Under the pieces are notes generated by a model. It was not told where the DNA came from. It searched no databases and worked only from the letters and a program-made list of their open reading frames with translations. Made by a program: the position numbers and the translations under genes. From Geobacteraceae bacterium (GTDB lineage: Bacteria; Desulfobacterota; Desulfuromonadia; Geobacterales; Geobacteraceae): a stretch of DNA of 35,119 nt. Shown one piece after another: positions 1 through 35,119 of the stretch (position 1 is its first letter; the number at the start of each line of letters is the position of its first letter). The stretch is taken from the NCBI GenBank assembly GCA_009773645.1, contig WSYB01000035.1, forward strand, positions 1 to 35,119, given 5' to 3'.

Positions 1-2
1 CA

Positions 3-92
3 GAAATCGTACTGGCTCATTATGAGCTTCTTCAGGCACAAGGAATGCGCTTACACAATTGCCTGATGTTGAATTACTTTTGTACCCTTTAG
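3..92 (+). CDS. possible C-terminal fragment of an unrecognised protein
   Basis: The frame beginning at base 3 is open from the window edge to a TAG at 90-92 and encodes about 29 residues containing HYELLQAQGMRLHN. This reads like the amphipathic end of a real protein, but the stretch is too short to assign to a family, and another frame is also open for 21 codons. It could be the 3' end of a gene that begins outside the window, a relic, or chance. Confidence 0.2.
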   Translation, partial: EIVLAHYELLQAQGMRLHNCLMLNYFCTL

Positions 93-154
93 TATATTCC
101 GGGGAGCTAAACCTTATTCTCTCTCTTATATAACATTCTTGTCTATTTTTCTAT

Positions 155-182
155 TTGACATCAATTGTGTTTTAATTTAAAA
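155..182 (+). promoter_or_regulatory. candidate sigma70-type promoter
   Basis: A perfect -35 hexamer TTGACA (155-160) is followed after 16 bp by TTAAAA (177-182) in very AT-rich DNA. No convincing coding region follows. The next structures downstream are two palindromes and a terminator, so if active it would make a short untranslated RNA. Confidence 0.3.
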
Positions 183-223
183 GTTTTTCATGCCGCGAAT
201 TCCCGGAATTCCCCCCCTAATTC

Positions 224-253
224 GTTTCTCATCCGGAGTTTCCGGATGGAAAC
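224..253. repeat. 30-bp palindromic dispersed repeat, copy 1
   Basis: An imperfect palindrome with outer arms GTTTC/GAAAC-like and inner arms ATCCGGA/TCCGGAT. Its exact 30-base reverse complement occurs at 35005-35034 at the other end of the window. Both copies lie just beyond a terminator (ssb here, the HU gene there). Confidence 0.8.
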
Positions 254-283
254 TGATTCGTTGTCTGTTTATCCCCGAGCAAT

Positions 284-313
284 AAAAAAAGGCAACCGTG
301 AAGGCTGCCTTTT
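284..313. terminator. bidirectional rho-independent terminator (ssb)
   Basis: The stem GGCAACC (291-297) pairs with GGCTGCC (303-309) with one A-C mismatch and a GTGAA loop. Seven A on the left (284-290) become a U-tract for minus-strand transcripts coming from ssb, which ends at 337. Four T follow on the right. Confidence 0.75.
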
Positions 314-336
314 ATTGATCTGCTACGATACCTGGG

Positions 337-762
337 TTAGAACGGAATGTCATCATCCGGGTTGAACACCGGCTCCTCATACCCCGGCTCCTGTCCCTCC
401 TGGCGGCCTGCACCCTGGCGGCCTCCTTCACCGCGGGCGCTTAGCATCTGCATCTTGTCCCCGACTATTTCGGTGGTGTAGCGGTCCTTGCCGTCGCGGT
501 CCTGCCACTTCCTTGTCTGCAGACGCCCCTCTATGTACACGGTCTTCCCTTTGGCCAGGTATTCGCCGGCGATTTCCGCCAGCCGCCCCCAGAGGGTGAT
601 GTTGTGCCATTCGGTCTTCTCTTCCCACTCGCCGTTCTTGTTCTTGAATTTTTCGCTGGTGGCAAGGGAAAAACTCGCCACCGCAGTGCCGGCGGTTGTG
701 TAGCGCACTTCCGGGTCACGGCCCAGGTTTCCTATCAGCATAACCTTGTTCAGACTGGCCAT
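337..762 (-). CDS. ssb: single-stranded DNA-binding protein SSB
   Basis: Binds and protects single-stranded DNA in replication, recombination and repair, and recruits partner proteins through its C-terminal tip. The 141-residue product starts [20 protein letters not shown], the standard SSB N-terminus. An OB fold spans about residues 3-105, followed by a short Gly/Gln-rich linker and the acidic tip DDDIPF, the canonical partner-binding peptide. The frame can be extended 25 codons upstream, but the ATG at 762 matches the family and is preceded by GGAG at 8-bp spacing, so it was chosen. The gene is divergent from plsC and is followed by the terminator at 284-313. Length and motifs are normal for a bacterial SSB. 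Confidence 0.96.
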
Positions 763-810
763 ATCGGAACTCCTTATCACGTAATTTTCCGCGTAACTCA
801 ATGCGGGCAG

Positions 811-837
811 TCTATATAAAACAGGGCGCCATGGCAA
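811..837 (-). promoter_or_regulatory. weak candidate promoter for ssb
   Basis: On the minus strand TTGCCA (837-832) and TATAGA (816-811) lie upstream of ssb, but the 15-bp spacer is shorter than usual, so the assignment is weak. Confidence 0.3.
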
Positions 838-848
838 GCGATATTTGT

Positions 849-877
849 TTGACTATGCGGCGAAAAAACAGTAATTT
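849..877 (+). promoter_or_regulatory. candidate sigma70-type promoter for plsC
   Basis: TTGACT (849-854), a 17-bp spacer and TAATTT (872-877) place a start site near 884, about 24 nt before the preferred plsC ATG. It lies back to back with the ssb region. Confidence 0.5.
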
Positions 878-907
878 GATCCAGTTAAATTGCCGGAGCC
901 GTATTTT

Positions 908-1609
908 ATGCTGAGAGCCTATCTTTTCCTGCTCATATTTATTCCCCTGACGTTTTTGCTGGCTGCCAGCGCGATCATTTTCACCCTAATCGATCCAACC
1001 GGCAGGATTTATCACAGACACGCCAAAATCTGGAGTTGGGTCAGCCTCCGGCTGGCGGGGGTAAAGGTCGAAGTGGCAGGCCGGGAAAGGATTCCCGCGG
1101 GTGAACCGGTTATTTTCATGAGCAACCACCAGGGGAATTTCGACATTCTGTCCCTTTACATTGCCATTCCCCGGCAGTTTGCCTGGCTTGCAAAGGAAGA
1201 ACTTTTCAAAATAGCTGTTTTTGGCCATTCCATGGGGCGTGCGGGCTACATCCCCCTTGACAGGAGCGACGGGCGCAGCGCCCTGAAAAGCATTGACGCC
1301 GCTGCGGCAAAGATTAAAAGTGGGCACAGCGTGGTGGTTTTCCCGGAGGGGACCCGCACCAAAGATGGCACTCTTCTCCCTTTCAGAAGGGGTGGTTTCC
1401 TCCTTGCCGCCAAGGCCGGGGTCCCTATTGTCCCCGTAACCATCAACGGCAGCATCAGCATAAATCCGAAGAATCGCATTGAACTCTACCCTGGTGTCAT
1501 CAGGATACGCTTTGCTGACCCGATCCCGGCAACAGGGACGTCCGGCAAACAGCGCGATCTTCTGATGGAACAGGTAAAAACGGCTATAGAGGCTGGTTTG
1601 GAGAGTTGA
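908..1609 (+). CDS. plsC: 1-acyl-sn-glycerol-3-phosphate acyltransferase (PlsC family)
   Basis: Transfers an acyl chain to lysophosphatidic acid to form phosphatidic acid, the precursor of membrane phospholipids, at the inner membrane. An N-terminal hydrophobic segment (about residues 4-28) is followed by the acyltransferase domain. Visible are the catalytic HX4D motif (NHQGNFD, His74 and Asp79), the RAGYIPLDR block near residue 111, EGTR (147-150) in FPEGTRTKDG, and VPIVPVTI. The ATG at 908 has GGAG at 895-898. A TTG at 890 in the same frame would add six residues but has no ribosome binding site. The stop is followed one base later by the next gene, implying an operon. Other LPLAT-family specificities cannot be excluded. 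Confidence 0.9.
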   Translation: MLRAYLFLLIFIPLTFLLAASAIIFTLIDPTGRIYHRHAKIWSWVSLRLAGVKVEVAGRERIPAGEPVIFMSNHQGNFDILSLYIAIPRQFAWLAKEELFKIAVFGHSMGRAGYIPLDRSDGRSALKSIDAAAAKIKSGHSVVVFPEGTRTKDGTLLPFRRGGFLLAAKAGVPIVPVTINGSISINPKNRIELYPGVIRIRFADPIPATGTSGKQRDLLMEQVKTAIEAGLES

Positions 1610-1610
1610 G

Positions 1611-1793
1611 ATGAATATCCTGTATCTGGCAATGATCGTTGCGGGGATTGCTGCCGTTGCCTGGGGGCTCCCGGCGGCCCATCGGGTGAAAAGGCCGTTT
1701 GATATTCCGGCCGCCCTGCTGGTACTGGCCGGCGTGGTTGCAGCCCTGTTGGGTGTCCTCCTCACGGTAGTGCCGGGATTTTTTGTAAATTAG
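1611..1793 (+). CDS. small two-helix membrane protein, unknown function
   Basis: Sixty residues, nearly all hydrophobic. One helix spans about residues 2-22 and a second about 33-56, separated by a short basic stretch (AHRVKRPFD), so it should sit in the inner membrane as a hairpin. It begins one base after the plsC stop, with GAGAG as ribosome binding site, so it is very likely co-translated with plsC. No family was recognised. Its TAG stop is followed immediately by a heptamer array. Confidence 0.7.
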   Translation: MNILYLAMIVAGIAAVAWGLPAAHRVKRPFDIPAALLVLAGVVAALLGVLLTVVPGFFVN

Positions 1794-1852
1794 TTCCGGG
1801 TTCTGAGTTCAGGGTTCTGGGTTTACCGCCTCTCAACTCAGAACTCAGAACC
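1794..1852. repeat. inverted heptamer array A
   Basis: Immediately after the stop at 1791-1793 come four 7-bp units: TTCCGGG, TTCTGAG, TTCAGGG and TTCTGGG (1794-1821). After a short spacer the complementary units CTCTCAA, CTCAGAA and CTCAGAA follow (1830-1850). The RNA could fold into a long imperfect hairpin. There is no U-tract, so ordinary intrinsic termination is doubtful. Confidence 0.75.
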
Positions 1853-1876
1853 GATTACGCAAAACTGGATTTACTA

Positions 1877-2284
1877 ATGGAAAAGGCTAAAACCATCGCA
1901 GTTAATATGGCAGTGATCGCTGCCATCGCCATCGTCCTGATCTGGGGCATCACCTGGTACCGGCAGTGGAGCCAGTTCAACAAAGGTGAAAAGGCCATGG
2001 ACGCGGGTGATTACATTGCCGCCATCGCCGGATATGAGTCGGCCATCCATATGTATACCCCCTGGAGTCCTTTGGTGGAGCGGTCCGCTGAGAGGCTGTG
2101 GGGCATCACTGAAGGGTACGAGCGGAACGGCGATCCGGAGCGGGCGCTGATCGCCTGCCGCTCCCTGCGCAGCTCCTTTTATGCCGCACGGGGGCTCTAC
2201 ACACCAGGCAAGGAGTGGATTGCCAGTTGCGATGCAAAGATTGACGGTCTGGTGAAACTCCAGGCTCAGTTACAAAGACGTTAG
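1877..2284 (+). CDS. membrane-anchored TPR-like protein, unknown function
   Basis: A 135-residue product with one N-terminal transmembrane helix (about residues 7-28), then a soluble domain reading FNKGEKAMDAGDYIAAIAGYESAI, an alpha-helical pattern like a tetratricopeptide repeat. A second helical pair around GYERNGDPERALIACRSL supports a TPR-like scaffold. It probably faces the periplasm and mediates protein contacts, but no specific partner can be named. The ATG at 1877 has only a weak GGA upstream. The stop TAG lies inside a 15-base repeat and is 21 bases before the RNase J start, so the two genes are likely co-transcribed. Confidence 0.75.
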   Translation: MEKAKTIAVNMAVIAAIAIVLIWGITWYRQWSQFNKGEKAMDAGDYIAAIAGYESAIHMYTPWSPLVERSAERLWGITEGYERNGDPERALIACRSLRSSFYAARGLYTPGKEWIASCDAKIDGLVKLQAQLQRR

Positions 2285-2296
2285 GAGTCTGTCGGA
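2282..2296. repeat. 15-bp dispersed repeat TAGGAGTCTGTCGGA, copy 1
   Basis: The same 15 bases occur in reverse complement at 31485-31499. Here they provide the stop codon of the upstream gene and, with the following base, the GGAG (2294-2297) ribosome binding site of RNase J. Confidence 0.6.
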
Positions 2297-2305
2297 GTAT
2301 TTCAC

Positions 2306-3982
2306 ATGGAAACAGCGCAAAACGACAACACAACTCTCAGGATCATCCCCCTCGGGGGGCTGGGCGAGATCGGCCTGAATATGGCCCTCTTCGAATACGG
2401 TGACGATGTCATCATTGTCGACTGCGGCCTCATGTTCCCGGAGCCTCACATGCTCGGCATCGATCTGGTCATCCCCGACATCACCTATCTGCGGGAGCGG
2501 GCCGACCGGGTGCGCGGGCTGTTCCTGACCCACGGCCACGAGGACCATATCGGCGCCCTTCCCTTTGTGCTGCAGGATCTCTTGTCTCCCATCTACGGCA
2601 CCGCCCTGACCCTCGGCTTCGTTAAGGAGAAACTGAAGGAGTACAAGCTGGACGGCCTGGTGGAACTCAATGTGGTAAAGCCGCGGGACAAGGTCGTTGC
2701 GGGGTGTTTCGAGGTGGAATTCATCCGGGTCGCCCACTCCATCGTAGACGGCTGTGGTCTGGCCATTCGCTCCCCCCAGGGGGTGGTGATCCACACGGGC
2801 GACTTCAAGCTGGACCAGACCCCGGTGGACGGCCAACTGACCGACCTGGTTACCCTTGCCCGTTATGGAGAAGAGGGGGTGCTGGCCCTCATGTCCGACT
2901 CCACCAATGTGGAGCGGGAGGGATACACCCTGTCGGAAAAGCTGGTGGGGGACGCTTTCGACGAAATCTTTCCCCATTGCCCGGGGCGGATCATTGTGGC
3001 GGCGTTCTCCAGCAACATCCACCGGGTGCAGCAGGTAGTGGAGGCTGCCGCCAAGTGCGGACGCAAGATACTTTTGAATGGCCGCTCCATGCTGGCCAAC
3101 GTTCAGATCGCCAGAGAACTCGGCTATCTCCGGATTCCCGATGACCTCCTCATCGACCTGAAGGAGCTCCCCCGCCTCCCCAAGGAAGAGGTCTGCATGA
3201 TTACCACAGGCTCCCAGGGAGAGCCGATGAGCGCTCTCACGCGCATCGCCATGGATGACCACAAGCAGATCAAGCTGGAGAAGGGGGACACGGTGATCCT
3301 TTCCTCCCGTTTCATTCCGGGGAATGAAAAGACCATTTCCGATCTGATCAACCACCTCTACCGGCGGGGGGCGGAAGTCTTCCACGAGAAAGTTTCCGAG
3401 GTCCATGTCTCGGGTCACGCCAGCCAGGAAGAGCTGAAGCTGATGATGAACCTGGTCAGGCCGCGCTTTTTCATTCCGGTCCACGGTGAATACCGGCATC
3501 TGGTGAAGCATGCAAAACTGGCGCAGAAGGTCGGGATCCCGTGGGAAAACTGTATCCTGGCGGTGAACGGCGATGTCATGGCCTTCAAGGGGGAAGAGGG
3601 CGGGATCATCGGGTCGGTGGAGACGGGCCGGGTATTCGTGGACGGCAAAGGAATCGGCGATGTGGGAGAGGTGGTGCTGAAAGACCGCAAGCACCTTTCC
3701 GAAGATGGGATGGTGGTGGTCATCATCGGCATAAACCAGGGGAGCGGCGAGATCATCTACGGTCCGGACATCGTTTCACGCGGTTTTGTGTTTGAGGACG
3801 AGAGCCAGGAGTTCCTGGACGAGACGAAAAAGATTGTATTGGACACCCTGGCGGCCGTCAATACCGAGGTGATGGCAGACTGGAGCGAGGTCAAGCAGGA
3901 GGTCCGCCGGATCCTGCGCCGGTTTTTCAACAAGACCCTGGAGCGGCGGCCGGTGATACTGCCGCTCATTCTCGAAATGTAG
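2306..3982 (+). CDS. rnj: ribonuclease J
   Basis: A zinc-dependent RNase of the metallo-beta-lactamase/beta-CASP family with endonuclease and 5'-3' exonuclease activity, acting in mRNA turnover and rRNA maturation. The 558 residues match the usual length. The metal-binding HxHxDH motif is THGHEDHIG (His76, His78, Asp80, His81). Further motifs are VAHSIVDG near residue 146, HTGDFKLDQTP near 171, the beta-CASP region in the middle, and PVHGEYRHL near 391, followed by the C-terminal domain. GGAG at 2294-2297, 8 bases before the ATG, fixes the start. A 28-bp palindrome begins one base before the TAG and contains it. The gene lies 52 bases before ftsK. RNase J rather than RNase Z or a CPSF-like protein is supported by length and C-terminal domain. 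Confidence 0.95.
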   Translation: METAQNDNTTLRIIPLGGLGEIGLNMALFEYGDDVIIVDCGLMFPEPHMLGIDLVIPDITYLRERADRVRGLFLTHGHEDHIGALPFVLQDLLSPIYGTALTLGFVKEKLKEYKLDGLVELNVVKPRDKVVAGCFEVEFIRVAHSIVDGCGLAIRSPQGVVIHTGDFKLDQTPVDGQLTDLVTLARYGEEGVLALMSDSTNVEREGYTLSEKLVGDAFDEIFPHCPGRIIVAAFSSNIHRVQQVVEAAAKCGRKILLNGRSMLANVQIARELGYLRIPDDLLIDLKELPRLPKEEVCMITTGSQGEPMSALTRIAMDDHKQIKLEKGDTVILSSRFIPGNEKTISDLINHLYRRGAEVFHEKVSEVHVSGHASQEELKLMMNLVRPRFFIPVHGEYRHLVKHAKLAQKVGIPWENCILAVNGDVMAFKGEEGGIIGSVETGRVFVDGKGIGDVGEVVLKDRKHLSEDGMVVVIIGINQGSGEIIYGPDIVSRGFVFEDESQEFLDETKKIVLDTLAAVNTEVMADWSEVKQEVRRILRRFFNKTLERRPVILPLILEM

Positions 3983-4006
3983 GGGCGAGGCATGCCTCGC
4001 CCCTAC
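3979..4006. repeat. 28-bp perfect palindromic repeat overlapping the rnj stop
   Basis: The core GGGCGAGGCATGCCTCGCCC (3983-4002) is flanked by GTAG and CTAC to give a perfect 28-base palindrome. The rnj stop TAG (3980-3982) lies inside it. The right 24 bases are identical to 19888-19911. As RNA it would form a very stable hairpin at the rnj 3' end, but no U-tract follows. Confidence 0.85.
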
Positions 4007-4034
4007 GGAACGTTACACATTGCCTGGTAAATCC

Positions 4035-6302
4035 ATGGAACAACAAACCGAAAAAAAGGATAAACTGACCAAGGAGATCAAAGGAATGGCGCTGGGGGCG
4101 GCGGGGCTCTTTTTACTCCTGGCTCTCGTTTCGTTCCATGCCGATGACCTCTCCTTCAACAGTTATTCCGCCGAAACAAAATTCCACAATTTCGGCGGCA
4201 GGCTCGGCGCACAGGTCGCCGACCTCCTCCTCCAGGCCTGCGGCCTTTCCTCCTATCTGATTCCGCTGACGCTCCTCTATCTTTCCTACCGGCTCCTGCG
4301 CTTCAAGGAAGTCAGGTGGCGATATTACAAGGTGGGTGCTTTTGTCGGTCTCCTTTTCTCGCTCTCCGCGCTGTTCGCCTTCAACCTGGAGTTTACCGAA
4401 TTTCTGGGGCAGAGGGTTCCCACCGGGGGGGCCGTCGGTTTTAAGACCGCTGAGCTTTTAAAAAGCAACCTTGGAAAAGCCGGCGCGCTTCTGCTCCTCC
4501 TTCCCATGCTGGCCGCTTCCATCATGGTCCTGTCCCGGTTTTCCTTCGTTCTCTTTGCCGACTGGTGGATAAATGTGCTGGGTGACAGATGGGTGCGGTT
4601 CCGGGAAAGGCGGGCGCTCAACCGTGAGATTCTGGAAAAGGAAAATCGGCCGGTCGGGCAGGGTGCGCCGGTTATAAAACCGTTACCGGTCACTGTTCCG
4701 GCTCCCATCACAAAAAAGGAGAAGAAACGGGAAAGTGAAAAGTCGGCGCCGGTACAGGAAGCCTTTGAATTCATCAAGGCCGACGGCAACTACCGGACTC
4801 CGCCTCTCGCGCTTCTCGATGCGCCGCCGGCTGCAGCACGGCGTGTGGATACGGAGGCCCTCAACATGAACGCGCGGCTTCTGGAGAAAAAGCTCAAGGA
4901 CTTCGGCGTTGATGGTGAAGTGGTGGAGATCTGCCCCGGCCCGGTCGTCACCATGTACGAGTTTGCCCCCGGTCCGGGAATAAAGGTGAGCCGGATTGCC
5001 GGCCTTTCCGATGACCTCTCCATGGCCCTCCAGGCGCTCTCCATACGGATCGTCGCGCCCATTCCGGGGAAGGGTGTGGTGGGGATCGAACTCCCGAACC
5101 GCGACCGGGAGACGGTCTATCTCAAAGAGATATTCGGCAGCGAGGAATTTCACAGTGGCAAAATGAAGCTGCCGCTTGCTTTGGGAAAGGACATAGCCGG
5201 GGCGCCGCTGGTGACGGATCTCTCCCGCATGCCCCACCTGCTGGTGGCAGGCGCCACGGGATCGGGCAAATCGGTATCCATCAATACCATGATTCTTTCC
5301 TTCCTCTACACCGCCACCCCCCGTGACGTGCGGATTATCATGGTCGATCCGAAAATGCTGGAACTCTCCGTTTACGAAGGGATTCCCCACCTGCTGCTGC
5401 CGGTGGTCACCAACCCCAAGAAGGCCTCTCTGGCCATGAAATGGGCTGTGGAGGAGATGGGGCGCCGCTACCGGCTTATGGCCGACAAGGGGGTGCGGAA
5501 CATCGACTCCTACAACAAGTGTCTTGAACGGGAGGAAAAGGAGCTGGCCTCAAGCCGGGCCAAAGAGACCGTGGTGGTGGAAGAAATTGAGGATTTGCAG
5601 GAGGATGAGGCCGCAATACAAGAGTTCCTGAACAAGGAAGAAGCGCTGGAGCACGGCCATCTCCCTTACATCGTGGTGATCGTGGACGAACTGGCCGACC
5701 TGATGATGGTGGCCGGGCGGGAGATCGAGGAATCCATTGCGAGGCTTGCCCAGATGGCCCGTGCCGCCGGTATCCACCTGATTCTGGCCACCCAGCGGCC
5801 GTCGGTGGATGTCATCACGGGACTCATCAAGGCCAATTTCCCGGCCCGCATCTCCTTCCAGGTCTCCTCGAAGATCGACTCCCGCACCATCCTCGACTGT
5901 AACGGCGCCGAATCGCTTCTGGGGGCGGGCGACATGCTCTTCCTCCCCCCCGGCACGGCCAAGCTCCAGCGCAGTCACGGTGCCTTCGTCTCTGACGCCG
6001 AGGTGCAGAGGGTCGTGGAGTTCCTGAAAAAGCAGGGAAAACCGGTGTATGAAAAATCGATCCTGGAGATGAAGGCGAGCGAAGAGAAGGGTGGAGATGA
6101 CGAAGAGGTGGACGAGCGCTACGACGACGCGGTCGCACTGGTAGCAGAGGCACGCCAGGCGTCCATCTCCATGATTCAGAGGCGTCTGCGCATCGGCTAC
6201 AACCGGGCGGCCCGCATCATCGAGAAGATGGAGCAGGAGGGGATAGTCGGCCCCTCGGATGGGACGAGCAAGCCGCGCGAGGTGTTCATCAATAAGCTGT
6301 AG
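4035..6302 (+). CDS. ftsK: DNA translocase FtsK/SpoIIIE
   Basis: A septum-anchored ATPase that pumps chromosomal DNA and helps resolve dimers at division. The N-terminal part carries about four transmembrane helices (roughly residues 20-190), followed by a short basic and proline-containing linker. The RecA-like motor has Walker A GATGSGKS (406-413), Walker B IVVIVDELADLMM, and the conserved QRPSVDVITGLIKANFPARI. A winged-helix gamma domain (DAVALVAEARQAS to the C-terminus) should read polar DNA sequences. About 755 residues is normal for an FtsK with a short linker. The ATG at 4035 was chosen. An in-frame TTG at 4020 is possible and neither has a strong ribosome binding site. A terminator follows at 6318-6354. 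Confidence 0.95.
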   Translation: MEQQTEKKDKLTKEIKGMALGAAGLFLLLALVSFHADDLSFNSYSAETKFHNFGGRLGAQVADLLLQACGLSSYLIPLTLLYLSYRLLRFKEVRWRYYKVGAFVGLLFSLSALFAFNLEFTEFLGQRVPTGGAVGFKTAELLKSNLGKAGALLLLLPMLAASIMVLSRFSFVLFADWWINVLGDRWVRFRERRALNREILEKENRPVGQGAPVIKPLPVTVPAPITKKEKKRESEKSAPVQEAFEFIKADGNYRTPPLALLDAPPAAARRVDTEALNMNARLLEKKLKDFGVDGEVVEICPGPVVTMYEFAPGPGIKVSRIAGLSDDLSMALQALSIRIVAPIPGKGVVGIELPNRDRETVYLKEIFGSEEFHSGKMKLPLALGKDIAGAPLVTDLSRMPHLLVAGATGSGKSVSINTMILSFLYTATPRDVRIIMVDPKMLELSVYEGIPHLLLPVVTNPKKASLAMKWAVEEMGRRYRLMADKGVRNIDSYNKCLEREEKELASSRAKETVVVEEIEDLQEDEAAIQEFLNKEEALEHGHLPYIVVIVDELADLMMVAGREIEESIARLAQMARAAGIHLILATQRPSVDVITGLIKANFPARISFQVSSKIDSRTILDCNGAESLLGAGDMLFLPPGTAKLQRSHGAFVSDAEVQRVVEFLKKQGKPVYEKSILEMKASEEKGGDDEEVDERYDDAVALVAEARQASISMIQRRLRIGYNRAARIIEKMEQEGIVGPSDGTSKPREVFINKL

Positions 6303-6317
6303 CCCGAACAGGGAAAG

Positions 6318-6354
6318 CCGCCTGGCCGCATGAACGCGACAGGCGGTTTTTTTT
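6318..6354 (+). terminator. rho-independent terminator of ftsK
   Basis: CCGCCTG (6318-6324) pairs with CAGGCGG (6340-6346), followed by eight T (6347-6354), starting 16 bases after the ftsK stop. Confidence 0.9.
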
Positions 6355-6600
6355 GTAACGTAAACCATCAGGATATGTACTTGAACATCTTTGAATGCTA
6401 GGCACGACAATCTTTCTAACCCTACTTCGCTTCCTTTCCCGTTGACAGTCCGAGTTGGGCGGTGTATTAAAGCGAAGGATTTTTGTGCTTTGGCCGAGAG
6501 GGGCGGATGAGTGCGGTGGGACGAAACAATTATATGGTGACTAAAGGCCGCTTTATCAAGATAAAAACTGATGGGGTGGCTTTTTCCGTTTGGAGGAATA
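6355..6600. other. non-coding stretch before the accessory patch
   Basis: No convincing gene was found. A 39-codon frame from the ATG at 6507 has a poor ribosome binding site and overlaps the better start at 6601. The base composition shifts toward AT near the right end, and a very good ribosome binding site (GGAGG, 6592-6596) closes the stretch. This is probably the left junction of inserted DNA, but no direct repeats or attachment site were recognised. Confidence 0.4.
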
Positions 6601-6992
6601 ATGAGCACAATATCTGTAAACCTTGATGGCCGGACTTTTGAGATTCAAAGAACGAAGATTCTGCTTATGCTACTCATGGTGTTGTGGGTCTAAAAAGACA
6701 ATTCTTCGAAGCAGCATTTGGCAAAGATTTGAAAGAATTCAAAAAGTTACTTTTACTACCAGATAAATATCTGATTTATAGATATGAAAACATTGATAAG
6801 GGTACAAGAGAATGGGAGACAATTTATCATTCTCTCAAAAATCCGGAGAAGGAAGATTTCCATGCAATAGTTTTCGAGAATAAGTTTACTGAAGATACGT
6901 CTTCTAAATATCCAAGGGTCAATGAATTACTTCGTCATTATTTCAGGAATTTGGGAACTGACCTTAAGGATGAGCACAGACAGGTTGCATAG
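6601..6992 (+). pseudogene. AT-rich gene of unknown family, apparently frameshifted
   Basis: A strong GGAGG precedes the ATG at 6601, which opens MSTISVNLDGRTFEIQRTK and then stops at 6691. From 6642 a second frame is open to 6992 and reads DSKNEDSAYATHGVVGLKRQ and on to a charged, helical C-terminus (LLRHYFRNLGTD). Joining the frames in the 6642-6690 overlap by a one-base backward shift gives a single protein of about 130 residues. A GTG at 6684 could start a 102-residue product, but it lacks a good ribosome binding site and truncates a sensible sequence. The base composition is much more AT-rich than its neighbours, suggesting acquisition. The shift may be a real mutation, programmed frameshifting, or a sequencing error. 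The family was not recognised. Confidence 0.55.
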
Positions 6993-7019
6993 ATTATTTC
7001 TCTTGGAGAGAACTGATAT

Positions 7020-7868
7020 ATGAAAAGCGACATCATCATTCAATTGCACAAAAACTTTGAAGATTACGCCCACCAAATCGACGGCGAGGAGTTCTGGTTT
7101 GCCCGTGATTTGCAAGGACTTCTGGGATATACGAAGTGGGAGAATTTTGCCAAGGTTATTGATAAGGCAAAGATAGCCTGCCAAACGGCCGGTCATTACG
7201 TGGCCGATCATTTTCCTGACGTCAGGAAAACGATCCCAATGCCTAAAGGAGCGGAAAAAGAGATCGATGATCTCATGCTTACCCGCTACGCCTGCTACCT
7301 CATCGCCCAGAACGGCGACCCGCGTAAAGTCGAGATAGCTTTTGCCCAGACCTACTTTGCCGTGCAGACGCGCAAGATCGAGCTGATCGAAAAACGCCTG
7401 GCAGAACAGGAGCGTCTAACCGCTCGCCAAAAACTTACTCTTTCCGAGAGGGAACTTTCCGGCCTCGTTTTTGAGCGGATCGGCGATAACAGCGGCTTTG
7501 CCCGTATCCGCAGCAAGGGAGACGCCGCCCTGTTTGGAGGCAAAAGCACTCAGCACATGAAAGACCGCCTAAATATTCCTGATAGTCGCGCTCTGGCGGA
7601 TTTTCTCCCCACCATCACCATCAAGGCCAAAGACTTCGCTACTGAGATAACCAACTTCAATATCAAGCGGGACGATTTGCGCCACGAAGGGGATATCGCC
7701 AGCGAACATGTCAAAAACAACCTTGACGTGCGCAAGGTGCTCACTGACAGGGGTATCCGGCCCGAAGAACTTCCGCCCGCAGAAGACATCAAGAAACTGG
7801 AGCGCCGCGTCAAGTCCGAAGAAAAGCTGATCGTAAAGCAGGCAGCAAGGTTAAAGAAAGAGAAATGA
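7020..7868 (+). CDS. dinD: DNA-damage-inducible protein D (DinD-like, BRO-N domain)
   Basis: The 282-residue product opens with EEFWFARDLQGLLGYTKWENF, the BRO-N fold shared by phage antirepressors and DinD, covering about residues 1-115. The rest (STQHMKDRLNIPDSRALADF, then DFATEITNFNIKRDDLRHEG) matches the DinD-specific C-terminal half, ending in a basic coiled segment rich in Lys. In E. coli DinD is SOS-induced and antagonises RecA filaments. Whether this one does so is inference. It follows the frameshifted AT-rich gene by 27 bases with a GGAGAG ribosome binding site. No LexA box was recognised. DinD genes are commonly found in mobile or variable regions, which fits the altered base composition here. 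Confidence 0.85.
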   Translation: MKSDIIIQLHKNFEDYAHQIDGEEFWFARDLQGLLGYTKWENFAKVIDKAKIACQTAGHYVADHFPDVRKTIPMPKGAEKEIDDLMLTRYACYLIAQNGDPRKVEIAFAQTYFAVQTRKIELIEKRLAEQERLTARQKLTLSERELSGLVFERIGDNSGFARIRSKGDAALFGGKSTQHMKDRLNIPDSRALADFLPTITIKAKDFATEITNFNIKRDDLRHEGDIASEHVKNNLDVRKVLTDRGIRPEELPPAEDIKKLERRVKSEEKLIVKQAARLKKEK

Positions 7869-7898
7869 TAGAAAATGCGCTGCAATCATTCCAGTATG

Positions 7899-7927
7899 TT
7901 GACATCCGCGGGAATTACAGCTAGAAC
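7899..7927 (+). promoter_or_regulatory. sigma70-type promoter of the ACT-domain gene
   Basis: A perfect TTGACA (7899-7904), a 17-bp spacer and TAGAAC (7922-7927) place a start site near 7934, just ahead of the AGGAG ribosome binding site of the gene at 7951. Confidence 0.6.
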
Positions 7928-7950
7928 GGTTTGAAGCAAAGGAGCGACCA

Positions 7951-8517
7951 ATGAGCGAGTGCCGAAAAGACAACCTGGCCCACTTTGCCGTAACCATCAT
8001 CAGCAAGGACCGCCCCGGCATCGTCGCCGACACGACGGAGGTCCTCTACCGCCTGGGGTGCAACATCGAGGACTCGAGCTGCACCATGCTCGGGGGGGAC
8101 TTCGCCATGATCCTCATCGTCTCCCATGAAAAGCCCTTCCCCAAGGCACGCCTCACGGACGAGTTCAAAGAGCTCCACGAACGGACGGGGCTCGTCACCT
8201 ATGTCCGCACGCTGGCGGAGGACGAGATCTGCCCCGTCAAGGAAGAGGGGGAGCTCTGCCTCGTCTCCGTCTACGGTTCAGACCGGCCGGGGATCGTTTA
8301 CCGGGTGACCCGCGCACTCGCCGACCGGCACATCAACATCACCGACCTGAACACGCGACTGATCGGCACCAGGGAGGAGCCGGTCTACGTGCTGATGCTG
8401 GAGGCGATCCTGCCGGCCGGCATGACGGTGGACGATGCCGAGCGCCTCTTGGAAAATCTGAAAAAGGAGCTGAACGTGGAGATCGGAGTGAGAGCCATCA
8501 CACCGGTCTCCCTCTGA
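7951..8517 (+). CDS. tandem ACT-domain protein (GcvR-like regulator)
   Basis: This 188-residue protein consists of two ACT domains. The first is at about residues 9-85 (FAVTIISKDRPGIVADTTEV) and the second at about 100-180 (LVSVYGSDRPGIVYRVTRAL). Both carry the DRPGIV turn that forms the small-molecule site. There is no catalytic or DNA-binding domain. The layout matches GcvR, which in E. coli restrains the glycine-cleavage activator GcvA when glycine is low. In this lineage the ligand and partner are unknown. GGAG lies 8 bases before the ATG. The gene ends 10 bases before the deformylase gene, suggesting co-transcription. Confidence 0.88.
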   Translation: MSECRKDNLAHFAVTIISKDRPGIVADTTEVLYRLGCNIEDSSCTMLGGDFAMILIVSHEKPFPKARLTDEFKELHERTGLVTYVRTLAEDEICPVKEEGELCLVSVYGSDRPGIVYRVTRALADRHINITDLNTRLIGTREEPVYVLMLEAILPAGMTVDDAERLLENLKKELNVEIGVRAITPVSL

Positions 8518-8527
8518 TAAAACTACC

Positions 8528-9034
8528 ATGCCGGTCCAGAAGATACTCCTTTATCCCCATCCCGTGCTGAAGAAAGTCTGCCGTCCGGTTGCAGGCATCG
8601 ACACCGAGATCTGCGCCCTCATCACGGACCTCATCGACACCATGCATGCCGGCCCCGGTTCGGTGGGGGTTGCCGCGCCTCAGATCGGCGTCACCCTGCG
8701 GGTCTGTGTGGTGGACGTGTCTGCGAACAGGCTGGGTAAAGAGAATAACCACGGCCTCCTGGTCATGTTGAATCCGGAGATCACCGGCAGGGACGGGGCG
8801 GCCGTCATGCGCGAGGGGTGCATGAGCGTCCCCGACTATACCGGCGATGTGGAACGGGTCACGGAGATCACCGTCCGCTTTACGGACGGTGACGGCGTCC
8901 CGCAGGAGTTAGCGGCAAGCGGCTTCGAAGCGGTGGCCATCCAGCACGAGATGGACCACCTGGACGGGGTCCTCTTCCTCGACCGGATCGCCTCCCTCAA
9001 GACCGGTCTGTTCCGCCGGAAGAACTACAGGTGA
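8528..9034 (+). CDS. def: peptide deformylase
   Basis: Removes the N-terminal formyl group from nascent polypeptides. At 168 residues it is of normal length. The three signature motifs are present: SVGVAAPQ (45-52), EGCMS (96-100, metal ligand Cys98), and QHEMDH (139-144, ligands His140 and His144, catalytic Glu141). The first motif has Ser where GxGxAAxQ usually begins with Gly, a minor departure. The gene is not in the common arrangement with fmt. It follows the ACT gene closely and is followed directly by heptamer array B and a terminator. Confidence 0.95.
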   Translation: MPVQKILLYPHPVLKKVCRPVAGIDTEICALITDLIDTMHAGPGSVGVAAPQIGVTLRVCVVDVSANRLGKENNHGLLVMLNPEITGRDGAAVMREGCMSVPDYTGDVERVTEITVRFTDGDGVPQELAASGFEAVAIQHEMDHLDGVLFLDRIASLKTGLFRRKNYR

Positions 9035-9069
9035 ACTGGGGACCCGTGACTGGGGACTCGGGAACGGAA
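9035..9069. repeat. heptamer array B
   Basis: Directly after the def stop TGA (9032-9034) come 7-bp units ACTGGGG, ACCCGTG, ACTGGGG, ACTCGGG and AACGGAA (9035-9069). Units one and three are identical. Unlike the other three arrays there is no clear reverse-complement arm. A separate hairpin follows. Confidence 0.55.
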
Positions 9070-9070
9070 A

Positions 9071-9111
9071 GGACCGGGGGGAGCTGCTGACGCAACTCCC
9101 CCTCCGTTTTT
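9071..9111 (+). terminator. rho-independent terminator of def
   Basis: GGGGGAG (9077-9083) pairs with CTCCCCC (9096-9102), followed shortly by five T (9107-9111) that reach the stop codon of the convergent hemG gene. Confidence 0.65.
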
Positions 9112-10520
9112 CAGCGGGCTTTGAGATGGGCGACCGCCTCTTCCGCCGTCCGGTTGGCGGCGGCCACGCAGTCGTTGAGGCCGATGCCGCGATACGAGTT
9201 GCCGGTGAGGAAGAGGCCGGGGTGCCCCTTACCTTTTTCCTCCAGCGCGGCCAGACGCCTGGAGTGTCCCACCGTGTACTGGGGGATCGCCTTTTCGTGC
9301 CGGAATATCCGGACAAAGGAGGGGGCCTCCTTGATTCCCATAATGGTTTTCAGGTCCGTCCTTACGCGCTTGGTCACCTCCTCATCGGAAAGCTTGATGT
9401 ATTCGGGGAAGCAGGCACCTCCCATCATGCTGCGCAGCAATACCTTGTTCTGCGGGGCGCGGTTTTCAAAGATGCTGGAATCCCAAAGGGTTCCGAGGAT
9501 GCTCATCCCTTCCTCCTTGGGGATCAGGTAGCCGAAGCCGTTCAGGTCATGCTCGATTTTCTCCCGCTCGTAGCCGAAGCAGGCCACGGTCATGGTGGAG
9601 TAGGGGATTTCCCTCAACACGGAGGCCATGCCATGGTCCAGCTCCTGAAACAGGTCCGCTGTGGCATAAGCTGGAGTAGCGAGCACCACCACGTCCGCTT
9701 CCAGCTCGTCGTCTCCCGTTTCGATACGATACGGGGCAGTCTTCCCTTTGCTGATTATCGCCGCTTCCTTCGCCATAACGACAGAGCTTTTGCCGAGCCT
9801 GTCGGCCACGATGTCGGTCAGGGTCTGGATGCCGTCACGGAACGAGGTAAGGATACCGCCGGGGCCGGCAGCGCTTGCCACCACCTTACCTTCGGCGATT
9901 TCTTTTTTCTTCTTTTTGGCCAACTTTATCATGGCCTTGATCAGGCCGCCGTATTCACTCTCCAGTTCGGCGATGCGCGGGAAACAAGACTTCAGAGACA
10001 TGGTTTCAGGGTCGCCGGCAAAGATGCCCGACACCATGGGCGCAATCAGCTTTCTCAACGCTTCCTCCCCCAGTCTTCGTTTGCCGAACGCGGCCAGGGT
10101 CTCGTCCACCCCTTCGGGTGCCTGTGGGGCGAAGGGCTCCATGGCAAGGCGAAATTTGCCCGGCCAGGATATGAGCTTGCTCTTCAGAAATGACGGGCCG
10201 TTTTCTGGCAGCCGGTTCAGTATGCCGCCGCTGTAAATGAAGCGCTTGCGTGCGTTGTCATTGCTGCGCAACAGCATTTTATCGGCTCCGAGTTCCCGGC
10301 AGAGGTCGAGAGTCTGGGGCTTGTTGTCGAGAAAACCATTGGGTCCCCACTCGCAGAGGTAACCGTCAGCCCTGATGCTCCAGATCTTGCCTCCCAGACG
10401 ACCTTCTTTTTCCAACAGCGTGACCTCCAGTTCCACGCCGGCCGCCTGTGCTTTCTCTTTCAGCAGGTAGGCGGCAGCGAGTCCGGAAATGCCGCCGCCG
10501 ACAACAATCGCCTTAATCAT
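9111..10520 (-). CDS. hemG: FAD-dependent protoporphyrinogen oxidase
   Basis: Oxidises protoporphyrinogen IX (or coproporphyrinogen III in HemY-type pathways) late in heme synthesis, at the inner membrane. The 469-residue product begins with the dinucleotide-binding VVGGGISGLAAAYLL (residues 6-20). The EKEGRLGGKI block and the C-terminal FAD-contact region LFLTGNSYRGIGLNDCVAAA, typical of oxygen-type PPOX and related flavin amine oxidases, are also visible. GGAG precedes the ATG. It lies 30 bases downstream of the MarR gene on the same strand, so the two are probably one transcript. In this anaerobe-like context the electron acceptor is likely not oxygen. The symbol hemY is also used for this family. 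Confidence 0.92.
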   Translation of the reverse strand: MIKAIVVGGGISGLAAAYLLKEKAQAAGVELEVTLLEKEGRLGGKIWSIRADGYLCEWGPNGFLDNKPQTLDLCRELGADKMLLRSNDNARKRFIYSGGILNRLPENGPSFLKSKLISWPGKFRLAMEPFAPQAPEGVDETLAAFGKRRLGEEALRKLIAPMVSGIFAGDPETMSLKSCFPRIAELESEYGGLIKAMIKLAKKKKKEIAEGKVVASAAGPGGILTSFRDGIQTLTDIVADRLGKSSVVMAKEAAIISKGKTAPYRIETGDDELEADVVVLATPAYATADLFQELDHGMASVLREIPYSTMTVACFGYEREKIEHDLNGFGYLIPKEEGMSILGTLWDSSIFENRAPQNKVLLRSMMGGACFPEYIKLSDEEVTKRVRTDLKTIMGIKEAPSFVRIFRHEKAIPQYTVGHSRRLAALEEKGKGHPGLFLTGNSYRGIGLNDCVAAANRTAEEAVAHLKAR

Positions 10521-10550
10521 GATTGACTCCTATCACCCTTCACAAGATTT

Positions 10551-10979
10551 TTATTCCAGCTTTCCCAGTATTTCCGCCAGTGTCGCAAACGCCTTCACCA
10601 GCCGTTCCTGATCATGGTCCGTCAGCTTGTTCAGCAAGGCCCGGTAATTTTCCACTATGCCGCGCCGGAGCTCCCTGATCAGTTCTTCTCCCTTTTCCGT
10701 GGTGAAAATAACCACCTGGCGGCGGTTCTCTTCATCAACTGCCCGATAGACAAAACCGAGGTTCACCAGTTTGTCGACCATCTCGCTGGCCGAACTCATG
10801 GCAATCTGCAACTCCCTGGCCAGCAGATTGAGGGGGCAACTCCCCTTGTCGTAAATGGTCAAGAGCATCTTGTATTGGTTGTAGGTCAGGTCCATTCCTT
10901 CATGGACAATGCTGCGGATCCTTCCCATGACCCGCATGATGACCGGGTAGAGCTGGGCAATCTGTTCGATTTTTTCCAT
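10551..10979 (-). CDS. MarR-family transcriptional regulator
   Basis: A 142-residue winged-helix regulator. The sequence MVDKLVNLGFVYRAVDEENR followed by RQVVIFTTEKGEELIREL is the recognition helix and beta-wing of the MarR fold, flanked by dimerisation helices at both ends. MarR proteins usually repress their own operon and release DNA on binding a ligand. This one is the first gene of a transcript with hemG and is divergent from the CbpA-like gene, so both are candidate targets. A partly symmetric CTAA-ATA-TTAG overlaps its own -10 (11003-11013). The ligand cannot be predicted. Confidence 0.88.
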   Translation of the reverse strand: MEKIEQIAQLYPVIMRVMGRIRSIVHEGMDLTYNQYKMLLTIYDKGSCPLNLLARELQIAMSSASEMVDKLVNLGFVYRAVDEENRRQVVIFTTEKGEELIRELRRGIVENYRALLNKLTDHDQERLVKAFATLAEILGKLE

Positions 10980-11002
10980 TCACGCTCCTAAAATTTCGTT
11001 TA

Positions 11003-11013
11003 CCTAAATATTA
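11003..11013. promoter_or_regulatory. candidate MarR autoregulatory operator
   Basis: CTAA-ATA-TTAG forms a short dyad with imperfect longer arms (CGTTTAC on the left, CCTTTCG on the right) and covers the -10 of the marR promoter. MarR-family sites are usually such AT-rich dyads. The assignment is inference from position. Confidence 0.35.
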
Positions 11014-11036
11014 GCCTTTCGAAATAATCTTGTCAA
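11008..11036 (-). promoter_or_regulatory. sigma70-type promoter of marR-hemG
   Basis: On the minus strand a perfect TTGACA (11036-11031), a 17-bp spacer and TAATAT (11013-11008) lie about 30 bases upstream of the marR ATG. Confidence 0.65.
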
Positions 11037-11059
11037 GGCGGAAAATCGTGGGGGAAATG

Positions 11060-11088
11060 TTGACATCGTTCCTTTCAGAGTTTACATT
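11060..11088 (+). promoter_or_regulatory. sigma70-type promoter of the CbpA-like gene
   Basis: TTGACA (11060-11065), a 17-bp spacer and TACATT (11083-11088) place a start near 11095, 25 bases before the ATG at 11120. It is back to back with the marR promoter, with 23 bp between the two -35 boxes. Confidence 0.65.
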
Positions 11089-11119
11089 CAAAACACGTAC
11101 TGCTTCGAAAGGACAAGTC

Positions 11120-12013
11120 ATGGCCCAGAAGGACTATTATGAGATACTCGGCGTAAAGAAGGGGGCCTCTCTCGATGAGCTCAAGAAGGCCTACCGTAAA
11201 CTGGCGGTGAAATACCACCCCGACAAGAATCCCGGCAACAAGGAGGCTGAAGAGCGCTTTAAGGGGATCAACGAGGCCTATGCGGTTCTCTCCGATCCTC
11301 AAAAGAAGGAGCAGTACGACCAGTTCGGCTCTGCGGGCTTCCACCAGCGTTTTTCCCAGGAAGACATTTTCCGCGGGTTTGATGTGGGAGACCTGTTCAA
11401 GGATGCGGGTTTCAGCACCGACGACATATATTCCCGTATCTTTGGGGGAGGCTTTCAGCAGCAGGGACGGTACGGTTTCGGCGGGGGGAGACGAAAGGGG
11501 GAAGACTACAGCATGGAGCTGACGGTTTCCTTCCGGGAGGCGTTCACCGGCTGTGAAAAACGGGTTGCCTTCAAGCGGGACGGAAAGCGGGAAGAGCTGT
11601 CAGTGAAGGTGCCGGCCGGGGTTGACACCGGCGCCAGGCTCCGCATTCAAGGCAAGGGAGGTGGCGGAGCCGGCGGCGGGCCTGCCGGCGACCTCTATCT
11701 GGATATCAAGGTGGGGAGCGATCCGCTCTTTGACAGAGAGGGGGATGATCTCACGGTGGAGCGGCAGGTAAAGTTCACGGCGGCGGCACTGGGAACCACG
11801 CTGGATGTGCCGACCATGGAGGGGCCCAAGCGCATCAAGGTTCCGGCCGGCATTCAACCGGGAACGAAGATCAGGCTCAAGGGGTTCGGTTTTCCTCATA
11901 TGGGAAAGACGGGCCGTGGCGACCTTTATGTGCGGATCGGGGTCAGCGTGCCGGACCAGCTTACCGCCCCCCAGCGGGAGCTTCTGGAAGAGCTGGCGAA
12001 GAAAGGACTTTAA
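11120..12013 (+). CDS. cbpA: DnaJ-family co-chaperone, CbpA-like
   Basis: Stimulates the ATPase of DnaK and delivers clients. The J domain fills residues 4-70 with the essential HPD at 33-35 (KYHPDKNPG). A Gly/Phe-rich segment ([19 protein letters not shown]) follows, then two beta-rich client-binding domains ([20 protein letters not shown] onward). The cysteine-repeat zinc domain of true DnaJ is missing, which makes this a type II/CbpA-like protein of 297 residues. The frame is open 30 codons further upstream, but ATG 11120 matches the J-domain start and has AGGA at 11110-11113. The gene is divergent from marR. Its 3' end runs into heptamer array C. Confidence 0.92.
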
Positions 12014-12016
12014 AGG

Positions 12017-12114
12017 CCGGGAACCGGGATATAAAATCCGGGAACCGGGATTCGGGAAGAGGAAAAACCTTGACGCTTCCCGCTTCCCGGCCTTTTACGG
12101 TTCCCGCTTCCCGA
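12017..12114. repeat. inverted heptamer array C
   Basis: Beginning three bases after the stop of the CbpA-like gene: CCGGGAA, CCGGGAT, a 7-base spacer, CCGGGAA, CCGGGAT and TCGGGAA (12017-12058). Then come the reverse-complement units TTCCCGC and TTCCCGG (12077-12090), a 10-base spacer, and TTCCCGC and TTCCCGA (12101-12114). The far end lies one base from the stop of the convergent SurA-like gene. It may act as a bidirectional 3'-end hairpin for both genes, although no U-tract follows. Confidence 0.8.
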
Positions 12115-12115
12115 A

Positions 12116-13081
12116 TTACGGCTTTATCTCAATGGCCGCACCCTTTCTCAGGTCGTCCACCCACTGGTTAAACCTCTCTTCTGACTTCTTTTTGTACAGA
12201 ATCTCTTCAATCTCCCCTTTAGCCTCATCAAAGGTCTTGATGGAGCCCAGGGATTTCTTTTCCAGCTGGATGATATGAAGGCCTGCCGGAGTGCTTACCA
12301 GGTCGCTGATTTCACCCGGCTTCATGTTAATGACGGCGCTCTCGATTTCAGGAAGCATGTCCCCTTTTTTAAAAGAGCCCAATTCGCCGCCGTCCTTGGC
12401 TGCCCCGGGGTCATCGGAGTATTTTTTCGCCAGCTCGGCGAAATCTTTGCCGCTTCGTGCTTCATGAAGCACGGACATGGCAGTGGCCATGACCCGCTTG
12501 GCTTCTTCTGCCGGAGCGTCTTTGTTTATCTTAAAAAAGATATGACGCGCGCGGAAGAGGTCCTCCTCACCGAACCTGGCGCGGTTGGCGTTGTAGAAAT
12601 CCATGATCTCCGTGATTCCCACCTGGATCTTGGAGCGGACTTCCTGGCTCATCAGCCGCAGGCGCTCCAGCTGCTCCTTGAGCTGTGCCTTGTACTGGTC
12701 GAAGGAAAGCCCCTGGACGGCCAAGGCGGCAATCAGGTTTTCCTGGGTAAGGTTATTCTGTTTCTTTACCTCTTCCATCGACTGCCGGACTTCCTCTTCA
12801 GATACCTTGATGTCCAGCTCCTTGATTTTCTGCTCGATCAGCTTCTTGTCAATGAGCCGGTCCAGGGCGACGGCCTTAAGCTTCGCCTTGCCGTCGTCGG
12901 TCAGGGGCGCCTTTTTTTCGGCTTCCTTGACAAGGAGTGAGGTTTCTTTTTCAACCTCTAAGGTTGTAATTATGTCGTCATTGACAATGGCGGCAATGCG
13001 GTCAATCACTTCGGCGTAAGAGGTCGCAGGAAGAGACGCCAGCAGCACGATCAGGAAAAAGATTTTGAATATGCGGGTCAT
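12116..13081 (-). CDS. periplasmic SurA-like peptidyl-prolyl isomerase/chaperone
   Basis: A 321-residue exported protein with a cleavable signal peptide (hydrophobic residues about 5-20, probable cut after TSYA). The N-terminal SurA-type chaperone region starts at EVIDRIAAIVNDDIITTLEVE. One parvulin domain occupies about residues 175-275 (RARHIFFKI, then DPGAAKDGGELGSFKKGDML and GLHIIQLEKK). The family helps outer-membrane proteins fold. SurA of E. coli has two parvulin domains, whereas this has one, as is common in deltaproteobacteria. It follows the lipoprotein isomerase gene on the same strand, but a strong hairpin with a U-tract lies between them, so its expression may be partly uncoupled. 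Confidence 0.88.
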   Translation of the reverse strand: MTRIFKIFFLIVLLASLPATSYAEVIDRIAAIVNDDIITTLEVEKETSLLVKEAEKKAPLTDDGKAKLKAVALDRLIDKKLIEQKIKELDIKVSEEEVRQSMEEVKKQNNLTQENLIAALAVQGLSFDQYKAQLKEQLERLRLMSQEVRSKIQVGITEIMDFYNANRARFGEEDLFRARHIFFKINKDAPAEEAKRVMATAMSVLHEARSGKDFAELAKKYSDDPGAAKDGGELGSFKKGDMLPEIESAVINMKPGEISDLVSTPAGLHIIQLEKKSLGSIKTFDEAKGEIEEILYKKKSEERFNQWVDDLRKGAAIEIKP

Positions 13082-13095
13082 ATTTGCAACTCGGT

Positions 13096-13125
13096 AAAAA
13101 AAGGGCCGGGCAAAAGCCCGGCCCT
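13096..13125 (-). terminator. rho-independent terminator/attenuator between two isomerase genes
   Basis: A perfect 10-bp stem AGGGCCGGGC/GCCCGGCCCT with a 4-base loop is followed, on the minus strand, by six T. It lies between the PpiC lipoprotein gene and the SurA-like gene, which it should partly or wholly insulate. Confidence 0.85.
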
Positions 13126-13145
13126 GGTTGGTGGCAAGCGTCTGC

Positions 13146-14069
13146 CTACTTCGATTTCGTTTCGGCGGGCTGAGCTTTTGCCTCTGAGGCGGGTTTTGTG
13201 TCGAGCCCTTTCAGGACATCCTCTTTAATGGTGTATTTGGAACTCTTTTTCAGGTCATCCTTCAGTTTCTGGAAGACTTCCTGCTGCTTGGCCGGCAGGA
13301 GGGCGGCCTTTATCTGGTCCTTCACGTCGGCAAAGGAACGGAGGCCGGCAGGGCGTTTGCCCGTAAGCTTGATGATGTGATAGCCGAATTTGGTCTTTAC
13401 GATTCCGGAGACTTCCCCTTCCTTGAGGGCGAAGGCGACCTTTTCAAACTCAGGGAGCATGGCTCCCTTGCCGAACCATCCCAGGTCGCCACCTTTTGCC
13501 CCTGCGGAGTCAATGGAATGCTTTTTGGCCAGTTCCTCGAACTTGCCTCCTCCCTTGATCTGGGTAAGGATATCCTGGGCCTCCTTTTCGGCTTTCACCA
13601 GGATATGGCTGGCCTTTACCTCTTCCCCGCTCTTGAATTTATCCTTGTTCTGGTCATAGAATTTCTGCAAGTCCGCATCGGTAATGTTTGCCTCTTCCTC
13701 GACCTTCTTCTTCAAAAACGCCTCGACAACAACGCGTTTTTTCAGGTCTTCCAGCTTGTCGGTAACTGCCTGGCTTTTATCGACACCGTTCTTTTTTGCC
13801 TCCTGCAGGATAAGCTCACGAATAACCATGGTTTCCAGCATTTCCTTCTTGCCTTCAGGGGTTTCGGCCATCGGCTTCAGGTAAGGCGGGAGGGTTTCCA
13901 GTTCTTTATTGAAATCACCGGTGGTTATGACGGTACCGTTTACCTCGGCCAGCACCTGCCCGGTTTTTGCCTCTTTCTTTGCTTCCCCCGTCGTTTTGGG
14001 ACCACAGCCGGCCAGGGCGGTTATGCAAAGGGCCAGAGCGGCCATCGTAATAAATTTATGCCTATGCAC
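13146..14069 (-). CDS. PpiC-type peptidyl-prolyl isomerase lipoprotein
   Basis: A 307-residue lipoprotein: the signal ends in the lipobox LAGC with acylated Cys22. An N-terminal chaperone-like helical part (AEVNGTVITTGDFNKELETL) is followed by a parvulin domain at about residues 150-240 (KASHILVKAEKEAQDILTQI, then GAKGGDLGWFGKGAMLPEFE and FGYHIIKLTG). The C-terminus is Lys/Ala-rich. This is the PrsA/PpiD-like group of extracytoplasmic foldases, tethered to a membrane. It is 50 bases downstream of mfd and ends at the terminator at 13096-13125. Substrates are unknown; secreted cytochromes and barrel proteins are plausible. Confidence 0.9.
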   Translation of the reverse strand: MHRHKFITMAALALCITALAGCGPKTTGEAKKEAKTGQVLAEVNGTVITTGDFNKELETLPPYLKPMAETPEGKKEMLETMVIRELILQEAKKNGVDKSQAVTDKLEDLKKRVVVEAFLKKKVEEEANITDADLQKFYDQNKDKFKSGEEVKASHILVKAEKEAQDILTQIKGGGKFEELAKKHSIDSAGAKGGDLGWFGKGAMLPEFEKVAFALKEGEVSGIVKTKFGYHIIKLTGKRPAGLRSFADVKDQIKAALLPAKQQEVFQKLKDDLKKSSKYTIKEDVLKGLDTKPASEAKAQPAETKSK

Positions 14070-14119
14070 GTTAAGCTCCTTTGTCTTGAAATTTCGAAAA
14101 TCCCATGAAAACTAGCATA

Positions 14120-17100
14120 TCAGACAAGCCTTTTCAAGAGATTTCTGGCCTCAGCCAGGATGCCGTCGAATGAGGAGTCGGTGAGCTCGACAATGAGCCG
14201 GTAGTCGGGAGTAAACTGGTATTTTTTCGGCTGCTGCCGAATCAGGGCGATAATGACGTCGGGTGAGACCGGCGTTTTCTGGTGGAATGCGAACACGAGC
14301 CTCTTGCCGTCGAATTCCGCCTCCTTTATCAGGAGGGCTTTCATCCGGACCCTCAGGCACATCACCTCCAGGAGATAAGAGGCTGCCAGGGGGGGCTTGC
14401 CGAAGCGGTCCACCAGTTCCTCCAGCGCTTCCTTGATATCCTCTTCGGCTGCGGCCTGCGTCAGTTTCTTGTAGATCACCAGCCGCTGGTTCGGGTCACG
14501 GACGTAATCTTCGGGTATGAAGGCAGGGATGCGCAGCTTGATTTCCGGTTCCACCCTTTCGGTCAGCTCTTCTCCCTTCAGCTTTTTGATCGCCTCTTCC
14601 ATCAGTTCGGTGTACAGCTCAAATCCCACGGCGGCAATGTTTCCCGACTGCTTTGCCCCCAGAAGATCGCCGGCGCCGCGAATCTCCAGGTCGTGGGTGG
14701 CGATGCGGAATCCCGCTCCCAGTTCGGAAATATCCTGGAGGATTTTCAACCGCTCGCGGGCGTCGGCTGAGATGGCCCCTTCACCGGGAATCAGGAAATA
14801 TGCATAGGCGCGCTGTTTGGAGCGGCCAACCCTTCCGCGAAGCTGGTAAAGCTGTGACAGGCCGAAGGTGTCGGCGCGATTCACGATCAGGGTGTTTGCG
14901 GTGGAGATGTCGAGTCCGGACTCGATGATCGTGGTGCAGAGGAGGAGATTGAATTCGCCGTGCATGAAGGCGAGCATCACCTTTTCCAGACCTTTTTCGT
15001 CCATCTGGCCGTGGGCCACGGCGATCTTTGCCTCCGGCACGATCCTCTGGAGGTGCTCCGCCATTACTCCGATGGATTGGACCCGGTTGTGTACGAAGAA
15101 TACCTGCCCCCCGCGTTGCAGTTCGCGCAGTACCGCTTCGCGGATCAACTCGTCGGAAAACCGTGCCACGAAGGTCTTTATGGCGAGCCGGTCCACCGGG
15201 GGGGTGTCTATGATGGAGAGGTCGCGGATACCCATGATCGACATGTAGAGGGTACGGGGGATGGGTGTGGCGGTCAGGGTCATGATGTCCACCACGGCCC
15301 GGTATTTCTTGAGCTTCTCCTTGTGGGTCACGCCGAAGCGCTGTTCCTCGTCGACGACCAGAAGCCCCAGGTCCTTGAAGTGGACGTCGGCCTGCAACAG
15401 CCGGTGGGTGCCTATGACGATGTCGATATCCCCCTTTTTCACCCCGTCGAGGATCGCCTTCTGTTCCTTCGGAGTGCGGAACCGGGAGAGCATCTCCACG
15501 GTCACCGGATAAGCCCTGAACCGCTCCTTAAAAGTCTCCAGGTGCTGCTGGGCCAGTATCGTGGTCGGCACCAGCACCGCCGCCTGCTTGCCGTCCATCA
15601 CCGCCTTGAACGTCCCGCGCATGGCGACCTCGGTCTTGCCGTACCCCACGTCGCCGCAAACGAGGCGGTCCATAGGTTTCTGGTTTTCCATGTCCCGCAG
15701 CACGTCCTCGATGGCTGCCATCTGGTCAGGGGTCTCCTCAAAGGCAAACGAAGCCTCGAACTCCCGGAAAAGTTCGTCCGGCGGGGAAAAGGCATGCCCC
15801 TCCTGGACCTGGCGGGCCGCATAGATCTTCAGGAGTTCCTCGGCCATTTCCTTGACCGCTTCCCTGGCCCTGGCCTTGGCCTTTTCCCAGGAAGCGCCCC
15901 CCAGTCTGTCCACATGGGGCTCGATCCCTTCCGCCCCCACATAGCGCTGGACCAGGTTGATCCGGTCCACGGGGAGGTAGAGTTTGTCTTCGCCTGCATA
16001 TTCCAGAAGGAGGAAATCCCCTTCCGTGTCCCCCAGGGTAAGGTGCTTGAGCCCCCGGTAGGTGCCGACCCCGAAGTCAATGTGCACCATGTAGTCACCC
16101 GGCTTCAGTTCCGCCAGGGAGGAGAGAATCTGCTTCTTTCTCACCTCGGAGACGCCGCGGCGCTTAACTCTCCTGCCGAAGATCTCTTCCTCGGCAATGA
16201 CCACCAGCCCTTCTTCCAGGAGGCGGAAGCCGCGCGATATCTCCCCTACCAGGATATCGACCTTGCCGTCCCTGCGCCCCCGCTCCGCCGGGAAATCCCT
16301 TTCGGTTATGTTGAGCGGCAGACCATGGGGGGCGAGGAGCTCGTAAAGCCTCTGTGCCTGGCCGCGCTGATGACAGGCAAGGATAACCCGGGTTTTTTCC
16401 GCAAGCCAGCTGGAAAGGCGTTCCACAAGCGGCTTTAACACCTCCTCGCTGTCCGGCGCCATGTCCAGCCTCAGATCGCCGTTCTCTTCCGTGTTCAGGC
16501 GATAGCTCGTGATTGCCTCTCCCGGTCCGGTCATTTCCAGGAACGGCATATCCGCCCGCCTTCTCCCGGCAAGGAGTTCCGCGACCTTGTCCGCGGAAAG
16601 AAACAGTTCGGTGCTCTCGCAGGTAATGAGGTCCCGTTCCAGGGCACTCTCCGCGGCGGCGGCAAGCTCTTCGGCAAACTGTTCCGAGGCTTCCGTTACG
16701 GCTGCCGGGTCAACCACTATCGTGACGGCATCGGCACCGGCATAGTCAAAGAGGGTTTCCAGGTCGGGGTGGAACAGCGGCTGGAGATACTCAATGCCCG
16801 GCACATAGATTGCGTTCTGCGCCTGTTCCAGAACCTCCCGTCGGCGGTCGGCCGGTATTTCCAGGGCGTCGCATCTTTTCTTCAGACGGGTCGCGAACCC
16901 CTTCAGCACGTCTTCCGACAGCACCACCTCCCGTGACGGGAGGAGGATCAGCTCGGGCAGTGGGTTGAGGGAGCGCTGGGTGACAGGATCGAAGGTCCGG
17001 ATGGTATCGACGAAATCGCCGAAAAACTCGATCCTTACCGGCGAAGTGAGATTGGGGGGGAAGATGTCGAGGATTCCGCCGCGGACGGAAAAAGAGCCGC

Positions 17101-17599
17101 GGTCCTCCACCAGAGGGACATTGGAATAACCCAGTTTGACCAGCTTTCCCAGCAGCTCCTCCCGGTCCACCTCCTCGCCGGTCACCAGGTATTGGGAAAC
17201 CTCTCCCATGGTCCGCCTCGGCAGTACCTTCTGGGCCAATGCGGCGGGAGAAGTCACGAGGACCTTTCCCTTTCCGTCCATGAGACGAAACAGGGCATTC
17301 AAACGTTCGCCGGTTGTATCGTGGTGGGGGGAAGCCGGCTCAAAAGGGGCCGTTTCCCAAGGGGGAAAGTAGAGCACCGCTTCTTTCCGGCCCACGTAAA
17401 AGCGGAGCTCCCGGCACAGTTCCTCAGCCGTCTCCGAATTCGGGGTTACAACGAGAAGAGGGGCGTTCACCTCTCCCAGGAGCCTGGAGACGATGTAGGC
17501 GGGGGCCGAGCCCTTCAGGCCGGCCAGAGTGATCTGGGCAGTGGCCACGGAGAGGGCGGCAGCGAACTGCTGTATGAGGGCGTTGAAGTCAGTGGTCAT
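14120..17599 (-). CDS. mfd: transcription-repair coupling factor Mfd
   Basis: Pushes RNA polymerase stalled at DNA damage off the template and recruits UvrA. The 1159 residues are full length. The N-terminal UvrB-like part is followed by the RNA-polymerase-interacting CarD-like domain (PGDYMVHIDFGVGTYRGLKH, near residue 500). The RecG-like translocase has Walker A GDVGYGKTE near 648 and the DEEQ box VVDEEQRFG near 750. QLRGRVGRSKQRAYAYF and the C-terminal UvrA-masking domain follow. The ATG at 17597-17599 has no obvious ribosome binding site. It heads a minus-strand transcript with the PpiC lipoprotein. The window also holds uvrA, its partner, about 9 kb away on the other strand. Confidence 0.97.
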   Translation of the reverse strand: MTTDFNALIQQFAAALSVATAQITLAGLKGSAPAYIVSRLLGEVNAPLLVVTPNSETAEELCRELRFYVGRKEAVLYFPPWETAPFEPASPHHDTTGERLNALFRLMDGKGKVLVTSPAALAQKVLPRRTMGEVSQYLVTGEEVDREELLGKLVKLGYSNVPLVEDRGSFSVRGGILDIFPPNLTSPVRIEFFGDFVDTIRTFDPVTQRSLNPLPELILLPSREVVLSEDVLKGFATRLKKRCDALEIPADRRREVLEQAQNAIYVPGIEYLQPLFHPDLETLFDYAGADAVTIVVDPAAVTEASEQFAEELAAAAESALERDLITCESTELFLSADKVAELLAGRRRADMPFLEMTGPGEAITSYRLNTEENGDLRLDMAPDSEEVLKPLVERLSSWLAEKTRVILACHQRGQAQRLYELLAPHGLPLNITERDFPAERGRRDGKVDILVGEISRGFRLLEEGLVVIAEEEIFGRRVKRRGVSEVRKKQILSSLAELKPGDYMVHIDFGVGTYRGLKHLTLGDTEGDFLLLEYAGEDKLYLPVDRINLVQRYVGAEGIEPHVDRLGGASWEKAKARAREAVKEMAEELLKIYAARQVQEGHAFSPPDELFREFEASFAFEETPDQMAAIEDVLRDMENQKPMDRLVCGDVGYGKTEVAMRGTFKAVMDGKQAAVLVPTTILAQQHLETFKERFRAYPVTVEMLSRFRTPKEQKAILDGVKKGDIDIVIGTHRLLQADVHFKDLGLLVVDEEQRFGVTHKEKLKKYRAVVDIMTLTATPIPRTLYMSIMGIRDLSIIDTPPVDRLAIKTFVARFSDELIREAVLRELQRGGQVFFVHNRVQSIGVMAEHLQRIVPEAKIAVAHGQMDEKGLEKVMLAFMHGEFNLLLCTTIIESGLDISTANTLIVNRADTFGLSQLYQLRGRVGRSKQRAYAYFLIPGEGAISADARERLKILQDISELGAGFRIATHDLEIRGAGDLLGAKQSGNIAAVGFELYTELMEEAIKKLKGEELTERVEPEIKLRIPAFIPEDYVRDPNQRLVIYKKLTQAAAEEDIKEALEELVDRFGKPPLAASYLLEVMCLRVRMKALLIKEAEFDGKRLVFAFHQKTPVSPDVIIALIRQQPKKYQFTPDYRLIVELTDSSFDGILAEARNLLKRLV

Positions 17600-17733
17600 G
17601 GATACGTATGCAATGGATTTGCGGCATGTTTAGGAGGGTGCCTGTGAGAAAGGATAGCAAAAAACGCGAAGTTAATCCAGCAGAATGCCTTTATTAACCG
17701 TGTTGAAAGTTTTGAAACGGATGATAACAGTGA

Positions 17734-17761
17734 TTGAAGAGATGGGGAGTGATGGTACACT
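17734..17761 (+). promoter_or_regulatory. candidate promoter giving a leaderless metK transcript
   Basis: TTGAAG (17734-17739), a 16-bp spacer and TACACT (17756-17761) lie so close to the ATG at 17768 that transcription would start at or next to the initiation codon. The only GGAG upstream (17746-17749) is 18 bases from the ATG, too far to act in ribosome binding. Confidence 0.45.
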
Positions 17762-17767
17762 TTCACC

Positions 17768-18970
17768 ATGATCACCGTTGAGACCAATAAGGGAAAATCG
17801 ATCACCGAACATCGGGTGGAGATTGTGGAGCGCAAGGGGACGGGGCACCCCGACTACATGTGCGACGCGATCATGGACGCCGTTTCCGTGGCCCTCTCGG
17901 CGGAGTACCTGAAAGTGTTCGGCGCCATCCTCCACCACAACATTGATAAAAGCCTCCTCGTCGCAGGGCGGGTGGAGAAATGGTTCGGCGGCGGCCGGGT
18001 AGTGCAGCCGATGGAACTCATCATCGGCGACCGGGCCACCTTCGCTGCCGGCGGTCGGACAATTCCGGTCGCCGACATCGCCGTAGAAGCCGCCAAAAGC
18101 TGGATCCGCCATAACATGCGCCTTGTGGACCCGGAACGGCATTTGAACTGTCGGGTCGTCCTTGCCCCCGGCTCTGAAGAGCTTACCGACATCTTTGTCC
18201 GGCCGGGAACGGTAAGGGTTGCCAACGATACCTCTGCCGCGGTCGGCTACTATCCGTTAAGCCCAACCGAGCAGGCAGTCCTGGGACTGGAAAGGTTCCT
18301 CAATTCAAAGGGGTTTAAGGAGAGGTATCCGGAGACCGGTGAGGATATCAAGGTCATGGGGCTGCGCTGGGGAAAGGGGCTGGACATCACGGTGGCCATG
18401 CCGCTCATTGCCGGGCACATCGGGTCGGAGCGGGAGTATTTTGCGCGCAAAGACGCCGTCCGCAAGGAAATGGCAGCATTTCTGGAGGGATTCAGGGAGT
18501 TCGACAGGAGAGAGGTTCATTTCAACACCCTGGACCAGGAAGGGAGAGGGCTTGGCGGGGTCTATCTGACCCTCCTCGGCACGTCGGCGGAAGATGCGGA
18601 TTCGGGACAGGTCGGGCGCGGCAACCGGGTGAACGGTCTCATCTCGGTCAACAGGCCGCTGGGGACCGAGGCGGCGGCCGGGAAAAACCCGGTGAGCCAT
18701 GTGGGGAAAATATACAACGTCCTTGCCCATCGCATTGCCAGAAAGGTATACGAGCAGATCCCCGGCATCAAGGAGGTCTACGTGCTCCTTCTGAGCCGGA
18801 TCGGCACGCCGGTTGACGCTCCGCGGATGGCGGCCGTCCAGGTGCTGCTGGAAAGGGGGAGGACCGTCAATGAGATCGCGAAAACCGCGGAAGGGATATG
18901 CGCACAGGAGCTGGCACGGATGGGCGAGTTCTGCATGGAGCTGGCGCGGGGGGAGTATCCTGTCTGCTGA
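17768..18970 (+). CDS. metK: S-adenosylmethionine synthetase, archaeal type
   Basis: Makes S-adenosylmethionine from methionine and ATP. The 400-residue sequence is not the usual bacterial MetK but the archaeal methionine adenosyltransferase family (COG1812-like). It shows ERKGTGHPDYMCDAI (GHPD at 26-29), LHHNIDKSLLVAGR, and the long signature GRGNRVNGLISVNRPL followed by EAAAGKNPVSHVGKIYN. Base composition resembles the neighbours, so any transfer from archaea is old. A terminator follows at 18994-19026. Whether the genome also encodes a bacterial-type MetK cannot be seen here. No riboswitch was recognised, and the start may be leaderless. Confidence 0.93.
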   Translation: MITVETNKGKSITEHRVEIVERKGTGHPDYMCDAIMDAVSVALSAEYLKVFGAILHHNIDKSLLVAGRVEKWFGGGRVVQPMELIIGDRATFAAGGRTIPVADIAVEAAKSWIRHNMRLVDPERHLNCRVVLAPGSEELTDIFVRPGTVRVANDTSAAVGYYPLSPTEQAVLGLERFLNSKGFKERYPETGEDIKVMGLRWGKGLDITVAMPLIAGHIGSEREYFARKDAVRKEMAAFLEGFREFDRREVHFNTLDQEGRGLGGVYLTLLGTSAEDADSGQVGRGNRVNGLISVNRPLGTEAAAGKNPVSHVGKIYNVLAHRIARKVYEQIPGIKEVYVLLLSRIGTPVDAPRMAAVQVLLERGRTVNEIAKTAEGICAQELARMGEFCMELARGEYPVC

Positions 18971-18993
18971 CCCGCGGTAGGCGGTTCATCAGA

Positions 18994-19026
18994 AAACGGC
19001 GGGACTGGTGCCCCGCCGTTTCTTTT
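18994..19026 (+). terminator. rho-independent terminator of metK
   Basis: AAACGGCGGG (18994-19003) pairs perfectly with CCCGCCGTTT (19012-19021) across an 8-base loop, followed by CTTTTT. Confidence 0.85.
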
Positions 19027-19121
19027 TCCTTGACCGCCGTTTTTGTCCCGGTGTACTGTTGGACACCCCGCCGACATTCGGACTCCTACGGGCTTACCAG
19101 TATCAGTCAGGATGCGTCACC

Positions 19122-19841
19122 ATGAAATGGATACTCGTTGCCGCCGCCGCTTTGTATCTCTTCGGCTCATTTAAAAGGCCGGTTTTTTTTGCCGGCCTGC
19201 TTGCGGAGCTCGTCTACCTCGCCTTGCGGGGCGTGGAACTGGGGCGGCTTCCCCTTATCGGTCCCCACGACACACTGGTCTTTTTTTCGACCTCCATCGC
19301 GCTCATGGCGGTCCCCTTTTTTTACACGCCTCCGTTAAGAGATTCGGATGGATTTTCCTGGTCTGTCGGGTTCCTGGCGGCCCTCTTTGCCCTGCTGGCG
19401 CTTCCATTCCCATCCTTCAATATGCCCCTTCCGCCGATCCTGAGGACTTTATGGTTTGAATTCCACGTGGCACTCGCTTTTTTTGCCTATGCCCTCTTCG
19501 GCGTCGGCGCGGTTCTAGGGGGGATGTTCCTGAAGGACCGGGCAAGGGCCGTTCTCGACCTCCAGTACAAGGCGGCGCTGGTGGGGTACGCGTTTTTCTC
19601 TGCCTCCATGGTCTCCGGCGGCATCTGGGGGTACTATGCCTGGGGGACTTACTGGCTCTGGACCCCGAAGGAGCTCTGGACTTCTATTCTGTGGCTCTTT
19701 TACACCCTCTATTTGCATATACGGCTGAAAGGGGCACAGTGGGAGCGGATGGTGGCCTGGGCCGGGATAATCGGCTTTGCAGTTACCCTCTTCACTTACC
19801 TGGGGGTCAGCATGCTGATGAAAAGCTCGCACAGCTTTTGA
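19122..19841 (+). CDS. ccsA: cytochrome c assembly protein CcsA (system II)
   Basis: A polytopic inner-membrane protein that with ResB delivers heme to apocytochrome c outside the membrane. The 239-residue sequence has about seven to eight hydrophobic helices. The Trp-rich heme-handling segment is GGIWGYYAWGTYWLWTPKE, with Thr in place of the Asp of the common WDPKE form. Conserved histidines occur in GPHDTLVFF and in EFHVALAFF. The frame is open 38 codons further upstream, but that part is not membrane-like and overlaps the metK terminator. ATG 19122 has AGGA at 19109-19112. It precedes resB, separated by a palindromic repeat. Confidence 0.9.
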   Translation: MKWILVAAAALYLFGSFKRPVFFAGLLAELVYLALRGVELGRLPLIGPHDTLVFFSTSIALMAVPFFYTPPLRDSDGFSWSVGFLAALFALLALPFPSFNMPLPPILRTLWFEFHVALAFFAYALFGVGAVLGGMFLKDRARAVLDLQYKAALVGYAFFSASMVSGGIWGYYAWGTYWLWTPKELWTSILWLFYTLYLHIRLKGAQWERMVAWAGIIGFAVTLFTYLGVSMLMKSSHSF

Positions 19842-19854
19842 TCAAACGATTTAT

Positions 19855-19911
19855 GTAGGGGCGACTCATGAGTCGCCCTGGTTTTGCGGGCGAGGCATGC
19901 CTCGCCCCTAC
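19855..19911. repeat. composite of two 20-bp palindromes between ccsA and resB
   Basis: Two perfect palindromes, GGGCGACTCATGAGTCGCCC (19859-19878) and GGGCGAGGCATGCCTCGCCC (19888-19907), lie side by side within 10-bp terminal inverted repeats (GTAGGGGCGA and TCGCCCCTAC). The right half with its flank (19888-19911) is identical to 3983-4006 beside rnj. It resembles a two-part REP-type unit. It could slow transcription or stabilise the ccsA transcript. Confidence 0.8.
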
Positions 19912-19933
19912 CGATGCAAAGAGGCATAGTAAC

Positions 19934-20641
19934 ATGCTCACCAAAATCTACGACCGTCTTGCCTCGCTTACCCTCGGCCTCTGGCTGATCGGCGGGGTGT
20001 GCCTTTTTCTCGGCATTGGCTCGTTTTCCGGAGGTGGTGCGGAAGGAAGTTCCATCAACGACATGCCGCTCTTTGCCTGGCTTCGGGAAACGCCGGTAGT
20101 AACGTCGTGGTGGCTCTGGCTGACCATCGCCTGCCTTGCTCTCCTTGCCCTCAACACGGTCGTGTGCAGCATCGAATCGCTCCGCAACAAGTACGGCCGG
20201 ACCAACTTCCTCGTTCTGATCGCGCCGCAGTTGATGCACCTGGGCTTTCTTCTCATTGTCCTTGCCCATCTGTTCAGCGCCTATGGCGGATACAAGCAGG
20301 TGATGCAGGTCTATGAGGGGTCCGCCATCGGATTTCCGGACGGCGAAAGGGTGCAGGTGGCTGCTATCACGGCAGCAGCAGGGCCCATGGGGATGATGAC
20401 CGACTTCGGCGCCGAGCTCCGGTACGGCGCGCCGGGCAATGAGAAGTCGCAGACTATCCGGCCGAACGAGCCGCTCTTTTACAAGGGGGTCGGCATCTAT
20501 GTCAAGGACGTGGGGATGGTTCCGGAGCGGACTGCCCTGGTGGAGATACACCGGGAGCCGGGGGCGGGATGCGCCCTGGCGGGGGCGCTCCTCTTTACCG
20601 TGGGCAACGTGGTTCTGCTGGCGGTGAGGAGGGGGAAGTGA
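19934..20641 (+). CDS. resB: short ResB-like cytochrome c biogenesis protein
   Basis: Partner of CcsA in system II cytochrome c maturation. The 235-residue product shows the ResB opening (LTKIYDRLASLTLGLWLIGG), a second helix near WWLWLTIACLALLALNTVVC, a third near LVLIAPQLMHLGFLLIVLAH, then a periplasmic domain (RPNEPLFYKGVGIYVKDVG) and a final helix. It is about half the length of classical ResB, lacking most of the large periplasmic loop, as in some deltaproteobacteria. The frame extends 22 codons upstream through a palindromic repeat. ATG 19934 with GAGG at 19921-19924 is preferred. It forms a unit with ccsA. Confidence 0.82.
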   Translation: MLTKIYDRLASLTLGLWLIGGVCLFLGIGSFSGGGAEGSSINDMPLFAWLRETPVVTSWWLWLTIACLALLALNTVVCSIESLRNKYGRTNFLVLIAPQLMHLGFLLIVLAHLFSAYGGYKQVMQVYEGSAIGFPDGERVQVAAITAAAGPMGMMTDFGAELRYGAPGNEKSQTIRPNEPLFYKGVGIYVKDVGMVPERTALVEIHREPGAGCALAGALLFTVGNVVLLAVRRGK

Positions 20642-20715
20642 GATCGTGCGGTGATTCGATTTTCACCGGGGAAAACGGTCTCGGAAATCCATTTCTAACA
20701 ACAAAAGCCGAAACA

Positions 20716-20745
20716 GCAAAAGGCGACCGAAAGGCCGCCTTTTGC
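20716..20745 (+). terminator. rho-independent terminator of resB
   Basis: GCAAAAGGCGACC and GGCCGCCTTTTGC pair with one mismatch around a GAAA tetraloop, 74 bases after the resB stop. The T-run lies within the 3' arm of the stem. Confidence 0.7.
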
Positions 20746-20782
20746 ATTGGGAGCACTGTCCCGAATGTTGAGCATAATCAAT

Positions 20783-20813
20783 TTGCCATTTAGCCCAAGC
20801 AAAAGTGTATAAT
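20783..20813 (+). promoter_or_regulatory. candidate promoter of the CHRD lipoprotein
   Basis: A perfect -10 TATAAT (20808-20813) is preceded after 19 bp by TTGCCA (20783-20788). The spacer is long, so the -35 may be weak or activator-assisted. Confidence 0.5.
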
Positions 20814-20859
20814 AGTTATATAGGAAAAAGCATTTTCCCATAGAAAGGTGGATAGTAAA

Positions 20860-21348
20860 ATGAGAGTACTGCGAAGGTTAACATGGGTTGTCCTGAGTGC
20901 CTTTGCTCTCTTCTACCTGACCAGCTGCGGCGACGGCGGAGGGGGCGGAACAGTGGCCACAACGCTGGTCTCCCAATCGTTCACCACTACCATCACCCTG
21001 GCACAGGAGGTGCCTCCTCCCATAACACCCGTTGGCGTCATACCTGGCGGGAACGGTAGAGTCACCCTTGATCCGGCAACCAACGTACTCACCGGTTCAT
21101 TCACCACGACAAGCGTAGCCAATGCCACCTTCGCTCACATCCACGACGGGAACTTCGGCGTGGCAGGACCGGTTGTGGTCCCGTTGACGCAGTCTCCCGT
21201 CGGAAGCGGCATATGGGTGGTTCCGGCCGGCACGATCCTGACCACCCCCCAGGTTGCCCGGCTGCGGGCAGGGGGTTACTACGTGAACATCCATACTACC
21301 CTGAACCCTACCGGTGAGATCCGCGGGCAGCTCATCCCTGCGGTTTAA
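20860..21348 (+). CDS. CHRD-domain lipoprotein
   Basis: A 162-residue exported lipoprotein. The signal peptide ends in LTSC (Cys about residue 23), followed by a glycine tract GDGGGGG that forms a flexible tether. The rest is one CHRD domain: ITLAQEVPPPITPVGV, NATFAHIHDGNFGVAGPVVV, then AGGYYVNIHTTLNPTGEIRG. CHRD domains were named from chordin and occur in bacterial surface proteins of unknown function. AGGTG at 20845-20849 supports the ATG at 20860 over a GTG at 20848. The gene has its own promoter and terminator and is probably monocistronic. Confidence 0.9.
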   Translation: MRVLRRLTWVVLSAFALFYLTSCGDGGGGGTVATTLVSQSFTTTITLAQEVPPPITPVGVIPGGNGRVTLDPATNVLTGSFTTTSVANATFAHIHDGNFGVAGPVVVPLTQSPVGSGIWVVPAGTILTTPQVARLRAGGYYVNIHTTLNPTGEIRGQLIPAV

Positions 21349-21421
21349 TGTCGGCAGGGAAGCAAGGGGGTAAAAGACAGATGTCCGACTGGCTTAACTG
21401 AAAACGAGGCCGGGACACACA

Positions 21422-21446
21422 AAAAGGCGGTCAATGACCGCCTTTT
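21422..21446. terminator. bidirectional rho-independent terminator
   Basis: AAAAGGCGGTCA pairs perfectly with TGACCGCCTTTT around a single A (in practice a slightly larger loop). It lies between the CHRD gene and the convergent barrel gene and can serve both, having A and T runs on either side. Confidence 0.85.
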
Positions 21447-21451
21447 CAATT

Positions 21452-22366
21452 CTACCAATCTACCTTCACCCCCAGACGGGCAAAGGGGGCGTCATCCACA
21501 TTGATGTCTTTTCTGAAGCCGTCGAAGAACGCGAACCGGCGGGCAAAGGCGTAGCCGCCGGAAAGGTTCACGTTGACGGCGGAGAACAGGGTGAAGCCGG
21601 CCCCGGCAAAGGCCCGAAAATTGCTGTAGTTGATGATCTTCGCACCGAGCGCGGCGTCATGGAGCTGATATTCCCCTCCGGCAAATTCTCCGCCGATGTA
21701 AAAGCGCTTGGTTCTGTCGGGAGCGTAGCTGACGCCGGGCCGGGGGGCGGCCAGGCTGATGGTCCAGTGTTCGTCGGGCCGGTAAATGGCGCCGGCTATG
21801 GGGAGGAACGGAACGGACCGGTACCCTTCCAGGTAAATCAATCCCGCCAGCAGGGTCAGTTTTTCGGACGGGCTGTAACGACCCAGAAAAGCGAGCAGAA
21901 CGCGGAGATCATCGGCGCCGATCGCCTTGAAGTCGCTTCTCAGTCCGGGGGCAACGAGGAAATTGAGGGCGAGGCTTTTAGTCGCCTGGTAATTACTGCC
22001 AAGGCTTGCCGTGAGGGCATGCAGCTCCTCCGGGAGGCGGGCGCCGGCCGGGGCGCTGATGTGGCGCAGTGAATAGCCCAGCTCGGTGAGGAGGCTCAGT
22101 CGCGGGGTGACAACGTGCGTTCTGCCGAGCTTGACCTCCACCTCCTCCATGCCGACCTTCCCCCCGACGTCCCGGCTGCCGCTCTCCGGGAGCCAAGCGC
22201 TCTCCACCGAGGCACTCCAGGGCGGGAAAGTTTCCTTGTCCGCAGCCGGGGCCTCCGGTTTCCCGGCAGGTGCAGCGGGAGCATTCTCCTCCGCTTGCGC
22301 CGCCGTTACCGTAAGGGTGCAGAAGAACAAAAGCAACGACAGGAAAAAGATGCCGCATTTATTCAT
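21452..22366 (-). CDS. outer-membrane beta-barrel protein, DUF6268-like
   Basis: A 304-residue exported protein with a clear signal peptide (residues 1-23, cut near TAAQA). An Ala/Pro-rich linker (APAAPAGKPEAPAADKE) is followed by alternating beta strands up to a terminal ARLGVKVDW. A C-terminal aromatic residue after such strands is the usual outer-membrane insertion signal. PIAGAIYRPDEHWTISLAAP resembles the DUF6268 family of predicted barrels. GGAG lies 5 bases before the ATG. Function is unknown. The gene follows a periplasmic cyclophilin gene by about 50 bases on the same strand, and that foldase might assist it. Confidence 0.8.
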   Translation of the reverse strand: MNKCGIFFLSLLLFFCTLTVTAAQAEENAPAAPAGKPEAPAADKETFPPWSASVESAWLPESGSRDVGGKVGMEEVEVKLGRTHVVTPRLSLLTELGYSLRHISAPAGARLPEELHALTASLGSNYQATKSLALNFLVAPGLRSDFKAIGADDLRVLLAFLGRYSPSEKLTLLAGLIYLEGYRSVPFLPIAGAIYRPDEHWTISLAAPRPGVSYAPDRTKRFYIGGEFAGGEYQLHDAALGAKIINYSNFRAFAGAGFTLFSAVNVNLSGGYAFARRFAFFDGFRKDINVDDAPFARLGVKVDW

Positions 22367-22417
22367 TTCGACTCCACTGCAAAGAGTGGCTGCTGCTTAC
22401 CGGGACGCCCTTTGGCC

Positions 22418-22999
22418 TTACTGCAGGACCTTTATCGACTTTATAACTACCGGTGTCTCCGGGACATCCCGGAAACCTTTATTCATGCCGGTCTTGGTTG
22501 CCGCAATCTTATCCACCACGTCCATGCCTTCGATGACCTTGCCGAACACTGCGTAGCCGTAACCCTGCGCGGAGTCGTCGCGATGGTTGAGAAAATCGTT
22601 GTTGACCACGTTGATGAAGAACTGGGCGGTGGCGGAATCGACCACCATTGTGCGGGCCATGGCGAGGGTACCGCGGTCGTTTTTCAGGCCGTTGCCGGCT
22701 TCGTTCTTGATCGGGGCCTTGGCCGCCTTGGGCTGCATGTCGGGGTTAAAGCCGCCACCTTGGATCATGAAGTTGGGGATGACGCGATGAAAGATGGTGC
22801 CGTTGAAAAAGCCGCTCCCCGCGTAGTCGAGGAAGTTTTTGACGCTGATGGGGGCCTCCTTCTGAAAGAGCTCCAGCTTCACGTTCCCCATGCTGGTTTC
22901 CATGAGGACCACCGGGTTTTTAGCTTTTGCATCTCCCGCCACGGCCGCGCCGCAGAAAAAAACGGATAGCGCCAGGGTAAGTAAAATTCTCTTCAACAT
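22418..22999 (-). CDS. ppiA: periplasmic cyclophilin-type peptidyl-prolyl isomerase
   Basis: A 193-residue exported cyclophilin. A signal peptide (residues 1-21) precedes the domain starting [18 protein letters not shown]. The active-site block [18 protein letters not shown] contains the catalytic Arg, and the [19 protein letters not shown] block is the cyclophilin core. The Trp that confers cyclosporin sensitivity is absent, as usual in bacteria. GGAGGA gives a strong ribosome binding site. It is upstream of the barrel protein gene in the same orientation. This is the third extracytoplasmic prolyl isomerase in the window and the only one not of the parvulin type. Confidence 0.93.
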
Positions 23000-23080
23000 T
23001 GCTCTTCCTCCTTGATATGAAATGCCTGCGTATTTGTATTTTTATATAAGCCAATTTACCATGCCGGTCAATAGAGACTG

Positions 23081-23158
23081 TTCTACGTTCTATGTTCTAA
23101 GTTTATCAACCTAGAACCTCGAACCTAGAACCTAGAACCTCGATCCTTGCTCCTTCAA
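23081..23158. repeat. inverted heptamer array D
   Basis: Three forward units TTCTACG, TTCTATG and TTCTAAG (23081-23101) are followed by the complementary units CCTAGAA, CCTCGAA, CCTAGAA and CCTAGAA (23110-23137). The same 7-bp register then decays through CCTCGAT and CCTTGCT to CCTTCAA (23152-23158), which contains the stop codon (23155-23157) of the minus-strand methyltransferase. A transcript leaving that gene would form a long hairpin. Confidence 0.8.
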
Positions 23159-23751
23159 CCTTTCTCCATGACAAATGTCACATAATCTTCCATGAATCGG
23201 CTGTTGAGCAGCCTGCACCCCTCCCGCCGGAACCGGAGCTGGATCTGGTAGTTGTCCTGAATGGGAATACCGGAAAGGAGGAGGATACCGCCGGGCTTCG
23301 TCATTGCCGCCATCTCGCCGGCCAGCGCCATATGGATGTCGGCATAGATGTTTGCCATGATCAGGTCGAAGCTATTCCCCCTTATACAGGCAAGCTCTCC
23401 GCACAGGATTGACACCCGGTCTTCGACACCGTTCAGCCGCACGTTGGCGGCGCAGGAGATCGCCGCCTTCTGGTCTATATCGACCGCCGCCACCGATTGC
23501 GCCCCCAGCTTGACTGCTGCGATGGCGAGGATGCCAGTGCCGCTCCCCAGGTCGAGCCCTCGCATACCCCGGATGTTCGGCATCCGCTCCAGTTCTTCCA
23601 GGCAGGACTGGGTGGTTTCGTGCTCGCCGGAGCCGAAGGCCCCCTTTTTCCCCATTACCAACGGTATGCCGGCGTCTGTCGGGGGTGGCTCCCCCTCCGG
23701 CGTGATGACAAACCCGCCGACGGTAAAAGGCTTGAATATCCGTCCGTACAT
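23155..23751 (-). CDS. PrmA-like SAM-dependent methyltransferase, short form
   Basis: A 198-residue class I methyltransferase. Its GAFGSGEHETTQSCLEEL block is characteristic of ribosomal protein L11 methyltransferase PrmA, followed by the SAM site GLDLGSGTGILAIAAVKL, the acidic AVDID that ends strand 2, and MANIYADIH at motif IV. PrmA proteins are about 290-300 residues with an N-terminal L11-binding domain. That domain is missing here, so the substrate may differ. GAGG is 7 bases before the ATG at 23751. The 3' end runs directly into heptamer array D. It is divergent from the phosphohexomutase gene. Confidence 0.8.
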   Translation of the reverse strand: MYGRIFKPFTVGGFVITPEGEPPPTDAGIPLVMGKKGAFGSGEHETTQSCLEELERMPNIRGMRGLDLGSGTGILAIAAVKLGAQSVAAVDIDQKAAISCAANVRLNGVEDRVSILCGELACIRGNSFDLIMANIYADIHMALAGEMAAMTKPGGILLLSGIPIQDNYQIQLRFRREGCRLLNSRFMEDYVTFVMEKG

Positions 23752-23846
23752 TGCAGAACCTCGCGTTCGTTCCGATCAAGACCGGTTTTACGATTAAGAA
23801 CTATAACCGAAAATGACGGGGAACGCATCCATTTTAAGACCGAGCC

Positions 23847-23917
23847 GGGAGAAAATTTGAATTCTTGCGGAAAAACAAACAAAAGGTTGACAATTTTTCT
23901 CTCAGGGGAGAAAATTT
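23847..23917. promoter_or_regulatory. direct repeat GGGAGAAAATTT around the phosphohexomutase promoter
   Basis: The 12-mer GGGAGAAAATTT occurs at 23847-23858 and again at 23906-23917, 59 bp apart. The second copy overlaps the -10 of the promoter at 23887-23915. Two identical sites in this position are what one would expect of a regulator's operator pair, but no regulator can be named. Confidence 0.35.
23887..23915 (+). promoter_or_regulatory. sigma70-type promoter of the phosphohexomutase gene
   Basis: A perfect TTGACA (23887-23892), a 17-bp spacer and GAAAAT (23910-23915) place a start near 23922, about 55 bases before the TTG start codon. Confidence 0.55.
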
Positions 23918-23976
23918 TTTGTTCCGCAGATGCTAGGACGCTGTCGATGAAACTTTCAGAAACGGGAGGAGATGTC

Positions 23977-25386
23977 TTGCAGATAAAATTCGGTACCGAC
24001 GGCTGGCGCGGGGTGATCGCCAGGGAATTCACATTTGACAACCTCTCCCTGGTGGCGCAGGCCACCATGGATTACATGAAACAGGAAGGATCGGCCGCCA
24101 GGGGGTTGGTGGTCGGTTACGACCGGCGTTTTCTTTCCCGGGAGTTTGCCGAACGGGTGGTGGAGATAGCGGCGGGAAACGGCATCCGGGTATGGCTGAC
24201 CGGCAGCTATGCGCCGACTCCGGCGGTTTCCTGGGCAGTGCATGAACTGCAAGCAGGAGGCGGCGTGATGATCACCGCAAGCCACAACCCTGCCAAGTAC
24301 AACGGCTTTAAGGTCAAGGAAGCGTTCGGCGGCTCGGCCCGTCCATCCACCACCAGCGTGCTGGAGGAGATAGTGGCGGCCAACATGGCCAATAACAGAG
24401 GTATTGAGGATATGTCCCTGGCGGATGCAATTTCCAATGGGACAGCGGAGCTGTTTGACGCAAAAACGCCCTATTTCAGGCAGCTTGCCCGTTACGTGGA
24501 CCTGGAGTTGATCAGAAGGGCCAATATACCGGTGGTGGTTGACCCCATGTACGGCGCCGGCGCCGGCTTTATCCCGGAACTCCTGGCGGGCACCGCCGAG
24601 ATACATACCAGCGACAACCCCGCCTTCGGCGGTCAGCCGCCGGAGCCCACCGAGGAGCATCTGACGGAACTCTCGGCACTGGTGAAGAGCGGCACATACC
24701 GGGTTGGGCTGGCGCTGGACGGGGATGCGGACCGGATCGGCGCGGTGGACGAGACCGGCGAGTTCTTTTCCTCCCACCGGATATTCACGGTGCTCCTGCG
24801 CCACCTCCATGAGCGGAAGGGGCTTACGGGCGGGGTGGTGAAGACCGTCTCCACCACGCGGATGATCGACCTCCTCTGTGCGAAGTTCGGCCTGGAACTC
24901 TTCGAGACCCCCATCGGTTTCAAGCACATCTGCGAGCTGATGCTGGATCACGACATCCTTATGGGCGGGGAGGAGTCGGGGGGGCTCGGGGTCAAGGGGC
25001 ATATCCCGGAGCGCGACGGCATCCTCATGGGCCTTCTCCTTCTGGAGGCGATGGCCATGACCGGCAAGGGACTGCGCCAGCTCCTGGATGAAACCATGGA
25101 CGAGATAGGGTATTTTTACTACCACCGTCTCGACCTCTCCATTGACAACGGCGCCAAGGAGCGGCTAATCGAGAAACTCAATGCCGGCAGTATGAAGACC
25201 ATCGCAAATCGGCCGGTGGCAACGGAGAACTTCCGGGACGGCTTCAAGTTCATCTTCGGGGACGGCTCCTGGCTTCTCATCCGCCCCTCCGGCACCGAGC
25301 CGGTTCTTCGCCTGTACAGCGAGGCGAACGACCCAAAAGCTGTGGAAGAGCTTCTCAAGGCGGGGCGGGAGATAGCGGGCATCTGA
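23977..25386 (+). CDS. phosphoglucomutase/phosphomannomutase family protein
   Basis: An alpha-D-phosphohexomutase that interconverts hexose 1- and 6-phosphates for envelope polysaccharide or glycogen synthesis. Catalytic Ser102 lies in TASHNP. The metal loop is DGDADR (248-253), the sugar-binding loop is GGEESGG, and the phosphate loop is RPSGTEPVLRLY near the C-terminus. About 469 residues is normal. The start is a TTG at 23977: GGAGG at 23965-23969 sits 7 bases ahead of it, and the product then begins (M)QIKFGTDGWRG as family members do. An ATG at 23947 in frame has no good ribosome binding site. Specificity for glucose, mannose or glucosamine cannot be settled. The corA gene follows 21 bases later. 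Confidence 0.92.
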   Translation: MQIKFGTDGWRGVIAREFTFDNLSLVAQATMDYMKQEGSAARGLVVGYDRRFLSREFAERVVEIAAGNGIRVWLTGSYAPTPAVSWAVHELQAGGGVMITASHNPAKYNGFKVKEAFGGSARPSTTSVLEEIVAANMANNRGIEDMSLADAISNGTAELFDAKTPYFRQLARYVDLELIRRANIPVVVDPMYGAGAGFIPELLAGTAEIHTSDNPAFGGQPPEPTEEHLTELSALVKSGTYRVGLALDGDADRIGAVDETGEFFSSHRIFTVLLRHLHERKGLTGGVVKTVSTTRMIDLLCAKFGLELFETPIGFKHICELMLDHDILMGGEESGGLGVKGHIPERDGILMGLLLLEAMAMTGKGLRQLLDETMDEIGYFYYHRLDLSIDNGAKERLIEKLNAGSMKTIANRPVATENFRDGFKFIFGDGSWLLIRPSGTEPVLRLYSEANDPKAVEELLKAGREIAGI

Positions 25387-25407
25387 TATAATTTCGAAGG
25401 GTGGACC

Positions 25408-26361
25408 ATGATCAAGGCTTACGTACGAACAGAAGAGGCATTCATGCCGGTGGCCCTGGAGACCGAGCAGCTCTCCTCCCTCGACAGGGGGTCGCTGCTC
25501 TGGCTCGACCTCCTCTCTCCCACGCCGGAGGAGTTCGCGGCCGTGGAGGAAGCCCTCAGACTGGAGCTCCCGACCCGCCAGGAGTCGGAGGAGATCGAGT
25601 TCAGCTCCCGCTACTGGGAGGACGAGAGCGGCATCGACATCAACACATACTTCCTCGTCCGGCAGGAAGATAAGTTCCACAACGAGACGGTTTCCTTCAT
25701 CCTGAGGGAGCATTTCGTCGTTACCATCCGTTTCAGCGACCAACGGATCTTCACCGAGTTCTCCCGCAAGCTGCGGCTCAGTCCCCGCTCGTTTCGCGAC
25801 GGGGCCGACGTCCTCTCCGGCATCCTCGCCATGAGGGTCGACGTGGACGCTGACATCCTCGAGGTCCTCTCCCGGGAGATCGCCAGCCTCGGCCGGCGCT
25901 ATTCCCAGTCGTTCGAGAGACCGAGAGAATTTCTCACGCACATAACCGACTACGAGGACATCAATATCACCATCCGCGAGAACCTGTCCGACAAGCATCG
26001 CGTGCTGTCGTCACTTCTCAAGAGCACCATCATCTCCGAAACGCTCAAAAAAGAGTTCAGCATGATGATCAAGGATGTGAACTCCCTCATCGTCTCCGCG
26101 AATTTCAACTTCGAGCGGCTCGACTACCTCCAGAACCTCTTCCTCAACTACCTGAGCGTGGAGCAGAACAAGGTCATCAAGATCTTCACCGTCATGTCGG
26201 TGATCTTCCTCCCGCCGACCCTCATCGCGAGCATCTACGGCATGAACTTTCGCCGCCTCCCCGAGCTCGAGTGGTCCTTCGGCTACCCCCTGGCGCTACT
26301 GCTGATAATAGTGTCTGCGGTGCTGCCGCTCTATATCTTCAAGAAGAAAGGATGGCTGTAA
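25408..26361 (+). CDS. corA: CorA-family magnesium/divalent cation channel
   Basis: A homopentameric inner-membrane Mg2+ (and Co2+/Ni2+) channel. The 317-residue product has a large cytoplasmic N-terminal domain, a long helix ([20 protein letters not shown]) leading to the first transmembrane segment ([20 protein letters not shown]), and the selectivity signature GMN at 278-280. A second helix precedes the basic tail FKKKGWL. All features are those of a complete CorA. AGGG upstream serves the ATG at 25408. It is in line with the phosphohexomutase and uvrA, probably as one transcript, since no terminator was seen between them. Confidence 0.95.
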
Positions 26362-26416
26362 CATGCAGAGCAGACAACGCGCTGCCGTGTTGCGGCATGG
26401 ATGAACCGAAAGCAAC

Positions 26417-29293
26417 ATGGCAACCGACAAGATCATCATAAAAGGGGCATGTGAGCACAACCTGAAGTGCATCGACGTGGAGATACCACGGGACAAGCTG
26501 GTGGTGATCACCGGCATCTCCGGCTCCGGCAAATCCACCCTTGCCTTCGACACCATCTATGCCGAAGGGCAGCGCCGTTATGTGGAGTCCCTCTCCGCTT
26601 ATGCCCGCCAGTTCCTGGAGCAGATGGAAAAGCCCGATGTGGAGTCGATCGAGGGGCTCTCCCCCGCCATCTCCATCGAGCAGAAGACCACCAGCAAGAA
26701 CCCGCGCTCCACGGTCGGCACAGTCACCGAGATCTACGACTATCTCCGCCTCCTCTTTGCCCGGATCGGCCGACCTTACTGTTACAGCTGCGGCAAGGAA
26801 ATCGCGGCCCAGACCGTGACCCAGATGGTGGACCAGATCATGGCCTTGCCCTCTGGGACGAAGATCAACCTTCTTTCCCCCATGGTGCGCGGCCGCAAGG
26901 GAGAGTACAGGAAGGAGCTTGGCCAGCTGCGAAAGGACGGCTTTGTCCGGGTCATCATTGACGGAGTTCAGTACGACCTCTCCGAAGAGATCACCCTCGA
27001 CAAGAACAAGAAGCACGACATCGACATCGTGGTGGATCGGCTGATTGTGAAGGAAGGAATCCAACGCAGGCTAGCCGACTCCCTGGAAACGGCCCTCAAC
27101 CATGCGGAGGGGATCGTCAAGGTGGCCATCGTCGGCCGCCAAACCTCCGAGGTTTCTGAAACGCCGGAGGTTTCCGGAGATAAGGCGGCTGTTACTGAAG
27201 GAGAAACTCTCCTCTTCTCCGAGACCTTCGCCTGCATCGAGTGCGGCATTTCCTATCCGGAGATGACCCCGCGCATGTTCTCCTTCAACAACCCTTACGG
27301 CGCATGCCCCGACTGCACGGGCCTCGGGACTCGCATGTACTTCGATCCGGATCTTGTGGTTCCGAATCCGGACCTCTCCATCCGGGAAGGGGCAATTGCC
27401 CCTTGGGAAAAGCGACTCTCCGGGTGGTACCACCTGGCACTGGAGGCGCTTGCCAAGGCCTACAATTTTGATATCCGCACCCCCTTCAACAAGCTTCCCA
27501 AAAAAGCCCAGCAGGTCATCCTCTACGGTTCCGGCGGGGAGAAGGTGGAGTTCTGGTGGGAGGAGGACGTCGGTCGGCGCCACACCTATCACAAAGAGTT
27601 CGAAGGGGTTCTCAACAACTTGGAGCGGCGCTTTCGGGAGACCGATTCGGAACAGGTGCGGGAGGAACTGGAGCGGTACATGAACGTCATGCCGTGCCCC
27701 ACCTGCCAAGGCGCCCGGCTGAAGAAAGAGGCGCTGTTCGTCAGGGTGGCGGGGAAAAACATCTGCGACGTTACCGCCCTCTCCATCAAGGACGCCCTGG
27801 CGTTCTTCAACAACCTGTCCCTCACCTCCAAAGAGGAGGAGATTGCCCGCCGCATCTTCAAGGAGATACGGGAGCGGCTCCATTTCCTGGTCAACGTGGG
27901 ACTCGATTACCTTTCCCTCGACCGTGCCTCCGGCACCCTCTCCGGCGGCGAGGGGCAGCGGATCAGGCTTGCGACCCAGATCGGCTCCAGCCTCGTGGGG
28001 GTCCTATATATTCTGGATGAGCCCTCCATCGGCCTCCATCAGCGGGACAACGCGCGGCTTCTGCAGACCCTGAAGCATCTGCGCGACCTGGGGAATACGG
28101 TGCTGGTGGTGGAGCACGACGAGGAAACCATCCTGGAGGCGGACCATGTGATCGACATGGGGCCCGGGGCGGGGGTACACGGAGGGGAGGTGGTTGCCCA
28201 GGGCACCCCGGCTGAGATCATGAAAAACCCTCATTCCCTCACCGGCAGGTACCTCTCAGGTGAGCTTTCCATCCCGGTGCCGCGGTCACGAAGAAAGCCG
28301 GAGAAGTTCATCAGGATCATCGGGGCACGGGAGAACAACCTGAAGGAGGTGGAGGTAAAGGTGCCGTTAGGCGTCATGACCTGCGTTACCGGGGTCTCCG
28401 GCTCGGGGAAATCGACCCTGATCATCGACACCCTCTACAAGGTCCTCGGGCAGCGGCTTTACCGGAGCAAAGAGAAGGCGGGAGGAGTGAAGAATGTGAC
28501 GGGGCTTGAAGCGCTGGACAAGGTGATCAACATCGATCAGTCCCCCATCGGCCGCACCCCCCGCTCCAATCCCGCCACCTACACCGGGGTCTTCGGCGAC
28601 ATTCGCGACCTGTTCGCCCAGCTGCCCGAGTCCAAGGTGCGGGGCTACAAGCCGGGGCGCTATTCGTTCAACGTCAAGGGGGGGCGTTGTGAGGCCTGTT
28701 CCGGCGACGGCATCATCAAGATCGAGATGCACTTCCTTCCCGATGTCTATGTCCAGTGCGAGGTCTGCAAGGGGGCGCGCTATAACCGGGAAACGCTGGA
28801 GGTGCGCTTCAAGGGGAAATCGATTGCCGAGGTGCTCGACATGACCGTCTCTCAGGCGGTCCAGTTCATGGAGAACATCCCGCGGATCAAGACGAAGCTG
28901 AAAACCCTTGATGAGGTGGGGCTCGGCTACATCAGGCTGGGACAGTCGGCCACCACCCTTTCCGGCGGTGAGGCGCAACGGGTGAAACTGGCCAAGGAAC
29001 TGGCCAAGCGGGCAACCGGCCGGACCATCTACATTCTGGACGAGCCGACCACCGGGCTCCACTTCGCCGACATCCAGAAACTCCTGGAGGTTCTGCAAAA
29101 GCTGGTGGAGGCAGGGAACACCGTTGTCATCATCGAGCACAACCTGGACGTGATCAAGACCGCCGACTACATCATCGACCTGGGCCCCGAGGGGGGCGAC
29201 CGGGGGGGGGAGGTGATCGCCGTCGGTACGCCGGAGGAGGTGACCAAGGTGACGCGCTCCTACACCGGGCAGTTCCTGCGGAAGCTGTTGTAA
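26417..29293 (+). CDS. uvrA: excinuclease ABC subunit A
   Basis: The damage-recognition ATPase of nucleotide excision repair. It loads UvrB and receives polymerase-blocking lesions from Mfd. The 958-residue protein has two ABC modules: Walker [10 protein letters not shown] (33-41) and GVSGSGKST (near 659-667), with signatures [12 protein letters not shown] and [12 protein letters not shown]. Cysteine pairs for zinc are visible in CYSCGKE, CIECGIS/CPDC, CPTC, and CEACSG/CEVC. Family-typical blocks such as [20 protein letters not shown] are intact. The ATG at 26417 has only a weak ribosome binding site. No LexA box was recognised upstream. Confidence 0.97.
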
Positions 29294-29395
29294 ATAGAGG
29301 AGCAACGAGCAGAAGGTCGACCGGAGGCATCACAGCTTGAGCTTTTTTTAAAGAGTCCGCAGGAGGCGGGCTTGTCCCGTGTCGTTTTTTTTGGA

Positions 29396-29424
29396 TTGAC
29401 TTACCGACCGTCCCGGTCTTTAAT
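29396..29424 (+). promoter_or_regulatory. candidate promoter giving a leaderless EamA transcript
   Basis: TTGACT (29396-29401), a 17-bp spacer and TTTAAT (29419-29424) place the start site near 29431, next to the ATG at 29432. Confidence 0.45.
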
Positions 29425-29431
29425 GATTCCC

Positions 29432-30376
29432 ATGCCCAATGAAACAACCCAACCGGTTTCCCATGCCAAGGTGGTTATGTGGCTCGTAATCACCACCTTT
29501 CTCTGGGGAGGGAGCTTTGTCTTCAATAAGATCGGCTTCCGGGAAATTCCGCCAGTCACATTTCTGTTTCTCCGTTTTTCCCTGGCCACCCTCATCATGG
29601 GGGGGGTCTGCCTGCGCCGGCTCCGCGGTCTCAACAGAGAAATTTTCCGGAAAGGTTTGGTAATCGGGCTTGCGCTGGGTGCAACCAACCTCTCGTTTGT
29701 CCTGGGCTTGAGCGGCACCACGGTGTCGAGGGCCGGCTTCCTGAACAACCTCTTTGTCCTCCTGATACCCCTTCTTTGCTTCGTTTTCTGGCGGGAGCGG
29801 GTGGACCGCTGGAGCCTGGCGGGGATATTCATCGCCGTGACCGGTCTGTGGCAGTTGGCACGAGGGGGTGTGGAGGGGTTCAACCGCGGCGATTTGCTTT
29901 CCACCGTTTGCGCCCTTTTCATAGCCTTGCACATCATTGTTGTCGCGAAAATCCTGCGCGATGAGGATGTCTATCTGGTGAGCCTGGTGCAGTTTGCCAC
30001 GGTGGCGGCCATCGGCGGCCTCCTTTTTGTGTTCCTCCCGTCACGACCGTTTACCATCGGGCCGGTTTCCGCCGGAGCGCTCCTGTACTGCGCGGTTTTC
30101 CCGACGGTCATCTGTTTTACCCTGCAAAACATTTACCAGCGGTATACCACGCCGACCCAGGCGGGCCTCATCTATACGCTTGATCCGGTCTGGAGCATGC
30201 TGGGAGGGGTAGTGCTGCTGGGTGAGAGGCTTGCCGGCAGGGAATGGCTGGGATGCGGTCTGATTTTCGCGGCGGTGGTCCTGCCGCTCATGGTGCGGCG
30301 TTTCCGGGAGCGGAGGTTCGGCATTGCCTATCGTTCGGAGAGGATCGCCGCTGAACAAGCGGCAGAAGGGGATTAA
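29432..30376 (+). CDS. EamA/DMT-family transporter
   Basis: A ten-helix inner-membrane permease of the drug/metabolite transporter superfamily, about 314 residues. The first helix includes ITTFLWGGSFVFNKIGFREI, and the EamA repeat recurs in the second half (TPTQAGLIYTLDPVWSMLGG, then GERLAGREWLGCGLIFAAV). Substrates in this family range from amino acids to nucleotide sugars, and none can be inferred here. Three starts are possible: a TTG at 29372 with AGGAGG five bases ahead, an ATG at 29423, and an ATG at 29432. The last was chosen because the promoter at 29396-29424 would initiate there. The stop overlaps that of the convergent DUF3187 gene. Confidence 0.87.
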   Translation: MPNETTQPVSHAKVVMWLVITTFLWGGSFVFNKIGFREIPPVTFLFLRFSLATLIMGGVCLRRLRGLNREIFRKGLVIGLALGATNLSFVLGLSGTTVSRAGFLNNLFVLLIPLLCFVFWRERVDRWSLAGIFIAVTGLWQLARGGVEGFNRGDLLSTVCALFIALHIIVVAKILRDEDVYLVSLVQFATVAAIGGLLFVFLPSRPFTIGPVSAGALLYCAVFPTVICFTLQNIYQRYTTPTQAGLIYTLDPVWSMLGGVVLLGERLAGREWLGCGLIFAAVVLPLMVRRFRERRFGIAYRSERIAAEQAAEGD

Positions 30377-31443
30377 AACTTTCTTTGCAGCGCCAGATGG
30401 AAGGCTATGTCAGGGGAGGTGTTGACGGCAATGTCTTCGGAAACTCCGATGTCGAGCGAGGCCTTTTCGTAAAGGAAGAGAGTTCCCCCTATCAGCAGTT
30501 GCAGCCCGCTGTTGCTCAGTTCCCTCAGCTCACTATCCTTGTAGAATGCGGTATGGCCCGAGACCTGGGTCTTGAAGGCGATCCATTCCACGGGAGCCCA
30601 GCCGAGACCGAGCGTGCCGAAACCGGCAAGATTCTTTTGCTGATCCGGGAGGACGTCGCCGTCGCTCATCACCATTCCCCCGGCGGCGCCGAACAGGGTG
30701 AGATGCCCCAGTGACAGGCCGTAATCGTCACTGGCAGTGAGCCAGAGGGCGAAGTCCGTGCTGCCGCTTCCGTGCAGTTCGCTGCTCTCCCCGGTGGGAA
30801 GCTTAAGGCTGGCACGTAACGCCACTGCGCGGGGGTTGGCCTTCCCATCGTTGTAAAGCTGCACCCCACCCGACAAACGCACGTCTCCCAGGCCGAAGCT
30901 GGAATCGTCTATCTTGAGCAGGTTCTGTCCATCCTTGGTATAGTTATAAAGGAGACGGTTGCGCGGCGCCTGCTTGCGTCCCCCCTGCGGCAGCTTGAAG
31001 AAGTCGTGCCACCCTTCGATGAAGCCGTCCAGAAACCCGCCCCCCTTTCCCACATAAGGAATGTCAACTCCCGCCTCAATCCCCTTGGCTACTCCGTAGC
31101 GGAGGGCCAGGGTAAAGCGGAAACCCTCGCTGTCGAGCAGGATTTTTTCCCTTGACGTTTCATCGTGGGCAAAATTGCTCGCCACATCGACGGCAAGCAC
31201 CCCTTCTGCTTTGCCGGCGGGGAGGAGGATGGCCCTCTCTGCGGCGGGAAGGCCGAATATCTGAACCAGCGGGCTCTGGTTCCAGGTGTAGAAGGGGATA
31301 ATCTCGGCGCCGTTGCATGGAAGGGGAAGAATAAGAAGGGCAAACCACAAGGATAAGGCAAGATAAGGGGATGGCGAACTCCAGAATAAGAGGGTGCCCG
31401 GATTTTGTCGCCTGCTACGTTGAAATAATGCAAAAAAACGCAT
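30373..31443 (-). CDS. DUF3187-family outer-membrane protein
   Basis: A 356-residue protein with a long export signal: a basic N-terminus (QRSRR), then a hydrophobic core ALSLWFALLILPL and a probable cut after NGA. The rest alternates hydrophobic and polar residues as barrel strands do and ends DIAFHLALQRKF, an outer-membrane insertion signature with terminal Phe. Family blocks include RYGVAKGIEAGVDIPYVGKG and SSFGLGDVRLSGGVQLY. DUF3187 proteins are predicted barrels of unknown function. The n-region is unusually long, so the true start could be further in. GAGG precedes the ATG, and a small hairpin GTAGC/GCTAC lies in the 5' leader. Confidence 0.85.
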   Translation of the reverse strand: MRFFALFQRSRRQNPGTLLFWSSPSPYLALSLWFALLILPLPCNGAEIIPFYTWNQSPLVQIFGLPAAERAILLPAGKAEGVLAVDVASNFAHDETSREKILLDSEGFRFTLALRYGVAKGIEAGVDIPYVGKGGGFLDGFIEGWHDFFKLPQGGRKQAPRNRLLYNYTKDGQNLLKIDDSSFGLGDVRLSGGVQLYNDGKANPRAVALRASLKLPTGESSELHGSGSTDFALWLTASDDYGLSLGHLTLFGAAGGMVMSDGDVLPDQQKNLAGFGTLGLGWAPVEWIAFKTQVSGHTAFYKDSELRELSNSGLQLLIGGTLFLYEKASLDIGVSEDIAVNTSPDIAFHLALQRKF

Positions 31444-31484
31444 CTCTGTCCTCGCCCAGTAGCATTTTCGCTACGATTTTTAAG

Positions 31485-31499
31485 TCCGACAGACTCCTA
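31485..31499. repeat. 15-bp dispersed repeat, copy 2 (reverse complement)
   Basis: Reverse complement of TAGGAGTCTGTCGGA found at 2282-2296. Here it lies in the untranslated DNA upstream of the DUF3187 gene, about 40 bases before its start. Confidence 0.6.
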
Positions 31500-31530
31500 G
31501 TACGTTGTAACTCTTTTTATTTCGCATGGT

Positions 31531-31638
31531 CCCCCCTCCCTTGACGGGAGGGGGTCAGGGGGTGGGTGAGGCTGCGACCTTGCGTCTTTGTGGCAACTTC
31601 CCCCCCCCACCCTAACCCTCCCCCGCCAGGGGGGAGGG
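31531..31638. repeat. C/G-rich MITE-like element with two hairpins
   Basis: The left hairpin is CCCCTCCC/GGGAGGGG (31533-31553) and the right hairpin CCCTCCCCC/GGGGGAGGG (31615-31637). The two outer portions are imperfect reverse complements of each other around a centre of about 35 bases (about 31570-31600). There is no coding capacity. It looks like a small non-autonomous mobile element or an old dispersed repeat. Confidence 0.7.
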
Positions 31639-31805
31639 AATTAAATTAGGCGTTGTATCAAGTGTTACATGGGTACTTGCGTATCGGAGTGGGAAGGGTA
31701 AATCTTGAACCGGTTATAATAGAAATATGCAATTATTGCCAGGGAAACTATCAAGCTGTGCTGCTTCTGCTCTTATCTACGCCTCGTATCCGCGTGGTCG
31801 CCAGT
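31639..31805. other. non-coding stretch upstream of the PBP gene
   Basis: Apart from a TATAAT near 31714 without a well-spaced -35, nothing recognisable was seen between the MITE-like element and the PBP promoter region. Confidence 0.4.
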
Positions 31806-31848
31806 CTGTGATAATATGCTTGAATTAGTCCGGCAATCTGCGATAATA
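31806..31848 (+). promoter_or_regulatory. promoter region of the PBP gene with a direct repeat
   Basis: TTGAAT (31820-31825), a 16-bp spacer and GATAAT (31842-31847) form a good promoter, with a start near 31855. The 11-mer CTGYGATAATA occurs twice, at 31806-31816 and 31838-31848, 32 bp apart (about three helical turns). The second copy contains the -10. This could be a tandem promoter or a pair of regulator sites. Confidence 0.5.
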
Positions 31849-31894
31849 AATCGTTTGTCAGCATAAAACCTTTTTATTCCGGAGATTTCCAGCT

Positions 31895-34378
31895 ATGCAA
31901 CTCTATCAGGGCCAACAGAATCCCAACCGCCGGGTACAGCGGAGGCAAGGCCTCAGTATCGGCAAAACCCTCATAATAACCGCTGCTTCCGTGGCAGTGA
32001 TCGCCGTTCTCGCCTTTGCCGGCTATTTTTTTTATTTGATGGCTACTCTTCCGAAGGTGGACCGTCTGGCCGATTACCGGCCTCCCATCGTCTCCCAGGT
32101 CTTCGGTGACGACGGCAGCCTCGTCGGCGAGTTCTACCTGGAACGGCGCACCGTGGTGCCGGTGGACAAAATCCCGCGAAAACTGATCCAGGCCTTTGTG
32201 GCTGCGGAAGATTCAAACTTCTTCCAGCACAAGGGGATCGACTACCTCGGGGTCGTCAGGGCCGCGTTCAAGAACCTCATCTCCTTCCGGAAAAAGGAGG
32301 GGGCATCGACCATTACCCAGCAGGTGGCGAAATCGATGCTTCTTACGCCGGAGAAAAAGTATTCCCGCAAGCTCAAGGAGGCCATTCTTGCCACGCGTAT
32401 GGAAAAGAGGCTGTCCAAGGATGAGATCCTCTATATCTACCTGAACCAGATCTACCTGGGGGCGGGTGCCTATGGGGTCCAGCTGGCGGCCGAGAGCTAT
32501 TTCGGCAAGGACGTGGAGCAGCTCAACCTGGCGGAAATGGCCATGCTGGCGGGACTTCCCAAGGCGCCGAATACCTATTCCCCCATCAAGCACCTGGACA
32601 AGGCTCGTGAACGGCAGGCCTACACGCTGGAGAGGATGGTCAAGGAAGGGTACATAACACAGGCCGAAGCGGACCACGCCAGAAGTACGCCAATCATCAT
32701 CCGTTCCAAAAAAAAGGTCAACAGCGAGCAGTCGGCATACTTCCTGGAGCATATCCGTATCTATCTGGAGGAGAAATACGGGGAGGACCGTCTTTACAAG
32801 GAAGGGCTCAAGATATACACCTCAATGAACGCCGAGATGCAGAGGGCTGCCTTTGAGGGGGTCGTAAACGGCCTCAAGGCTCTGGACAAGCGCCAGGGGT
32901 TTCGTGGTCCCTTGAAATATCTGGCCGAGAACCAGGTGGACGAGTTTTGCAAACAGGTGGAAGACGGAATCGACGCGGCGTCTTTAAAGGTGGGGGGGAC
33001 CTACCAGGGGGTGGTTACGGAGGTAAACCCGGCCAGAGGTGAAGTAAAGGTGCGGGTTGGTGACAGGACCGGCACCTTAAATTCCAGGAACATGGCCTGG
33101 GCCGGCAAAGTCGCCCTGGCCGACAGTTACGGCAAGCCGAGCGGGAAAGGGAAGGCGATATCCCTGGGATCGGTCATAGAGGTTTCGGTGATAAGCCCGG
33201 ATATCAGCAAGGCCGGCGCTATTTTTGCCCTCGATCAGGAGCCGGCGGCCCAGGCGGCCCTGTTTGCCATGGACCCGAGAAGCGGCGCGGTAAAAGCCAT
33301 GGTGGGCGGGTACGACTTCAAAAAAAGCCAATTCAACCGGGCCTTGCAGGCCAAGCGTAATCCCGGCTCGGCGTTCAAGCCGATAATCTATTCAGCCGCA
33401 CTGGACAAGGGGATCACCCCGGCTGCCATTTTCGACGATGCGCCTGTCGAGTATGAGAGCGGCAAGGAAAAAGCCTGGGCGCCGAAAAACTACGACAACA
33501 TCTACCGCGGCCCGGTCACCATGCGGGAAGCGTTGACCAACTCCGTAAATGTGGTGAGCGTCAAGATCCTGGAGAGCATCGGGGTCAACTATGCCGTGGA
33601 GTACGCGAAGAAGCTGGGGATAACGTCTCCCCTCTCCGCCAACCTGACCCTCGCGCTCGGATCGTCCAGCCTTACTCCGATGGAGTTGACCACTGCCTAC
33701 GCGGTGTTTGCCTCGGGAGGATACAGATTGACCCCCTATTTCATTACCAAGGTGGTGGATGGGGAGGGGAAGGTCCTGGAAGAGATATCCCCGCCGCGGG
33801 TTCCTGTTTTTGATTCGGCTACCTCTGCGCAAAAGATAAGTGCGGACGGGGGAGAAATAGCGCCGCAGGAAGGGGGCGCCTTGACGCCGGTTCCGGTCAT
33901 CTCCCCTGAAACCTCGTATATTATGACCAACCTGATGGAGAGTGTGGTGACGAGCGGTACCGGACAGCGGGCCAAAGCCCTTGGACGCCCCGTGGCCGGC
34001 AAAACCGGCACTACCAATGACATGAAGGATGCCTGGTTTGTCGGTTACGTGCCGCAGCTGGTAGCCGGCGTCTGGGTGGGGTATGACCAGGAGAAGTCGC
34101 TTGGAGCCAGTGGATCTGGCGGGCAGGCGGCGGCGCCGATCTGGACCGAATTCATGCAGCGGTCCCTGGGCGGGATTCCCATTCAGGGGTTTACTCCCCC
34201 TGCAAACGTGACCTTTGCCATGATCGATCGCCGCACCGGTCGGCTGGCCAGGGAGGGGAGCGAGGGAAGTGCAATGGAATGCTTCATAACCGGAACTGAG
34301 CCGACGTCCTATGACGGGGAAAGCGGTAGAGCTGGAAGCGGTAGATATGATAAACTGCCGGGCGGGGAACAACAGTAG
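31895..34378 (+). CDS. mrcA: class A penicillin-binding protein (PBP1A type)
   Basis: A bifunctional peptidoglycan synthase, anchored by one N-terminal helix (about residues 24-50) with its enzyme domains in the periplasm. The glycosyltransferase domain has catalytic Glu105 in EDSNFFQHKGID, then GASTITQQVAK and KEAILATRMEKRLSKDEIL. The transpeptidase has the nucleophile in SAFK (492-495), SVN (550-552) and KTG (703-705). An OB-like insert lies between them (GTYQGVVTEVNPARGEVKV). At 827 residues it is normal for PBP1A. GGAG precedes the ATG by about 10 bases. The C-terminal tail is short, glycine-rich and uncharacterised. Confidence 0.95.
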   Translation: MQLYQGQQNPNRRVQRRQGLSIGKTLIITAASVAVIAVLAFAGYFFYLMATLPKVDRLADYRPPIVSQVFGDDGSLVGEFYLERRTVVPVDKIPRKLIQAFVAAEDSNFFQHKGIDYLGVVRAAFKNLISFRKKEGASTITQQVAKSMLLTPEKKYSRKLKEAILATRMEKRLSKDEILYIYLNQIYLGAGAYGVQLAAESYFGKDVEQLNLAEMAMLAGLPKAPNTYSPIKHLDKARERQAYTLERMVKEGYITQAEADHARSTPIIIRSKKKVNSEQSAYFLEHIRIYLEEKYGEDRLYKEGLKIYTSMNAEMQRAAFEGVVNGLKALDKRQGFRGPLKYLAENQVDEFCKQVEDGIDAASLKVGGTYQGVVTEVNPARGEVKVRVGDRTGTLNSRNMAWAGKVALADSYGKPSGKGKAISLGSVIEVSVISPDISKAGAIFALDQEPAAQAALFAMDPRSGAVKAMVGGYDFKKSQFNRALQAKRNPGSAFKPIIYSAALDKGITPAAIFDDAPVEYESGKEKAWAPKNYDNIYRGPVTMREALTNSVNVVSVKILESIGVNYAVEYAKKLGITSPLSANLTLALGSSSLTPMELTTAYAVFASGGYRLTPYFITKVVDGEGKVLEEISPPRVPVFDSATSAQKISADGGEIAPQEGGALTPVPVISPETSYIMTNLMESVVTSGTGQRAKALGRPVAGKTGTTNDMKDAWFVGYVPQLVAGVWVGYDQEKSLGASGSGGQAAAPIWTEFMQRSLGGIPIQGFTPPANVTFAMIDRRTGRLAREGSEGSAMECFITGTEPTSYDGESGRAGSGRYDKLPGGEQQ

Positions 34379-34529
34379 GTTAACCCGTCGTTCAGGCGGG
34401 AGCCCTGATGCCCTCTTTGCCTGCAAATACAGGGGTTGGGAATCATTCATCAGCTCTGCATACACGTAATTTATAGGGGGGGAAGGCCCTTCCCTCCTGA
34501 AAAAAAAATATTTTTTTTTGAAAAAGCGC
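34379..34529. other. intergenic region upstream of the HU gene
   Basis: Contains a modest CCCG/CGGG hairpin just after the PBP stop and a strongly AT-rich tract (34499-34520) directly upstream of the HU promoter. The tract could act as an UP element or a bent segment. No gene was found. Confidence 0.35.
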
Positions 34530-34557
34530 TTGCAATCGGAAATTTTATGATTATAGT
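34530..34557 (+). promoter_or_regulatory. sigma70-type promoter of the HU gene
   Basis: TTGCAA (34530-34535), a 16-bp spacer and TATAGT (34552-34557) are preceded by long A and T runs (34499-34520). The start site would be near 34564, 33 bases before the ATG. Confidence 0.6.
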
Positions 34558-34596
34558 ATGCCTGAAGCTTCATATACCAAAGAAGGAGGGTGTATC

Positions 34597-34878
34597 ATGA
34601 CCAAAGCAGAACTTGTGGAAGCGGTAGCGAAGTCTGCCAGTCTGACCAAAGCGGCGGCAGAGAAGGCTGTAGGGGCGTTCATTTCTACGGTAAGCGGCGC
34701 CCTGAAGAAAGGCGATCGGGTCACATTGGTCGGCTTCGGCAGTTTTGAAGTTGCCAACAGGAAAGCCCGCACCGGCAGGAACCCACAGACCGGCAAAGAA
34801 ATCAAGATTGCTGCTGCCAAGGTTCCCAAATTCCGTCCCGGCAAGGCCCTCAAAGACGCAGTCGCCAAGAAGAAGTAA
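34597..34878 (+). CDS. hup: histone-like DNA-binding protein HU
   Basis: A nucleoid protein that bends and compacts DNA. The 93-residue product has the HU layout: helical dimerisation part [20 protein letters not shown], then [20 protein letters not shown] and the DNA-gripping arm [20 protein letters not shown] with the conserved Pro at its tip. The tail is Lys-rich. ATG 34597 is preceded by AAGGAGG. An upstream in-frame ATG at 34558 overlaps the promoter and was rejected. The gene has its own promoter and terminator, consistent with high expression. Confidence 0.95.
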
Positions 34879-34948
34879 TACCTGCGCGATACCTTTTTAA
34901 TCCAAGGCTTGCACATAATTCATTTATGCGCTCGCAGGCCAATACAAT

Positions 34949-34972
34949 AAGCCCCGCCTAACGGGGCTTTTT
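34949..34972 (+). terminator. rho-independent terminator of the HU gene
   Basis: AAGCCCCG (34949-34956) pairs with CGGGGCTT (34962-34969) around CCTAA, followed by TTT. Confidence 0.9.
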
Positions 34973-35004
34973 CTTTTGCTTCCCATGGCCCACCTATCTA
35001 TTTC

Positions 35005-35034
35005 GTTTCCATCCGGAAACTCCGGATGAGAAAC
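35005..35034. repeat. 30-bp palindromic dispersed repeat, copy 2 (inverted)
   Basis: Exact reverse complement of 224-253. It lies about 35 bases beyond the HU terminator. Confidence 0.8.
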
Positions 35035-35039
35035 TATTG

Positions 35040-35056
35040 GTTTCCAGATTGGAAAC
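35040..35056. repeat. 17-bp palindrome GTTTCCA-GAT-TGGAAAC
   Basis: Perfect 7-bp arms around GAT, five bases after the 30-bp repeat and sharing its GTTTCC/GGAAAC outer motif. The two may be parts of one larger intergenic element that runs off the window. Confidence 0.6.
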
Positions 35057-35119
35057 GAGGATTTTTTTGTCCTGGCAAGGAAATCAAGGGATTGCGCGGA
35101 GGCGTACATCGGTACGCCG

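Follow-up and report, generated by a model that had tools for sequence, protein, structure and literature searches.

How do two genes that face each other across barely a hundred bases end their mRNAs when the space between them is taken up mostly by a single seven-base word? The question arises in a contig of a Geobacteraceae bacterium (WSYB01000035.1), of which a stretch of 35,119 nucleotides, here called the window, was analysed. The gap between the two facing stop codons measures 102 bases. An earlier note, made from the letters of this DNA, had described an array filling the gap and lacking a U-tract, and so not a standard terminator, yet the only structure available to end both transcripts.

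Anatomy of the array

The array lies between a dnaJ/cbpA-like gene, which has a J domain and a DnaJ C-terminal domain and ends in TAA at 12011-12013, and a convergent surA-like PPIase gene, whose stop codon occupies 12116-12118 in plus-strand coordinates (Table 1). CGGGA begins at 12018, 12025, 12039, 12046 and 12053 (steps of 7, 14, 7 and 7) and TCCCG at 12078, 12085, 12102 and 12109 (steps of 7, 17 and 7). Both spacers that the earlier note described, of 7 and 10 bases, are present. Its account of how far the array reaches holds on the left, where the units begin three bases past the dnaJ stop, and needs adjusting on the right, where the final complete heptamer runs to 12113 and leaves two bases before the other stop; the single base claimed is reached if the A at 12114 is counted. 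Its unit, CCGGGAW, fits exactly in only five of the nine units, whereas CGGGANN fits all nine.

Table 1. Features of the dnaJ/surA gap and a second array in the window (plus-strand coordinates).
Feature	Position	Strand	Remarks
dnaJ/cbpA-like gene	11120..12013	+	Pfam DnaJ_C (E 3.1e-48), DnaJ (E 5.8e-30); gene call
Outer left arm	12017..12030	+	two heptamers, CCGGGAA CCGGGAT
Minus-strand T-tract ATTTTATAT	12029..12037	-	directly after inner stem; includes the 7-base spacer
7-base spacer ATAAAAT	12031-12037	+	
Inner left arm	12038..12058	+	three heptamers, CCGGGAA CCGGGAT TCGGGAA
Core/loop GAGGAAAAACCTTGACG	12059..12075	none	matches family core GTAAAGGCYTTTCC on minus strand; alignment with nine other copies
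Inner right arm	12076..12089	-	two heptamers (CTTCCCG CTTCCCG on plus)
10-base spacer GCCTTTTACG	12090..12099	+	short T-tract after inner stem for the dnaJ transcript
Outer right arm	12100..12113	-	two heptamers (GTTCCCG CTTCCCG on plus)
surA-like PPIase gene	12116..13081	-	Pfam Rotamase (E 6.5e-27), SurA_N (E 4.5e-17)
Array B	about 23080-23154		GTTCTAN / GAACCTN heptamers; codirectional gap, right behind the upstream stop

Nine CGGGA/TCCCG words fall within 98 bp. Elsewhere in the window (outside 11950-12200) no 98 bp hold more than four, and 200 dinucleotide shuffles of the whole window never gave more than six, so that a chance origin can be rejected. As a plain tandem repeat the array is weak because its arms are interrupted: TRF at a score of 40 does not list it, and its best 28-base window at lag 7 (17/28) lies under the thresholds of my own array test. 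On the minus strand, 12116-14069 carries a tandem pair of SurA-like PPIase genes, which a clear T-tailed hairpin at 13102-13125 separates.

A terminator-like hairpin on both strands

An inner hairpin lies between the two spacers, which are themselves the A/T tracts flanking its stem. In the surA direction (minus strand) GTAAAAGG comes before the inner stem (CCGGGAAG...CCCGG, -27.2 kcal/mol) and ATTTTATAT, a tail also given as AUUUUAUAU, immediately after it; the stretch directly after the stem, ATTTTATA, has five T in eight bases. In the dnaJ direction (plus strand) the inner stem (-25.6 kcal/mol) is followed by TTTTACGG, also given as UUUUACGG, which amounts to TTTT and then ACGG. Folding the inner part with its flanks pairs the A- and T-tracts and lengthens the stem. 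The array folds better than shuffled versions of itself on both strands (z -3.4 on plus, -4.4 on minus), and the gap passes my T-tail test. The earlier note was thus right to see a structure, since a stable hairpin folds on both strands and occupies nearly all of the 102 bases. It was mistaken about the missing U-tract, because the inner stem is weakly T-tailed on both strands, the spacers forming short T-tracts on the right sides of it. A simple terminator pattern scan, which permits loops of 3-8 only, lists neither strand's hairpin.

The element is a nested, bidirectional, weakly T-tailed, terminator-like hairpin with further heptamer arms outside. It resembles an intrinsic bidirectional terminator in having, between convergent stops, a GC-rich stem that an A-tract and a T-tract border on either strand, but differs in that its stem is made of imperfect heptamers with mismatched letters around a 17-base core, its T-tracts are short and it carries extra outer arms. 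A known RNA family can be rejected for the window, where Rfam has nothing at gathering score (the best weak match reaches 20.1 bits against a cut-off of 76).

A very stable stem right after both stop codons, with short T-tracts, would also suit an element that does nothing but stabilise 3' ends. Rho would then end both transcripts inside the opposite gene, and 3'-5' exonucleases would trim them back to the stem, comparable to the trimming at REP/BIME stems in E. coli. I consider this unlikely: the T-tracts sit exactly where a terminator requires them, and a T-tailed hairpin occupies the dnaJ/surA gap of many relatives (below).

The five GGG runs on the plus strand raise the thought of a G-quadruplex element, comparable to the GGGAATC repeats known from Xanthomonas, which form G4 in vitro and at which, where they are G4-capable, transcripts start or stop more often (Rehm et al. 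2015, PMC4692102; statements about this and the other papers cited refer to those parts of their text that were covered). A canonical G4, with four G3 runs and loops of 1-7, is rejected because the loops are too long on both strands (4, 11, 4 and 4 on plus; 4, 14 and 4 on minus), so that any choice of four GGG runs includes a loop longer than 7. Several sister arrays, such as those of TTTCACC and GAACGTA, lack GGG runs altogether, and I regard this explanation as barely credible.

A family of period-7 arrays

The array has many relatives in its own genome. The string TCCCGGATTTTA, which joins the stem end to the tail, occurs ten times genome-wide including this copy, seven of them on contig 47, and its reversed string not once. 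A blastn search of the array against the genome gives 81 matches (itself and overlapping pieces counted), and a three-unit pattern gives 198, many of them overlapping, against six for the reversed pattern. On the minus strand the core can be aligned with nine further copies, hand-picked and already oriented to the transcribed strand. Scored with an HMM made from the core columns of these nine, the array reaches 64.8 bits on minus and 32.1 on plus, so it is an element of the same kind, read in the direction of surA.

De novo, 60 period-7 arrays were found in 533,835 bases of this genome (about 10-15% of it, enriched for array-bearing stretches), against 0-2 for each other period from 4 to 13. 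Periods 14, 21 and 17 gave 27, 16 and 15 arrays, at least in good part the same arrays as those of period 7; period 17 is 7 + 10, and 10-base spacers resembling GCCTTTTACG recur in the family. The words are many (CGGGAAG, GAACGTA, TTTCACC, GTGAGGA, GGGCAAA and others). The part taken at contig starts regardless of matches (224,023 bases, one start already known to bear a match) holds nine arrays at the strict threshold; arrays were counted in 10 of its 111 codirectional gaps and in none of its 11 convergent or 19 divergent gaps. In three relatives, sampled at 400 kb each, there are 6, 13 and 10 period-7 arrays, and in the third also nine of period 9.

That period 7 stands out from other short periods is what a mutational bias would predict, and the period may be set by polymerase slippage (PMC4692102, PMC4679880). 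The array could then be neutral filler: heptamers would grow by slippage and copying and persist where they do no harm, in the space from a stop codon to the ribosome-binding site that follows, while termination would happen elsewhere or be weak. I regard this as the main alternative, a serious one and only somewhat less likely than the reading preferred below. Against it, slippage alone leaves the recurring core and the T-tracts unexplained, and copying of whole elements would be needed as well.

Some loci bear on how the family spreads. On contig 47 (1-40,000 and 55,001-95,000) there are 26 GGGANN clusters in 80 kb, mostly between minus-strand genes, which looks like local spread within the region. 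At L013:8734-8926 a single gap holds HMM matches arranged head to tail, of which the last two lie 55 bases from each other and have the T-tract; whole elements, besides single heptamers, therefore seem to duplicate. Within the window, array A (1793-1852, between codirectional genes) has GTTCTGA, GTTCAGG and GTTCTGG facing CAACTCA GAACTCA GAACC, close to but not exactly the MTYCTGA of class 3 in G. metallireducens.

Array B (Table 1) separates two genes that, judged by eye, are methyltransferase-like and cyclophilin-like. The upstream gene was found in 9 of 48 genomes including this one, and all eight relatives that have it lack the array; between their two genes there is no more than a short stretch, in which a TATA-like element lies. 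Array B is thus extra DNA against each of the eight, whose distance is too great to place an empty site to the base, and was gained in this genome between the stop codon and the next promoter-like region.

Arm order and arm pairing

Inverted pairs of a given word keep one order. Counted between genes in four genomes, the ratios are 29:1 for GGGA, 18:1 for GTTC, 10:0 for GTGA and 4:0 for GAGG, or 61 to 2 over these four words, the ones with enough pairs; since each word was named in the orientation first seen, the ratios speak to constancy within a word only. In the fetched stretches of this genome alone GGGA stands at 28 to 0. Among the eight words tried, GGTG gave 1:0, GGTC and GGGC had no inverted pairs, and TTGA ran the opposite way (0 to 2, both in this genome). 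This counts against neutral filler, since slippage alone does not account for arms that come in pairs with a fixed order for each word.

The arms are not matched base by base. Along the transcript, 5' arms of codirectional clusters read GGGAAGC in 45 of 67 units and 3' arms are mixed, contig 47 contributing much to this count. In 21 clusters the real arms are less complementary than arms whose variable letters were redrawn (mean z +0.95, p 1.6e-4), which means that no base-by-base optimisation of the stem is under way; the idea that selection keeps the arms complementary is rejected, since real arms pair worse than permuted or pooled words. Pairing below chance counts in favour of neutral filler. 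Long perfect palindromes are unstable in bacterial DNA, and the poor pairing may reflect this instability or, equally, a different origin of the two arms.

I do not claim that the element always points with transcription, which holds for the contig 47 copies. Word-based counts favour the sense orientation (16 to 4 with one tie, copies used for the HMM included), held-out HMM matches are sense in 21 of 31 cases (p 0.07), and held-out codirectional copies outside contig 47 divide into 9 sense and 10 antisense.

Placement relative to genes

Arrays avoid gaps without a gene end. In the samples from four genomes they occupy 2 of the 138 divergent gaps, compared with 80 of the 888 that adjoin one gene end or two (p 0.001). 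These counts are approximate because the gene caller was home-made (called coding fraction 0.78-0.85), and they omit 18 arrays of this genome called genic and two at stretch ends. Such avoidance of promoter-bearing gaps argues against a binding site for a nucleoid or global regulator protein such as IHF or HU.

In 40 of 71 codirectional array gaps the array overlaps the upstream stop codon or lies no more than eight bases from it. Uniform placement with the last 20 bases before the start barred would give 27.6 (P 9e-6); with the last 40 barred it would give 36.0 (P 0.07), and the preference is no longer clear. Because the expectation rises with the barred stretch, much of the preference for stop codons amounts to avoidance of the next start region, as neutral filler would have it. 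Heptamer arrays also lie inside genes, a further point for neutral filler: they are seen within long ORFs at L029:7807-10182 and 14433-15521, L028:17018-19345 and L031:16599-19283, three of these four ORFs holding several, and Aklujkar et al. likewise report heptamer elements within genes in Geobacter.

Many arrays seem to lie inside operons because 21 of the 43 codirectional array gaps of this genome leave at most 39 bases, and so little promoter room, between array and start. A strong terminator would do harm in such apparent operons, and similar hairpins there suit a stem that only stabilises 3' ends. Tails with at least six T are rarer at gene ends of this genome with an array (4/52) than without (37/248). 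At the looser limit of at least five T, and against one shuffle, codirectional array gaps have 10/40 real and 5/40 shuffled tails and convergent ones 3/12 of each, so T-tails are at most slightly enriched in array gaps generally. That arrays seem to sit in operons, and that array gaps have fewer long T-tails, makes me doubt a strong terminator role.

The same gaps in relatives

Three array-bearing convergent gaps (dnaJ/surA, C57 and C50) were compared at 30 loci each, this genome included, with 45, 46 and 43 of 48 genomes matched. The dnaJ/surA gap holds an ordinary terminator, judged by eye, in seven named Geomonas and Citrifermentans loci, which makes a gene-end role for the array plausible. 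Other relatives have arrays of other words in the same gap (AAGGAAC-like, CCGGGAC, TTGGTGA and GGTCGGC): a Geobacter-named MAG (L071/L045), a Geobacteraceae MAG (L079/L049), L072 and L074, that of L071 having been seen by eye only and not called by the strict test. In the C57 gap 9 of 30 loci have arrays, of CGGGANN in this genome, of GTTCAAC- or GAACGTT-like words in seven of one genus and of CCTCCCG in another. There, L207 (G007) carries a long CCTCCCG/CCTCCAG array, and at L217-L226 the GTTCAAC/GAACGTT arms are common to several genomes of one genus and enclose loop sequences that differ. The C50 gap has arrays at 5 of 30 loci: that of this genome, one of GGGCTAA, one ACGTGAGG-like and two CAATTGAC-like. 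The array test made one false call in 1160 shuffled gaps. Gaps under 40 bases, with little room for array or terminator, make up 6, 6 and 11 of the 30 loci.

Such turnover is hard to reconcile with a sequence-specific protein. Aklujkar et al. 2009 (PMC2700814) proposed IHF or HU sites for the paired tandem repeats of G. metallireducens, whose members occupy opposite strands at variable distances, and by analogy the array might bind one of them. A single such protein could hardly tolerate relatives that fill one gap with different words, and I hold this account to be highly improbable. The turnover of words and copy numbers between relatives agrees with neutral filler.

At first count, T-tailed terminators accompany 5 of 17 arrays against 26 of 41 array-less gaps (p 0.023, related genomes not being independent here or in the values below). 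This test omits gaps under 40 bases, two of which had earlier been flagged as arrays, and the 1, 1 and 7 of 30 loci without a convergent neighbour. The exclusion fades because the dnaJ/surA array and that of L071, which the strict test misses, pass the T-tail test: with both counted as arrays the figures become 7/19 against 24/39 (p 0.10), and without the C57 gap p is 0.44. I have dropped the idea that arrays and T-tailed terminators exclude each other, and its want of robustness suits neutral filler. Since the same gap in relatives holds other heptamer hairpins, ordinary terminators or almost nothing, the seven-letter hairpin at gene ends looks like a fast-changing kind of gene-end marker and not a one-off.

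Comparison with known repeats

Palindromic elements dispersed at gene ends are familiar from REP/BIME elements and the RAYT transposases. The arrays resemble REPs in dispersal, palindromy and gene-end position, and differ in that the stem is built of seven-base words. The Y1 transposase matches give no sign of a link to RAYTs: they occur in 45 of 48 family genomes, with nine in this genome, and the stretches fetched around four of these nine loci hold no period-7 arrays.

Heptameric simple repeats are over-represented in several bacteria. The GGGAATC/GGGANTN repeats of Xanthomonas are GGGA heptamers too, mostly intergenic, near stop codons, scarce between divergent genes and described as of unknown function (PMC4692102). 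Two genomes have 70 and 75 convergent pairs, potentially folding as stem-loops, not every repeat belonging to one (PMC4692102); the array here is such a convergent inverted pair, five CGGGA followed by four TCCCG. It differs in having T-tracts, a 10-base spacer, no canonical G4 and many other words beside it in the genome. The Xanthomonas set is defined by two or more tandem heptamers of which one is GGGAATC; no GGGAATC unit occurs in 12017-12114, though tandem GGGANNC units do, and GGGAATC is present in arrays elsewhere in the same genome.

Among related bacteria, G. metallireducens has 49 elements of four GGGACCG units within and between genes, and its class 3 consists of paired MTYCTGA sites (PMC2700814). 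These share tandem heptanucleotides and, in class 3, opposite-strand pairs with the arrays described here; they differ in their words and were proposed as regulatory RNA or IHF/HU sites. Four tandem GGGACCG or GGACCGG units are not found in the array, whose word is CGGGAWN, the comparison resting on the article's text. The passages covered give neither turnover in orthologous gaps nor terminator context (PMC2700814). Heptanucleotide and other multicopy elements in Geobacter are treated in a 2010 paper (PMC2996986), and the genome paper of Pelobacter carbinolicus mentions multicopy sequences (PMC3543383). The TAACTGA repeats of Beggiatoaceae and cyanobacteria are likewise seven-base tandem intergenic repeats, but of one word, with 169 direct sets and one indirect, and in the Guaymas genome lie particularly upstream of start codons (PMC4679880). 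The literature covered, with few subscription journals and no supplementary files, holds no account of different heptamer words in one orthologous gap or of a nested T-tract in heptamer arrays.

What the array may do

My preferred explanation, to which I give a probability of roughly 0.4, is a hairpin at gene ends that is rebuilt rapidly and either terminates or caps the two mRNAs. I infer action at the RNA level, in termination or 3'-end protection, from where the array lies, from its T-tracts and from what relatives have in the same gap, be it terminators or other arrays. The hairpin would have its stem built from copies of the seven-base word. With an A-tract before it and a T-tract behind it on each strand, the inner stem would act as a bidirectional, moderately weak intrinsic terminator, halting a share of the polymerases that come from either side. 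Where a polymerase reads past, both mRNAs could be trimmed against the stable stem, which the outer heptamer arms would extend and which as a whole would shield the 3' ends of the transcripts made. The heptamer arrays of Geobacteraceae would spread by copying and grow back seven bases at a time, which would let lineages fill the same gene-end gap with different words.

A bolder version supposes that an active process, not plain slippage, writes paired, fixed-order heptamer words at the 3' ends of Geobacteraceae genes, displacing ordinary terminators, with the word changing by lineage. I think it unlikely. If it were true, gene ends would be marked by architecture and not by sequence, and the constant period of seven across unrelated words would be the footprint of the writing enzyme.

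The abundance of heptamers among the longer simple repeats of many bacteria is unexplained in the literature examined. Here many heptamer words follow the same arm-order rule in one genome, and relatives differ in the same gene-end gap; the question becomes testable because the gene-end gaps of related strains differ in their word or carry a canonical terminator. If the hairpins do end or cap mRNAs, they would represent a class of gene end that is missed by terminator finders which need a short perfect stem and a long U-tract.
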